Origin: Myxococcales bacterium
GTDB taxonomy: Bacteria > Myxococcota > Myxococcia > Myxococcales > JAKAPL01
DNA: 58,097 bases
Reading direction: 5' to 3'
NCBI GenBank assembly: GCA_021783235.1
Contig: JAJXUD010000025.1
Coordinates: 1 to 58,097 of the forward strand
This document shows, one piece after another, positions 1 through 58,097 of this stretch (position 1 is the first letter of the stretch; every line of letters starts with the position of its first letter). The notes under the pieces were generated by a model that was not told the DNA's origin, did no database searches, and saw nothing but the letters and a program-made list of their open reading frames with translations. The translations under genes were made by a program, and so were the position numbers.

Positions 1-96
1 TAGTGGATCGGGCGAGCGTCGAGCCCCGCTGCCCAAGTCGACCTCAGTTCACCCGAAGCCAATAGCTCGTCCGGATGCCGCCGCCGCTCGCCCATT

Positions 97-468
97 TTGC
101 TCGATCCGGTTGCCCGACAAGCTCTATATACTCACCTCATCCTCGAGAACCTCGGGGAACGGGAGCGAGAGACGATGGAGGCGAAGATGGAGCCGATTCC
201 CGAGTACAAGAACGCGTTCGCCCGCAAGTACGTGGCGCAAGGCCGAGCCGAGGGCAGGGCTGAAGGCGAGGCCGAGGGCGAGGCGAAGGGCAAGGCCATG
301 GGCGAAGCGAAGGCGCTCTTGGCTTTCCTGGCGGCTCGCCAGCTCATCCCGTCAGGCGAGGCCCGGGAGCGCATCCTCGCCTGTCGGGATCTCGCGACGC
401 TCGATCGCTGGATCGCCCGCGCGGCGGCGGCGAGGACGCTCGCCGAACTCTTCGAAGAGCAAGGCTGA
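97..468 (+). pseudogene. C-terminal fragment of an Rpn/PD-(D/E)XK-type nuclease-like protein
   Basis: The reading frame gives about 123 residues from a TTG. It contains a charged segment (about residues 45-72) of repeating RAEG/EAEG/EAKG tetrads followed by a short helical tail. This low-complexity tail is typical of the C-terminus of Rpn-like (recombination-promoting nuclease/putative transposase) proteins, which are common in myxobacteria. The catalytic N-terminal nuclease domain is missing. The same frame is open only back to a TAG at bases 1-3, and the residues between do not resemble the family. I infer a truncated or decayed copy, although the rest could lie outside the window in another frame. 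No inverted repeats were seen around it. Bases 1-96 hold nothing else I can identify. Confidence 0.45.
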
Positions 469-543
469 GCGTTCGCCCCTTCGACATCGGCCGCGCTGCG
501 TGAGGCTGCTCGGGCGGGGCGGCCCTCTCGAGATCAAAGAAAT

Positions 544-573
544 CCCCCTCCCCCGATGGTTCGGGGGAGGGGG
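544..573 (-). terminator. Intrinsic terminator after hsp20
   Basis: A perfect 13-bp inverted repeat (544-556 with 561-573) encloses a 4-base loop. On the minus strand it is followed by the T-rich stretch ATTTCTTTGATC. It lies 11 bases beyond the hsp20 stop codon, so it should end that transcript. The plus-strand fragment at 97-468 also points towards it. Confidence 0.8.
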
Positions 574-584
574 CGAACTGCTCG

Positions 585-1040
585 TTACTTGCCTTCGACC
601 TTCACCGAAATCGAGCGGGGCTTCGCGCGCTCGCTGCGCGGCAAAAAGACCTGCAGCACGCCGCTCTTGTAGTCGGCGCGCACCTTCTCGGTGTCGACGT
701 TCGTGGGGAGCGAGAAGCTCCGCTCGAACGCACCGTAGGTGTGCTCGATCCGGTGGTAGTTCTCCTTGCGATCCTCGTGGTCGAGCTTGCGCTCTCCCGA
801 GATCGTCAGGGTGTTCTCGACGAGCGACACCTTCACGTCCTTGGGATCGAGGCCGGGCACCTCGAACTTGAGCTGCAGCCCCTCCTCGTCCTCGTAGATG
901 TCGGCGCGGGGCCAGACCAGCGTGCTCGTGGCCTCGGGCCCGCCGAAGCCGGACCAACGGGTCGTGAACCAGTTGTCGATCTCATCTTGCAGCCGCCGCA
1001 GCTCGTATCGGCCAGGCGACCAGCGTGTCACGTCAGCCAT
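585..1040 (-). CDS. Small heat-shock protein, Hsp20/alpha-crystallin family
   Basis: 151 residues, the usual length for a bacterial small heat-shock protein, a cytoplasmic ATP-independent holdase that binds unfolding proteins. The alpha-crystallin domain runs from about residue 42 to the end. It opens with WPRADIYEDEEG, contains the FEVPGLDPKDVKVS strand pair, and ends with the YKSGVLQVFLP signature, which includes the G-V/I-L motif. The ATG at 1040 is chosen because AGGAGGA stands just before it; a longer frame extends upstream into the promoter. It is a single-gene unit with its own promoter (1094-1121) and terminator (544-573). Confidence 0.93.
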   Translation of the reverse strand: MADVTRWSPGRYELRRLQDEIDNWFTTRWSGFGGPEATSTLVWPRADIYEDEEGLQLKFEVPGLDPKDVKVSLVENTLTISGERKLDHEDRKENYHRIEHTYGAFERSFSLPTNVDTEKVRADYKSGVLQVFLPRSERAKPRSISVKVEGK

Positions 1041-1093
1041 GGGGTATTCCTCCTGTGTCTCAAGTCTGTTGACGGGCGCGCGTCCGTGCTCGG

Positions 1094-1121
1094 AACCTAG
1101 AACGGGATCCGAGTATGTCAA
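1094..1121 (-). promoter_or_regulatory. Sigma-70-type promoter of hsp20
   Basis: On the minus strand there is a perfect TTGACA -35 box (1116-1121), a 16-base spacer and a TAGGTT -10 box (1094-1099). The -35 box overlaps the stop codon of the upstream reductase. The predicted start is about 45 bases before the hsp20 ATG, leaving a leader that carries the AGGAGGA ribosome-binding site. Confidence 0.7.
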
Positions 1122-1906
1122 GCGCCGGAGGAGACGGCGGCGAAGGCCGCGCACTGGAGGCCGCCGTCCACGGTGAGGGTCTGCCCCGTGATGTAGCCGC
1201 TCTCCGGAGCGCAGAGAAAGCGGACGACCTCGGCCATGTCCTCGGGCGTCCCCATCCGGCCGACGGGGGTGACCTGGGCGGTCCAACGGACGACCTCCTC
1301 GAAGCGGTCCTTCATGTAGAAGCGGCTCGAGTCGGTGTCGAGGAAGCCGGGGTTGACGGCGTTGACGCGGATGCGGCGCCCGGAGAGCTCGACCGCGAGG
1401 TAGCGGACGAGCACCTCCATGGCGGCCTTGCAGGCCCCGAGGAGGCCGTGAAAGGGCAGGACCTGCTGGCTGTCGATGCCGGAGATGGCGACGATGCTGC
1501 CGCCGGGCTCTCCGCCCACCCCCTCGAGCAGCGGCGCGCAGAGCTGGGCGCCGTAGAGCAGCGACTTCGCCGTGACGTTCCAGGTCTTGTCCATCTGGTG
1601 GAGCTTCGTGTCCATGAGCGGGAGGAACGCGGTGGAGGCGGCGTTCGCCACGAAGGCCGAGAGGCGGCCGAAGCGCTCGCGCACCCGCTCGACGGACGCG
1701 GCGAGGCTTTCGGGCTCGAGCTGATCGGCGACGACCATCTCGCAGGCGCCGCCCGCCTCCTCGATCGCCTCCTTCAGCGACATCGCGGCCGCCTCGTCGC
1801 GCCGGTAGGTGCCGACGACGGGGTGGCCGTCGCGGGCGAAGCGCAGGGCGACAGCGCGGCCGATGCCGCGGCTGGCGCCGGTGACGAGGACGGCATTCTT
1901 CGACAT
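1118..1906 (-). CDS. FabL-like short-chain dehydrogenase/reductase lacking the catalytic Tyr
   Basis: 262 residues, a classical SDR length. The cofactor motif TGASRGIG is at residues 9-16, NAAS at 88-91, and the C-terminal GQTLTVDGG is present. The segment VRYLAVELS after the active site and the overall pattern resemble FabL, the enoyl-ACP reductase III of Bacillus. In a remembered alignment the catalytic Tyr of FabL (Tyr-x6-Lys) falls on His153, while Lys160 is kept. The ordinary SDR Tyr-x3-Lys position is a Leu. It may therefore be catalytically altered, or use His. It starts at the ATG at 1906, with GGAGCG upstream. It is divergent from the two-domain oxidoreductase, and its physiological substrate cannot be read from the context. 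Confidence 0.8.
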
Positions 1907-2002
1907 GGGGCGCTCCGAGTCGGCTCGAAGGTAGAGCGGTAGGTCTACCCGAAGCCGCCCGCGCTTGACAGGGCTCGCCGCCGCCGCCGATAGCTAACGG
2001 CC

Positions 2003-4150
2003 GTGAAACAGCTCCTCCACTCCTACCGGACCGGCGAGCTCGTCGTCGCCGACGTTCCGGCCCCCTCGGCGCAGCCCGGGACGCTCCTCGTCCGCACCCG
2101 CGCCTCCCTGGTCTCGGCGGGCACCGAGAAGATGGTCCTCGAGCTCGGCAAGAAGTCGCTCCTCGGCAAGGCGCAGGACCGGCCCGATCTCGTGCAGAAG
2201 GTGGTCGAGAAGGTCTCGCGCGACGGCGTCCTCGCCACCGCGCGGACGGTCTGGTCGAAGCTCGACGAGTCGCTCCCGCTCGGCTACTCGAGCGCGGGCG
2301 TGGTGCTGGAGGTGGGCGAGGGGGTCGTGGGCTTCAGGCCCGGCGACCGCGTCGCCTGCGCGGGAGCGAAGCACGCGAACCACGCCGAGGTCTGCTCGGT
2401 GCCGGCGCGGCTCTGCGCCCGGATCCCCGAGGGGCTCTCGGACGAGGCCGCCGCCTTCGTGACGGTGGGCGCCATCGCGCTGCAGGGGATCCGCACCGCG
2501 GGCACGGCGCTCGGCGAGAGCGTCGCGGTGATCGGGCTCGGCCTCATCGGCCAGCTCGCGGTGCGCATCCTGCGCGCCGCCGGCTGCAAGGTGCTCGGCG
2601 TCGACCTGGACCCCGCGAAGGTGGAGCTCGCGCTCGCGGGGGGCGCTTCGCGGGCGCTGCTGCGGGGCGGCGACGTGGCCGGGGCCGCGGCGGCGCTGAG
2701 CGAGGGGCGCGGCGTGGACGCGGCCGTCATCTGCGCCGCCACCGACTCGAACGACCCCATCGAACTTTCGGGCGAGATCTGCCGCGACCGGGCGCGCGTG
2801 GTGGCGGTGGGCGCGGTGCGCATGGACGTGCCGCGGCGCCCCTACTACGACAAGGAGCTCACGCTGCTCGTCTCGCGCGCCTATGGGCCGGGCCGCTACG
2901 ATCCCGCCTACGAGGAGCACGGGCAGGACTACCCACCGTCCTACGTGCGCTGGACCGAGGAGCGCAACTTCGGCGCCTTTCTGGAGCTCTGCGCGGACGG
3001 CCGCGTGGACGTGGCGCCGCTCGTGAGCCACCGCTTCCCGATCGAGCGGGCCGAGGACGCCTACGCGCTGCTCTCGGGCGAGACGAAGGAGCCGTACCTC
3101 GGCATCCTGCTCACCTACCCGGAGGACCGGCCGATCGAGAAGACCGTCGAGCTGTCGGTGCCGTCGCGGGCGGCGCGCGGCGGCGGGGTGCGGATCGGGC
3201 TCGCCGGCGCGGGAAGCTTCGCGGGCGGGGTGCTCGGGCCGGCCTTCGCGCGCGCGAAGGGGGCGCGGCTGCAGACGATCGTCTCGGCCCACGGCGTCAG
3301 CGCGCGGCAGCTCGGCCAGAGGCTCGGCTTCGCGAAGGCCTCGACCGACTTCGAGGAGCTCTGTCGCGATTCCGCGGTGGACGCGGTCGTCGTGGCGACG
3401 CGCCACCAGCTCCACGCCGAGCAGACGGTCCGGGCGCTCGAGGCCGGCAAGCACGTCTTCGTCGAGAAGCCGCTGGCGCTCGACCCCGAGGGGCTCGCCT
3501 CGGTTCGACGGGCCGCCGAGCGGAGCGGCGGAATCCTGCTCGCTGGCTTCAACCGCCGCTTCGCGCCGCTCGCGCGCAGGCTCGCCGAGGAGCTCGACGG
3601 CCGCACGGCGCCGCTCGTCTTCTCCTACCGGGTGAACGCGGGGCCGGTGCCGAGGGAGAGCTGGCTCCAGGATCCCGCGGTGGGCGGCGGCCGGATCGTC
3701 GGCGAGGTCTGCCACTTCGTGGATCTGCTCTCCTTCCTCTCGGGGGGGCTGCCGACCCGCGTCCACGCGGAGGCCGTGGGCGGCGGGGAGGGATCGCCCG
3801 ACGAGCTCGTCGCGACGCTCGCCTTCTCCGACGGCTCGGTGGGGACGATCGTCTACGCCGCGGGCGGAGATCCGTCGTACCCGAAGGAGCGGCTCGAGGT
3901 CGTCGGCGCGGGGCGGGTCTGCGTCCTCGACGACTTCCGCTCGCTCGAGATCTCGCGCGGCGGCCGGCGGAGCCACGCGCGCAGCATGGGCCAGGACAAG
4001 GGGCACCGCTCGGAGGCGCAGGCGTTCGTGGACGCGGTGGCCCGCGGTGGGCCATCGCCAATCGCGCTCGCCTCGCTCTGCCGGACCACCGAGGCGACGT
4101 TCGCGATGGAAGAGTCGCTGCGCACGGGGTCGCCGCAGCGGCTCGGGTGA
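2003..4150 (+). CDS. Bi-domain oxidoreductase: zinc-type alcohol dehydrogenase fused to Gfo/Idh/MocA
   Basis: 715 residues from a GTG. Residues about 1-370 are a medium-chain dehydrogenase with a Rossmann motif (VIGLGLIGQLAV) near residue 175. Residues about 390-715 are a Gfo/Idh/MocA NAD-dependent sugar oxidoreductase with its own nucleotide motif (GLAGAGSFAG) and the family EKPLAL motif near residue 493. Such fusions are usually found in cell-surface polysaccharide clusters, where they are thought to act on nucleotide or free sugars; here no glycosyltransferase cluster adjoins. A TTGACA box (1965-1970) and TAGCTA six bases before the GTG suggest a leaderless start, but the spacing of 20 is long. 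Confidence 0.85.
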   Translation: MKQLLHSYRTGELVVADVPAPSAQPGTLLVRTRASLVSAGTEKMVLELGKKSLLGKAQDRPDLVQKVVEKVSRDGVLATARTVWSKLDESLPLGYSSAGVVLEVGEGVVGFRPGDRVACAGAKHANHAEVCSVPARLCARIPEGLSDEAAAFVTVGAIALQGIRTAGTALGESVAVIGLGLIGQLAVRILRAAGCKVLGVDLDPAKVELALAGGASRALLRGGDVAGAAAALSEGRGVDAAVICAATDSNDPIELSGEICRDRARVVAVGAVRMDVPRRPYYDKELTLLVSRAYGPGRYDPAYEEHGQDYPPSYVRWTEERNFGAFLELCADGRVDVAPLVSHRFPIERAEDAYALLSGETKEPYLGILLTYPEDRPIEKTVELSVPSRAARGGGVRIGLAGAGSFAGGVLGPAFARAKGARLQTIVSAHGVSARQLGQRLGFAKASTDFEELCRDSAVDAVVVATRHQLHAEQTVRALEAGKHVFVEKPLALDPEGLASVRRAAERSGGILLAGFNRRFAPLARRLAEELDGRTAPLVFSYRVNAGPVPRESWLQDPAVGGGRIVGEVCHFVDLLSFLSGGLPTRVHAEAVGGGEGSPDELVATLAFSDGSVGTIVYAAGGDPSYPKERLEVVGAGRVCVLDDFRSLEISRGGRRSHARSMGQDKGHRSEAQAFVDAVARGGPSPIALASLCRTTEATFAMEESLRTGSPQRLG

Positions 4151-4237
4151 GGCCGAGTCGATCGGCCGCCTCCGGCTCGCTTGCCTGGCGGCTGGAAACG
4201 GACTAAACCGACCGCCGGTTCTTCTCCGGGAGGCAGC

Positions 4238-4582
4238 ATGAAGGCTCTTTTCGGTTCGCTCGCCGCGGTCGCCATCGCCGCCCTCGCCTGTGGCAGCGGA
4301 CCCACCCACAAGAGCTGTCAGCAGACGAGCGACTGCCCGAGCGGGCAGGCTTGCCACTTCCCGGAGGGGTCGGGGAGCGGCTACTGCGCGGAGACCTGCA
4401 CGAGCGATTCGAGCTGCCCCGCCGCGGAGCCGTACTGCCAGGCCGAGGTGTCGAGCGGCACGCCGATGATGTTCTGCGGCTGCGTGGGCATCGGCCCGGA
4501 CGCCGGCACGCCGGCGCAGGGCTGCGGGGCCATCCCCGGCTACACCTGCAACGTCCAGATTCAGCTCTGCACGTCGCGGTAG
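4238..4582 (+). CDS. Cys-rich secreted lipoprotein, unknown function
   Basis: 114 residues. A short signal peptide ends in the lipobox ALAC (about residues 15-18), so the mature protein should be lipid-anchored. The rest contains about a dozen cysteines spaced as in small disulfide-rich repeats (for example QTSDCPSGQACHFPEG and SSCPAAEPYCQ). This resembles the EGF/dickkopf-like cysteine patterns common in myxobacterial lipoproteins. The ATG at 4238 is preferred over an earlier one because GGGAGG precedes it and the signal peptide begins there. The gene stands alone. I do not recognise a defined family. Confidence 0.75.
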   Translation: MKALFGSLAAVAIAALACGSGPTHKSCQQTSDCPSGQACHFPEGSGSGYCAETCTSDSSCPAAEPYCQAEVSSGTPMMFCGCVGIGPDAGTPAQGCGAIPGYTCNVQIQLCTSR

Positions 4583-4708
4583 CCTGGGCGGTCGCCGAAG
4601 GCGCCCCCGCGGTCGCGAAACGCGACCCGGCCCTGGCGCCCGAGCTCCCATAACCACGCGAACCGTGGTGGCGGCGCCGCTGGCCCGAGCCTTGCTGAAG
4701 GGGCTCGC

Positions 4709-5704
4709 ATGCGCGCTCGCTGGCCCGCCCTCGTTCTCCTCGGCACGCTCGCCGCCTGCGGCGGTGGCGAGCGGCCCCCCGCCTACCTCGTCTACGTTCA
4801 CGACCGGCAGGGGTCCCTGGTCGCCGCGCTGGACGACCAGGGCCGCGAGGTCTGGCGGTCGCATGAGGATGCGTACGGGCTCGTGCTCGAGAGCAGCGGG
4901 ACGCCGATCCCGCGCGGTTTCCTCGACCAGGAGCGGGACGAGGAGACGGGCTTCGTCCAGTTTCACTACCGGACGTACGACCCCGCCACGGCCCAGTGGC
5001 TGACGCCCGATCCCGCGCTGCTCGCCCACCCGGGCAAGTGCGTGGAGAACCCGCAGCTCTGCAACCCGTACGGCTACGCGGGCGGTCGGCCGACGGAGTG
5101 GACGGACGAGGACGGGCGCTGGGTCGATCGGATCTGGGACCCGACGACGGGGGTCCTCACGGTCCGCGCGACGCTGGGCGTCTGGGGGGCCAACGCGGGA
5201 GAGGTGGCGGCCGCGTACCAGGCGGGGGCGGCGGCCCTCTCGAACGACAAGATCCACTTCGAGGTCAACGTGGAGACCTACGCGGATCGAAGCGACGTTC
5301 CGAGTTGGCGCAATCCGGTCGAGGCGAACTTCAGCGACCCGCAGCGCTCGGCGTTCACCCCGGCCACGAGCGACATCGCGCTGCGGTCGGACGCCGCGGA
5401 TCCCGCGACGCGGCCGCTCGTCGCGATGCACGAGCTCGGCCACGCCTCGGGCGCGGAGGAGGGCTACAGGGAGATCAACGGCCGCTGCGTGAGTAACGAG
5501 CGGGGGAGCGTCATGGGAAACTTCTTCGACGACCACGGGGGCCGGTTCACGCTGCGCGACGTGCTGGGCGTGTTTCTGGCGCCGGACGAATCGATCAACC
5601 AGGGGCTCTCGCTCCCGCCGACGGATCAGCTCCCGAGCCTGCCCGCGCCGGGAGCCGCGCCGAGCCAAGCCCCCCCGGCGTCTCCGGACCCGGCGAATCT
5701 GTGA
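4709..5704 (+). CDS. Lipoprotein with one RHS core segment and a C-terminal HExxH metallopeptidase-like domain
   Basis: 331 residues. A signal peptide ends at lipobox LAAC (Cys17). Residues about 80-137 form one RHS-associated core segment: HYRTYDPATAQWLTPDP, then NPYGYAGG and DEDG. The YD-repeat shell that normally encloses RHS toxins is absent. The C-terminal part (about 140-331) contains HELGHASGAEE (His241, Glu242, His245, Gly248, Glu251) and a possible Met-turn at SVMGN (Met269). This is a metzincin-like zinc-protease pattern with Glu in place of the third His. It ends in a Pro/Ala-rich tail. It could be a lone secreted protease or a degenerate RHS effector. No immunity gene is obvious. 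Its last 110 bases overlap the convergent kinase gene. Confidence 0.7.
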   Translation: MRARWPALVLLGTLAACGGGERPPAYLVYVHDRQGSLVAALDDQGREVWRSHEDAYGLVLESSGTPIPRGFLDQERDEETGFVQFHYRTYDPATAQWLTPDPALLAHPGKCVENPQLCNPYGYAGGRPTEWTDEDGRWVDRIWDPTTGVLTVRATLGVWGANAGEVAAAYQAGAAALSNDKIHFEVNVETYADRSDVPSWRNPVEANFSDPQRSAFTPATSDIALRSDAADPATRPLVAMHELGHASGAEEGYREINGRCVSNERGSVMGNFFDDHGGRFTLRDVLGVFLAPDESINQGLSLPPTDQLPSLPAPGAAPSQAPPASPDPANL

Positions 5705-7124
5705 GCCGAGCCGGCAGCGTCAGCTCGAAGCGGGCCCCGCCGAGCGGCGAGCGATCGACCTGGATCGCGCCGCCGTGCGCCTCGGCGGTCCGGCGGACGA
5801 AGGCGAGGCCGAGGCCGGTGCCCTTCTCGCGGGTCGTGAAGAACGGCTCGAAGATGGCCTGCCGCTTCTCCTCGGGGACGCCGGGGCCCGCGTCGTCGAC
5901 CATCCAGCGGACGGCCTCGCCCGTCCGCTCGAACGAGAGCCGGATCTCGGCCCCCTCGGGCGAGATCTGCGCGGCGTTCTTGAGCAGGTTCAGCAGCGCG
6001 CGCCGCAGCTGGCCGGGATCGGCCGCGAACGGCGCGGGGTCGGCGAGCTGGGTCGTGAGCCGCAGCCGCCGCCGCTCGAGCTCGGGCTCGATGAGCGAGG
6101 CGAGCTCGAGCGCGAGGTCGGGCGCCGAGATGGCCTCGAGCGAGAGCTTCGGCCGCCGCGCGTAGTCGAGGAACTCCTCGACCACGCGGGTCAGGTAGGT
6201 GAGCTCGTGCTGGATCCGCCGCACCTGATCGGCCGCCTCGCCTTCGGCCGGCAGCCGCTCCTGCAAGAGCCCCGCGAAGAGCTCGATGCCGCCGAGCGGG
6301 TTTCGGACCTCGTGGGCGATGCCGGAGAGCATCAGCTGCGTCTGCCGGTCGCGATCCTCGAGGGCGCGGCGCATCTCCTCGAGCGTCCTCGCGAGGAAGG
6401 CGAGCTCGTCGCCGGGCGGCGGCCTCGGGGGTTGCGGCACCGGGCTCGACAGGTCGCCCGCGCCGATGCGGCGCGCCGCCTCGACGAGCCGCCCCACCGG
6501 GCCCGAGAGCGCGCGGGCGAGGAGGAGCGAGACGAGGACGACCAAGAGCGCGCCGAGGAGGCCGACCGCGACGAGCCGGCCGCGGAGCTGGCCGAGCACC
6601 GCGAAGAAGGCGGCGTCGCCCTCGGCGAGGACGCCGGCGACGACCTTGCCGTCTCGCGAGATCGGCCCGTAGCCCGACTTGTAGACCCTGCCGTCGAGGC
6701 CCCGGAAGAGGACGCGCGAGGCGGTCGGCTGGCCCTGCCAGAGCCGGCCCAGCTCGAGCCGGTCGCGGGCCAGATCGGGGAGCTCGGCGCCGATGGGGGT
6801 GCCGGCGGTGTCGACCACGACGCGGCCGTCGGGGCCGAAGATCGCGAGCCGGCGCAGCTCGTCCAGCCGGACCACGCGGTCGAGCTCGTCGCGGGCGCGG
6901 GCGTAGGTGCGGGTCCCCTCGTCGCCCGGCTGGAGCGCGAGCAGGAGATCGACGGGTAGCCCCGCTCCCGCGGCGCCGGCCACCGACGAGAGCCGGCGGC
7001 CGAGCTCGGCCTCGAGGCCGCGGCGCGCCACGGTCCACGCGGCAAAGCCGACGGCGCCCAGGGTGAGCAGCGCGGGCGCCAGGTTCGCGGCGACGAGCCG
7101 CGCGGCGAGCGATCCCCGGCGCAT
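5595..7124 (-). CDS. Membrane sensor histidine kinase (orphan)
   Basis: 509 residues. There are two transmembrane helices (about 9-31 and 184-206) around a roughly 150-residue periplasmic sensor that looks like a single Cache-type domain. HAMP follows (about 206-258). The phosphoacceptor His271 lies in SGIAHEVRNP. The ATP-binding domain has an N box (NLLKNAAQ), G1 (DAGPGVP) and G2 (GTGLGL, 435-440). A Pro/Ala/Gly-rich tail follows. No response regulator gene adjoins. The ATG at 7124 is chosen over a longer frame because membrane segment 1 begins right after it and a TATCAT -10 element lies 8 bases upstream, consistent with a leaderless start. It overlaps the RHS-type gene tail to tail. Confidence 0.88.
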   Translation of the reverse strand: MRRGSLAARLVAANLAPALLTLGAVGFAAWTVARRGLEAELGRRLSSVAGAAGAGLPVDLLLALQPGDEGTRTYARARDELDRVVRLDELRRLAIFGPDGRVVVDTAGTPIGAELPDLARDRLELGRLWQGQPTASRVLFRGLDGRVYKSGYGPISRDGKVVAGVLAEGDAAFFAVLGQLRGRLVAVGLLGALLVVLVSLLLARALSGPVGRLVEAARRIGAGDLSSPVPQPPRPPPGDELAFLARTLEEMRRALEDRDRQTQLMLSGIAHEVRNPLGGIELFAGLLQERLPAEGEAADQVRRIQHELTYLTRVVEEFLDYARRPKLSLEAISAPDLALELASLIEPELERRRLRLTTQLADPAPFAADPGQLRRALLNLLKNAAQISPEGAEIRLSFERTGEAVRWMVDDAGPGVPEEKRQAIFEPFFTTREKGTGLGLAFVRRTAEAHGGAIQVDRSPLGGARFELTLPARLTDSPGPETPGGLGSARLPARAGSGADPSAGARAPG

Positions 7125-7183
7125 GCGACGGCATGATAGCGGATCTCGACCGGGCGCGCGCCGACCCATGCTAACTTCGCGCA

Positions 7184-7462
7184 ATGGACTTCAAGGTCGC
7201 CGCCCTGGTGGCGCAGTTCGGAGTTTCGCCGCAGGACTTCGAAGCGCTGGCGGAGGAGTCGGACCTCCTCGCCGTGGAGGACGGGCTGCTCCACGACCCC
7301 GACGTCTGCCTCGAGGCAGCGGATCACCTCGAGGAGCTGCTCGCGAAGTCGGTGATCTGGCTGCCGGCGCGCGCGCCGTACGGGGATCTCTGGCGCGAGG
7401 TGCGGCTCGGACCGGACGCGCGGCGGGTGAAGCTCTGCCGGCGCTGCTACGAGAAGAAGTGA
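7184..7462 (+). CDS. Small conserved-looking protein with a C-terminal CxxC, unknown function
   Basis: 92 residues, acidic and mostly helical in pattern (for example FEALAEESDLLAVEDG). It ends in LCRRCYEKK, so one CxxC pair is present. No signal peptide or membrane segment is visible. It is divergent from the kinase gene with 59 bases between the starts. TAACTT sits 6 bases before its ATG and no Shine-Dalgarno sequence is seen. I do not recognise the family. The even codon pattern and the terminator immediately after the stop support a real gene. Confidence 0.6.
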   Translation: MDFKVAALVAQFGVSPQDFEALAEESDLLAVEDGLLHDPDVCLEAADHLEELLAKSVIWLPARAPYGDLWREVRLGPDARRVKLCRRCYEKK

Positions 7463-7486
7463 GCGGGGGGCACGGGCCCCCCGCTC
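7461..7486. terminator. Hairpin between convergent genes
   Basis: A perfect 10-bp stem (7461-7470 with 7477-7486) with a 6-base loop starts inside the stop codon of the 7184 gene and ends 10 bases before the ferredoxin stop codon. There is no T run, so termination is inferred from the stem and the convergent layout. Confidence 0.55.
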
Positions 7487-7495
7487 GATCGGCCG

Positions 7496-7834
7496 TCAGC
7501 CCGCGAAGGGCTTCGTGTCGAACATGTCGCGCTTCGGGAGCTTCTCCTTGAGCGCCTCCGCGTCGGGGAGCGCGTCCTTCTTCTCGTTGATGTTCGGCCA
7601 CTCGGTCGCGTACTTCGAGTTGAGCTCGACGTACTCCTTCCACTTGTCGGGAAGGTCGCTCTCCGCGAAGATCGCCTTGGTGGGGCAGACGGGTTCGCAA
7701 GCGCCACAGTCGATGCACTCGTCCGGGTGAATCACGAGAAAGTTGACGCCCTCGTAGAAGCAGTCCACCGGGCAGACTTCGACGCAGTCGGTGAACTTGC
7801 AGGCGACGCAGGGCTCCGCCACGATGTAAGCCAC
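7496..7834 (-). CDS. fdxA: 7Fe ferredoxin (FdxA / Azotobacter FdI type)
   Basis: 112 residues, starting at a GTG with AGGAGG upstream. The N-terminal half carries both cluster motifs: [21 protein letters not shown] (3Fe-4S plus one ligand) and [12 protein letters not shown] (4Fe-4S). WPNI and [10 protein letters not shown] in the tail also match the Azotobacter FdI family closely. It is a cytoplasmic low-potential electron carrier. It is a single gene. Benzoyl-CoA reductase needs a reduced ferredoxin, but that donor is usually a 2[4Fe-4S] protein encoded next to bcr, so a link to the operon 8 kb away is only a possibility. Confidence 0.93.
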
Positions 7835-7935
7835 GTTCGTCCTCCTGAAGAGCGGGCCCGCCGGGGCACCGCCGAGCCTGTATACCCGATCTCGCGGAGA
7901 AGCTCACGCTCGAACGTTCGGTCTCTCTCCGGCCG

Positions 7936-8376
7936 TCACGCCCAGCGCCGGTGGTCGACCATGAGGCAGCGGTCCTGGACCACCCGGATGCCGTGGCGGG
8001 CCAGGGCCTCGGCGACCTCGTCGTTGCGGATGCCGCTCTGGAACCAGACGGACCGCGGCCGGGCCGCGAGGAGGTCCGCGAGGTGGGCCGGAACGTCCTC
8101 GGAGCGGCGGAAGACGTCGACGATGTCGACGGGGGGCGGGACCGCGGCGACCGAGGCGTAAATGGGCATTCCCAGGATGGTCTCCGAGCCCGGTGGCCGG
8201 ACGGGGACGGGGAGGATCGCGACGCCCGCGCTCGCCAGCGCCGCCGGTACGTAGAAGGCTGGCCGGTCGGCGTTCTTCTCGGGACGGATGCCGAGCACGG
8301 CCACCCGCTTGGCCGAGCGGACGAGCTCTGCGATCCGCGCCTCGTCCACGAGCAGGTTGTCGCGCCAGTCGCCCAT
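7936..8376 (-). CDS. CoA-binding domain protein (YccU-like)
   Basis: 146 residues forming a single Rossmann-like CoA-binding domain. It shows the family pattern of VAVLGIRPEKN near the N-terminus, VPVRPPGSETILGMP in the middle and VWFQSGIRNDEVAE, followed by a Cys in VVQDRCLMVDH. Homologues bind CoA in the cytoplasm, but their reaction is unknown. The ATG at 8376 is preceded by TAACTT six bases upstream and by no Shine-Dalgarno sequence. It faces the helicase gene divergently. Confidence 0.85.
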   Translation of the reverse strand: MGDWRDNLLVDEARIAELVRSAKRVAVLGIRPEKNADRPAFYVPAALASAGVAILPVPVRPPGSETILGMPIYASVAAVPPPVDIVDVFRRSEDVPAHLADLLAARPRSVWFQSGIRNDEVAEALARHGIRVVQDRCLMVDHRRWA

Positions 8377-8518
8377 GGTTTGAAGTTACCGCCGCTTCGG
8401 CCGTCCGTCACGGTCCCCGGGACGGTCTCGGGAGTGGGGCCGGCGCTGCGCACGTTTCATTCGTTGTCCCCGACGGGGGAGGCCAGGTAGACTGAGGGGT
8501 CCCGCGGTTCGAAAGAAA

Positions 8519-11500
8519 ATGATCTTGGTCACCGACAGCGAGCTCACGACGCTCTTCGACGAGCCGACCTTCCGGCGAGGGCGCTCGTACAGCCGAGAGG
8601 GCGCCGTGGCCGACGTCCGCGAGGACGGCGATCGCGTTCGCGCCCGGGTGCAGGGGAGCCGCCCGCGCCCCTACGAGGTCTGGGTGAGGCGCGACGGGAA
8701 CCTGCTCGTCTCGCAGTGCAACTGCCCCGGCTGGGCCGGCGCGAGGCGTCACTGCAAGCACGTCGCGGCGCTGCTCTACACGCTGCACGAGCAGAACCCG
8801 GCGGCGTCCGCGCCGCCGCCCACCGAGCGACTCCCCTCGCCGCTGGTCTGGCTGTCGTCCGAGGCCCCGAAGATCGCGATCCCGCTCTACTATTCGCTCT
8901 CGATCGAGGGCGACGCCGCCTTCATCCGGCAGCTCCGGGTCGACAACGGCATCCCGCCGGATCCGAGCGTGCACGAGGCGCTCCCCACCGAGGATCGGCG
9001 CATCGCCGAGCTGCTCGCGCTCTTCCCGGAGGCCAGCGGCGGCCGGAGGGTCGAGCTCTCGCGCGCGGGCGACGTGGTGGCGGCGCTGCGCGGCAAGGCG
9101 ATCTACGCGGACGATCGGCGGGAGATCCCGCTCGGCTTCTGGCCGGAGCCGCTCGGGCTGCGCATCGCGGTGACGAAGCCCGAGCGCGCGGGCGATCCGT
9201 ACCGGATGCGGGCCTCGCTCTCACCGAAGAGCGGCGAGCGGACCGTGGCGCTCGCCAAGGTCCGGATCCTCGGGGGGACCGCCCGCTTCGCGCTCGCGGA
9301 CGACGTGCTCTACCCGCTCGATCCGAGGCTCACCGACGCGGCGCTCGGGCGGGTGCGGGCCGCGCCGGACGTCGAGTGCCGCGCCGCGGAGCTCGCGCGC
9401 GCCTTCGGCGAATGGCTGCCGCGGCTCTCGGAGGCGACCGGCGCGCAGGCGCCTTCCCCCGCCGAGCTGCTCGCCACCGTGGGCGGAATACCCGAGATCG
9501 ACCTCGTCTGCGAAGGCGATCTGGGCCACGCGACGGTGCGGATCGAGGCTCGCTACGGCGAGGGGATCGCGGTCGAGATTGTCCCCGGCGTCGCCTCGCC
9601 GCCGAGCGAGGTCCGGATCGGCGTCAGCGGGGAGCCGTTCGTGCTGCTGCGCGACGCCGAGCTCGAGCGCGAGGCCTGGCAGCGGCTCGAGGAGGCGGGG
9701 CTCGTCTGGGAGGATGGCGCCTTCCGCGCCGAGGGAGAGACCGCGCTTCGCTTCTGGTCGAACGGGATCGGGCGGCTGCCGTCGGGCTGGCGTCGCCGGC
9801 TTCCCCCGGGACTCGTCGGGCTCCGCGTGCGCCACGAGCCGGTGACCGCGAGCCTGCGCGTCGGCTTCGGCGCGAAGGGCTGGTTCGAGGTGGACCTGCG
9901 GCTCGGCCACCCCGAGGCCGAGGTCGACGTCGACGTGCTCAGGGCGGCGCTCGCGGATGGCCTCTCGCACGTCACGCTGAAGGACGGGTCGGTCGCCCCG
10001 ATCGACCGGGCCGCGGTCGGGCCGGTGCTGGCCGCGCTCGACGACTCCGACGGGCTGCTCGCCCCCGGGCGGACGGAGCTGCCCCCCTGGCTCGCCGGGG
10101 TGCTGGGCGCGCTCGTGGCGGCGGTGGGCGCGGGGGCGAAGCTCGAGCCCGAGGCCGCGGCGCTCCTGCAGGCGCTCGAGGGGCAGGCGCTCCCGAAGCT
10201 CGAGCCACCGGCGGGACTGGCGGGGAAGCTGCGCCCCTACCAGGCGGCCGGCTACTCCTGGCTCGCCTTCCTGAAGGAGCGGGGGCTCGGCGCCCTGCTC
10301 GCCGACGAGATGGGCCTCGGCAAGACCATCCAGGCGCTCGCCTACCTGCTCCTCGCGAAGGAGAGGGGCGAGACGGCGCCCGCCCTGGTGGTGACGCCGA
10401 CCTCGGTCCTGCCGAACTGGCTGCGCGAGGCGGAGCGGTTCACCCCCTCGCTGCGCGCCATCGCCTTCTCGGGCGGCAAGCGAAAGCTGCCCGCGGCGGG
10501 CGAAGCGGACCTGGTCGTCACGTCTTACGCCCTCCTGCGCCGAGACGCCGAGCAGCTCGCTGGCGTCGACTGGTCGGCGGTGATCCTCGACGAGGCGCAG
10601 CACGTGAAGAACCCGTCGTCGGCCACCGCGCAGGCGGCCTGGGCGCTGCCGGGGAAGTTCCGGGTGGTGCTCACGGGGACGCCCGTGGAGAACCGGCCGC
10701 TCGATCTCTGGTCGCTCTTCCGCTTCCTCGTTCCGGGGCTGCTCGGGGGGCAGGAAGATTTCCGGCGCCGCTACGAGGGGCCCGTCGGCGAGGCGGCGCT
10801 CGCCGCGCAGCGCCGTCTCGCGCTGCGCATCCGCCCCTTCCTGAAACGACGCCTCAAGCGGGACGTGCTGAGCGAGCTGCCGGAGAAGCAGGAGGCGGAG
10901 GTCGTCTGCGACCTGACCGAGCCGCAGCGCAAGATCTACCGGCAGGTCCTCGACGAGGTCCGGCGCGAGGTCTTCGGCGCCATCGAGGAGCGCGGCGTGG
11001 CCCGCTCGCAGGTGAACATCCTCGCGGGGCTCCTCCGGCTCCGGCAGGTCGCTTGCGATCCGCGGCTCCTCAAGGTGGAGCGGGAGACCTCGGCCGAGGA
11101 CTCGGCGAAGCTTCAGCTCTGGCGCGAGCTCCTCGACGAGGCGCTCGACGGCGGCCACCGCGTCATCTGCTTCAGCCAGTTCGTCGAGATGCTCTCGCTC
11201 ATGCGGCGCGAGCTCGACGGGGCGAAGATTCCCTACGAATACCTCGACGGCCGCACGCGCGACCGGCAGGCGATCATCGATCGCTTCAACGGGGTCGAGG
11301 GCAAGCCGTCGGCCGACGTCTTCCTCATCAGCCTGCGCGCCGGCGGCACCGGCGTGAACCTCGCCACGGCGGACACGGTGCTGCTCTACGACCCCTGGTG
11401 GAACCCGGCGGTCGAGGATCAGGCCGTCGATCGGGTCCATCGAATCGGCCAGTCGCGCGAGGTGTCGGTCTACCGGCTCGTCGCGCGCGGCACGGTGGAA

Positions 11501-11620
11501 GAGAAGATCCTCGAGCTCAAGCAGAAGAAGCGCGACGTCTCGGGCCGGCTCCTCTCCGGTGAAGGCGGCGGCGCCGCCTTCACGGCGGAGGAGGTGGAAG
11601 AGCTGTTGCGGGTGGGCTGA
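8519..11620 (+). CDS. SNF2-family DEAD/DEAH helicase with N-terminal SWIM zinc finger
   Basis: 1033 residues. A SWIM zinc finger (CNCPGW...RHCKH) lies at about residues 66-82. A long middle region of unassigned beta-rich sequence follows. The SNF2 ATPase starts near residue 565: motif I DEMGLGKT, motif II DEAQH, motif III region LTGTPVENR. The C-terminal helicase half has LISLRAGGTGVNLATA and motif VI QAVDRVHRIGQ. These enzymes move along double-stranded DNA and remodel protein-DNA complexes, and bacterial members resemble HepA/RapA relatives. Length and domain order match the usual bacterial SWIM-SNF2 proteins. It stands alone between divergent and convergent neighbours. Confidence 0.92.
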   Translation: MILVTDSELTTLFDEPTFRRGRSYSREGAVADVREDGDRVRARVQGSRPRPYEVWVRRDGNLLVSQCNCPGWAGARRHCKHVAALLYTLHEQNPAASAPPPTERLPSPLVWLSSEAPKIAIPLYYSLSIEGDAAFIRQLRVDNGIPPDPSVHEALPTEDRRIAELLALFPEASGGRRVELSRAGDVVAALRGKAIYADDRREIPLGFWPEPLGLRIAVTKPERAGDPYRMRASLSPKSGERTVALAKVRILGGTARFALADDVLYPLDPRLTDAALGRVRAAPDVECRAAELARAFGEWLPRLSEATGAQAPSPAELLATVGGIPEIDLVCEGDLGHATVRIEARYGEGIAVEIVPGVASPPSEVRIGVSGEPFVLLRDAELEREAWQRLEEAGLVWEDGAFRAEGETALRFWSNGIGRLPSGWRRRLPPGLVGLRVRHEPVTASLRVGFGAKGWFEVDLRLGHPEAEVDVDVLRAALADGLSHVTLKDGSVAPIDRAAVGPVLAALDDSDGLLAPGRTELPPWLAGVLGALVAAVGAGAKLEPEAAALLQALEGQALPKLEPPAGLAGKLRPYQAAGYSWLAFLKERGLGALLADEMGLGKTIQALAYLLLAKERGETAPALVVTPTSVLPNWLREAERFTPSLRAIAFSGGKRKLPAAGEADLVVTSYALLRRDAEQLAGVDWSAVILDEAQHVKNPSSATAQAAWALPGKFRVVLTGTPVENRPLDLWSLFRFLVPGLLGGQEDFRRRYEGPVGEAALAAQRRLALRIRPFLKRRLKRDVLSELPEKQEAEVVCDLTEPQRKIYRQVLDEVRREVFGAIEERGVARSQVNILAGLLRLRQVACDPRLLKVERETSAEDSAKLQLWRELLDEALDGGHRVICFSQFVEMLSLMRRELDGAKIPYEYLDGRTRDRQAIIDRFNGVEGKPSADVFLISLRAGGTGVNLATADTVLLYDPWWNPAVEDQAVDRVHRIGQSREVSVYRLVARGTVEEKILELKQKKRDVSGRLLSGEGGGAAFTAEEVEELLRVG

Positions 11621-11689
11621 GCTCCCGCCGACGGCCTGGCTCTGGGTGGGGCTCGCCGTGAGCGGGGGGGCTGGGCAGCAGCCTCGCGA

Positions 11690-12589
11690 TCAGGGCACGT
11701 ACACCGGTGGCGGGCTCACGTAGACGCCGACGCCGTAGCCCGGGGCGACGTAGCCGGGGTAATAGCCCGGGTAGTAGCCCGGCGCGTAGGTCGGCGCGTA
11801 GGTCGGCTGGGCCGGCGCCGGGGCCGAGGCCCCGTTCGTCTGGGCGCAGGCGGCATCGCAGCGCGTCTCTTCCGTGGTGCAGGCGTTGTTGACGTCGACG
11901 ACGGCGTTTGCGCGGCACTGGCTCGCCCTCGACAGGCAGGCGCTCTGGCAGGCGGCGATCGAGCCTGCCGCCTGCTGCGTCTGCGCCGCCGCGCGCTGCT
12001 CGTCCGCCCGGGCCTCCTGGACGATCGCGGGCGAGACGCCGGCGAGGTCGCGGCCGGGCGCCGCGCTGGTCTGGTCGATCCGCTCGACCAGGGCGACGGC
12101 CGCGCCCCGGTCGGAGGCGACGTCGAGGGCCCGGCGCCAGGCGGAGACGGCGCCTGGGGCGTCGCCCATCTGCCGGCGGAAGTCCCCGCAGAGCATGCCG
12201 GCGATGGTGAGGCGCGGCTGGGCTTCGAAGGCGGGACAGGTCGTCGCGGCGCCGGTCGAGGGGGCGAGGCCGCCGAGCGCCACCCAGGCCTGGACCTCCT
12301 TCCAGACGGCTGGGTCCGAGGGGGCGCCGCGGGCGGCCTCGAGGACGTCCTTCTGGCCCTGCAGGCGGACGGCATTGGGGTCGATCCGGAGCCGCTCGCA
12401 GCGGCCGGCGTCGTGGGTCAGCGCCCAGTAGGCGAGGGTGGCCCGCTGCCGCGCGGCCTGCGGCGAGGGATCCTTCATCAGCGACTGCATCCGCGCGAGC
12501 CACTGTTGATCGTCGGGAGTCGCCTGGGCGCGCGCGGCCACCGGGAGCAGGAGCGTGGCGCCGACGGCGGCGAGAAGGAGCGAACGCAT
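11690..12589 (-). CDS. Secreted protein with Cys-rich segment and Tyr/Pro/Gly-rich tail, unknown function
   Basis: 300-codon frame from an ATG at 12589 with GAGG upstream. A clear signal peptide ends at AARA-QA. The body (about 25-210) is helical and may contain TPR-like pairs. A segment of six regularly spaced cysteines follows (CQSACLSRASQC, then CTTEETRCDAAC). The tail is dominated by YAPTYAP and PGYYPGYYPGY repeats. Such tails are seen in myxobacterial envelope proteins. I do not recognise a family, and no neighbour suggests a role. It is divergent from the Rsm22-like gene. Confidence 0.7.
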   Translation of the reverse strand: MRSLLLAAVGATLLLPVAARAQATPDDQQWLARMQSLMKDPSPQAARQRATLAYWALTHDAGRCERLRIDPNAVRLQGQKDVLEAARGAPSDPAVWKEVQAWVALGGLAPSTGAATTCPAFEAQPRLTIAGMLCGDFRRQMGDAPGAVSAWRRALDVASDRGAAVALVERIDQTSAAPGRDLAGVSPAIVQEARADEQRAAAQTQQAAGSIAACQSACLSRASQCRANAVVDVNNACTTEETRCDAACAQTNGASAPAPAQPTYAPTYAPGYYPGYYPGYVAPGYGVGVYVSPPPVYVP

Positions 12590-12680
12590 GGCGACCTCGA
12601 GGTGTCGGCGGGCGGACGTCCCGGTGGACGTCACCCCCCGGGACGTGGCTTCTATTCGATCGCAGCGGCGTTGCAAAGCC

Positions 12681-13813
12681 ATGACCCCACTCGACCCCTG
12701 GATCCCGCGGCTCCTCGACGTCTGGCGCTCGGCGCGGCGGCGCGGTCCCGGTCGCCCCGGCGGGCCGCGCGATCGCCTCGCCTCGGACGAGCTGAAGACG
12801 GTCGGCGCGGGCGTGCGACGCCTGTCGCTCGGGTTGACGCGCGAACGATCGCTCGCCGGGGAGCGCTACTTCGACGACCCGGGCCTGCTCGGGGCCTACC
12901 TCCTCTTCTATTGGCCGATCTCCTTCGCCCAGGTGACGAGCCTGCTCGCGGAGCTGCCGTCGCGGCCCCGCGAGCTGCTCGACCTGGGCGGCGGGCCCGG
13001 GCCGGCGGCCTTCGCCGCGCTCGGCGCGGGGGCGGAGCGGGCGCTCGTCGCGGACCGCAGCGAGGGGGCGCTTCGGATCGCGAAGGCGCTCGCGCGCGAG
13101 GCTCGCTCGAACGTCACGGTGCTCCACTGGAGCGGCGGCGCGCCGCCGGAGGGGCGTCACGACCTCTTGGTCGCCCAGCACGTCCTGAACGAGCTCTGGG
13201 GCGGGGCGCCCGACCGGATTGCCCGCCGCGCCGCGCTCGCGCGTTCGCTCCTCGAGCGGGTCCGGCCCGGGGGGACGCTGCTGCTCGTCGACCCGGCGCT
13301 GCGCGAGACCTCGCGCGAGCTGCTCGAGCTGCGCGACGCCCTCGTCGCAGAGGGGGTCGCCGTTCGGGCCCCCTGCCTCTTCCGGGGGCCTTGCCCCGCG
13401 CTCTCGCGCCCCACCGACTGGTGCCACGCCGAGCGGCCCTGGGAGCCGCCGCGGCTCGTCGCGGAGATCGCGCGGGAGGCGGGGCTGCACAAGGAGGCGC
13501 TCAAGATGAGCTACCTCGCCCTCGCGCCGCCCGGTGAGGGCTGGGAGCGGGCGCCGGAGGGGACGGTCTTCCGCATCGTCTCCGAGCCGCTCGCGGGGAA
13601 GGGGCGGCGCCGCTACATCGGCTGCGGTCCGGACGGCCGGATGGGGCTCGCGCTGCAGGACAAGCACGTGGGCGAGGAGAATCGCGTCTTCGGCGAGCTC
13701 GCGCGGGGGGACGTCGTCCGCGTGACGGGCGGCGAGCCGAAGGGCGACGGGATCGGCCTCGGACCCGACGTGCGGGTGAGCCGGTTGGCCCGCGCCGGCG
13801 AGCGGCTCGGACG

Positions 13814-13817
<4 letters not shown>
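12681..13817 (+). CDS. Rsm22-like small-ribosomal-subunit methyltransferase family protein
   Basis: 378 residues. A SAM-binding motif (LLDLGGGPGPAAF) lies near residue 100. The hallmark CP...RPTDWCH is in the second half, with further cysteines (CLFRGPCP) of the kind that bind an Fe-S cluster in Rsm22 relatives. The family is linked to mitochondrial and bacterial small ribosomal subunits, and its bacterial substrate is not settled. The ATG at 12681 is preferred because upstream in-frame residues look non-coding and homology begins there. It ends 33 bases before serS, so two translation-related genes sit together. Confidence 0.82.
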
Positions 13818-15131
<1,314 letters not shown>

Positions 15132-15217
15132 GGCCCGCCCGCGCGGTTGCCGTTGACTCGCCCCGGCACTAGCGATAGCAACGGCGTTCCTCGCGGTCGC
15201 AAGGCCGTCAGGCGCTT

Positions 15218-15302
15218 GGAGGAGTGGCCGAGCGGTTTAAGGCGGCGGTCTTGAAAACCGTTGGACGGAAACGTCCCGCAGGTTCGAATCCTGCCTCCTC
15301 CG
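15218..15302 (+). tRNA. tRNA-Ser (UGA)
   Basis: An 85-base cloverleaf: 7-bp acceptor stem GGAGGAG/CTCCTCC, anticodon TGA at 15252-15254 in loop CTTGAAA, long variable arm as in class II tRNAs, and T arm GCAGG-TTCGAAT-CCTGC. The discriminator is G15302. The 3' CCA is not encoded, as CCG follows. Confidence 0.95.
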
Positions 15303-15439
15303 CCGCTCGGAAAAATGAGAATAGAAGGAAGCGCTCCGCAAGGAGAAAGCGCGAGCCGGGCTTCGCCCGGCGAGCGCGCGGGGCGCGGGGGCATCGGAGG
15401 ACGGCCGCAGGCCGCCCGCACGGGCCCCCGACCTCCAAA

Positions 15440-15529
15440 GGAGAGGTGGCCGAGCGGCCGAAGGCACTCGCCTGCTAAGCGAGTATGGGGCCAAAAGCTC
15501 CATCCAGGGTTCGAATCCCTGCCTCTCCG
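15440..15529 (+). tRNA. tRNA-Ser (GCU)
   Basis: A 90-base cloverleaf: acceptor GGAGAGG/CCTCTCC, anticodon GCT at 15474-15476 between stems CTCGC and GCGAG, long variable arm, and T arm CAGGG-TTCGAAT-CCCTG. Discriminator G15529, no encoded CCA. The 137-base gap from the previous tRNA holds a hairpin (GCCGGGC/GCCCGGC near 15356-15372) but no gene. Confidence 0.95.
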
Positions 15530-15599
15530 CCGCAGTTGCAGAAACGCAGTTGAAGGCCGACGAGACGGAGCGACTGGTTCTGTTTCGACGGCCGACATT

Positions 15600-15676
15600 G
15601 CGCCCATAGCTCAGTTGGATAGAGCGTCGGACTACGAATCCGAAGGCCGGAGGTTCAAATCCTCCTGGGCGCGCCA
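15600..15676 (+). tRNA. tRNA-Arg (ACG)
   Basis: A 77-base cloverleaf including the encoded CCA (15674-15676): acceptor GCGCCCA/TGGGCGC, anticodon ACG at 15634-15636 between TCGGA and TCCGA, and T arm GGAGG-TTCAAAT-CCTCC. The encoded CCA contrasts with the two serine tRNAs before it. The A34 is normally edited to inosine by TadA. Confidence 0.95.
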
Positions 15677-15762
15677 GGGAGCGAACGCGAGGTGCCGGAG
15701 CGGCGCCCGCGCGGGGAAGCGCGGCTGCCGCTGCCCTCGGCGGCGACGGGCTGGCAGGTCGA

Positions 15763-15776
15763 TTGATCGCGATCAA
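15763..15776 (+). promoter_or_regulatory. Perfect FNR-type box before the benzoyl-CoA operon
   Basis: TTGATCGCGATCAA matches the FNR consensus TTGAT-N4-ATCAA at every defined base. It sits inside a 16-bp perfect palindrome (15762-15777). Its centre lies 41.5-42 bases before the predicted start of transcription at the had ATG, the usual class II activator position. FNR/CRP-family regulators (AadR, AcpR) are known to activate anaerobic benzoate genes in other bacteria. The regulator gene is not in this window. Confidence 0.8.
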
Positions 15777-15798
15777 TGCGATGCTCGACGGGCCGGTG

Positions 15799-15804
15799 TA
15801 GGCT
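15799..15804 (+). promoter_or_regulatory. Putative -10 element of the had-bcr operon
   Basis: TAGGCT keeps the first, second and sixth bases of the -10 consensus and lies 7 bases before the had ATG. No good -35 box is present, as expected for a class II FNR-activated promoter. It resembles the hsp20 -10 box TAGGTT. It predicts a leaderless transcript. Confidence 0.55.
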
Positions 15805-15811
15805 CGGCCAG

Positions 15812-16897
15812 ATGAGCTATCTCGTCCAGGGCTGGAAGGCGGTGGGTCCGGGGCGGCTCGAGTCGTTCGAGCGCCCGGCGACGTCGCCGGGGCGAGGCCG
15901 CGCGTTGGTGGAGGTCGCCGGCTGCGGCGTCTGCCACACCGATCTCGGCTACCTCTACGACGGCGTCCCGACGAAGCATCCGTTTCCGCTGGTGCTCGGC
16001 CACGAGATTGCCGGCGTGGTGGTCGAGGCCGGCGAGGGCGGCTCCGCCTGGCTCGGTCGCCGGGTCCTCGTGCCGGCAGTCTCGCCGTGCGGCGTCTGCC
16101 GCTGGTGCAAGGCGGGGCGCGCGACCTCGTGCCGCGCCTCGAAGATGCCGGGCAACGACGACGACGGCGGCTTCGCCTCGCATGTCGAGGTCCCGGCCGA
16201 CACCCTCTGTGCGATCGATCCCCCGGGCGGCTCCGGCGGCGGGCCGATCGGCGCCGCGGGGCTCGAGCTCTGGGAGCTCTCGGTGGTCGCCGACGCGGTC
16301 ACGACGCCGCTGCAGGCGATTCGCCGCGCCCAGGTAGGGCCGGGCGACCTCGCCGTCGTGGTCGGCGCGGGCGGTGTCGGGATCTACGCCGTGCAGATCG
16401 CGCGGGCGATGGGCGCGGTGGTGGTCGCGATCGACGTCTCGGACGCGAAGCTCGAGCGGGCGCTCGGTCACGGTGCCTTCTCGGCGCTCTCGGCGAAGCT
16501 CGGGCCCAAGGAGCTCAAGACGGCGCTGCGGCGGGTCTGCTCGGAGACCGGGGCCGCCGGGGACGGCTGGCGGATCCTCGAGACGAGCGGCTCGGTCGCG
16601 GGGCAGGAGCTCGCCTGGTCGCTCCTCACCACCGGCGGCTCGATCTCGGTGGTGGGGTACACCCCTTCGGCCTCGTCGCTGCGCCTCTCGAACCTGATGG
16701 CCTTCGATGCGACCGCCTACGGGAACTGGGGCTGCGCGCCCTCGCTCTACCCGGAGGCGCTCGACCTCGTGGCGCAGGGGACCGTGAAGGTCCGTGGGCT
16801 CGTGCGGCGCGAGCCGATGGGAGAAGCGCCACGTGTGCTCGACGCCGTGCACCGCGGCGAGGTGTCCGAGCGCGTCGTGCTCGTTCCCGGAGCCTGA
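15812..16897 (+). CDS. had: 6-hydroxycyclohex-1-ene-1-carbonyl-CoA dehydrogenase
   Basis: 361 residues, medium-chain zinc alcohol dehydrogenase. The catalytic zinc site is seen in GCGVCHTD and GHEIAGVV. The structural zinc cysteines are in CGVCRWCKAGRATSC. The NAD-binding motif is VVGAGGVGIYAVQIARAMG. The enzyme oxidises the 6-hydroxy intermediate to the 6-oxo ring in benzoyl-CoA degradation. This assignment rests on the family plus the directly following oah, dch and bcr genes. It is the first gene of the operon. The ATG at 15812 is chosen because the FNR-type promoter ends just before it and homology begins there. Confidence 0.92.
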   Translation: MSYLVQGWKAVGPGRLESFERPATSPGRGRALVEVAGCGVCHTDLGYLYDGVPTKHPFPLVLGHEIAGVVVEAGEGGSAWLGRRVLVPAVSPCGVCRWCKAGRATSCRASKMPGNDDDGGFASHVEVPADTLCAIDPPGGSGGGPIGAAGLELWELSVVADAVTTPLQAIRRAQVGPGDLAVVVGAGGVGIYAVQIARAMGAVVVAIDVSDAKLERALGHGAFSALSAKLGPKELKTALRRVCSETGAAGDGWRILETSGSVAGQELAWSLLTTGGSISVVGYTPSASSLRLSNLMAFDATAYGNWGCAPSLYPEALDLVAQGTVKVRGLVRREPMGEAPRVLDAVHRGEVSERVVLVPGA

Positions 16898-16921
16898 ACC
16901 CGCCTCCAGCAGGAGTTGCCC

Positions 16922-18040
16922 GTGCCACTGAATGATCACAATCTGGTTCGCGCCGACCTCGCCTTCGAGCAGATCGGCTACGAGGAGCGGCCCGCCCGCC
17001 GTCCCGACGGCTCGGAGGCCGAGGGGCTCCATCACGTCTGGATCACGCTGCGCAACGAGAAGGAGATGAACGCCTATACGACGGCCGCCCTGCGCGAGCT
17101 GATCCTGGCGTTCCGGCGCGCCTCGAACGACCGCGCGGCGGTCTGCGTGGTGCTCACGGGAGCGGGCACGCGGGCCTTCTGCGCGGGTGGCAACACGCGG
17201 GAGTACGCCGAGGTCTACGCGGGGCGGCCGCAGGAGTATCGCCAGTACCTGCGCCTCTTCAACGACCTCGTGACGGGGATCCTCACCTGCGACAAGCCGG
17301 TGATCTGCCGCGTCAACGGGCTGCGCGTCGGCGGCGGGCAGGAGATCGGCATGGCCTGCGACTTCTCGGTCGCGCAGGACCTCGCCCGCTTCGGGCAGGC
17401 CGGCCCGAAGCACGGCAGCGCGCCGGACGGCGGCTCGACGGACTTCCTCCACCTCTTCGTGGGCATCGAGCGGGCGATGGAGTCGTGCGTGACCTGCGAG
17501 CCGTGGAGCTCCTACAAGGCCGCGCGGCTCGGGCTCTTGACCGAGGTCGTGCCGGCGCTGCGAGTCGACGGCAAGCTGATTCCGAACCCGCTCGTCGTCA
17601 CGGATCGCTGGGTCGACGAGACGGGGCGGGTCGTCCACGGCGAGCCGCGCGAAGGCGAGGCGCTCGCCGCCGGCAAGGCGCTGCTCGAGCGTGGCGAGAT
17701 CGACCTCGCCCCGCTCGACGCTGCCGTCGAGCGGCTCTGCGCCAAGATCCTGATGACCTTTCCGGAGTGCTCCATCAAGACCGTCGAGTCCCTCCGCAAG
17801 AAGAAGCTCGAGCACTGGGATCGCAACCACGAGAGCAGCCGGGCGTGGCTCTCGATGAACATGCTGACCGAGGGGCGCGCGGGCTTCACCGCGTTCCAGA
17901 GTGGCGGCAAGTCCCGGGAGATCGACTTCGTCTTGCTGCGGCAGCGGCTCGCGGCCGGCAAGGTCTGGGACGAGGAGATGTTCGCGGCGATCGCGCCTCG
18001 GTCCGCGGAAGGCGGCAAGGCCGGGGGCAAGCGAGGATGA
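16922..18040 (+). CDS. oah: 6-oxocyclohex-1-ene-1-carbonyl-CoA hydrolase (ring opening)
   Basis: 372 residues, an enlarged crotonase-fold protein. It has the oxyanion-hole segments AFCAGGNTREY and RVNGLRVGGGQEIGMACD, and the GPKHGSAPDGGSTDFL stretch. The length (about 375) and the tail fit Oah, which adds water and hydrolytically cleaves the ring to give 3-hydroxypimelyl-CoA. I chose the GTG at 16922 over the TTG at 16916 because AGGAG (16911-16915) is six bases upstream of the GTG but directly abuts the TTG. Its stop codon overlaps the dch start (ATGA). Confidence 0.92.
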   Translation: MPLNDHNLVRADLAFEQIGYEERPARRPDGSEAEGLHHVWITLRNEKEMNAYTTAALRELILAFRRASNDRAAVCVVLTGAGTRAFCAGGNTREYAEVYAGRPQEYRQYLRLFNDLVTGILTCDKPVICRVNGLRVGGGQEIGMACDFSVAQDLARFGQAGPKHGSAPDGGSTDFLHLFVGIERAMESCVTCEPWSSYKAARLGLLTEVVPALRVDGKLIPNPLVVTDRWVDETGRVVHGEPREGEALAAGKALLERGEIDLAPLDAAVERLCAKILMTFPECSIKTVESLRKKKLEHWDRNHESSRAWLSMNMLTEGRAGFTAFQSGGKSREIDFVLLRQRLAAGKVWDEEMFAAIAPRSAEGGKAGGKRG

Positions 18041-18816
18041 GCGTCCGACTCTCGTTCGAGGAGGGTCGGCGGCTCGCCCGCGTCACCCTCGATCAGGGCA
18101 AGGGAAACGTCATCGACGGGGCCGGGGCGGCCGAGCTCCAGGCGGCCTTCGAGGCGGCGGCGAGCGAGCCCGTCGCCCGTTGCGTCCTCATCGACGCCGC
18201 GGGCCCCCACTTCTCCTTCGGCGCCTCCGTGGAGGAGCACCGGCCGCCGGCGCTCCACGGCATGCTCCGTCGCTTCCACGCGATGCTGAAGACGCTGCTC
18301 GAGCTCCCCCTGCCGACCCTCGTGGCGATCCGCGGGCAGTGCCTCGGCGGCGGGCTCGAGCTCGCGCTGGGGGCGAGCCGGATCTTCGCGCACCCGGGCG
18401 CGCGGCTCGGCCAGGCGGAGATCAAGCTCGGGGTCTTCGCGCCCGCAGGGAGCGCGCTCCTTCCGGCGCGGGTGGGGCAGGCGACGGCGGATCTAATGCT
18501 GCTCACCGGCCGGTCCCTGACCGGCGCCGAGGCGCTCGCCGCGGGGCTCGTGGACGAGCTCTGCGGCCCCGAGGAGGATCCCGCCGCGCAGGCGCTCGCC
18601 TTCGCCCGCCAGTCGTTCTTCGAGCTGTCGCCCGCCTCTCTTCGGATCGCCACCCGCGCCGCCCGCGGCAGACACGCCGCCCGGGCCGTCCAGCGGATCG
18701 GCGAGCTCGAGAGCCTCTACCTGACCGAACTCGCCGCGAGCCCCGACGGGATCGAGGGGATCGCAGCCTTTCTCGAGAAGCGGCCGCCGCGCTGGCAGAC
18801 CGGAGGCGCGTCATGA
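18037..18816 (+). CDS. dch: Cyclohexa-1,5-diene-1-carbonyl-CoA hydratase
   Basis: 259 residues, the usual crotonase size. FSFGASVEEH and RGQCLGGGLELAL are the two oxyanion-hole segments, and GQAEIKLGVFAPAGSALLP is characteristic of Dch. It hydrates the diene produced by benzoyl-CoA reductase to the 6-hydroxy monoene used by Had. The start is fixed by the four-base ATGA overlap with oah, and the end by the same overlap with bcrC, showing translational coupling. Confidence 0.9.
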   Translation: MSVRLSFEEGRRLARVTLDQGKGNVIDGAGAAELQAAFEAAASEPVARCVLIDAAGPHFSFGASVEEHRPPALHGMLRRFHAMLKTLLELPLPTLVAIRGQCLGGGLELALGASRIFAHPGARLGQAEIKLGVFAPAGSALLPARVGQATADLMLLTGRSLTGAEALAAGLVDELCGPEEDPAAQALAFARQSFFELSPASLRIATRAARGRHAARAVQRIGELESLYLTELAASPDGIEGIAAFLEKRPPRWQTGGAS

Positions 18817-19997
18817 GCTCGAACGTGACTGAAGCCGACGAGATCGTGCGGCGCTGCGAGGCGCTCTACGCGGATCTGTCGCTCTCGGCGGTGAAGAGCT
18901 GGCAGGCCTCCCACCCGGGCCGGCCGGCGATCGGGCTCTTGCCGATCTATGTGCCGCGCGAGCTGGTCCACGCCTCTGGCGCGCTCCCGGTCTCGATCCT
19001 GGGCGGCGGTGACCAGATCGACATCGTCAAGGGCGACGCCTGCTTTCAGAGCTACATCTGCCACCTGCCGCGCTCGACGGTCGAGCTCGGGCTTCAGGGT
19101 CGGCTCGAGGCGCTCGACGGATTCGTCTTCCCTTCGACGTGCGACGTCATCCGAAACCTCTCCGGAATCTGGCAGCTGCTCTTCCCGGGGAAGTACGTCC
19201 GCTACCTGGATCTTCCCCAGGCGATGGACCCGAGCACGGGGGGCGAGTTCTACCGGCGCGACCTCGAGGCGCTCGGGGCCGAGCTCGGCCGGCTTCCCGG
19301 CGGCAACGCGCCGACGACCGAATCGCTCGCCACGTCGGTTCGGCTGTACGAGGAGAACCGGCGGGCGCTCGCCACGCTCCGGCAGCTTCGGGCCGAGGCG
19401 CCCTGGCTCGTTCCCCTCGACGAGAGCTACCTCGTCGTGAGGGCGGGGGCCGTCCTGGACGTCGAGGAGCACACGGAGCTGGTTCGGGCCTACGCCGCCG
19501 CCGCGACCCGGAGGCGCCGCAAGGCCGAAGATCGGATCCGGGTCGTGATCGCCGGCGCGTTCTGCGAGCAGCCGCCGCTCGGGCTGCTCCGGACGATCGA
19601 GCGCAGCGGCTGCTACGTCGTGGACGACGACCTCTTCCTCGGGGCGCGCTGGATCCAGCCCACCGAGGCGGAGGATCGCGGCGACCCGCTGACCTCGCTG
19701 GCCCTCGCCTACCTGAACCGGAGCGTCGTGGCCTCGACGCGCTACCAGCCCGATGGCCTGCGCGGCGAGGATCTCGTGCGTCAGGTTCGAGAAAAGCGGG
19801 CGGACGGCGTGATCTTCGCCGCGCCCTCCTTCTGCGACCCCGCCCTCCTCGATCAGCCGCCGCTGCAGAAGGCGCTCGGTGAGGCCTCGATCCCGTTCAT
19901 CACCTTCAAGTACGCGGAGAACACGGGGCAGTTCCAGGCCATCCGCGAGCAGGCAGGCACTTTCTCCGACTCGATCAAGCTCTGGGGTGAAGGATGA
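18813..19997 (+). CDS. bcrC: Benzoyl-CoA reductase, subunit C (substrate-reducing half)
   Basis: 394 residues, a member of the HgdB/2-hydroxyacyl-CoA dehydratase D-component family. Conserved features are IYVPRELVHASGALPV near the N-terminus and cysteines in KGDACFQSYICH, FPSTCDVIRNLSG, AGAFCEQPP and APSFCDP, some of which should bind the catalytic Fe-S clusters. With BcrB it forms the benzoyl-CoA-reducing module in the cytoplasm. The start overlaps the dch stop (ATGA), with CGGAGG upstream. The length fits the Thauera/Rhodopseudomonas (BcrC/BadD) type, judged from memory. Confidence 0.93.
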   Translation: MSSNVTEADEIVRRCEALYADLSLSAVKSWQASHPGRPAIGLLPIYVPRELVHASGALPVSILGGGDQIDIVKGDACFQSYICHLPRSTVELGLQGRLEALDGFVFPSTCDVIRNLSGIWQLLFPGKYVRYLDLPQAMDPSTGGEFYRRDLEALGAELGRLPGGNAPTTESLATSVRLYEENRRALATLRQLRAEAPWLVPLDESYLVVRAGAVLDVEEHTELVRAYAAAATRRRRKAEDRIRVVIAGAFCEQPPLGLLRTIERSGCYVVDDDLFLGARWIQPTEAEDRGDPLTSLALAYLNRSVVASTRYQPDGLRGEDLVRQVREKRADGVIFAAPSFCDPALLDQPPLQKALGEASIPFITFKYAENTGQFQAIREQAGTFSDSIKLWGEG

Positions 19998-21358
19998 AGC
20001 TTCCGATCACCGAAGCGACAGCGAACGCCGCTCCGCCCCCCGCGCCGCTGGCTCGCGCGGCCAGCCAGGTCGTCCAGAGGGACGCGAGCCCGACGGTCCA
20101 GAAGGACGCGAGCATGGACCGCCAGAAGGCGATGCTCGCGGGCTACTTCTCGGAGCTCGCCCACGCGCGCGAGACCGGCCGCAAGGTCGTCTACACCTTC
20201 GTCCCCGGAAACCTGACCGAGCTCATCCGCGCTGCCGGCGCGCTCGGCGTCTACCCGGAGGTGAACGCACTCCAGTCGGCGATGCGCCAGCGCAGCGACG
20301 GTTTCGTGCGCGAGGCGGAACGGCTGGGCCACAACGAGGACGTCTGCTCGTACGTGAAGTGCGACGTGGGCATGCTGGCGAGTGGAAACATCGGGCCCAC
20401 CGGCGAGAAGCTGCCGCCACCGGATCTCCTGCTGCTCAGCTACACCGGCTGCTTCACGTTCCTCAAGTGGTTCGAGCTGCTCCAGAAGGAGTACGGCTGC
20501 GAGATCGCGATGCTCCACGTCCCCTACCAGGCGGACGGGACGGTGACCGAAGACATGCGTCGCTACGTCGCGAAGCAGCTCGCCACCGAGGTCATTCCGA
20601 AGCTCGAGAAGGTGACGGGCCGCAAGGTCGATCTGGACGAGCTCGCCGAGCTCTTGCGGCGCTCGGGCAGGGCCGAGGACGACCTCGTTTGGGTGCTCGA
20701 CAGCGCGAAGAGCCGGCCGTCGCCCATCGATGCCTACTTCGGCGGGGTCTACTACGTCGGGCCGATCTTCACCGCCTTTCGCGGCACCGAGGACTGCGAG
20801 GGCTACTACCACGACCTTCGGGGCGAGGTGGCCGCGCGGCTGGCGCGCCGCGAGGGGCCGGTCATGCCGAACGGCGTGCTCGCCGAGGAGCGCTTCCGGA
20901 TCGTCGTCGAGGGCCCCCCGAACTGGACCCACTTCCGCGACTTCTGGCGCATCTTCTACGACGAGGGGGCGGTGGTCGTGGCCTCGAGCTACACCAAGGT
21001 GGGGGGGCTCTACGACCAGGGTTTCCGGCATGGACAGGATCGGGACCCGCTCCTCTCGCTCGCGGACTACTGCCTCGGCTGCTACACGAACCACTCGCTG
21101 ACGGCCCGGGTCGAGCTGCTCTCCTCCTACGTTCGAGACTTTGGCGCGGACGGGTTCGTGATCAACTCGCTCAAGAGCTGCAACTCGTTCTCGGTGGGGC
21201 AGCTCGTGATGATGCGGGAGGTCGAGAAGCGGACCGGCGTTCCGGGAGGCTTCATCGAGACCGACCTCGTCGACCCTCGTTACTACAGCCAGGCGAACAT
21301 CAAGAACCGGATTGAGAGCTACCTGCAAATGATCGCGCAGCGGAAGGCGAGCGCCTGA
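19994..21358 (+). CDS. bcrB: Benzoyl-CoA reductase, subunit B
   Basis: 454 residues, the second HgdB-like catalytic subunit. Typical segments are VVYTFVPGNLTELIRAAG, NEDVCSYVKCDVG, LLSYTGCFTFLKWFE, ADYCLGCYTNHS and NSLKSCNSFSVGQ. Their cysteines are candidate cluster ligands. About 40 Ala/Pro-rich residues precede the family homology, including a short repeat (QRDAS/QKDAS), so an internal ATG at 20114 is an alternative start. The ATG at 19994 is favoured because it overlaps the bcrC stop codon (ATGA), as do the other junctions in this operon. Confidence 0.93.
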   Translation: MKLPITEATANAAPPPAPLARAASQVVQRDASPTVQKDASMDRQKAMLAGYFSELAHARETGRKVVYTFVPGNLTELIRAAGALGVYPEVNALQSAMRQRSDGFVREAERLGHNEDVCSYVKCDVGMLASGNIGPTGEKLPPPDLLLLSYTGCFTFLKWFELLQKEYGCEIAMLHVPYQADGTVTEDMRRYVAKQLATEVIPKLEKVTGRKVDLDELAELLRRSGRAEDDLVWVLDSAKSRPSPIDAYFGGVYYVGPIFTAFRGTEDCEGYYHDLRGEVAARLARREGPVMPNGVLAEERFRIVVEGPPNWTHFRDFWRIFYDEGAVVVASSYTKVGGLYDQGFRHGQDRDPLLSLADYCLGCYTNHSLTARVELLSSYVRDFGADGFVINSLKSCNSFSVGQLVMMREVEKRTGVPGGFIETDLVDPRYYSQANIKNRIESYLQMIAQRKASA

Positions 21359-21361
21359 GCC

Positions 21362-22702
21362 ATGGCCCTCTTCGTCGGCATCGACCTCGGATCCACCACG
21401 AGCAAGGCCGTCGTGCTCGACGAGCGCGAGGGGATCCTCGGCAAGGGACTCACCAACACCCGCTCGAACTACGAGGTTGCCGCCACGGTGGCCCGCGAGG
21501 AGGCGCTCGATGACGCGCGCCTCGCGCTGCTCGGGCGTGGCCTCGCCGAGCGGATCGGGCCCGAGACGGATCGGCTCACGGCCGAGCTGCGCCGCGCCTG
21601 GGTCGTCTCCCGCTGCGTCGAGCGGCTCCACGCCCTCGGCGCCCGGGTGGCGCAGAACGCCGAGAAGGGCGGCAGCCCCACCGACGCGAAGGCGGTTCGG
21701 TCGCTGTTCGAGGCCATCGAGGGAGAGGCCGACCGGGTCTTCGCTCCGCTCGCCGAGGACCGGAGCCGGTTCTTCCGCGACGTCGTGTCGGCGCGCTTCT
21801 TCGCGGACGCCACGGAGGCTGCGCAGCGCGGGGCGCTGTCGTACGAGGCGGCGGTCAACGCCTACGACCAGGCGATCGTCGCCGTCGAGAACGAGGAGGC
21901 GCCGCTGCCCGCGCAGGCGCGCATCGGCACCGCTCTCGCGCGGGCGAGGCTAGAGCCGAAGGAGCGGACCCTGCTCGAGGACGCTTGGCGAGGTCTGGAC
22001 GAGAAGGCGCTCGAGGTGGGTCGCTACGTCGGGACCGGCTACGGCCGCCAGCTCCTGCCGTTCCCGAAGGAGCAGATCCGCAGCGAGATCCTCTGCCATG
22101 GGCTCGGTGCCCACGCCCTCTACCCCGAGACGCGCACCGTCCTCGACATCGGCGGTCAGGACACCAAGGCGATCCAGCTGGACCCGAAGGGGCTCGTCCT
22201 CAACTTCCAGATGAACGACCGTTGCGCCGCCGGCTGCGGTCGCTACCTCGGCTACATCGCCGAGGAGATGAACCTCGGCCTGCACGAGCTCGGGCCGCTC
22301 GCGCTCTCGGCGACCCGGGCGGTCAAGATTTCGTCGACCTGCACGGTCTTCGCCGGCGTCGAGCTGCGGGATCTGCTCTCCCTCGGGGAGCGGCGGGAGA
22401 ACATCCTGCTCGGACTCCACCGGGCCATCCTGCTGCGGGCCATGAGCCTTCTCTCGCGATCCGGCGGCGTGAACGAGCAGCTCACCTTCACCGGTGGCGT
22501 CGCCAAGAACGCCGCCGTCGTCCACGAGCTGCGGGCGCTCGTGGAGGAGCATTACGGGGCCCGCACCATCAACATCCACGCGGATTCCATCTACACGGGC
22601 GCCCTCGGCGCCGCCCTCTTCGCGAAGCGGGGCGGCGGAGAGGGGCTGCCGGTGGCCAAGCGGCCGAAGCGCGCCGCGGCGGCGCCGCCGGTCGGGAGCT
22701 GA
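21362..22702 (+). CDS. bcrA: Benzoyl-CoA reductase, subunit A (ATPase/electron activation)
   Basis: 446 residues, ASKHA (acetate/sugar kinase, Hsp70, actin) fold. The N-terminal phosphate motif is GIDLGSTTSKAVVLD, and the second is DIGGQDTKAI. A large insertion (about residues 60-240) separates them, as in BcrA/BadF. Cys288 (NDRCAAGCG) and Cys327 (STCTVF) are 39 residues apart and would bridge the 4Fe-4S cluster with BcrD. The subunit couples ATP hydrolysis to electron transfer from ferredoxin. It begins three bases after bcrB. The length fits the Bcr/Bad subtype better than BzdNOPQ (from memory). Confidence 0.94.
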   Translation: MALFVGIDLGSTTSKAVVLDEREGILGKGLTNTRSNYEVAATVAREEALDDARLALLGRGLAERIGPETDRLTAELRRAWVVSRCVERLHALGARVAQNAEKGGSPTDAKAVRSLFEAIEGEADRVFAPLAEDRSRFFRDVVSARFFADATEAAQRGALSYEAAVNAYDQAIVAVENEEAPLPAQARIGTALARARLEPKERTLLEDAWRGLDEKALEVGRYVGTGYGRQLLPFPKEQIRSEILCHGLGAHALYPETRTVLDIGGQDTKAIQLDPKGLVLNFQMNDRCAAGCGRYLGYIAEEMNLGLHELGPLALSATRAVKISSTCTVFAGVELRDLLSLGERRENILLGLHRAILLRAMSLLSRSGGVNEQLTFTGGVAKNAAVVHELRALVEEHYGARTINIHADSIYTGALGAALFAKRGGGEGLPVAKRPKRAAAAPPVGS

Positions 22703-22705
22703 GCC

Positions 22706-23614
22706 ATGGGTGAGGTCGTCACCGCCGGCGTCGACGTCGGCACCGGGGCAGTCAAGGCGGCGGTGGTCCGCAGCGACGGGGGCCGTCAGCCCGAGCTGCT
22801 CGGGGTCCACCGCGAGCGGCTTCTGCGCCGGGATCCAGGTCGCGTCGCCGAGCTCGCCTACGAGAGCGCCCTCCGCGCCGCGGGGGTGACCGCGCGGGAG
22901 GTCGCCTACGTCGCCTCGACCGGCGACGGCGATTCGGTGGCCTTCCGGGACGGCCACTTCTACGGCATGACCACCCATGCCCGCGGGGCCACGATGCTCC
23001 TGCCGGCGGCGCGGTCCGTGGCCGATCTCGGCGCGTTGCACGCCCGGGTCTTCGTGATCGACGGCCGCAGCCGCGTGCTCGGCAGCCGCATGACGAGCCA
23101 GTGCGCGAGCGGCACCGGCCAGTTCATCGAGAACATCGCCCGTTACCTCGGGATCCGGCTCGAGGACGTGGGGCCGCTCTCCCTGACCGCGCCGCGCGCG
23201 GAGGTCTGCAGCGGGATCTGCGCGGTCCTCGCCGAGACCGACGTCATCAACATGGTCTCGCGTGGCATCGCACTCGCCGAGATCGTCCGGGGCATCCACG
23301 AGTCGATCGCCCAGCGCCTCGCGAAGCTCCTGCGGATGGTGAAGGCGCCCTCGCCGGTCGTGCTGACCGGCGGGCTCGCGGCCGACGTCGGCCTTCGGGC
23401 GGAGATCGAGCGGGCGCTGAAGGACGACGGCGGCGCGCCGCTCGAGGTGGTCGCCCACGCGCACTCGGTCCACGCCGGCGCCCTGGGCGCCGCGCTCTGG
23501 GCCGCGCACCGGCTCGCCCGCCTCGAGGCTCGTTCAGCCGTCGGACGGCGCCAGCAGGAGATCGGCGAAGCGGCCGTCGTCGTCCGTCCAGAGCCGGTCG
23601 ATCCGCAGCTCTGA
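22706..23614 (+). CDS. bcrD: Benzoyl-CoA reductase, subunit D (ATPase/electron activation)
   Basis: 302 residues, the smaller ASKHA subunit. The first phosphate motif is AGVDVGTGAVKAAVV. Cys133 (TSQCASGTGQF) and Cys172 (SGICAVLAETDV) are 39 residues apart, the same spacing as in BcrA. HSVHAGALGAALW marks the normal end of the family. The last roughly 27 residues are an extension that runs through the 3' end of egtD on the other strand. No terminator is visible between the two operons. It closes the had-oah-dch-bcrCBAD operon. No benzoate-CoA ligase or beta-oxidation genes follow. Confidence 0.93.
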   Translation: MGEVVTAGVDVGTGAVKAAVVRSDGGRQPELLGVHRERLLRRDPGRVAELAYESALRAAGVTAREVAYVASTGDGDSVAFRDGHFYGMTTHARGATMLLPAARSVADLGALHARVFVIDGRSRVLGSRMTSQCASGTGQFIENIARYLGIRLEDVGPLSLTAPRAEVCSGICAVLAETDVINMVSRGIALAEIVRGIHESIAQRLAKLLRMVKAPSPVVLTGGLAADVGLRAEIERALKDDGGAPLEVVAHAHSVHAGALGAALWAAHRLARLEARSAVGRRQQEIGEAAVVVRPEPVDPQL

Positions 23615-24517
23615 GGCGAGCGCCAGCTCCGCGAGCTCCTCGCGCGAGTACTTGTGGGAGCTCTCGGTGTGGATCTCCTCGCCAGGCTCGAACGAGAGTT
23701 CGAGGTCGAGCCCTTCGATGCGGACGCGCTGCGCGCGCCGGCTCACGAGGAACATGTCGACGCAACCGCGCACGACGTCGTAGCGCGCGAGGTGGCGGAA
23801 GCCCGCGAGGTCGAACTGCCCGCCGAGCTCGCGGTTGATGCGCGCGAGCAGGTTCAGGTTGAAGGCCGCCGTGACGCCTTGGGCATCGTCGTAGGCGGCC
23901 TCGAGGGTGGCTCTCTCTTTGCGCAGGTCCACCCCGAGCAGGAGCCGGTCGGCGGGCCCGAGCGCCTCCCGGACGCGGCGAAGGAAGCGGGCCGCCTCGG
24001 CGCGGTCGAAGTTGCCGACGTTCGACCCGAGCCAGAGGAGGAGCTTCGGCTGAGCCCAGCCGGAGAGCCGACGAAGCCCTTCCTCGTAGTCGCCGTGAAC
24101 CGCGAGGACGCGCAGTGAAGGGTAGCTGCCGAGCAGCGAGGCGGCGCTCTCCTCGAGGGCGCTGCGCGAGATGTCGACGGCGACGTAGGTGGCGGGACCC
24201 TCGCGCAGCAGCGGCTCGAGGAGCAGACGAGTCTTGACGGCGCTGCCGCTCCCGAGCTCCCAGACGGAATCGACGCTCCCGACGCGGTCCAGGATCTCCG
24301 CGGCGCGGCGCTCGAGGATCTCCCGCTCCGCGCGGGGTGGGTAGTACTCGGGGACGCCGCAGATCGCCTCGAAGAGGCGCGACCCTTCGGCGTCGTAGAA
24401 CCAGCGGCAGGAAAGCCGCCTGGGACGGGCCTCGAGCCCCGCGCGGACGTCTGCCGCGAAGTCGCCGCCGTCGACGGCCTCGGCCGCCGCGAGCTCGAAG
24501 CGTCCGGTCGTCGTCAC
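23534..24517 (-). CDS. egtD: L-histidine N-alpha-methyltransferase (hercynine synthase)
   Basis: 327 residues, the usual EgtD size. It has the SAM motif WELGSGSAVKTRLLL, YVAVDISRSALEES, LLLWLGSNVGNF and AAFNLNLLARINRELGG, and a C-terminal EIHTESSHKYS. It trimethylates histidine to hercynine, the precursor of ergothioneine and selenoneine. It starts at the GTG at 24517, nine bases after the stop codon of senB, and is the last gene of the minus-strand operon. Its final 81 bases overlap bcrD; the overlapped C-terminus looks conserved for EgtD, so EgtD probably owns this stretch. Confidence 0.93.
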   Translation of the reverse strand: MTTTGRFELAAAEAVDGGDFAADVRAGLEARPRRLSCRWFYDAEGSRLFEAICGVPEYYPPRAEREILERRAAEILDRVGSVDSVWELGSGSAVKTRLLLEPLLREGPATYVAVDISRSALEESAASLLGSYPSLRVLAVHGDYEEGLRRLSGWAQPKLLLWLGSNVGNFDRAEAARFLRRVREALGPADRLLLGVDLRKERATLEAAYDDAQGVTAAFNLNLLARINRELGGQFDLAGFRHLARYDVVRGCVDMFLVSRRAQRVRIEGLDLELSFEPGEEIHTESSHKYSREELAELALASELRIDRLWTDDDGRFADLLLAPSDG

Positions 24518-24525
24518 GGCCGGCC

Positions 24526-25461
24526 TCACAGCCCCCCGAGGAGCCGCCGCCAGGCCTCGCGCTCCCGTGCGGGGGCCACGAGGGAGCGCAGCCGCCGGCA
24601 GTGGCGGGCGAGCGCTTCGTGAAAGGCGTCGTCCCGTTCGACCCGGGCGAGCAGCCGCGCGAGCGACCGGGTGTCGCCGACGGGAAAATAGCCGCGGTAG
24701 GTGGCGCCGAGCAGGCCGACGGAGCCGGGGATTCGCGACGCGAGGATGGGAGTGCCCATGGCCAGCGCCTCGGAGATCACGTTCGCCCCGCCCTCGGCGC
24801 GGGAGCTGAGGACGAGGGCTCTCGCTCGCGCGAGCCGCCGCAGAGTCTCGGAGCGGGGGCGTTCGCCGAGCCAGCGGTAGCGTGGGTTGCGACGCTCCTC
24901 GGCTCGCGCCCGCCGCGCCAGCGCCTCGTCCAGCGCGCCGCCGAGGTGAACAATCTGGAGCCGGGAGGCCTTGGGCAGCCGCCGGCTCGCGAGGGCGGCC
25001 CGGAGCGGATCCTTGACGGGTCTCAGGTGGCCGATGACGCAGACGTCGAAGCCCCTGGCCGGCGGCGGGCCCGCCGGGGTCGGGACGGACTGGAGGATCA
25101 CGCGGGCCTTGGCGCGCTGCTCCGGCGGCAGAGCCTCGATCGCGAGTGGCTGGAGGACGACCAGGCGATCGGCCAGCGCGAGGCACTCCGTCCCGCCGCG
25201 ACCGAGGCCGCAGTAGAGGTCCGTTCCGGTGAGCGCGACGACGAGGGGGGAGTGGGGATTCCGATCGCGGAAGCGGAGCACGGACGGACGGCTCTTGACG
25301 GCGTGGAGCGCGATGAGCGCGTCGGCCCGCCCGCCGAGGTATTCGGTCTCGACGACGACGCGGTGGCCGAGCGAGCGCAGCAGGCGGGCCCAGCGTCGGG
25401 CCGTGACCCGGTTGCCGCTGCGCGAGTCGTAGGATGCCGGCGTGACGAGGTGGAGGGTCAT
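24526..25461 (-). CDS. senB: SenB-type glycosyltransferase (selenosugar synthase)
   Basis: 311 residues, GT-B fold. The N-terminal VTPASYDSRSGNRVTARRWA, LIALHAVKSRPSVLRFR and LVVALTGTDLY are the signature of the TIGR04348/SenB family. The C-terminal half has the donor-binding pattern EGGANVISEALAMGTPILAS. SenB joins selenophosphate and a UDP-sugar to make a selenosugar for selenoneine synthesis. The assignment is from family memory plus context between senA and egtD. Its start overlaps the senA stop codon (ATGA). A general glycosyltransferase role is the alternative but fits the neighbours less well. Confidence 0.82.
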   Translation of the reverse strand: MTLHLVTPASYDSRSGNRVTARRWARLLRSLGHRVVVETEYLGGRADALIALHAVKSRPSVLRFRDRNPHSPLVVALTGTDLYCGLGRGGTECLALADRLVVLQPLAIEALPPEQRAKARVILQSVPTPAGPPPARGFDVCVIGHLRPVKDPLRAALASRRLPKASRLQIVHLGGALDEALARRARAEERRNPRYRWLGERPRSETLRRLARARALVLSSRAEGGANVISEALAMGTPILASRIPGSVGLLGATYRGYFPVGDTRSLARLLARVERDDAFHEALARHCRRLRSLVAPAREREAWRRLLGGL

Positions 25462-26765
25462 CGGGCGCAGCTGCGAAAGCCGGCGAGGACGTCGCGCCGG
25501 TCCGGCGTGTAGAAGTTGCGGTAGCGGGGCCGGATGAGGCGGGAGCGCGTCGCCCACGCGCCTCCCCGCAGCACCTTGTGGGTTCCGAACCAGGGCTTCG
25601 AGTAGTCCTCGTAAGGATCCGCCGCGAAGCCTGGGTACGGGGCGAAGTCGCTCTGGGTCCACTCCCAGACGTTGCCGACCATCTGCCGGCAGCCGAAGGC
25701 GCTGTCTCCCGCCGGGAGCGCATGGACCGAGACGGGCCCGCCGCTGGCGCCGTCGAGGTTCGCCCGCTCCGCCGTGGGCGGCCCGTCACCCCAGGGGAAG
25801 CGCCGCGCGGCGTCGGGCGGCGCCCCCGGTTCACCGATGGCGGCCAGCTCCCACTCCGCCTCGGTCGGCAGTCGGCGTCCGGCCCAGCGGCAGTAAGCAT
25901 CGGCCTCGAACCAGCTCACGTGGAGCGCCGGCAGATCAGGCTCGAGATCGAGCCAGCGGTCGAAGTGGCGCCGCCGCCAGACGCGCCCCTCGCGTCGCCA
26001 GTAGACGGGGTGGAGGGCCTGGGCCTCCGATCGCCAGCGCCAGCCGGCCTCGCTCCAGAGCTCCCTTCTTTGGTAACCCTTCGCCTCGACGAACTCGAGG
26101 AACTCGGCCTGGGTGACGGCGGTCCGGGCGATGGAAAAGGGCGAAAGCTCGACGGCGTGGGACCACTTCTCGTTGTCGAAGACGAACGGCTCCTCCCGCG
26201 GAGAGCCGAGGCGGAAGCGGCCGCCGGGGATCCGGACGTCGCCCGCGATCCGCGCCACCGCCGGCGGCGCCGCGGTCGCCGGCGCCGGCGCCGGCGCCGG
26301 CGCCGCATAGCCGAGGGTCTGACGCGTGTAGGCGAACGCCTCCCCGTGCATGTCCTCGTGAAAGAGCGCGAGGAGGAGGAAATACCACGGGGGCTCGTCC
26401 TCCAGCCGCTGGAGCCGCTCGAGAAGCTCGGTGAGCCCGGCGGAGAGATCGCGGAGCGTCTCTCCCATGTCCGGCAGCGGGAGCTCCCAGCGGAGGTCAT
26501 GCGCGACGCGGCTCGAGTCGTAGAGCGCGTCCGCGTTCCCGCGCCGAGGCGGCAGTCGAAAGACGTGACGGGAGAGCCAACGCTCCTGGAACCAGCCGAC
26601 GTGGCCGACCTCCCAGAGCGGCGGGTTGACGATGGGGATGCGGGGGACGACGAGCTGCTCGTCCGAGAGATCCTCGACGAGTGAGAGGGTCCGCTGCCTT
26701 GCGTCGGCGAGCCAGGCGACCACCGTCGGGAGGTCGAACGCGTGGGGGGTGGGCGACGCGGCCAT
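25458..26765 (-). CDS. senA: EgtB-family iron oxygenase, probable selenoneine synthase SenA
   Basis: 435 residues. The N-terminal DinB-like domain carries the iron ligands His55 (GHVGWFQ) and His136/His140 in HEDMHGE, the HxxxHxE motif. The C-terminal FGE-sulfatase/formylglycine-type domain (about 175-435) ends VLRGGAWATRSRLIRPRYRNFY. EgtB enzymes form a C-S bond on hercynine, and the SenA branch forms a C-Se bond using the selenosugar. I favour SenA because the next gene is senB-like and translationally coupled. An ordinary EgtB cannot be excluded by reading alone. No senC/selD is in the window. A GGCGCC repeat encodes an Ala-Pro linker between the domains. Confidence 0.8.
   Translation of the reverse strand: MAASPTPHAFDLPTVVAWLADARQRTLSLVEDLSDEQLVVPRIPIVNPPLWEVGHVGWFQERWLSRHVFRLPPRRGNADALYDSSRVAHDLRWELPLPDMGETLRDLSAGLTELLERLQRLEDEPPWYFLLLALFHEDMHGEAFAYTRQTLGYAAPAPAPAPATAAPPAVARIAGDVRIPGGRFRLGSPREEPFVFDNEKWSHAVELSPFSIARTAVTQAEFLEFVEAKGYQRRELWSEAGWRWRSEAQALHPVYWRREGRVWRRRHFDRWLDLEPDLPALHVSWFEADAYCRWAGRRLPTEAEWELAAIGEPGAPPDAARRFPWGDGPPTAERANLDGASGGPVSVHALPAGDSAFGCRQMVGNVWEWTQSDFAPYPGFAADPYEDYSKPWFGTHKVLRGGAWATRSRLIRPRYRNFYTPDRRDVLAGFRSCAR
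26281..26304. repeat. senA: GGCGCC hexanucleotide repeat in senA
   Basis: Four perfect GGCGCC copies encode an Ala-Pro run in the linker between the DinB-like and FGE-like domains of SenA. The unit is six bases, so copy-number change would keep the frame and only alter linker length. Confidence 0.85.
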
Positions 26766-26780
26766 GCCGTGCCGCCGATC

Positions 26781-27794
26781 TTAGGGTGCTCGCTCGCCTG
26801 GGGCAACCGGCCGGCCCGCGCGGGTCTCCTGGACGAGCCGCCTGACGTCGTCGAAGAGGTCCGCGGGGACCTCGCGGCCGCGGATCACGGGCCAGGTCCG
26901 CTCGGCGGCGATCCGCCAGGCCGCCGGATCGGCCGGCGCGTCGACGACGAGCCCCTGCCGCTTCATCTCGGCGATCGCCTGCTGATTCATCCGCTCCGCC
27001 TCGGCGGAGAGCTCCTGGCCCGTCGCTTCGCCGATGGCGAGGAGCTTCGTCCGGATCGCCGGTGGGATGCGTTCCCAGGTCCGGGACCGAACCACCGTGG
27101 CGGCGCTCAGGAGGCTCCAGTCGAAGTCGAGCATGTGGCGAGTGCGCTCGAACGTCCGAGAGACGAGGGCGAAGAGGGGCGGCTCGCAGAGAACGTCGAT
27201 CATGCCGGTGGCAAGCGACGGTGTGATGTCCGTGGCGCTCAGGACCACCGGCCGAAAGCCGGCGGCCTCCCAGCCGACGACGCTCCCGGGATCTCCTTCC
27301 CAGGAGTAGAGCTTCGCGTCCCTGGCGTCCGCCGGCTGTCGGAGCGGATTCACCGAAAAGAAGCGGGCGGTGCCGACCGTCGCCCAGCCGACGACGACGA
27401 AGCCGCGGGCCGCGAGCGCCCGCTCGAGCCGGCCGCGGATCCTCGGGAGCACGCTGTCGAGCTCGGCGGAGGTCGCGATGAGGCCTGGGACGTCGAGCAC
27501 CGCGGGCTCGGGCGTGATGTCGTGCATGCCGACGGTGGTCAGCGACGCGGCCTGCAGCTCGCCGATGCCGATCTTTCGGATCATGTCGCCTTCGCCGCCC
27601 GCGACGCCCCCAGGGTAGATCCGAAGCTCCACGGTGCCGCCGGAGGCCTCGCGCCATTTCTGGGCCATCTCTTCGAGGACTTGGTGGTAGGGCGACCCGC
27701 GCGGCGCGAGGGTGGCGAGCTTGACGACGATGCGGCCTGAAGGGGCGGCGACCCCGAATGAGAACGCCAGGGCGAGGATGGGCGAGAGCGTCAT
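26781..27794 (-). CDS. TRAP-transporter-type periplasmic binding protein (DctP family), orphan
   Basis: 337 residues. A signal peptide is followed by the DctP pattern KLATLAPRGSPYHQVLEEMAQKW, YPGGVAGGEGDMIRKI and a GFVVVGWATVGTARFFS strand. The usual Lys-Ile-Arg-Val ligand-binding segment reads AKLYSWEGD here, so the carboxylate-binding Arg may be absent. The ATG at 27794 is preceded by AGAGGA. The gene ends 15 bases before senA on the same strand, so it should be in the same operon. No DctQ/DctM membrane subunits or TatT partner are nearby. Its ligand is unknown. Confidence 0.82.
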   Translation of the reverse strand: MTLSPILALAFSFGVAAPSGRIVVKLATLAPRGSPYHQVLEEMAQKWREASGGTVELRIYPGGVAGGEGDMIRKIGIGELQAASLTTVGMHDITPEPAVLDVPGLIATSAELDSVLPRIRGRLERALAARGFVVVGWATVGTARFFSVNPLRQPADARDAKLYSWEGDPGSVVGWEAAGFRPVVLSATDITPSLATGMIDVLCEPPLFALVSRTFERTRHMLDFDWSLLSAATVVRSRTWERIPPAIRTKLLAIGEATGQELSAEAERMNQQAIAEMKRQGLVVDAPADPAAWRIAAERTWPVIRGREVPADLFDDVRRLVQETRAGRPVAPGERAP

Positions 27795-27938
27795 GTGGGT
27801 CCTCTTGCCCCTCAGTGTATTGAGCGCGCCGCGGAGCGGAAGTGCGCCTGGCCGGAGGGCGAGATCCCCCGGGGGTCTCGGATCGCCGAGGGAGCGATCG
27901 GTGGCCGACCAGGGAGGCAAGCCGTTCCAGGCGCGGGA

Positions 27939-27968
27939 TTGTCAGGGTCGCTCGTTTGAGCGTAGATC
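27939..27968 (+). promoter_or_regulatory. Promoter of the glucan-degradation operon
   Basis: TTGTCA (27939-27944), 18-base spacer, TAGATC (27963-27968), then 8 bases to the ATG at 27977. The interval 27795-27976 separates this operon from the divergent dctP gene. No operator-like palindrome was noticed. Confidence 0.55.
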
Positions 27969-27976
27969 GACCTCCC

Positions 27977-30568
27977 ATGGTGCGGCGGCTCGAGGCTCTC
28001 GTCCTCCTCAGCGGTTTCGTCCTCGGCTGCTCGCCGCAGGGCTACACGCACCTCTACGCCACGCAGGACTTCGCCCCGAGCTACACGGCCGCGGACGTCG
28101 CGGCGCTGAACCACCTCGGGGCCACCCAAGTGGACCAGGGGGTCAACTTCTCCGTCTATTCGGAGAACGCGACGAAGCTGCAGCTCCTGCTCTTCGACGA
28201 TCCCGAGTCGCAGTTGCCGTCGCGGCAGTTCGACCTGAAGCCGCAGGGGAACGTCTGGAACGTCTTCGTCTCAGGGGTGGGCCTGAACCAGCCTTACGGC
28301 TACGTCGCCTGGGGGCCCAACTGGCCGTACGATCCGAGCTGGCAGCCGGGCACCATCGCCGGCTTCCAGGCGGACGTCGACTCCTCGGGCAACCGGTTCG
28401 ACCCCAACAAGCTGCTGCTCGACCCCTACGCCCGCATGATGCACCGCGACTTCGACTGGGCCGAGGGGAGCGCGGCGAGCGGACCGGATCGGGCGACCTC
28501 GACTTTCCAGGCGGCGGGCAAGGCGCTGACGATTCAGAGCCAGTACCAGTGGAGCGACCACGAGTCCCAGTGGCTCGTCTCGCGCCAGGACCCGAACATG
28601 GCGGGCCACCGCTGGCAGGACCAGATCGTCTACGAGGTTCACCCGAAGGGGTTCACCGCGAGCCCGGCCTCCGGGGTGCTCCATCCCGGGACCTTCCGCG
28701 GCGTGGGCGAGAACGCCGGCTACCTGGCGGATCTCGGGATCACCGCGGTCGAGTTCCTTCCCGCCATGGCGAAGTCGACGGACGGCGGCTACTGGGGCTA
28801 CGACACGATCGGCTTCTTCTTCCCGGAGCTCACCTATGCGTCCGTCTGCGACCCGCAGACCGGCGCCTGCCAGGCCGATCACCCGGCCGGCGCCATCGAC
28901 GAGTTCAAGTGGATGGTCGACCAGCTCCACCAGTACGGCATCGAGGTCTTTCTCGATGTCGTCTACAACCACACGGGCGAGGGCGGGCTCTGGCGGCAGG
29001 AGGTGCAGCAGGACGACGTGCCTCCGCTGCCCGACGGCGCGCCGAACCTTCTCTACTTCGACCCGAAGGAGGTCGCGAGCATCCTCGAGTTCCGAGGGTT
29101 CGACAACGCGGCCTACTACGCCCTGAGCCCCGACAACCAGACCTACTGGGACAACTCGGGCGTCGGCCAGGACACCCGCGTGAACCACACGCCCATCACC
29201 CGGCTCATCGTCGACTCGCTCCACTACTGGGTCACCGAGATGCACGTCGACGGCTTCCGGTTCGACGAGGGCGCCTGCCTGGGCGAGCCGGACATGAACT
29301 ACAACGCGTGGGACCCGACCCACAGCGTGCTTCAGCAGATCGCCGACGACCCGCTCTTCCACCAGCAGAACATCCGAATCGTGGCCGAGCCTTGGTCTGC
29401 GGGCGGGCCGGGCGACCAGCAGGCTCACTTCCCGTCGTCGTCGACGCTGCCGGGCTACGGCTGGGGGGAGTGGAACGGCTCCTTCCGCGACTGGTGGCGG
29501 CAGTTCATCAACGAGGATGGGACCTCGGACGCGAGCCAGTCGGGGACCTGCCCGAACGTCCCCCTGGTCTGCGGCAACGGCGGGAGCTGCGCCCAGCTCG
29601 ACGCGAACGACTGGGCGTGCAAGTGGCCCTACTGGTCGCTCGGCAGCACGACCTGGACGACGGTCACGCCTCAGAACGGCGCGAACGCGGGCTTCTTCCT
29701 CTATGGTTCGCAGGACTTCTTCCAGCCGAACGGCCGGAAGCCGTACCACTCGTACGACTTCGTGACGATCCACGACGGCTTCACGATGTACGACCTCCTC
29801 TCCTTCGACCAGCAGGTGAACGGCTGCGGGCCGATCAACCCGGGCTGCTGCCAGCAGCCGGCCAACACCGCGCTCTGCGATCACAACAGCAACGACCCGT
29901 GGAGCGACGCGAGCAACAACTCGCGCAACTGGGGGCAGGCGAACGAGGACATCAAGCGTGAGCTGATACGCGACCTCTTCGTCGCGATGATGATCTCGCA
30001 CGGCACGCCGCTCCTCCTCGGCGGCGACGAGTGGATGCGCACCCAGTTCGGCAACAACAACGCCTACTCCACCCTGGCCGACAACCCCTACAACTGGTTC
30101 GACTGGGGCACCTGGCAGGCGGCCCCGGAGAAGAGCCGGATGCACGACTTCGTCCGGCAGCTCATCGCGCTGCGCAAGCGCTTCTCCTACGCGCTCGCGC
30201 CGCCGGACTACGGCGCCGGGGCGCAGATCTCCTGGGAGGACAGCACGGCCGGGCAGGAGCCGAACTGGGGAAGCCGCCACGTCGCGATCCACTACCCGCC
30301 GAGCGCGCTCGGGCCCGAGCTCGACATCCTCCTCAACCTCGAGCCGAGCCCAACGACCTTCACCCTGCCGGCGAGCGGGAGCTGGGTCCGGCTCGTCGAC
30401 ACGCAGACGACCTTCGACGAGCCCTCGTACTTCCAAGGCTCCGGTCTCGATCCGAACCAGAGCGAGAACGCCTCGGTCCAGAGCCCGGTGCCCGTGCCGG
30501 GCGGCTCGTACACGGCCCAGCCGAGAAGCATCGTCATCCTCGAGGGCGCGCCCGCGACCGCTCCGTGA
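27977..30568 (+). CDS. Secreted lipoprotein glycoside hydrolase GH13, debranching (isoamylase/GlgX) type
   Basis: 863 residues. The signal peptide ends at lipobox VLGC, so the enzyme is lipid-anchored. An N-terminal CBM48-like domain (about 45-200) precedes the GH13 barrel. Conserved regions: I DVVYNHTGEG, II GFRFDEG with nucleophile Asp430, III VAEPW with acid Glu471, and IV TIHDGFT with Asp600. The order and the LGGDEW segment are typical of glycogen/starch debranching enzymes, which cut alpha-1,6 links. Cytoplasmic GlgX is not lipidated, so this is an exported version. The first gene of three. It is preceded by a -35/-10 promoter, 8 bases from the ATG. Confidence 0.88.
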   Translation: MVRRLEALVLLSGFVLGCSPQGYTHLYATQDFAPSYTAADVAALNHLGATQVDQGVNFSVYSENATKLQLLLFDDPESQLPSRQFDLKPQGNVWNVFVSGVGLNQPYGYVAWGPNWPYDPSWQPGTIAGFQADVDSSGNRFDPNKLLLDPYARMMHRDFDWAEGSAASGPDRATSTFQAAGKALTIQSQYQWSDHESQWLVSRQDPNMAGHRWQDQIVYEVHPKGFTASPASGVLHPGTFRGVGENAGYLADLGITAVEFLPAMAKSTDGGYWGYDTIGFFFPELTYASVCDPQTGACQADHPAGAIDEFKWMVDQLHQYGIEVFLDVVYNHTGEGGLWRQEVQQDDVPPLPDGAPNLLYFDPKEVASILEFRGFDNAAYYALSPDNQTYWDNSGVGQDTRVNHTPITRLIVDSLHYWVTEMHVDGFRFDEGACLGEPDMNYNAWDPTHSVLQQIADDPLFHQQNIRIVAEPWSAGGPGDQQAHFPSSSTLPGYGWGEWNGSFRDWWRQFINEDGTSDASQSGTCPNVPLVCGNGGSCAQLDANDWACKWPYWSLGSTTWTTVTPQNGANAGFFLYGSQDFFQPNGRKPYHSYDFVTIHDGFTMYDLLSFDQQVNGCGPINPGCCQQPANTALCDHNSNDPWSDASNNSRNWGQANEDIKRELIRDLFVAMMISHGTPLLLGGDEWMRTQFGNNNAYSTLADNPYNWFDWGTWQAAPEKSRMHDFVRQLIALRKRFSYALAPPDYGAGAQISWEDSTAGQEPNWGSRHVAIHYPPSALGPELDILLNLEPSPTTFTLPASGSWVRLVDTQTTFDEPSYFQGSGLDPNQSENASVQSPVPVPGGSYTAQPRSIVILEGAPATAP

Positions 30569-30607
30569 TCGCCCCTCCAGCGGGCGACTTCGCATAGACT
30601 GCGCCCG

Positions 30608-32155
30608 ATGCTCGGGCGCCCGTCGAACACCCTCCCGCTGTGCAGCCTCTGCGCCTGCCTCCTCGCTCCGGGCGTCGCCCGAGCCGATCTCGCGGGATCC
30701 TACGACGAGCTCGGGCTGTCGAGCGGCCGCTTCAGCATCGGCGGTTACTGGCGTCTCCAGGCGCTCACGGATTTCCAGGGAGGCAACGGCCGGCTCGGCC
30801 TGTCGACTCTCAACGGCCGGCTCTTGAACGAGGGGCCGTACGGAATCCTCATGGGTCGGCTCATGCTCGTCGGCTCCGATCGGCCGTCCTCCACCGAGCC
30901 CTGGGCGGCGCTGACCCTGCGCGTCGAGGGCGACTCCTTCCTGGGCACCGACGCGGGGAACGGATCGCTCGCGAACTATGCCATCACGAACTTCGGCGTC
31001 GACGTCGGTAACCTGCTCCTCGAAAACGTCACCTGGCGACTCGGCATCATCTGGTACGAGCCTGGGGACATCGATCTCTACGACATGTTCCCAGACGACC
31101 TCTTCTACGGGGTCGCCGGGGCGTCGGCGTTCTACCGGACCGAAACCCTCGAGCTCCTCGTCGGCCTCGGCGACGCCGGTTGGGATCTGCACGGGGCGAA
31201 CTACGACACGGTGTTCACGGGGGGCGGCTGGCTCCGCCTCCACCTCGGCAAGCACTTCCAGATCGCGGGCGGCGGCCAGTTCGGCTACGAGCCGGACAGC
31301 CCGGGCAACCAGAACGGCCCCTACCAGACGCCCGGCGTGAGCTACATCGACTTCTATCGACATACCGCGGCGCAGAGCTACTTCCAGGGGCTCCCGAGCA
31401 CGATCCAGCCGAACCCGAGCCTCTTCCCGAACCCTCAGCCGCGCTCGTCGCAGAACTGGAAGCTCGTCGGCTACGCGGGCGTGAACGGCTTCGGGCCGCT
31501 GCAATGGGACAACTTCTTCATCCACTACCTCAAGCAGCCGCCCCAGACCTCCTACCAAGAGCTCTACGATGGCCAGACGTACAACGTGTACATCCACGAT
31601 CTTACCGATCAGGACTACGAACTCTTCATGGGGAACGAGGCGAACCTCACCCTCTGGCCGCGGCGGCTCGACCTCGCCATCGCCGGGATCTACGGGGTCG
31701 AGCGGAACTACGCCAACACGCAGGTGGCAGGCTACGACAACTACACCTTCATCTCTGGGGTCGCCCGCTTCCAGGCTTACCTGACGAAGACCATCCACCT
31801 TCTCTTCGAGACGAGCCTCGCGGAGGAGCACTCGCTCAACGGCAACCTCTTCCGGGATCACCAGGACTCGATCTTCCAGAACGACTACGGCGTCTCGGAT
31901 CCGCTGGGGCTCCAGTTCGGGGACAGCCCCTATCGCGACACATGGCAGGGCAAGTGGGGCGTCGTCTTCAACCCGAATGGCCGAGGGATCTACAATCGTC
32001 CCTCGCTCCGGTTCCTCTATGGTCTGCAATACTCGACGGCTCAGGATGCCTTCCAGAGCGGCTACGTGAACAACCTGAACCAGTACAACCAGTTCGTCGG
32101 CCCCGAGCAGCACTGGCACTCGGTGGCCGGCATCGAGACGGAGGGCTGGTTTTGA
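30608..32155 (+). CDS. Outer-membrane beta-barrel protein, probable carbohydrate porin
   Basis: 515 residues. A signal peptide (about 1-26, ending VARA) is followed by alternating aromatic/hydrophobic strands throughout. It ends with a Phe after SVAGIETEGW, the usual barrel-closing signal. No TonB box is visible. Position between two secreted alpha-glucan hydrolases suggests a passive channel for malto-oligosaccharides, similar in role to LamB; this is inferred from context. TAGACT lies 7 bases before the ATG, so an internal leaderless promoter is possible. The stop codon overlaps the next start (TTGA). Confidence 0.75.
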   Translation: MLGRPSNTLPLCSLCACLLAPGVARADLAGSYDELGLSSGRFSIGGYWRLQALTDFQGGNGRLGLSTLNGRLLNEGPYGILMGRLMLVGSDRPSSTEPWAALTLRVEGDSFLGTDAGNGSLANYAITNFGVDVGNLLLENVTWRLGIIWYEPGDIDLYDMFPDDLFYGVAGASAFYRTETLELLVGLGDAGWDLHGANYDTVFTGGGWLRLHLGKHFQIAGGGQFGYEPDSPGNQNGPYQTPGVSYIDFYRHTAAQSYFQGLPSTIQPNPSLFPNPQPRSSQNWKLVGYAGVNGFGPLQWDNFFIHYLKQPPQTSYQELYDGQTYNVYIHDLTDQDYELFMGNEANLTLWPRRLDLAIAGIYGVERNYANTQVAGYDNYTFISGVARFQAYLTKTIHLLFETSLAEEHSLNGNLFRDHQDSIFQNDYGVSDPLGLQFGDSPYRDTWQGKWGVVFNPNGRGIYNRPSLRFLYGLQYSTAQDAFQSGYVNNLNQYNQFVGPEQHWHSVAGIETEGWF

Positions 32156-34368
32156 GCGCGCGCGCCCGGCTCGTCTGCGGCGCGCTCGCTGCCGCCTGTG
32201 CGATCGGCTGCATCCATCGTGGCCCCATCGTCCGCCTCGACGCGAAGCTTCCCATCACGCTGGTCATCCTGCGGGACGCGAAGGGCAAGGTGATCGCCGA
32301 CCGGGTCCCTCGGGCCCTGCGGGAGGGCATCGAGGCCGAGCTCTCGCGTCGCAATCTCTCGCCCGAACGGCTGAACGTCGACGCGCTCGCGCCGCTGCTC
32401 GGAGCCCAGGACACGCGCAGCCGCGTCGAGCTCCTCGGCAAGGCGATCGGCCCCAGGCGCGAGTTCCTCCTCGTCGAGCTCTCGACGACCTACTTCGGGG
32501 AGATGGCGGGCGGCTGGAAGTGGAACACGGCGACGCGCCTCACCTTGGGCGAGGTGGGCGATCTGGCGGGCCAGACGCAGCGGACCTTCTCGGTCGCCTC
32601 GTTCCTCATCCAGGAGTACCAGGGCGAGCGCGAGGCGCTCGCGGACGCGGCCGACGACATCTCGGAGCGGGTAGGCCAGCTGCTCGACGAGCACTTCGCG
32701 GGACACCCGGGCACCACGAAGGCCGAGGCCCGCCGCGAGCCCCTCTCCCCCGATCCGCTTCCTCCCTGGGAGGCGCGGCCGCTCTACTTCGTGATGCTCG
32801 ACCGGTTCGCCCCAGGCGGCGGTCAGGCCACGGGCGCCGATCGAGCAGATCCGGCCGGCTGGCACGGCGGTTCGATCGCGACGCTCCGCCGCCACCTCGG
32901 CGATCTCGAGTCGCTCGGTGTGGGGGCCGTCTGGCTGTCGCCCGTCTCCCGCTGCCGCGAGGAGAAGCTCGGGAGCTGGGGGGCCTACCACTGCTACTGG
33001 GTCGAGGATCTTCGCACTTTCGAGCCGCGGCTCGGGAGCGAGGTGGAGCTGCGGGCCCTTCGTGACGAGCTGCACGCGCGTGGGATGCGGCTCGTGCTCG
33101 ACGTCGTCTTGAACCACGTCGCGCCCGATTCGCCGCTTCTGCGCGAGCACCCGGATTGGTTCCACCCGGATCTTCCGCTACGGGACTACGGCAACCCGAC
33201 CGAGGTGGAGCAGGGCTGGCTCGCCGGGCTGCCGGATCTCGCGCAAGAAAAGCCCGCGGTCGCGGCCTACCTCGTGCGCGCCGTCACCGACCTCGTGGAG
33301 CGCGTCCGGCCCGACGGCCTGCGGCTCGACGCGGTCAAGCACATCCCGCTCGCCTTCTGGTCGCGCTTCGACCGCGAGCTTCGGGCCCGCTTCCCCGGGT
33401 TGCTGCTCCTCGGCGAGGACCTCGAATACGACCCGGCCGCGCTGGCCGCGGCCGCTCGCGCGGGCGGCTTCGGCGCGCTCTTCGACTTTCCGCTGCAGGC
33501 CGCCCTCGTCGGGGCGATCTGTCGCGGCGAGCCGGTGGGGGCCGTCGCCGCGCGGCTGGGCCTCGACCGGCTCGAGCCGCCGCAGACCCGCTTCGTGACG
33601 CTGCTCGACAGCCACGACCTCCCCCGTCTCGCGACCGCCTGCGGTGGGGACGACCAGCGGATCGCCCTGGCGCTGGCGGCGCTCCTGTCCATGCGGGGGA
33701 TCCCGTCGCTCACCTACGGCACGGAGGCGGGGCTCGAAGGAGCCGTCGATCCCGCCAACCGGGGCGACCTCGTGTTCCCGGTCACCTCGCCCTTGCGGCT
33801 GCTCCTCGAGGGCTACGACCGGCTTCGGGCCACCCACCCGGCGCTCGCGGTGGGGCGGACGTACGTGCTCTCGGCCGACCGGGACTCCTTCCAGCTGCTC
33901 CGCGTCGCCTCGGGTCAGGTTGTCTGGGTCGAACTCGCGCGCGGCCCGGGGGAGGCGCTTCCTCCCGCGTCGGTGGGCGACTGGGGAGAACGCTGGGAGG
34001 CGCATGCGGGCTCCCTCGCGATCCGGGTGGCGGTTTCCGCTGCTGCGCGCGCGGGGCAGCGGCTGGCGCTCGGTCTCGCCACGAGCCCCCGCCCGGTCCG
34101 CTTCGAGGCGAAGGGGCTGCCGGCGCTCCGGACGGGCGACAGCGTCGCCGTCGCCGGCTCGGCACCCGAGCTGGGATCGTGGAGCCCGCTCCGGGCGGTC
34201 GGGATCGGCGCGGACGTGCCGCTGCCGGCGAGCTCGGCATACGAGCTCAAGCTGGTCGTCCGGCGAGCGGGGGGGAAGGTCGAGTGGCAGCCGGGGCCCA
34301 ACGACGTGGTCTACGTCGCCGCGGGCGCGGCGGCGACGACCATCTCGCTTCGCTGGTCGCCGGGATGA
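32152..34368 (+). CDS. Lipoprotein GH13 alpha-amylase with N-terminal unknown domain and C-terminal CBM20
   Basis: 738 residues from a TTG that overlaps the porin stop codon. The signal peptide ends at lipobox AIGC. Residues about 25-185 form a mixed alpha/beta domain I cannot assign. The GH13 barrel follows: region I VLDVVLNH, II GLRLDAVKH (nucleophile Asp393), III LGEDLEY (acid Glu422), IV LLDSHDLPR (Asp489). The last about 100 residues resemble a starch-binding CBM20 (AGSAPELGSWSPLRAV, then VEWQPGPND). It probably hydrolyses alpha-1,4 glucans at the envelope together with the debranching lipoprotein. The start is fixed by the overlap and by the signal peptide. Confidence 0.85.
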   Translation: MSARARLVCGALAAACAIGCIHRGPIVRLDAKLPITLVILRDAKGKVIADRVPRALREGIEAELSRRNLSPERLNVDALAPLLGAQDTRSRVELLGKAIGPRREFLLVELSTTYFGEMAGGWKWNTATRLTLGEVGDLAGQTQRTFSVASFLIQEYQGEREALADAADDISERVGQLLDEHFAGHPGTTKAEARREPLSPDPLPPWEARPLYFVMLDRFAPGGGQATGADRADPAGWHGGSIATLRRHLGDLESLGVGAVWLSPVSRCREEKLGSWGAYHCYWVEDLRTFEPRLGSEVELRALRDELHARGMRLVLDVVLNHVAPDSPLLREHPDWFHPDLPLRDYGNPTEVEQGWLAGLPDLAQEKPAVAAYLVRAVTDLVERVRPDGLRLDAVKHIPLAFWSRFDRELRARFPGLLLLGEDLEYDPAALAAAARAGGFGALFDFPLQAALVGAICRGEPVGAVAARLGLDRLEPPQTRFVTLLDSHDLPRLATACGGDDQRIALALAALLSMRGIPSLTYGTEAGLEGAVDPANRGDLVFPVTSPLRLLLEGYDRLRATHPALAVGRTYVLSADRDSFQLLRVASGQVVWVELARGPGEALPPASVGDWGERWEAHAGSLAIRVAVSAAARAGQRLALGLATSPRPVRFEAKGLPALRTGDSVAVAGSAPELGSWSPLRAVGIGADVPLPASSAYELKLVVRRAGGKVEWQPGPNDVVYVAAGAAATTISLRWSPG

Positions 34369-34378
34369 GCCCTCGCGG

Positions 34379-34987
34379 CTACTCGAGGATCTTCTTCGAG
34401 AGCATGCGGCCGTCCCTGCCGTCCACCTCGTAGACGATCGGGACGCCGGTCGCGAGTTCGAGGCCGACCACCTGCTCGGGGCTCAGCCCTTCGAGCTTCA
34501 TCGCGATCGAGCGATTCGAGTTGCCGTGCGCGACCACGAGGACGTTCTTGCCGAGCCGAAGGTCGCCGAAGATCGCCCGCTCGTAGAACGGCAGCGTCCG
34601 CTTGGAGGTCATCTCGAGGGACTCGCCGTTCGGCGGGGCGACGTCGTACGAGCGGCGCCAGAGCTTCACCTGCTGCTCTCCGTACCTCGCCGCGGTGTCC
34701 GCCTTGTTCAGCCCCTGGAGGTCGCCGTAGTGGCGCTCGTTCAGCGCCTGGTCGCGGATCACCGGCAGCTTCAGCCCCGCCGCCGCGAGAACGATGGCGA
34801 GGGTCTCCTGGGCGCGGCCCAGCGCGGATGTGTAGGCCACCTCGAAGCGGAAGCCGCGCAATCGTTCGCCCGCCCGCCGCGCCTCTTCGCGGCCCGAATC
34901 GGAGAGCGGAACGTCGACCCAGCCGGTGAAGCGGTTCTCGAGGTTCCAGATCGACTGGCCGTGGCGGACGAGGACGAGGGTGGGCAT
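34379..34987 (-). CDS. gpmA: 2,3-bisphosphoglycerate-dependent phosphoglycerate mutase
   Basis: 202 residues. The RHG phosphohistidine motif is LVRHGQSIWN (His9). LNERHYGDLQGLNK is the dPGM signature, and VVAHGNSNRS carries the second catalytic His. It interconverts 3- and 2-phosphoglycerate in glycolysis and gluconeogenesis. It is shorter than the roughly 250-residue E. coli enzyme, as in several other bacteria, lacking the tail. It is convergent with the amylase gene (10 bases apart). TAGCCT lies 6 bases before the ATG, so the transcript may be leaderless. Bases 34,988-35,164 hold no other gene. Confidence 0.93.
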   Translation of the reverse strand: MPTLVLVRHGQSIWNLENRFTGWVDVPLSDSGREEARRAGERLRGFRFEVAYTSALGRAQETLAIVLAAAGLKLPVIRDQALNERHYGDLQGLNKADTAARYGEQQVKLWRRSYDVAPPNGESLEMTSKRTLPFYERAIFGDLRLGKNVLVVAHGNSNRSIAMKLEGLSPEQVVGLELATGVPIVYEVDGRDGRMLSKKILE

Positions 34988-35164
34988 GCGCGGAGGCTAT
35001 TCCAGGAGACCTTCGGGGACCAGTCCGTCGTGGGCGGCGACCGGCGTCCGTGGACCGCGGGCCGAGCGGGTGCGCGCTCGAACCGGGCGAAGCTGGACTT
35101 CCCCGGGGGGCACCGAGGCGATCCGAGCGGGCGGCGGAGAGGGCGAAACGCTCGCTTTGGGCGG

Positions 35165-35785
35165 CTAGCGGACGCGGAGGCGGGTGCGGCGCAGATCGCG
35201 GATGGTGTCGAGGAGCGTCTGGACCTTGACCGGCTTCACAAGGCAGGCGACCGCGCCCATCTCCTTGCACTTCACGGCCGTCGCTTCGTCCGCTTCGCCC
35301 GTCACCACCACCACCTGAATGTTCCGCGTGGCGGCATTGTCTCGGAGCCGCTCGAGCAGATCGTAACCGTTCAGCCCGGGCATCCGCAGGTCGAGGATCA
35401 GCACGTCTGGCCGGATCTCGCCGACGAGGAGGAGGGCGTCGATGCCGTTCTCCACGGTCCGCAGCGAGACCTCGTCGTCGAACGGCTTGAATGCACGAGC
35501 GAGCGCCGACAGAAAGCGGGGATCGTCGTCGACCACGAGGACCTGGCTGATCGCGAGGCCCCGCAACTCCTCCGGCACGGGCATCCCGTGGTGGCGTGCG
35601 AAGCGAACGACCTCGTCGGCTGCGACGCGGCGGTGGCCACCCGGGGTACGGAAAGCATAGATCAGCCCGTCATTGATCCACTTCACCACGGAGGACGGGT
35701 TCACCTGGAGCAGATCGCCAACCTGGTGAGAGGTGAAATACTTCGGGGTCGGCCTGGGGGTGGCCACCTGGGTGTCGGGGGACAT
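35165..35785 (-). CDS. Excisionase/MerR-type helix-turn-helix fused to a response-regulator receiver domain
   Basis: 206 residues. An N-terminal winged helix-turn-helix (about 15-65) has YFTSHQVGDLLQVNPSSVVKWI and FRTPGGHRR, the MerR/excisionase recognition pattern. A receiver domain (about 82-200) follows, with acidic pocket VVDDDPR, phosphoacceptor Asp in VLILDLRMPG, and Lys in CLVKPVKV. The DNA-binding domain precedes the receiver, the reverse of most response regulators. The ATG at 35785 is chosen over an upstream TTG because AAGGA precedes it at good spacing. No kinase gene adjoins, and its partner is unknown. Confidence 0.88.
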   Translation of the reverse strand: MSPDTQVATPRPTPKYFTSHQVGDLLQVNPSSVVKWINDGLIYAFRTPGGHRRVAADEVVRFARHHGMPVPEELRGLAISQVLVVDDDPRFLSALARAFKPFDDEVSLRTVENGIDALLLVGEIRPDVLILDLRMPGLNGYDLLERLRDNAATRNIQVVVVTGEADEATAVKCKEMGAVACLVKPVKVQTLLDTIRDLRRTRLRVR

Positions 35786-35922
35786 CGCCGTTCCTTTCGA
35801 GAGCTTGCTCAAATCATATCTCCGTCGCGTCCCATAGCACCTGCGTCTGGAGCTCGTCTAGCCCCGGACGGCGCGCCCGGCGCCGCACCCCTACCCGCGC
35901 GCCGGAGTGGTAAGACGGCGGG

Positions 35923-37017
35923 GTGGGTCTGACCGAGGTCGTCTTCGCCGCCTGCGCGCCCGGCCTCGAGCCCGCCCTCGAGCGCGAGGCTCGCCTGCTC
36001 GGGCAGCCGCGCTGCGTCGCCGGCGGCGTCGAGATTGAGGGGGGCGAGGGGCTCGTCCGTCGCGCGAACCTCTGGCTCCGGACGGCGGGCCGCGTCTCGC
36101 TGCGGCTCACCGAGCTTCCGCTCGGCACGCCGAAGGCGCTGGCCGACGCCGTCGCCGCGATCGATCTGCGGCCGTATCGCCGGCCGGGCGAGCCGCTCGA
36201 GCTCGAGATCCTCTCGCGGGCGCCGGGCTTTCCCGAGCGCCGCCTTCGGCCGCTCCTCGAGCGGGCGCTCGCGCCCGTCGCGCCCGCGGATGGGCGTGGG
36301 ACGGGGCCGTCGCTGCGGCTGCGGATCTCCCAGGGCCGCTTCGAACTCGGCCTCGACACGTCGGGCGAGCCGCTGAGCCGGCGCGGCTACCGGCTCGAGG
36401 GGTCGCGCGCCCCGCTCCGCGAGACGCTCGCGGCGGGGCTACTCCGCCTTGCGGGGTACGACGGCGGCGAGCCGTTCTGGGACCCCTTCTGTGGCTCCGG
36501 GACGCTCGCCATCGAGGCCGCCGCCATGGCTCGCCGGCGCGCCCCCGGCGTCGCGCGCGGCTTCGCCTTCGAGCGATGGCCCTGCCACGACCGGGTCGCC
36601 TGGGCGCGGGAGCTCGAGGTGGCGCGGGCCGGCGAACGGTCGGCCGGCGCTCCCCCGGTCGGAGGTAGCGATCTCAACGCGGGCGCGCTTGGAACCGCGC
36701 GGCGCAACGCGCGGCGGGCCGGCGTCGAGGTCGACTGGTTCCGGCACGACGCCACCGCGCACTGGCCGGGCCGCCCCGCCGCGGGGCTCCTCGCCTCGAA
36801 CCTCCCGTTCGGCAAGAGGGTGGGCGAGCGGGGGGAGTTGCCGCGCCTCTACCGCGCCTTCGGGCGCGCGCTCGCCGACCTGCCCGGATGGCGGGTGGCG
36901 GTCCTCGTGCCCGAGGGCGAACTCGGGCGCGAACTGCGCTGGACGGCCGAGGAGAGCCACCGGCTCTCGAACGGCGGCCTCCCCTGCCTGCTGCTCGTCG
37001 GCAGGGCAAACCACTGA
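35923..37017 (+). CDS. THUMP-domain class I SAM-dependent RNA methyltransferase (RlmL/TrmN-like)
   Basis: 364 residues from a GTG. The N-terminal part (about 1-160) matches the ferredoxin-like/THUMP RNA-binding region (FAACAPGLEPALERE). The methyltransferase has DPFCGSGTLAIEAA (SAM motif I) and NLPFGKRVG in place of NPPYG (motif IV). These enzymes methylate guanosine N2 in 23S rRNA or tRNA. The target here cannot be told from the sequence. TAAGAC lies 6 bases before the GTG with no Shine-Dalgarno sequence. Confidence 0.85.
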   Translation: MGLTEVVFAACAPGLEPALEREARLLGQPRCVAGGVEIEGGEGLVRRANLWLRTAGRVSLRLTELPLGTPKALADAVAAIDLRPYRRPGEPLELEILSRAPGFPERRLRPLLERALAPVAPADGRGTGPSLRLRISQGRFELGLDTSGEPLSRRGYRLEGSRAPLRETLAAGLLRLAGYDGGEPFWDPFCGSGTLAIEAAAMARRRAPGVARGFAFERWPCHDRVAWARELEVARAGERSAGAPPVGGSDLNAGALGTARRNARRAGVEVDWFRHDATAHWPGRPAAGLLASNLPFGKRVGERGELPRLYRAFGRALADLPGWRVAVLVPEGELGRELRWTAEESHRLSNGGLPCLLLVGRANH

Positions 37018-37170
37018 GGCTCGCCCCGCCGAGGCCGCGTTCACCAAGGGCGCGCCGGGCCACGCTCGAGTCCACCGCCCGGTCGAAGCGTCCCCGGCGT
37101 TCGTTCCCCCTGGTGCAACGCCGTGCGATCGGATACTCGCCTGCCTGCCAACCGAACATCCGGAGGCCAC

Positions 37171-37800
37171 ATGCCCCGACGTACCGCCCTCTCGCTGCTC
37201 CTCCTCGCCGCCTGCGCTCACCCCCACCTCGTCCCGATTGGCCGGCAGGGGCCCGCGGGGGCCGCGATGGCCCGCGGTGGGGGCGTGGTGTTGCTCGCTG
37301 CGTCGGGCTGGCGCCACTCGGATGAGGTCGCGAGCGCGACGACGCCGGTCTTCGTGACCGTCATGAACCAGGGTGCCGGGGCGATCGACCTGCGCTACGG
37401 GGATCTCTCGCTCGTGGACGACGCGGGTCGAGCGCACGCGGTCGTCCCGCCGATCGACCTACTCGAGACGCTCTACGGTGCGCCGACGGCGGGAGGAGGG
37501 GACGGTTTCTTCGATCTGGGCGGGCGCAGCCTCTTCGGCGACATCGGTGAGCCGGGGGGGCGCGCCTTGCCCGAGAGCGAGCTGTCGCCCGCCGAGGGCG
37601 AGCACTACTGGCCCCGTGACTACCGCCGAGTTCTCGACCACGCGCTGCGCGAAGGGCCGATTGCCCCTGGCGGGAGGCGCGAGGGCTACGTCTTCTTCCA
37701 GCCCGCCTGGGAGTCGCGTCGCGTCACGCTCCATCTCCGAGTCCAGCGCGGCGCGGGTCCAGCGCTGGATCTCTCCGTCGCGTTCGACGTCGAGCGCTAA
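37171..37800 (+). CDS. Lipoprotein of unknown function
   Basis: 209 residues. A signal peptide ends at lipobox LLAAC (Cys15). The mature part is predicted beta-rich (VFVTVMNQGAGAIDLRYGDLSLVDDAG), like an immunoglobulin-like domain of the kind that supplies loosely conserved extracytoplasmic proteins. ATG 37171 follows GGAGG and is preferred to an earlier in-frame start. It is in the same direction as the next gene but 100 bases away. I do not recognise a family. Confidence 0.7.
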   Translation: MPRRTALSLLLLAACAHPHLVPIGRQGPAGAAMARGGGVVLLAASGWRHSDEVASATTPVFVTVMNQGAGAIDLRYGDLSLVDDAGRAHAVVPPIDLLETLYGAPTAGGGDGFFDLGGRSLFGDIGEPGGRALPESELSPAEGEHYWPRDYRRVLDHALREGPIAPGGRREGYVFFQPAWESRRVTLHLRVQRGAGPALDLSVAFDVER

Positions 37801-37900
37801 TCCCCCCGCATTCCTGATTCCGGACTCGTCGCGCGACGGGTGCGGAGCTTCGAGGCAGGGTTTGGTCCGCGCGCTCCGAGCGCGGTAGAACGTCTCCGCC

Positions 37901-38869
37901 ATGGACCGCGCCCGCCTGGAGCCGCCGCTCTTCACCGAGGATCCCGTTGCCCTCGCCGACGCCGCCGCGGGCGAGGAGCTCTCTCGGCTCAAGCTCGCCG
38001 AGGAGATCCTCGAACTGCGGCACGAGCGGCACAAGCGCGCCTCGGTGCTCTCGGTCAGCTTTCAGAGCCTCGTCGGCGTGGTCGCGGTGGCGGGCTTCGT
38101 GGTGAACGCCTACCAGATCTACGAGACGGGGAAACAGCAGGCCACCCAGGAGCGGGCCGACCAGGCCCGCTGGGAGCAGGAGTTCCAGCGCGCCAAGCGC
38201 TCCGACAAGTACCGGGCCTTCTTCGAGACGAGCGCGCTCGCGACCGATCCCACGAACCCCGCGAAGCGGCTCGTCGGCTACTCGCTTCTCCAGGAGTTCG
38301 TCGCGGACAAGGACTACAACTCGAAGGCGACCTTGATGCTCGAGACGGCGCTCGCCGAGGAGCTGCGCCACGACAACCAGCCCGGCCTCTCCGAGGAGCA
38401 CCGGGCGGCGGTGATCGCGATCCTCTCGGCCCTCTCGGGGACCTCCGACTGCGAGGACCTCGCACGGGCGGCGCGGACAGTCGACTTCATCGGCGAGCGA
38501 CAGGCCCGGACGGGCGACCTCGACGAGGCGCGTGAGGTCTTCGCCATCTACGTCCGCCGCCTGCTCGGCCGCGCCGCCGTGGTCTGCCGGAGCTACGCCG
38601 ACTTCGACGGCGTCCGCCGTCCGCTGCGCCAGACGCTCGCGAAGCTGCCGGAGCTCGCCGGGCTCGCGACCCCCCCCGACGCCGCCCTGGCCAACCGGGC
38701 GCTCGCGTCGATCCTGAAGGAGCGCTGCGCCCACGAGGACCGGGTCTCGGGCGTCTCCGACTGCCCGGATCTGCTCGCGAGCTACGAGAGGCAGATCTGC
38801 GCCCATGTTCCCCCGGCCGACCAGAGCGAGGAGGCTCCCGCCTGCGCGCTCCTCGCCCGCTCGCCATAG
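37901..38869 (+). CDS. Single-pass membrane protein of unknown function
   Basis: 322 residues. A charged, helical N-terminus (about 20-48) leads to one membrane helix (about 53-70, VSFQSLVGVVAVAGFVV). Charged helical sequence that may form a coiled coil follows (about 75-105), then an alpha-helical domain. No signal peptide or catalytic motif is recognised. TAGAAC lies 9 bases before the ATG, with a weak -35, so a leaderless start is possible. It ends 21 bases before the convergent argE-like gene. Confidence 0.65.
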   Translation: MDRARLEPPLFTEDPVALADAAAGEELSRLKLAEEILELRHERHKRASVLSVSFQSLVGVVAVAGFVVNAYQIYETGKQQATQERADQARWEQEFQRAKRSDKYRAFFETSALATDPTNPAKRLVGYSLLQEFVADKDYNSKATLMLETALAEELRHDNQPGLSEEHRAAVIAILSALSGTSDCEDLARAARTVDFIGERQARTGDLDEAREVFAIYVRRLLGRAAVVCRSYADFDGVRRPLRQTLAKLPELAGLATPPDAALANRALASILKERCAHEDRVSGVSDCPDLLASYERQICAHVPPADQSEEAPACALLARSP

Positions 38870-38890
38870 CCCCGACCCGGCGAAGGGTCT

Positions 38891-40027
38891 CTACGAACCG
38901 CAGAAGCGGCTGATCGCCCTCTCGAGGATGGCGCTGCAGCCCTCGAGGTCGGCCTCGGGCACGAACTCGCCCGTCTGGTGGGCAACCCTGATGTCGCCGG
39001 GGCCGAAGATGACGGGCTCGGCGCCGAGGGCGGCGAGCTCGGGCGCCTCGGTGCCGAAGGAGACCGCGCCGGCGGGCTTGCCGCTCTCCTCCTCGAGGAA
39101 GCGGACGAGCTCGGCACCGGGCGGCGTGCTCGCGCCGGCGTCCGTCCGCGAGACGTTCAGCGCCGCGGAGAGGCGGGGCCGGGCCCGCACGAGCTCGGCG
39201 CAGAGCTCGCGAACCCGGCCCGCGACGGCGTCGAGCCGGTCGCCTGGCACGGGGCGCCACTCGAGCGTGAGCCGGCACTCGCCGGGGACGATGTTCTTCG
39301 CCTTGCCGCCCGAGACGAGGCCCACGTTGAGCGTCGTCTGCGGCGGGTCGAACGCGGGGTCGCCCCCACGCGCGAGCTCGGCGGCGAGCGCCTCGAGACC
39401 ACGGAGGAGCTCCCCGGCGCCGAAGATGGCCGACTCGCCGCGAGCCGGGTAGGCGCTGTGCCCCTCCACGCCGCGGACGACGATCTCGCCGAGGCAGTAG
39501 CCTTTGTGGGCGCGGATGGGCCGCAGCTCGGTGGGCTCGCCGACGATGGCGTGGCGCGGCCGCAAAGCGCCTCGCCGCAAGAGCTCCTTCGCCCCGAGGC
39601 AGCCGACCTCCTCGTCGGCGGTCAGGGCGACGAAGAGCGGCTCTCGCAGCGCCCGGAGGTCGACCCGCGAGGCGGCCGCGAGCGCGCAGGCGATGAAGCC
39701 CTTGGTGTCGCAGGCGCCGCGGCCGTAGAGCTTCCCGTCCCTCGCGGTCAGGGTGAGCGCCGCGCCCCAGGTTCGGTCGTAGGGGACCGTGTCGGTGTGG
39801 CCGACGAGCGCGAGACCGGCGTTGCCCTCGCGCGCGGGGCCGGCGCGCGAGACGAGGTTCACCTTCTCGACGCCCTGCGGGTCGCGGTAGGGGAAGCGCT
39901 CGGTCGCGAAGCCGAGCGTCCGCAGCCGGTCCTCCAAGAGGTCGACGAGCGGCGCGTTCGGCAGATGGGAGACCGAATCGACCCCGACGAGGGCTTTGAG
40001 GAGCTCCTTCGGATCTATCCGCGCCAC
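38891..40027 (-). CDS. M20-family amidohydrolase, ArgE-like (acetylornithine deacetylase)
   Basis: 378 residues. The metal-binding motifs of M20 peptidases are clear: GHTDTVP, RGACDTKG, TADEEVGCLGA and VGEPTELRP, followed by the dimerisation domain and a final AHQTGEFV. The nearest named relative is ArgE, which removes the acetyl group from N-acetylornithine. The GTG at 40027 overlaps the last 13 bases of hutF, so the two are coupled. In that context it could instead remove the formyl group from N-formylglutamate, the product of HutF. Sequence alone does not decide. Confidence 0.82.
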   Translation of the reverse strand: MARIDPKELLKALVGVDSVSHLPNAPLVDLLEDRLRTLGFATERFPYRDPQGVEKVNLVSRAGPAREGNAGLALVGHTDTVPYDRTWGAALTLTARDGKLYGRGACDTKGFIACALAAASRVDLRALREPLFVALTADEEVGCLGAKELLRRGALRPRHAIVGEPTELRPIRAHKGYCLGEIVVRGVEGHSAYPARGESAIFGAGELLRGLEALAAELARGGDPAFDPPQTTLNVGLVSGGKAKNIVPGECRLTLEWRPVPGDRLDAVAGRVRELCAELVRARPRLSAALNVSRTDAGASTPPGAELVRFLEEESGKPAGAVSFGTEAPELAALGAEPVIFGPGDIRVAHQTGEFVPEADLEGCSAILERAISRFCGS

Positions 40028-41373
40028 AGCTCCTCCTGCAGGCGCGCGAAGGCGCGCACGGTCTCTGCCTGGCGCGCGTGGCGCCCGTCTCTCACGACGA
40101 AGCGGCCCGCCACCGCGACGTCGCGCACGGCGCGGCGCGAGAGGCCGAAGACGATCGCCGAAAGCAGGTCGTCGTCTCCCGCCCCGGCGATCGACGGGTC
40201 CGCGAGATCGACCGTGAAGCAGTCGGCCGGCCTCCCGGCGGCGAGCGCGCCCACCTCGAGCCCGAGCGAGCGGGCGCCCTCCTCGGTGGCGATGGTGAAG
40301 AGGCGCGCGGCGAGCCCCGCCATCCCTGAGCCGGGCTCGGCCAGGGGAGCGCGGCGGAGCCGGACGAGCCGCAGGTGGTAGTCGAGCTCGCGCGCGTCCT
40401 CGAGGAGGTCCACGTCGGACTGGCCGTCGGTGCCGAGGCAGAGCGGCGCGCCCGCGGCGAGGAGCGCATCGGCGGGGACGACGCCGTCGCCGAGGTTTCG
40501 CTCGGTGGTCGGGCAGGCGCAGACGTGGGCGCGCGCCCGCCCGATCGCCTGGATCTCGCCCTCCGAGAGGTGAATCGCGTGGACGGCGGTGAAGCGCTCT
40601 CCGAGGAGCCCCTCGTCCTCGGCGAGCTCGACCGGCCGCCGCCCGTGCTCGGCGAGGCAGGCATCGACCTCCTTCGGCTGCTCGGAGAGGTGCATGTGAA
40701 CGGGCAGGCGGCGCGCGGCGGCGTACTCGCCGAGCGGCCGGAGCCACTCGCGGCCGAGCGCCCGGACGCTGTGCGGGGCGAGCCCCAGCGTGGCGAGCGG
40801 TCGATCCCGCAGCTCACGCGCGAGCGCGTCGCAGGCGGCGAGGTAGGCGTCCGGCGAGCCGTCGCAGAAGCGGCGCTGGCCCGGCTCGGCGGGCCGCCCG
40901 GGCCCGGCCCGATCGTAGGCGACGCGCAACAGGGTGATCCGCAAGCCGAGCTCCTCGGCGGCGGCGATGGCCGCGAGCGCCCCTTCGTTTGGGTCGGCCC
41001 CGCCGTGAAGGTAGTGGAACTCGCCCACGCTGGTGATGCCCGAGAGCAACATCTCGAGGAAGCAGAGGCGCGAGGCGTCGCGAATCCCCTCGGGCGAGAG
41101 CAGATTCGCGGCTCGATACATCTGCTCCCGCCAGCTCCAGAAGTCGTCCCCCGCGCTCGTCCGCTGCTCGGTCCGGCCGCGCAGGACGCGCTGAAAGGCG
41201 TGGGAGTGGGCGTCGACGAGGCCGGGAAGGAGCGCCTTGCCTGGGAGCCGTTCCACGGGCCAGTTGCCAGGCTCTCCGATCGAGGCGATCCGGCCGTCGT
41301 CGCCCACGACGAGCGCCGCCCCTCGGCGAAAGCCACCCTCGGCGTAGAGCAGGTCCGGCAAGAAGGCGCGCAT
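40015..41373 (-). CDS. hutF: Formimidoylglutamate deiminase
   Basis: 452 residues, amidohydrolase superfamily. LPGLVDAHSHAFQR holds the first metal ligands, GEFHYLHGG and HMHLSEQPKEVDAC follow, and ACPTTERNLGDG and LGTDGQSDVDLLEDARELDYHLRL are characteristic of HutF. It converts N-formimidoyl-L-glutamate to N-formylglutamate in histidine breakdown. The ATG at 41373 matches the normal N-terminus; an upstream frame continues but is not conserved-looking. It is followed by the overlapping argE-like gene. Other hut genes are not in the window. Confidence 0.9.
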   Translation of the reverse strand: MRAFLPDLLYAEGGFRRGAALVVGDDGRIASIGEPGNWPVERLPGKALLPGLVDAHSHAFQRVLRGRTEQRTSAGDDFWSWREQMYRAANLLSPEGIRDASRLCFLEMLLSGITSVGEFHYLHGGADPNEGALAAIAAAEELGLRITLLRVAYDRAGPGRPAEPGQRRFCDGSPDAYLAACDALARELRDRPLATLGLAPHSVRALGREWLRPLGEYAAARRLPVHMHLSEQPKEVDACLAEHGRRPVELAEDEGLLGERFTAVHAIHLSEGEIQAIGRARAHVCACPTTERNLGDGVVPADALLAAGAPLCLGTDGQSDVDLLEDARELDYHLRLVRLRRAPLAEPGSGMAGLAARLFTIATEEGARSLGLEVGALAAGRPADCFTVDLADPSIAGAGDDDLLSAIVFGLSRRAVRDVAVAGRFVVRDGRHARQAETVRAFARLQEELWRG

Positions 41374-41422
41374 CGACGGCGAGAGCTTGCACGGCCGGCG
41401 CCCGGGAGGCAACCTCGGGATC

Positions 41423-41992
41423 ATGGAGCGGACCGAGGCGCAAAAGACGATCCGCCGCTGGTGTTCGGCCCACCCGGGGGCGCTGCTGTTCGAGCCGGAT
41501 TCGGGGCCGAGCTTCGCGTCTGGCCCTGGAGCGAGCCCGAGCCCGGGGGCCCTCGCGGGCCGCCCCACGGGGACGCTCTTCGACGTCTTCGCGGGCAAGG
41601 CCGTCGCGCTCGGGCCCATCGTCGGAGCAGAGGAGCGGCGGAATCGGGAGACGGGGCAGAGCTACCTCGCGCTCGCCCTCGAGGATGGCCGCTCGATCGC
41701 GCTCACCTCGGCGGGCCTCGCCTTCGCGCCCGACGTGCGGAACACCGGGCCGCTCCCGAGCTTGCCTTCGGCGGTCTGCCTGCGCGACTTCGCCGCGGTG
41801 GCGGGCAAGCTGCGCCACATCCTCGACTCGCACGCCGACGAGGGAGTGACCCGTGAAGAGGTCGACATGGCGATGTTCTGCCTCGCGCTCCTGGACGGCG
41901 CCCGCGCGGTCGGCTTCGACGTCGGACGGGAGGAGGCCGCGCTCGAGGAGCTGCTCGGCCGCCTCGAAAGGGCGGGCGCTCCGGGCCGCTAG
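41423..41992 (+). CDS. Conserved-looking protein of unknown function
   Basis: 189 residues from an ATG 49 bases from the divergent hutF start. No signal peptide or membrane segment. It has a Pro/Gly-rich segment (about 37-48), a beta-rich middle (ALALEDGRSIALTSAGLAFAPD), and a helical tail with a single Cys. No family was recognised. The stop codon directly abuts the stop of the convergent next gene. Confidence 0.6.
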   Translation: MERTEAQKTIRRWCSAHPGALLFEPDSGPSFASGPGASPSPGALAGRPTGTLFDVFAGKAVALGPIVGAEERRNRETGQSYLALALEDGRSIALTSAGLAFAPDVRNTGPLPSLPSAVCLRDFAAVAGKLRHILDSHADEGVTREEVDMAMFCLALLDGARAVGFDVGREEAALEELLGRLERAGAPGR

Positions 41993-42565
41993 TCAGAACG
42001 AGACGCGGGCGTTGACGAGCGCCTGCACACCGAAGCCGCCGTAGGGCGCGGAGGAGCCCTGCACGGGGTTCGAGAGCGTCTCGAAGCCTCGGAAGTCGAG
42101 GCCGATCCTGAGAAAGAGGATGACGATGTCGGCGCCGAGCTCGCCCCCGGCCCCGAAGATCATGGGGCTCGGTGCCGGGCCGTCCGGCGGGCGGGCGTTC
42201 AGGACCAGGTCGTTCACGAGGATGCCGACGAACGGCCGGAGCGGGCCGACGCCGAGTCCGATCCGCAGCCCGAGCTCCGCCGGGACGTAGGCCGCCGCGA
42301 AGCTCCCGCCGGTCTGGAGCGGGATGGGCGTCTGGACGTCCTCCCAGAGCTCGAGCTCGGCGAGGGTCAAATCAAAGCGCTCCTCGACCATGAGCCCGAC
42401 GCCGAGGTTGCCCGCCGAGCTGTCGGTGACCCCGAGGCCGCGGACGCCCGTGGCCGTCGCGGCCCCCTCCAGGCCGACGCCGAGATCCATCGCCGCCGCG
42501 GCCGGAGCGGCGCCGAGCGCGAGCCCCAACAACGCGGACTTGACCGTGCGGAAGCGAAAGCCCAT
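41993..42565 (-). CDS. Small outer-membrane beta-barrel-like protein
   Basis: 190 residues. A signal peptide (about 1-24, ending APAAAA) is followed by short glycine-rich beta strands (LGVGLEGAA, LGLRIGLGVGPLRPFVGI). The protein ends VNARVSF with a terminal Phe, as expected of an 8-stranded barrel. The ATG at 42565 is chosen because GGAGG lies 8 bases upstream. Function is unknown. It is divergent from hrcA, and the interval 42,566-42,694 holds the hrcA promoter. Confidence 0.7.
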   Translation of the reverse strand: MGFRFRTVKSALLGLALGAAPAAAAMDLGVGLEGAATATGVRGLGVTDSSAGNLGVGLMVEERFDLTLAELELWEDVQTPIPLQTGGSFAAAYVPAELGLRIGLGVGPLRPFVGILVNDLVLNARPPDGPAPSPMIFGAGGELGADIVILFLRIGLDFRGFETLSNPVQGSSAPYGGFGVQALVNARVSF

Positions 42566-42657
42566 GGCATGGCCCTCCGTCGCCATCTTGGGGTCGTGCG
42601 GCTGCTGGCGCAAGGGCTGGCGGGGCGCTCGCTTTCCGGCCCCGGCGGCCCTTCGCC

Positions 42658-42685
42658 TTGAAAACGGGCCGCCAGGGGCTAAAAT
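42658..42685 (+). promoter_or_regulatory. hrcA promoter, probably leaderless
   Basis: TTGAAA (42658-42663), 16-base spacer, TAAAAT (42680-42685), and only 9 bases to the hrcA ATG. This is among the AT-richest short stretches in the window. No CIRCE operator (TTAGCACTC-N9-GAGTGCTAA) was found here. Confidence 0.7.
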
Positions 42686-42694
42686 TCAGCCGCC

Positions 42695-43744
42695 ATGACG
42701 GCGACGACGAAGCGGGCGCTGGGAGAGCGCGAGGCCCAGATCCTGAGGGCCATCGTCGACGATTACGTTCGGAGCGGCGATCCCGTGGGCTCGCAGGCGG
42801 TCGCGCCCCGCTGCGAGGTCTCGGCCGCCACGGTCCGCAGCGTCATGGCCGACCTCGAGGAGCAGGGGCTACTCGAAAAGCCCCACACCTCGGCGGGTCG
42901 CCGGCCCACCGACCTCGGCTACCGCTACTACGTCGACTCGCTGCTCGCCGTGCCCGCTCCGGAGCCCATCCCGGCGCCGGAGCGGTGGCTCATCGAGCAG
43001 CGGTTCGTGGGCGCGGGGCCCGGCGCGAGCCTGCAGGAGGCCTCGAGGCTCTTGCACGATCTCTCCCACCACGCCGCCCTGGTGGCGACGCCCCGGGCCG
43101 AGGCGACGCGGCTCCGCCAGCTCGATCTCGTCCGGCTCTCCGACGGCCGCATCCTCGCGGTGGCGGTGACGCACGAGGGGCGCATCCTGAACAAGCTGCT
43201 CGACGCGGAGCTGGTCGGCAGCGCCGAGGAGCTCGCGCACGCCTCGCGCACCCTGACGGCGCTGCTCCAGCAGGAGCTCTCGGTCGAGGCCGTTCGGGAG
43301 CGGCTCGCGCGGGAGGTCGCCCAGGAGCGAGCCCGCTATGACGGCCTCGTCACCCGCGCCCTCGACCTCGTCGCGCAGCTCCTCGGGGACGCCGAGGGGG
43401 CGGATCTCCTCCTCGCTGGGCAGGCGACCCTCGTCGGCCAGCCGGAGCTCGACATCGGGCAGATGCGGTCGCTTTTCCAGGCGCTCGAGGAGAAGGGGCG
43501 GCTCCTTCGGCTCTTGGATCGAGCCGTCGAGGCGGGCTCCCTCCAGATCTTCATCGGTTCCGAGAGCCCGCTCGGGGAGCAGGCGGGCGTGGCGCTCGTG
43601 ACCTCTCCCTACGAGGTCGACGGCCGGGTGCTCGGCGCGGTGGGGGTCATCGGCCCGACCCGGATGGACTACGGCCGGGTCATTTCGCTCGTCGACTTCA
43701 CCGCCCGGACGGTCTCGAAGGTCCTCAGCCACGCCTCTGAGTGA
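42695..43744 (+). CDS. hrcA: Heat-inducible transcription repressor HrcA
   Basis: 349 residues, the normal length. The N-terminal winged helix includes VSAATVRSVMADLEEQGLLEKPHTSAGRRPTDLGYRYYVD, the family hallmark. The C-terminal GAF-like part contains GQATLVGQPE and IGPTRMDYGRVISLVDFTARTVS. It represses chaperone genes until heat stress. It is the first gene of the hrcA-grpE-dnaK-dnaJ group. The stop codon overlaps a possible upstream GTG start of grpE. No CIRCE site was seen in this locus, so its targets may lie elsewhere (for example groESL). Confidence 0.95.
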   Translation: MTATTKRALGEREAQILRAIVDDYVRSGDPVGSQAVAPRCEVSAATVRSVMADLEEQGLLEKPHTSAGRRPTDLGYRYYVDSLLAVPAPEPIPAPERWLIEQRFVGAGPGASLQEASRLLHDLSHHAALVATPRAEATRLRQLDLVRLSDGRILAVAVTHEGRILNKLLDAELVGSAEELAHASRTLTALLQQELSVEAVRERLAREVAQERARYDGLVTRALDLVAQLLGDAEGADLLLAGQATLVGQPELDIGQMRSLFQALEEKGRLLRLLDRAVEAGSLQIFIGSESPLGEQAGVALVTSPYEVDGRVLGAVGVIGPTRMDYGRVISLVDFTARTVSKVLSHASE

Positions 43745-43809
43745 TCTCGGATGTTTGGGGGGGCGGACCATTGCCAGACTCCCTCGGGCTGTGCCAGACT
43801 GCGGGCTCG

Positions 43810-44622
43810 GTGAGCGATCCCGCAGACAAGGCTGAAGCTCCCGTCGAAACTCCGGCCGAGACGGCATCCGGTCCGGCCGGGTCCTTCCAGGCGGACGTCG
43901 CCGACGACGTCGTTCGGGCGGCTCTCGAGAGCGTCCAGCGCCACTCGGGCTCGGCGCACGCCGCCCGCGAGCCGGCGAACGAGCCGACCGTCGAGGCGAC
44001 GTCGGTGGAGGCGCTCGAGAAGGAGCTGGCCGAGGTCCGTGCCACCCTGGAGGTCTCCGCGCAGCGGGCCCGTGAGACGCTGGAGCGGCTCAAGGAGACC
44101 CACGAGCGCCACCTGAGGGCCGCCGCCGACCTCGACAACTACAAGAAGCGGGCGCTGCGCGAGCGGGAGGAGGCGGAGAAGTTCGGGGTCACGAAGCTGC
44201 TCAAGGAGCTCCTGCCCGTTCTGGACAACCTCGACCGAGCGCTCGAGTTTGCCGGCACGGAGGCGGACGGCTCCGCGGGCCGAAGTCTCCCGATCGACGA
44301 AGGGCCCTTGAAGAAGGGGGTCGAGGCCACCCGCCGGCTCTTCGAGGACACGCTCGGCAAGTTCGGGGTCAAGGCCTTCTCGGCCAACGGTGAGCCCTTC
44401 GATCCCATGCGGCACGAGGCCATGCAGCAGATCCCGACCGACGAGGTTCCTCCCGGGACCGTGGTTCGCGAGGTCCTCCGCGGCTATCTTCTCCACGATC
44501 GACTCATCCGGCCGGCGCTGGTAGCGGTCGCGGCGGCCGCTCCCAAGACGGCGCCCGTGCCCCCGACGAGCGAATCGACCGATGCAGCGCCGTCGAAAGA
44601 GAACCCCGGGGAGGCCTCATGA
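43810..44622 (+). CDS. grpE: Nucleotide exchange factor GrpE
   Basis: 270 residues from the GTG at 43810. About 75 disordered residues precede the long coiled coil ([16 protein letters not shown] onward), followed by the head domain with the signature [23 protein letters not shown]. GrpE releases ADP from DnaK. A longer GTG start at 43741 overlaps the hrcA stop, but the added 23 residues are unlike GrpE. TTGCCA (43771-43776) and CAGACT 9 bases before the chosen GTG may be a weak promoter. The stop codon overlaps the dnaK ATG. Confidence 0.92.
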
Positions 44623-46448
44623 GCAAGGTGATCGGCATCGATCTCGGCACGACGAACAGTTGTGTCGCCGTCATGGAGGGCGGCGAGCCGATGGTCATCC
44701 CGAACTCGGAGGGGAGCCGCACGACCCCGTCGATGGTGGCCATCACCGAGACCGACGAACGGCTCGTCGGGCAGATCGCGAAGCGCCAGGCGATCACGAA
44801 CGCCGACAACACCATCTACGTCGTCAAGAGGCTCATCGGGCGCAAGTTCGACTCGCCCGAGGTGAAGCGCTCGGCATCGCTCGTGCCCTACCGGGTCGTC
44901 TCGAGCGAGGGCGGCGACGCTTGGGTGGAGGTACGGCAGAAGGGCTTCAGCCCGGCCGAGATCTCCGCGATGATCCTGACGAAGATGAAGCAGACGGCAG
45001 AGGACTACCTGGGCGAGCCGGTCACCGAGGCGGTCATCACGGTGCCCGCGTACTTCAACGATGGGCAGCGGCAGGCCACGAAGGACGCGGGCCGAATCGC
45101 CGGGCTGAACGTCCTGCGGATCATCAACGAGCCGACCGCGGCGGCGCTCGCCTATGGGCTCGACCGGCAGAAGAGCGCGAAGAGCGAGAAGATCGCCGTC
45201 TACGACCTGGGCGGCGGGACCTTCGACGTCTCGGTCCTCGAGCTGAACCAGGGCGTCTTCGAGGTGAAGGCGACGAACGGCGACACGTTCCTGGGCGGCG
45301 AGGATTTCGACCAGCGGATCATCGACTGGCTCGCGAAGCGCTTCTTCGACCAGAACCGGGTCGACCTCAAGAAGGACCGGATGGCGCTCCAGCGACTCAA
45401 AGAGGCCGCCGAGCGGGCGAAGCACGAGCTGTCGTCGGCCGAAGAGACCGAGATCAACCTGCCGTTCATCTGCGCCGACCAGACGGGACCGAAGCACCTC
45501 GTCGAGACGCTGACGCGGCCACAGCTCGAGGAGCTCGTCGCGGACCTGATCGAGCGGACGCTCGAACCGTGTAGGACGTGCCTCGCGGACGCGGGGTTGA
45601 CCACCTCGCAGATCGAGCAGGTGATCCTCGTCGGCGGAATGACGCGCATGCCGCGCGTGCAGAAGAAGGTCCGCGAGTTCTTCGGGAAGGAGGCCCACAA
45701 GGGCGTCAACCCGGACGAGGTCGTCGCCATCGGCGCGGCCGTGCAGGGCGCCGTCCTCAAGGGGCAGGTCAAGGACGTGCTCCTGCTCGACGTCACGCCG
45801 CTGTCGCTCGGCGTCGAGACCGCCGGCGGCGTCTTCACCAAGATCATCGACAAGAACAGCACCATCCCTTGCAAGAAGTCGCAGGTCTTCTCGACGGCGA
45901 CGGACAACCAGCCGCTCGTCAACGTCCACATCCTTCAGGGCGAGCGCGAGATGGCCTCGGACAACAAGACGCTCGCTCGCTTCGAGCTCGTCGGCATTCC
46001 GCCCGCGCCGCGCGGCGTGCCTCAGATCGAGGTGACCTTCGACATCGACGCGAACGGGATCGTCCACGTCTCGGCGAAGGATCTCGGCACCGGCAAGCAG
46101 CAGCAGATCCGGATCGTCGCCTCCTCGGGGCTCACCGAGGTCGAGATTCAGCGGATGATCGCGGAGGCGCAGAAGCACTCGGGCGAGGACAAGACGAAGA
46201 AAGAGCTCGCCGAGCTGCGCAACAACGCCGACGGCCTCATCTACACGACGGAGAAGAGCCTCGAGGAGTACGCCTCGCTCATCACGCCGGAGGACGTTCA
46301 GGACATCCGCTCCGATCTCGAGGCGCTCAAGGCGCAGATGGCCGGCGAGGACATGGCCGCGCTCAAGGAGGCGATCGCGCGGCTCGAGGGGAGCGCCTAC
46401 CGGATCGCCGAGGCCATCTACTCGACCGAGCAGCAGAAGAGCGGCTAG
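44619..46448 (+). CDS. dnaK: Chaperone DnaK (Hsp70)
   Basis: 609 residues. Nucleotide-binding domain motifs are [55 protein letters not shown] and [11 protein letters not shown]. The substrate-binding domain includes [18 protein letters not shown]. The C-terminal lid is short, ending [10 protein letters not shown] with no disordered EEVD-type tail. It folds proteins with DnaJ and GrpE. The ATG overlaps the grpE stop (ATGA), showing coupling. Confidence 0.98.
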
Positions 46449-46467
46449 GCCGCCTCATCGTCCAGAA

Positions 46468-46495
46468 TTGCCAAGCGGGGGCGCTGGGTTATATT
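46468..46495 (+). promoter_or_regulatory. dnaJ promoter
   Basis: TTGCCA (46468-46473), 16-base spacer and TATATT (46490-46495), 19 bases before the dnaJ ATG. The TTGCCA -35 matches a candidate box at 43771 upstream of grpE. It would let dnaJ be transcribed apart from dnaK. Confidence 0.6.
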
Positions 46496-46514
46496 GCGCG
46501 CGGGCCCCGAAACC

Positions 46515-47636
46515 ATGGCGACGAAGAAGGATTACTATGAGCTCCTCGGAGTGGCCCGGACTGCCACGCCGCAGGAGCTGAAGAGCGCCTACCGGAAGCT
46601 CGCGGTCCAATACCACCCCGACAAGAACCCGGGGAACGCCGAGGCAGAAGAGCGTTTCAAGGAGGTCTCGGAGGCGTACGCGGTCCTCGCCGACGAGGAG
46701 AAGCGCGCCGCCTACGACCGGTTCGGCCACGCCGGGCTCGGGGCGGGTGGCGGCCCGGGCGATGGCTTCCCCTTCGGTGGTTTCGGCAACATCAACGACA
46801 TCTTCGGCGACATCTTCGGAGAGGTCTTCGGGATGGGCGGGCAGCGCCGCCGCGGCGCGCCGCGCAACCGGGGCGCCGATCTTCGCTACAACCTCGAGGT
46901 CTCCTTCGAGGAGGCGGCCTTTGGCTGCGAGACCCGGGTTCGCGTGCCGCGGCCGAAGCGCTGCGAGAAGTGCCAGGGGAGCGGCAGCAAGGGCGGGCGC
47001 GAGACCAGCTGCCCCACTTGCCATGGCACGGGCGAGCAGCGCTTCCAGCAGGGTTTCTTCGCGGTGGCGCGGAGCTGCAGCCGCTGCGGTGGGACGGGCA
47101 GCGTGATCGCCGACCCCTGCGACGCCTGCCGCGGCCACGGCCGCGTGGAGGGAGAGGCCGAGCTGTCGTTGCGGATCCCCCCCGGCCTCGAGACGGGGTC
47201 GCGCATCCGCCTCTCGGGCGAGGGCGAGCCCGGAGAGCGGGGCGGGCCCCCGGGCGACCTGTACGTCGTGCTGCACGTCCGGGAGCATCCGATCTTCCGC
47301 CGGGAAGACCAGAACGTCGTCTGCGACATGCCGATCAGCTTCGCCCAGGCCGCGCTCGGGGCTCAGATCGACGTCCCGACGCTCGAGGGCAAGGTCAAGA
47401 TGAAGATCCCCGCCGCGACCCAGACGGGTCGTGTCTTTCGGCTGCGCGAGAAGGGGATCCCGAGCACGAATGGCCATGGGCGAGGCGATCAGCTCGTGCG
47501 CGTGACCGTGGAGACGCCGACCCAGCTGACGCGCGAGCAACGCGACCTCCTGGAGCGGTTCGCCCAGCTCTCGGGCGAGGAGACGCACCCGCAGTCGAAG
47601 AGCTTTCTCGAGAAGGTCCGCGAGCTCTTCGGCTAG
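46515..47636 (+). CDS. dnaJ: Chaperone DnaJ (Hsp40)
   Basis: 373 residues, full-length type I. The J domain (1-70) has [18 protein letters not shown] (HPD motif) and the FGHAG end. A Gly/Phe-rich linker follows (about 75-110). Four CxxCxGxG zinc repeats lie at about 148-215: [24 protein letters not shown] and CDACRGHG. The substrate-binding domain closes the protein. It stimulates DnaK and delivers clients. The ATG at 46515 is taken because the J domain begins there. It lies 66 bases after dnaK with its own promoter candidate. Confidence 0.97.
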
Positions 47637-47658
47637 CGCGGGCTTCGTCCAGAACGCC

Positions 47659-48273
47659 TCAGCATCCCGGTAGGGCGCCGAGCGGCTCCTCGAGCATCCG
47701 TCGGCCGGGCGCGCGTCCGAGCTTCGACTCGGCGCGGGAGAGGGCCAGATCGAGAAAGGCGCCGACCGCGCGGGCGTCCAGCTGGGTCCCGGCCACTCGC
47801 CGCAGCTCGGCCATGGCGATGGCGCGGCCGAGCGCGGGCCGGTAGACCCGGTCGCTGGTCATGGCGTCGTAGGTGTCCGCGACCGAGATGATCAGGGCGA
47901 TCGGATCAATCTGATCCCCGAGGCAGCCTGCCGGGTAGCCCTGCCCGTCGATGCGCTCGTGGTGCTGCTCGACGATCCGGCCGACGTCCTCGAGCCCGCT
48001 CTCGCTCAGGATCTGGAAGCCGCTCTGCGCGTGGGTCTGCATGACGCGTCGCTCGGTCGGCGTCAGCTCGTCGGCTTTTTGGAGCACGGAGAGCGGTACC
48101 CAGAGCTTACCGATGTCGTGGAGTCGGCCGGCCCAGTGCACGCGCCGCTGCTCATCGATCGAGAAGCCGAGCGCTCGGGCGATCTCGCGCGCGTAAACGG
48201 CGACCCTTTCGCCGTGGCCGGACGTGTACGGGTCGTAGACGTCCATCGCCCCGAGGAGTTCTCTGATCTCCAC
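47659..48273 (-). CDS. HD-GYP domain phosphodiesterase
   Basis: 204 residues from a GTG, made almost entirely of one HD-GYP domain. GHGERV, HDIGK, QTHAQSG and HHERIDGQGYP are the metal-binding and signature motifs, the last being the GYP variant. Such enzymes break down cyclic di-GMP to GMP or pGpG. It has no sensor, receiver or membrane domain, which is unusual but known. It sits between dnaJ (convergent) and the atp operon (divergent), so neither context nor sequence gives the input signal. Confidence 0.88.
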   Translation of the reverse strand: MEIRELLGAMDVYDPYTSGHGERVAVYAREIARALGFSIDEQRRVHWAGRLHDIGKLWVPLSVLQKADELTPTERRVMQTHAQSGFQILSESGLEDVGRIVEQHHERIDGQGYPAGCLGDQIDPIALIISVADTYDAMTSDRVYRPALGRAIAMAELRRVAGTQLDARAVGAFLDLALSRAESKLGRAPGRRMLEEPLGALPGC

Positions 48274-48389
48274 GATCGGGGAACCCTCGCCTCCCCCGGC
48301 GAAATTCGCTCGTTGACGCGGTTCGGCATCGCGTGATAGCTGACGCGCGCTCGAATCCCCCCACGGTGCGGGGGGATGGCCGCGCCCAC

Positions 48390-48929
48390 GTGAACGCTTC
48401 CATCGCCCGCCGATACGCCCGCGCCCTCCTCGAGGCGTGCCCCGACGCCGCCGCCGCCGACCAGGCGGCCGCGGAGCTCGCCCGGCTGCGGGCTGCCCTC
48501 GACGTCTCGCCTGCGCTGCGGGACGTCCTCTTCAACCCCGCGTTCGATCGGAGCCGGCGGCAGGCGGTCGTCGCCGCGCTCGCCGGGCCGCTCTCGCTCG
48601 GGCCCCTCGTGCGGAGCCTCGCGAGGCTGCTCGTCGAGCGCGACCGCTTCGATCACGTCGGGGCCATCGCTCGGGCCTTTGAGGCGCTGGCCGACGAGCG
48701 CGCCGGGCGCGCCCGCGCGAGCGTCACCTCGGCGGCGCCCCTGCCCCCCGAGCTGGCGCCACGCCTCGAGCGAGTCCTCTCGACGGCCGTCGCCCGCAAC
48801 GTGGTGGTCGAGGCGCGGGTCGATCCGGCCCTGATCGGCGGCGTCGTGGCGCAGGTGGGGAGCCTCCTCTTCGATGGGAGCGTGAAGGCGAGGCTCGAGG
48901 AGCTGCGGCGCGAGCTCGGTCGGGACTGA
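48390..48929 (+). CDS. atpH: ATP synthase F1 subunit delta
   Basis: 179 residues starting at a GTG. The N-terminal six-helix domain begins NASIARRYARALLEA. The C-terminal signature DPALIGGVVAQVGSLLFDGSVKARLEELRREL is the conserved F1-F0 connecting part. Homology starts at the GTG at 48390; the ORF extends further upstream without family match. It is the first gene of an atpHAGDC operon. The F0 genes atpB, atpE and atpF do not precede it; HD-GYP lies there instead. Confidence 0.93.
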   Translation: MNASIARRYARALLEACPDAAAADQAAAELARLRAALDVSPALRDVLFNPAFDRSRRQAVVAALAGPLSLGPLVRSLARLLVERDRFDHVGAIARAFEALADERAGRARASVTSAAPLPPELAPRLERVLSTAVARNVVVEARVDPALIGGVVAQVGSLLFDGSVKARLEELRRELGRD

Positions 48930-48971
48930 TCGGGAGACTGCCCCGGGGACGTTTGAGCGGACGGAGAATCC

Positions 48972-50522
48972 ATGGAAATTCGAGCCGACGAAATCAGCCG
49001 CATCATCCGTGAGCAGATCCAGGGCTACGGCAACGACATTCAGGTTGCCGAGACCGGATCGATCCTCTCCATCGGCGACGGCATCGCCCGCGTCTACGGC
49101 CTGGCGGGCGCCATGGCGGGCGAACTGCTCGAGTTCCCAGGCGGGACGCGCGGCCTCGTCTTGAACCTCGAGGAGGACAACGTCGGCGTCGCGCTGATGG
49201 GCGAGACGGGCCACATCAAGGAGGGCGACACCGTCAAGCGGACCGGCCGCATCGCCGAGGTTCCGGTCGGCCCCGAGCTGCTCGGCCGCGTCGTCAACGC
49301 CCTCGGCGAGCCGATCGACGGCCGCGGCGCGATCCGTTCGAAGGAGAGCCGCAAGATCGAGATCAAGGCGCCCGGCATCGTCGCCCGCAAGGGCGTCCAC
49401 GAGCCGCTCCAGACCGGCCTCAAGGCCATCGACGCGATGATCCCCGTCGGCCGCGGCCAGCGCGAGCTCATCATCGGCGACCGCCAGACCGGCAAGACCG
49501 CCGTGGCGATCGACACGATCATCAACCAGAAGGGGCTCGGGGTTCAGTGCATCTACGTCGCGATCGGGCAGAAGCAGTCGACGGTGGCCCGCGTGGTCGA
49601 TCGGCTCCAGAAGGTCGGCGCCATGGAGTACACGGTCGTCGTCGCGGCGAACGCTTCCGATCCCGCCCCGCTCCAGTTCCTCGCGCCGTACTCCGGCGTG
49701 ACGATGGGCGAGTACTTCCGCGACAACAAGCAGCACGCGCTCATCGTTTACGACGACCTCTCGAAGCACGCCGTCGCCTACCGGCAGCTCTCGCTGCTGT
49801 TGCGCCGGCCGCCGGGACGCGAGGCGTACCCGGGCGACGTCTTCTACCTGCACAGCCGCCTCCTCGAGCGGGCGGCGAAGCTCTCGGACGAGCGCGGCGC
49901 CGGATCGCTCACGGCCCTCCCCATCATCGAGACGCAGGCGGGCGACGTCTCGGCGTACATCCCGACGAACGTCATCTCGATCACCGACGGCCAGATCTAC
50001 CTCGAGACGGATCTCTTCTTCTCGGGCGTCCGGCCGGCCATCAACGTCGGCCTCTCGGTGTCGCGCGTCGGCGGCTCCGCGCAGATCAAGGCGATGAAGC
50101 AGGTCGCCGGAACGCTCCGCCTCGACCTCGCGCAGTACCGTGAGCTCGCGGCCTTCTCGCAGTTCGGCTCGGACCTCGACAAGTCGACCCAGGAGACCCT
50201 GGCCCGCGGCGAGCGGCTCGTCGAGGTCTTGAAGCAGGGGCAGTACCAGCCCATCCCGGTCGAGAAGCAGGTCATCCAGCTCTACGCGGCGACGAGCAAG
50301 GACCCGTCCGGCAGCATCTGGATCCGCCCGGTGCCGGTGGCCGACGTGGCCCGTTACATGAGAGAGCTGACCGAGTTCATGGATGGCCGCCACCCCGAGA
50401 TCGGCAAGGCCATCCTCGAGAAGAAGCAGCTCGACGATCAGATCAAGGGGCTGCTCGACCGGGCGCTCGCGGAGTTCCGCGACGTCTTCGTGGTCGCTGC
50501 CGCGGGCGTGGAGGCGGCCTAG
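48972..50522 (+). CDS. atpA: ATP synthase F1 subunit alpha
   Basis: 516 residues, normal length. The non-catalytic nucleotide site carries the Walker A motif GDRQTGKTA, and the ATPase alpha/beta signature is [17 protein letters not shown]. It starts at an ATG with GGAGA upstream. It forms the F1 hexamer with AtpD on the cytoplasmic side of the membrane. It lies 42 bases after atpH. Confidence 0.98.
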
Positions 50523-52871
<2,349 letters not shown>

Positions 52872-52886
52872 GGGACCGAGGGCGCG

Positions 52887-53312
52887 ATGTCGGATCTCCT
52901 CCACGAGAAGCTGCAGCTTCAGATCGTGACCCCCGAGGCGCGGGCGTTCTCCGTCGCCTGCGACGAGGTCCGGGCGCCCGGGATCGGCGGCGGCTTCGGC
53001 GTCCGGCCGGGCCACACCCCGTTCCTCACCCTGCTCTCCGCCGGCGCGCTCAGCTACGTCGCCGGGGGCCGCGAGCAGACCTACGCCATCGCTGGCGGCT
53101 TCTGCGAGGTCGCCGAGAACCGGGTGACCGTCCTCGCCGATTTTGCGGAGGAGGCGACCGCCATCGACCTCGCCGAGGCCGTTCGGGCGCACGACGCCGC
53201 GGTGGCGCGGATGCACGCTCTGCAGCACGCCGATCAGGCCGCGTTCCGCCGCGAAGCCGCCGAGGTCCGCAAGGCCGCTGCTCGTGTGGCCGCCGCGCAC
53301 GCGCGCCGCTAG
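52887..53312 (+). CDS. atpC: ATP synthase F1 subunit epsilon
   Basis: 141 residues. The N-terminal beta sandwich has LQIVTPEARAFS, GGGFGVRPGHTPFLTLLSAG and AIAGGFCEVAENRVTVLADFAE, and a helical tail follows. It links the rotor to the c-ring and can inhibit ATP hydrolysis. It is the last atp gene; the next gene begins 33 bases later with its own -10 element. Confidence 0.95.
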   Translation: MSDLLHEKLQLQIVTPEARAFSVACDEVRAPGIGGGFGVRPGHTPFLTLLSAGALSYVAGGREQTYAIAGGFCEVAENRVTVLADFAEEATAIDLAEAVRAHDAAVARMHALQHADQAAFRREAAEVRKAAARVAAAHARR

Positions 53313-53345
53313 GCGCTCGGTCGCCGATCCGATAGAATCGGCCGC

Positions 53346-54044
53346 ATGGTGCGTCGAATCGCCCTCTCCGTGGCGGCGTCTCTCCTCCTCGCCGCGTGTC
53401 CCACCGCCGGCCCGACCGGGCCCCAGGGCTCCGAAGGAGCGACGGGGCCGGCCGGCTCGGGCAGCGCTGGACCTCGGGGGGCGACCGGCGCGACCGGACC
53501 CACCGGTGCCGTGCTGGTGCTCGACGGCGGCACGGTCGTCGGCCCCACGGGCGCTTCCGGCCCGACAGGGCCCATGGGGCCGACCGGTCCGACGGGGCCG
53601 TCCGGCACCAATGGCACGAACGGCACCAACGGCACCAACGGGACGAACGGCGCGGCGGGCTCGAATGGGCCCACTGGCCCCTCGGGAGCCACTGGCGTGA
53701 CGGGCGCGACGGGCGCCACCGGCTCCACCGGAAGTCCCCAGTTCAGCAAGATCTACGACTGCTCGGTCGCCCATGGCTCGAACGGCGCGCACCACGGAAC
53801 CTTCGCGGCGTCGGATTGCGGGAGTCCGAGCGGCGGCCTCGGCATCGGCACGGCCTGCGTCGGCATCGTCTCTGCGTCGACCTGCAACGGAAACTTCACG
53901 GATCCCTATGGCAACGCTGCCAGCGGCCCCGGGACGGCCGACGACGCCTACTGCGATCCCAACGGGGGCAATTGGGGGTTCTCCATCGCGGGAAGCGGCT
54001 CCGGAACCAATTGCCTTCTGGTCTGCACCTTTCTCTGCCCCTGA
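53346..54044 (+). CDS. Collagen-like repeat lipoprotein
   Basis: 232 residues. A signal peptide ends at lipobox LLAAC (Cys18). Residues about 22-135 are Gly-x-y triplets of collagen type, rich in GPT, GAT and five consecutive GTN triplets. A C-terminal domain (about 137-232) has six cysteines and the pattern [17 protein letters not shown], unknown to me. Such proteins form surface triple-helical stalks in several bacteria. TAGAAT sits 7 bases before the ATG and no Shine-Dalgarno sequence is seen. It is not linked functionally to atpC, as far as can be told. Confidence 0.8.
53604..53648 (+). repeat. Five 9-base repeats encoding Gly-Thr-Asn
   Basis: Five tandem copies of GGCACCAAC-like units (with third-base variants) encode five GTN triplets in the collagen-like region. 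The unit keeps the frame, so the copy number could vary between strains. Confidence 0.85.
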
Positions 54045-54073
54045 GCGAAGGCTGCCCGAGCGTCGCGGTCGCC

Positions 54074-54874
54074 TCAACCGCCGGAGCCGGGAGCGGTCGC
54101 CAACAGGTAGACGCCGCCCGCGGCCAGGATCGCCGCGACCGAGAGCCAAGACACCGCCTGGATCGTGTAGCTCCGCTGCTCGGGCAGGTAGACGCGCTGC
54201 GCGGACTGCGAGGCCAGCGCCTCGTTGTGCGACGAGATCGACAGGGCGTCGATGCCCCAGCCGCCGGAATAGGCGGCCGGGATCGCGAGCGCCAACGCCG
54301 CGCCGCCCAGCGCGAACAGCAAGGTCCGCCCGCCGTGGCCGGCAGTCGCCGCGGCCGAGGCGACGGGGGACGGGGGCTCCGCCGCCGCGACCGGTGGCCA
54401 GGAAGGGCGCGGCTCGGCGCTCGAGGGCGCGGGCTCGAGCGGCACGAGGGCGAGCGGCGGCGGCGTGAGTGGGGCCGCGGTGAGCGGAGCGGCCGCCAGG
54501 GGCGCCGGCGTGAGCGACACCGCGCCGAGCCGCTGCGGAGCTCGCAGGGCGCGCTCGAGGCGGGCGAGGCGCCGCTCGGCGAGCGGCCGTCCGGACCCGC
54601 CGGGCACGCGCCGCAGGTACGAGCGATAGGCGACGATGGCCTTCTCGTGATCCCCGAGCCGCTCGTACGCCAGCCCGATCTGGAGCAGCAGCGCCGGGTC
54701 GTGGCTCGCCTGCTGGGCCGCCTGGTAGGCCTCGAGCGCCTTCGCCGGGTGGCCGCGCCGCAGCTCCAGGTCCCCCCGGTGGACGAGGGCCGCCGCGCTC
54801 TTCTGAGCGAGGGCGCTCCCCGCCGTGAAGGCGGCCGAGGCGAGACAGAGGGCGAGGATCCCACGACGGAGCAT
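54074..54874 (-). CDS. TPR-repeat exported membrane protein
   Basis: 266 residues. A signal peptide (about 1-23, ending ALA) is followed by two to three TPR-like repeats (HRGDLELRRGHPAKALEAYQAA, then LQIGLAYERLGDHEKAIVAYRSYL). A Pro/Ala-rich linker and two C-terminal membrane helices (about 183-200 and 240-258) come next. It resembles myxobacterial periplasmic TPR proteins of unassigned function. The helices place the C-terminus in the inner membrane. It is convergent with the collagen-like gene and divergent from the HAD gene. Confidence 0.72.
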   Translation of the reverse strand: MLRRGILALCLASAAFTAGSALAQKSAAALVHRGDLELRRGHPAKALEAYQAAQQASHDPALLLQIGLAYERLGDHEKAIVAYRSYLRRVPGGSGRPLAERRLARLERALRAPQRLGAVSLTPAPLAAAPLTAAPLTPPPLALVPLEPAPSSAEPRPSWPPVAAAEPPSPVASAAATAGHGGRTLLFALGGAALALAIPAAYSGGWGIDALSISSHNEALASQSAQRVYLPEQRSYTIQAVSWLSVAAILAAGGVYLLATAPGSGG

Positions 54875-54995
54875 TGCTCCCCATGCTACGGGAGCGAGCC
54901 CCCGTCGCTCAACTGGGCTCCCCCTCGAAAGGCCGAGGCGTCGCCGCGGGAGCGCCTTGCGCCCGCGAGGGGCTTCTGCTTACCTCCCGCGCGAA

Positions 54996-55883
54996 ATGAT
55001 CCGGGCCGTCGTCACAGATCTCGACAACACGCTCTACTCCTGGGTCAACTACATCGTGCCCGCCCTCGAGGCGATGGTCGACTCGCTCTGCGAGACCACC
55101 GGCTTTCCGCGCATCCGCGTCGTTCAGTCGCTCAAGGAGGTCTACGAGCGGGTCGGTACGAACGACTACGCCTTCGCCATCCAGGAGTCGCGGATCTTCC
55201 AGGAGTTCAACGGGGACTTCGACAGCTTCCAGGCCCTCGTCATCGCGCCCGCGAAAGAGGCCTTCTCGGCCGCCCGTCGCAAGTACCTCCAGCCCTATCC
55301 CGGTGCGATCGAGGGGCTGCAGGCCCTCCGCTCGCTCGGCCTTCGGGTCGTCGGCTTGACGGATGCCCCCCGGAACTCCGCGGAGGCGCGGGTGCGGGCC
55401 ATCGGGCTGGACGAGCTCCTGGAGGCGGTCTACACGCTGCCGGGTTACCCGTTGCCCGAGTGGGTCGACGACCGGATTCGGCAGGCCGACAGCGAGGGGC
55501 GCTACCGCGCGCGCATTCCGCTCGTCGAGCTGCCGGCCCAGCACGAGAAGCCCGACCCGCGTGGCCTCGAACGCGTCCTCGCGGATCTCGGACTCGAGCC
55601 GCGGGAGGCGCTGGTCGTCGGCGACAACCGTTGGAAGGACGGCGGTTCGGCGCGCGCCGTCGGTTGCCCTTGGGCCTGGGCAGAGTACGGGACCTACCTG
55701 TCGCTCGAGTACCGGGAGCGGCTCGATACCATCTCGGCCCGCAGCGCGACTCGCCGCCACCTCGCGGGCCCCGAGGGCGGGGGCGCTCCAGCCGATCCCG
55801 ACTTCGCCCTCTCGAATTTCGCGCAGGTCGCCGGCGTGGTCCAGGCGCTCAACGGGAGCGCGGCGCTGCCGAAGACGGCGTAG
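54996..55883 (+). CDS. HAD-superfamily hydrolase
   Basis: 295 residues. Motif I is DLDNTLYSW (nucleophile Asp and acid Asp in DxD), motif II the threonine in VVGLTDA, motif III Lys in HEKPDPRG, and motif IV DNRWKDGG. The helical cap is C1-type. The substrate is not evident. The ATG at 54996 coincides with the start of the HAD fold; upstream in-frame sequence is not conserved-looking. It stands alone, and bases 55,884-56,052 before the next gene hold only that gene's ribosome-binding site and a possible TATACG -10 element. Confidence 0.88.
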   Translation: MIRAVVTDLDNTLYSWVNYIVPALEAMVDSLCETTGFPRIRVVQSLKEVYERVGTNDYAFAIQESRIFQEFNGDFDSFQALVIAPAKEAFSAARRKYLQPYPGAIEGLQALRSLGLRVVGLTDAPRNSAEARVRAIGLDELLEAVYTLPGYPLPEWVDDRIRQADSEGRYRARIPLVELPAQHEKPDPRGLERVLADLGLEPREALVVGDNRWKDGGSARAVGCPWAWAEYGTYLSLEYRERLDTISARSATRRHLAGPEGGGAPADPDFALSNFAQVAGVVQALNGSAALPKTA

Positions 55884-56052
55884 CAGCCGGCCGGCCGGAT
55901 GGCCGCTCTGCCCGCGCGGCCGAGAAATGCGCAGCGGCACCCAAGGGCATTCTCTCGCTACGGACGGATCTGGGGCGGGAAGCCTGCCTTGCTCGCGTCC
56001 GTCTCCGCCGGGTATACGGTGCGCTCTCTTGCGGGGAGCGCGAAGGAGCGAC

Positions 56053-57825
56053 ATGACGGACCAGGGTGGCCACGGCGGCAGCGACCAGGGGCGTGGGAAG
56101 AAGCGGCCGCACCCGAAGACCTTCGGCGACGCCCGGCTCGGCATCCCGGCGGGCGCCCGCAAGCCGGAGCGGCCGCCTGCCGAGGCGGCGCCCGGCCGCC
56201 CGGCGGCCGCCGAGGCGGCTCCCCCGAAGGGCCCGATCGTCGAGCGGCGAGGCGGCGTCGGCATCCGGCGCCACGAGCGCCCGGCGCCCCCGGCCGCTCC
56301 CCCGAAGGACGCCTCCGAGCCTGCTCCGTCCGCGAAGGTCTTCCGCGCGCCCAGGGTCGAGCGCCCCCCAGAGCCCCCTCCGGCCCCGGAGCTGCCCGAG
56401 CCGGTCGAGACCGAGAGCTTCGCCGAGCTCTTCGCCCGCTCCGAGACCGGACGGCCGCGCTTCTCTCCCGGGCAGCGCGTCGTCGGGAAGATAGTTCAGA
56501 TCGGCAAGGACACCGCCTTCGTCGAGCTCGGCGGGAAGGTCGAGGCGCTCATCGACGTGCGCGAGCTGCGCGACGGCGACGGAAACGTCCGCCAGGTCGC
56601 GGGACAGACGATCGACGCCTACGTCCGTTCGCTCGAGGACGGCGTCTGGCTGACCTTGACCATCCCGAAGGGCGCGCGGCGCGAGGCGCTGCAGCAGGCG
56701 CGCGAGAGCGGCATCCCCGTCGAGGGGACCGTGACCGCCGTGAACAAGGGCGGCCTCGAGGTCGACCTCGGCGGCGGCCAGCGGGCGTTCTGCCCTGCCT
56801 CGCAGGCGAGCCTGCGCTTCGTGCAGGATCTCTCGGGCCTCGTCGGCCAGCGGCTGCAGTTCCTCGTCGCGGAGCTGAAGGATCGCGACGTGGTCCTCTC
56901 CCGCCGCGGGCTCCTCGAACGGGAGGCCGCCGAGAAGGCCGAGGCGCTGCGCGACACGCTCGTCGTCGGGGCGCGGCTCGAGGGCACCGTCACGGGCGTC
57001 CGCGACTTCGGCGCCTTCGTCGACCTCGGCGGGCTCGAAGGGCTCGTGCCGATCTCCGAACTCTCTCACCGGCGCGTCGCGAACCCGGGCGAGTTGCTGC
57101 AGCCCGGCCAGAGGGTGACCGTCGAGGTACTGCGCCTCGAGTCGGGGAAGGGGAGCCAGACGGAGAAGATCACCCTCTCGCTCAAGGCGCTCGAGAGCGA
57201 TCCGTGGCTCGACAAGGGCAATGCCCTCGTCCCGGGACAGCGTCTCCCGGGCAAGGTCGTTCGCCTCCAGCCCTTCGGCGCCTTCGTCGAGCTCTTCCCC
57301 GGCGTGGACGGCCTCGTCCACGTCTCGCGGCTCGAGAGCCCGGATGGCCACCGAGCCGTTCACCCGAAGGACGCCCTGGCCGAGGGGCAGGCGATCTGGG
57401 TCGAGGTCGAGGCGATCGATCGGGCAGCGCGCAAGATCGCGCTTCGCCCCATCAGCGCCGAGGAGGCCGCCCAGCCGGCACCCGCCAGCAGCGGCGCGGC
57501 CCCGCGCGTCGGCGACGTGGTCGAGGCGACCGTCGACAAGGTCGAGTCGTTCGGCCTCTTCGTCCGCTGGCCGGGCGGTCGGGGTCTCCTTCCGGCCGCG
57601 GAGCTCGGGACGCCACGCGGGGCCGATCTGCGTCGAAGCCACCCGGCCGGCACGAAGCTCAAGGCCGCCATCATCGAGATCGACGCCAAGGGGCGGTTGC
57701 GGCTGAGCAAGGTGGCCGCCGACCAGGCCGAGGAGCGGGCCGAGGTCGCCTCTTATCTCGAGAGCAGCGGCAAGGCCCCCGGCTTCGGAACGCTCGGCGA
57801 TCTGCTCAAGGGAAGGAAGTCGTAG
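56053..57825 (+). CDS. S1-domain RNA-binding protein (five S1 repeats)
   Basis: 590 residues. A Pro/Ala/Lys-rich, disordered N-terminus (about 1-125) leads to five S1/OB repeats, roughly at 135-205, 215-290, 300-385, 390-470 and 490-565. The clearest are GTVTGVRDFGAFVDLGGLEGLVPISELSH and GKVVRLQPFGAFVELFPGVDGLVHVSRL. It resembles ribosomal protein S1-like proteins but is more likely a separate RNA-binding protein of the kind found in Deltaproteobacteria. AAGGAG precedes the ATG at 56053. It ends 49 bases before the partial gene at the window edge. Confidence 0.87.
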   Translation: MTDQGGHGGSDQGRGKKRPHPKTFGDARLGIPAGARKPERPPAEAAPGRPAAAEAAPPKGPIVERRGGVGIRRHERPAPPAAPPKDASEPAPSAKVFRAPRVERPPEPPPAPELPEPVETESFAELFARSETGRPRFSPGQRVVGKIVQIGKDTAFVELGGKVEALIDVRELRDGDGNVRQVAGQTIDAYVRSLEDGVWLTLTIPKGARREALQQARESGIPVEGTVTAVNKGGLEVDLGGGQRAFCPASQASLRFVQDLSGLVGQRLQFLVAELKDRDVVLSRRGLLEREAAEKAEALRDTLVVGARLEGTVTGVRDFGAFVDLGGLEGLVPISELSHRRVANPGELLQPGQRVTVEVLRLESGKGSQTEKITLSLKALESDPWLDKGNALVPGQRLPGKVVRLQPFGAFVELFPGVDGLVHVSRLESPDGHRAVHPKDALAEGQAIWVEVEAIDRAARKIALRPISAEEAAQPAPASSGAAPRVGDVVEATVDKVESFGLFVRWPGGRGLLPAAELGTPRGADLRRSHPAGTKLKAAIIEIDAKGRLRLSKVAADQAEERAEVASYLESSGKAPGFGTLGDLLKGRKS

Positions 57826-57874
57826 CCCGCGCGCGCTGTTCGCTTCGAAGTCACCTCTGAGACCGGAGTTTGGC

Positions 57875-58097
57875 GTGCTCGACGAACCGAAGCCCCGCTC
57901 GGCCCCTCCTTACCCGCTGCTCGCGCTCCTCGCCGCCTCGATTGGGGGCGGCGCCTACTGGTTGGGCCGCCGGGCGGGCACGAAGGTCGCCGCCCCCGCC
58001 GTCCTGAGCGAAAAGGTCGCCTCCGCCGCGGCGCCGACGGCCGTCGGGCCGCTCGCGCCGCCGCCCAGCCCGGCCGCGCCGGCTCCGCCAGCGGCGC
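57875..58097 (+). CDS. N-terminal part of a membrane-anchored protein (cut by window edge)
   Basis: An open frame of 74 codons runs off the end of the window. It begins at a GTG six bases after GGAG. One membrane helix (about residues 13-31, YPLLALLAASIGGGAYWLG) is followed by an Ala/Pro/Val-rich stretch. This looks like an inner-membrane-anchored protein with a periplasmic linker and unseen domain beyond. No family can be assigned. Confidence 0.6.
   Translation, partial: MLDEPKPRSAPPYPLLALLAASIGGGAYWLGRRAGTKVAAPAVLSEKVASAAAPTAVGPLAPPPSPAAPAPPAA

Follow-up and report, generated by a model that had tools for sequence, protein, structure and literature searches.

The window (the whole 58,097-nucleotide stretch of DNA analysed here) contained seven overlapping or closely spaced genes in the order had-oah-dch-bcrC-bcrB-bcrA-bcrD, as in a single operon. 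Genes of this operon were assigned with NCBIfam models for the benzoyl-CoA reductase pathway, and the presence of bcrCBAD together with had, oah and dch identified a benzoyl-CoA operon of the bcr type, with bcrA, bcrD and dch scoring under equivalog cut-offs. No substrate-specific regulator was recognised beside the had-bcr operon. The features of the promoter region and operon were as follows.

15699-15732, plus strand: G+C-rich inverted repeat (strong hairpin) between tRNA-Arg and the FNR-type box; a possible tRNA-gene terminator, but no T run follows
15763-15776, plus strand: FNR-type box TTGATCGCGATCAA, exact consensus, centre 15769.5 (direct reading, window scan, genome pattern search)
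15799-15804, plus strand: -10-like element TAGGCT, agreeing with TATAAT at T1, A2 and T6 and beginning 29.5 bp from the centre of the box
15811-15812, plus strand: predicted transcription start, giving a leader of 1 or 0 nt (deduced from the place of the -10 element and the class II geometry)
15812-16897, plus strand: had, 6-hydroxycyclohex-1-ene-1-carbonyl-CoA dehydrogenase (TIGR03201, 410.6 bits, cut-off 338.65)
16916-18040, plus strand: oah, 6-oxocyclohex-1-ene-1-carbonyl-CoA hydratase (TIGR03200)
18037-18816, plus strand: dch, cyclohexa-1,5-dienecarbonyl-CoA hydratase (TIGR03189, 253.3 bits, under the 292.5 cut-off), overlapping the oah stop
18813-19997, plus strand: bcrC, benzoyl-CoA reductase subunit C (TIGR02263)
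19994-21358, plus strand: bcrB, benzoyl-CoA reductase subunit B (TIGR02260)
21362-22702, plus strand: bcrA, benzoyl-CoA reductase subunit A (TIGR02259, somewhat under the equivalog cut-off)
22706-23614, plus strand: bcrD, benzoyl-CoA reductase subunit D (TIGR02261, slightly under the equivalog cut-off)

Two neighbouring gene groups were also noted. Genes for tRNA-Ser-TGA, tRNA-Ser-GCT and tRNA-Arg-ACG (15218-15676) were located immediately after a gene (13851-15131) resembling that of seryl-tRNA synthetase, and a gene for a selenoneine synthase SenA-like protein (522.6 bits, over the cut-off) adjoined that for an EgtD-type histidine methyltransferase (25458-26765 and 23534-25900, both minus strand), the pair being convergent with the bcr operon.

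Direct reading of the sequence confirmed the original prediction of an exact FNR consensus inside a 16-bp palindrome upstream of had. Thus, TTGATCGCGATCAA is enclosed by the perfect palindrome ATTGATCGCGATCAAT (15762-15777), the two 8-nt arms of which were 100% complementary by inverted-repeat analysis. A role of this palindrome as a terminator was rejected, as no T run was present downstream and folding was no better than that of shuffled sequences. The single exact box in the 58-kb window compared with 0.01 expected from dinucleotide shuffles, and the genome-wide scan that had been proposed, when run over the 4.58-Mb genome, returned 5 exact sites as opposed to 0 for the reversed pattern. 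With one mismatch or fewer allowed, the corresponding numbers were 29 and 4. The majority of one-mismatch matches were within coding sequence and without a -10 element, and these are likely to be chance occurrences. These genome-wide statistics, and those given below, were obtained from pattern searches and from one 458-kb sample.

The arrangement of elements between the box and had was that of a class II activated promoter, with the box near -41.5 relative to the predicted start, a -10-like element spaced accordingly and the -35 element lacking. The ATG of had occupies 15812-15814, and TAGGCT lies between it and the box. The positions that had been given for TAGGCT and for a start at, or one base before, the had ATG agreed with the sequence. 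The centre of the box would be at -41.5 if transcription began at 15811, the predicted start on which this value depends, and at -42.5 if it began at 15812. A sigma-70 -35/-10 pair was not found between 15100 and 15900, and an extended -10 (TGn) was absent from the had promoter. TAGGCT by itself is weak as a -10 element, matching TATAAT at 3 of 6 positions. The proposal of class II geometry without a -35 box was supported by the missing -35/-10 pair and by conservation of the 29.5-bp offset of the -10 element in other had promoters (see below).

A second ATG, in frame with had, is present at 15776, where it begins on the last base of the box. The start at 15812 was preferred because the N-terminus of Had read from that position, MSYLVQGWKAV, aligned with those of relatives (MERLVRGWRAV, MEHVIRGWRMM, MDTIIRGWKMM and MATRIRGWRMM); in relatives whose Had is 61-76% identical, the first residue corresponds to M1 at 15812. 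In six relatives (L026, L030, L031, L037, L038 and L039) the aligned start was the only in-frame start and the ATG at 15776 had no counterpart. The latter was thus rejected as the main start of had.

Examination of the genome for fnr homologues, which the original prediction had called for, revealed one FNR-type protein, with both cluster-type cysteines and E-SR residues. The gene (G000:C24:90917-91585, minus strand) encodes 222 amino acids with cNMP_binding and HTH_Crp_2 domains (PF00027, 4.4e-8; PF13545, 3.8e-14; both over the cut-off), the latter being the genome's single strong DNA-binding domain of the CRP/FNR type (1.5e-14). In an alignment with E. coli FNR (MG1655 record) and 29 Myxococcales homologues, residues E209, S212 and R213 were identical to those of E. 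coli FNR and invariant across the homologues, as were C20 and C23 of a CxxC motif and the central C122. E-SR residues recognise TTGATN4ATCAA (PMC9765128). In the C24 protein a further cysteine follows CxxC at 10 residues; the third conserved cysteine of this regulator family is 9-10 residues after CxxC as opposed to 5 in E. coli FNR. In view of this spacing, oxygen sensing by the C24 regulator through a [4Fe-4S] cluster is likely, though only something we infer. Two other candidates for a protein that reads the box were rejected, a Crp-type regulator since a search of the genome with Pfam Crp PF00325 gave no match, and the second-best CRP-like protein (C31, L007) since it is without the E-SR helix. 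A perfect FNR box was also noted about 1.7 kb from the FNR gene (C24:89212, L013:5213), between divergent genes, one side consisting of an acyltransferase/nitronate monooxygenase-like gene followed by an acyl-CoA dehydrogenase gene and the opposite side of a phospholipid methyltransferase-like gene.

Of the various lines of sequence evidence, comparison with relatives gave the strongest support for FNR control of had. In G002, a genome of the same family, a perfect box, TTGATCGAGATCAA, was present upstream of had, with TATCCT at 29.5 bp and a centre-to-ATG distance of 45.5. Perfect had boxes were likewise found in L038 of the Archangiaceae (TTGATCTCGATCAA, centre-to-ATG distance 45.5) and in L039 of the Myxococcaceae (two boxes, at 42.5 and 93.5), and L037 carried TTGACTTTGGTCAA, a symmetric variant, at 42.5. 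Among the perfect had boxes of Myxococcales, the half-sites were kept while the four central bases and the spacer varied. No FNR box was seen upstream of had in G001 (L036), a member of the same family that keeps the order had-oah-dch-bcrC-bcrB and encodes an FNR-type regulator despite its box-less had. The idea that the box is missing there because had stands alone was wrong, as had is followed by oah, dch, bcrC and bcrB. A box upstream of had was also absent from several more distant Myxococcales with both had and an FNR homologue. Overall, the box or its symmetric variant occurred in 4 of 12 had-bearing relatives with an FNR gene and in 0 of 5 without one, a distribution in keeping with co-occurrence of box and regulator gene but with numbers too few for a test.

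A broader comparison of 35 dereplicated boxes upstream of had from several phyla indicated one offset of maximal likeness to TATAAT, 29.5 bp from the centre of the box, where the mean match was 2.57/6 compared with 1.37/6 for shuffles (z = 7.1). The peak held when the window was left out (z = 6.8). The 29.5-bp peak, which does not depend on the window, corresponds to class II geometry, and TAGGCT coincides with it.

Taken with the genomic evidence, these comparisons support, short of proof, the reading of the had box as an oxygen-dependent FNR switch. With a probability of about 0.8, the box at 15763-15776 would be the operator of an FNR-type activator of had-oah-dch-bcrCBAD, acting in class II fashion on a leaderless start at 15811 or 15812. 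In the mechanism that we infer for FNR binding, oxygen response, start site and translation of had, the FNR homologue would hold an intact Fe-S cluster under anoxia and dimerise, the dimer would bind the palindrome at -41.5 and stand in for the absent -35 element, and bound FNR would recruit RNA polymerase to the weak -10 element TAGGCT. Transcription would then begin at 15811 or 15812, placing the 5' end of the mRNA at the start codon of had or one base before it, and the message would be translated without a Shine-Dalgarno leader.

Metabolic context was provided by other genes of the genome. The oxygen-dependent benzoyl-CoA route was represented by boxC and boxB at C45, and a benzoate-CoA ligase gene was present at C128; an FNR box with one mismatch or fewer was not found in either of these stretches. 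An oxygen switch makes sense given this aerobic pathway and ligase in the same genome, and a shared ligase plus an FNR-switched bcr operon is a design that might be expected.

Other explanations of the box differ in how much of this evidence they accommodate. The box may be a genuine CRP/FNR-family operator the regulator of which senses a signal other than oxygen, such as NO, as DNR and NNR do, or another redox signal. DNR-type proteins also possess the E-SR helix and the TTGATN4ATCAA motif, the best match of the C24 regulator among PDB sequences was DNR (6.8e-10), with A. fischeri FNR weaker, and the cysteine spacing of the regulator is unlike that of E. coli FNR. This explanation is nevertheless unlikely, given that the genome's one strong CRP/FNR homologue retains N-terminal and central cysteines that are invariant across Myxococcales, and that the pathway controlled is the oxygen-sensitive one, with an aerobic counterpart encoded in the same genome.

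Transcription of the operon from upstream, either by read-through from the tRNA genes or from a separate promoter, would yield a had message with a leader, translated from 15776 or 15812, and would leave the box as a repressor site or roadblock or without a role. The three tRNA genes upstream are on the same strand as had, the last ends at 15676, a T-tract terminator was not detected in the interval before had, and the ATG at 15776 is in frame. This possibility appears improbable in view of the conservation in relatives of both the distance from box to start and the -10 offset, the lack of a counterpart of the 15776 start in the same six relatives and the strong G+C hairpin that separates tRNA-Arg from the box. 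Even less probable, and strongly disfavoured, is a chance palindrome that matches the FNR consensus without regulatory meaning. A single site and a weak -10 element are what such an explanation has to offer, against an expectation of 0.01 exact sites in the window, retention, in other Myxococcales operons, of a box at this location whose central bases have changed, and the presence of a cognate regulator in the genome.

The preferred reading, activation by an FNR-type protein at a leaderless start, was extended by examination of other FNR boxes of the genome, at which near-leaderless starts, as predicted from sequence, appear to recur. Thus, a box on the minus strand of C24 was followed by CAAAAT at 29.5 and ATG at 41.5 (acyltransferase/nitronate monooxygenase-like gene), and a minus-strand box of C10 by TAGCGT at 28.5 and ATG at 41.5 (HlyIII family gene). 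On C72, a minus-strand operon (unknown protein, class II aldolase, IF-2B family) had TAGGCT at 28.5 and GTG at approximately 40.5 from the box, and a plus-strand radical-SAM gene had TACCCT at 29.5 from the box centre with a leader present. The combined pattern of box, -10 element and ATG occurred at 3 sites in this genome and 2 in G002; the reversed pattern occurred at 0 in all 117 genomes. In the 458-kb sample, TANNNT was found at -14 to -12 of candidate ATGs 13 times compared with 3.5 expected (Poisson 8e-5), and leaderless genes may therefore amount to a few per cent. Leaderless starts in the source genome are thus plausible on sequence grounds. A tentative generalization, about which we are more doubtful than confident, is that much of the FNR regulon of this Myxococcales family consists of fused units (box, 20-22 bp, -10 element such as TAGNNT, 6-10 bp, start codon) that couple oxygen control directly to leaderless translation, and that the form with a long leader and the GGTAN6TACC operator, known from other had operons, was either replaced by the compact had promoter or had a separate origin from it.

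Activation of this kind has precedents. In E. coli FNR class II promoters, TTGATN4ATCAA at -41.5 replaces the -35 element. The window shares this geometry of box and -41.5 position and, in C20, C23, C122, E209, S212 and R213, the corresponding regulator residues, but differs in the spacing of the third cysteine (9-10 rather than 5 residues after CxxC), in its leaderless start as predicted and in the G+C-rich -10 elements of its lineage (TAGGCT, TATCCT, TACCCT). At the bzd PN promoter of Azoarcus sp. CIB, AcpR activates from a site at -41.5 and can be substituted by E. coli FNR (PMC6678401), and the mechanism is therefore already known. PN resembles the had promoter in that an FNR/CRP-family site at -41.5 lies over the -35 position of an anaerobic benzoyl-CoA operon; it differs in that its operon is of the bzd type and in possessing a leader, a ribosome-binding site and three operators for BzdR, whereas the operon in the window is of the bcr type, led by had, from Myxococcales and apparently leaderless. 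AadR of Rhodopseudomonas palustris, an FNR/CRP-family global regulator of the anaerobic benzoyl-CoA pathway that is listed with AcpR (PMC4424350), belongs to a different phylum and operon and is likened to the had switch by regulator role only. An earlier description of such a switch in Myxococcota was not found in the open-access literature. What is new here is the lineage, the type of operon and the compact start, the mechanism itself being known.

With the had box, a little-studied Myxococcales group thus offers a concrete candidate, open to testing, for an oxygen switch between two branches of benzoyl-CoA degradation, the aerobic box and the anaerobic bcr route. Since FNR control of had operons at -41.5 appears to recur across phyla, the oxygen logic of anaerobic aromatic degradation would be predictable from sequence, and recurrent near-leaderless starts would provide simple cases in which to test how leaderless translation is coupled to transcription driven by an activator.

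In Betaproteobacteria and Alphaproteobacteria the same box was frequently seen ahead of had operons, in most cases 80-210 bp before the start. In these FNR-box promoters (found among L041-L114) a -10-like hexamer was present at the identical 29.5-bp offset, and the order had-oah-dch-bcrC-bcrB of L045, L055 and L063 was that of the window. They differed from the window in having a long leader and usually a second palindrome, GGTAN6TACC. With one mismatch or fewer, this palindrome preceded had at 54 of 97 loci from several phyla (including L019-L021, L023-L026, L030, L042, L045, L055, L066, L068, L070-L072, L077, L103, L106, L114 and others), often in overlapping copies such as GGTATTGCGGTACCGCAATACC, and was downstream of the FNR box where both were present; it was absent from the clade of the window. 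A repressor of the benzoyl-CoA pathway, as yet undescribed, may use it as its operator; identification as the operator of MbdR was rejected, the MbdR site being ATACN10GTAT.

Further observations concerned FNR boxes elsewhere in the genome. Three FNR-like boxes were clustered within 5.3 kb of C72 (C72:43231-48521, L017:7232-12522), where they precede a gene for a B12-binding radical-SAM protein (DUF4070), a second radical-SAM gene and the class II aldolase/IF-2B (MtnA-like) operon, which resembles an oxygen-independent route of methylthioadenosine salvage. A perfect box at C55:19369 (L016:7370) was followed by TTGACG-17 bp-TGTACA and then by a gene for a cysteine-rich repeat protein, a geometry more like class I than class II.
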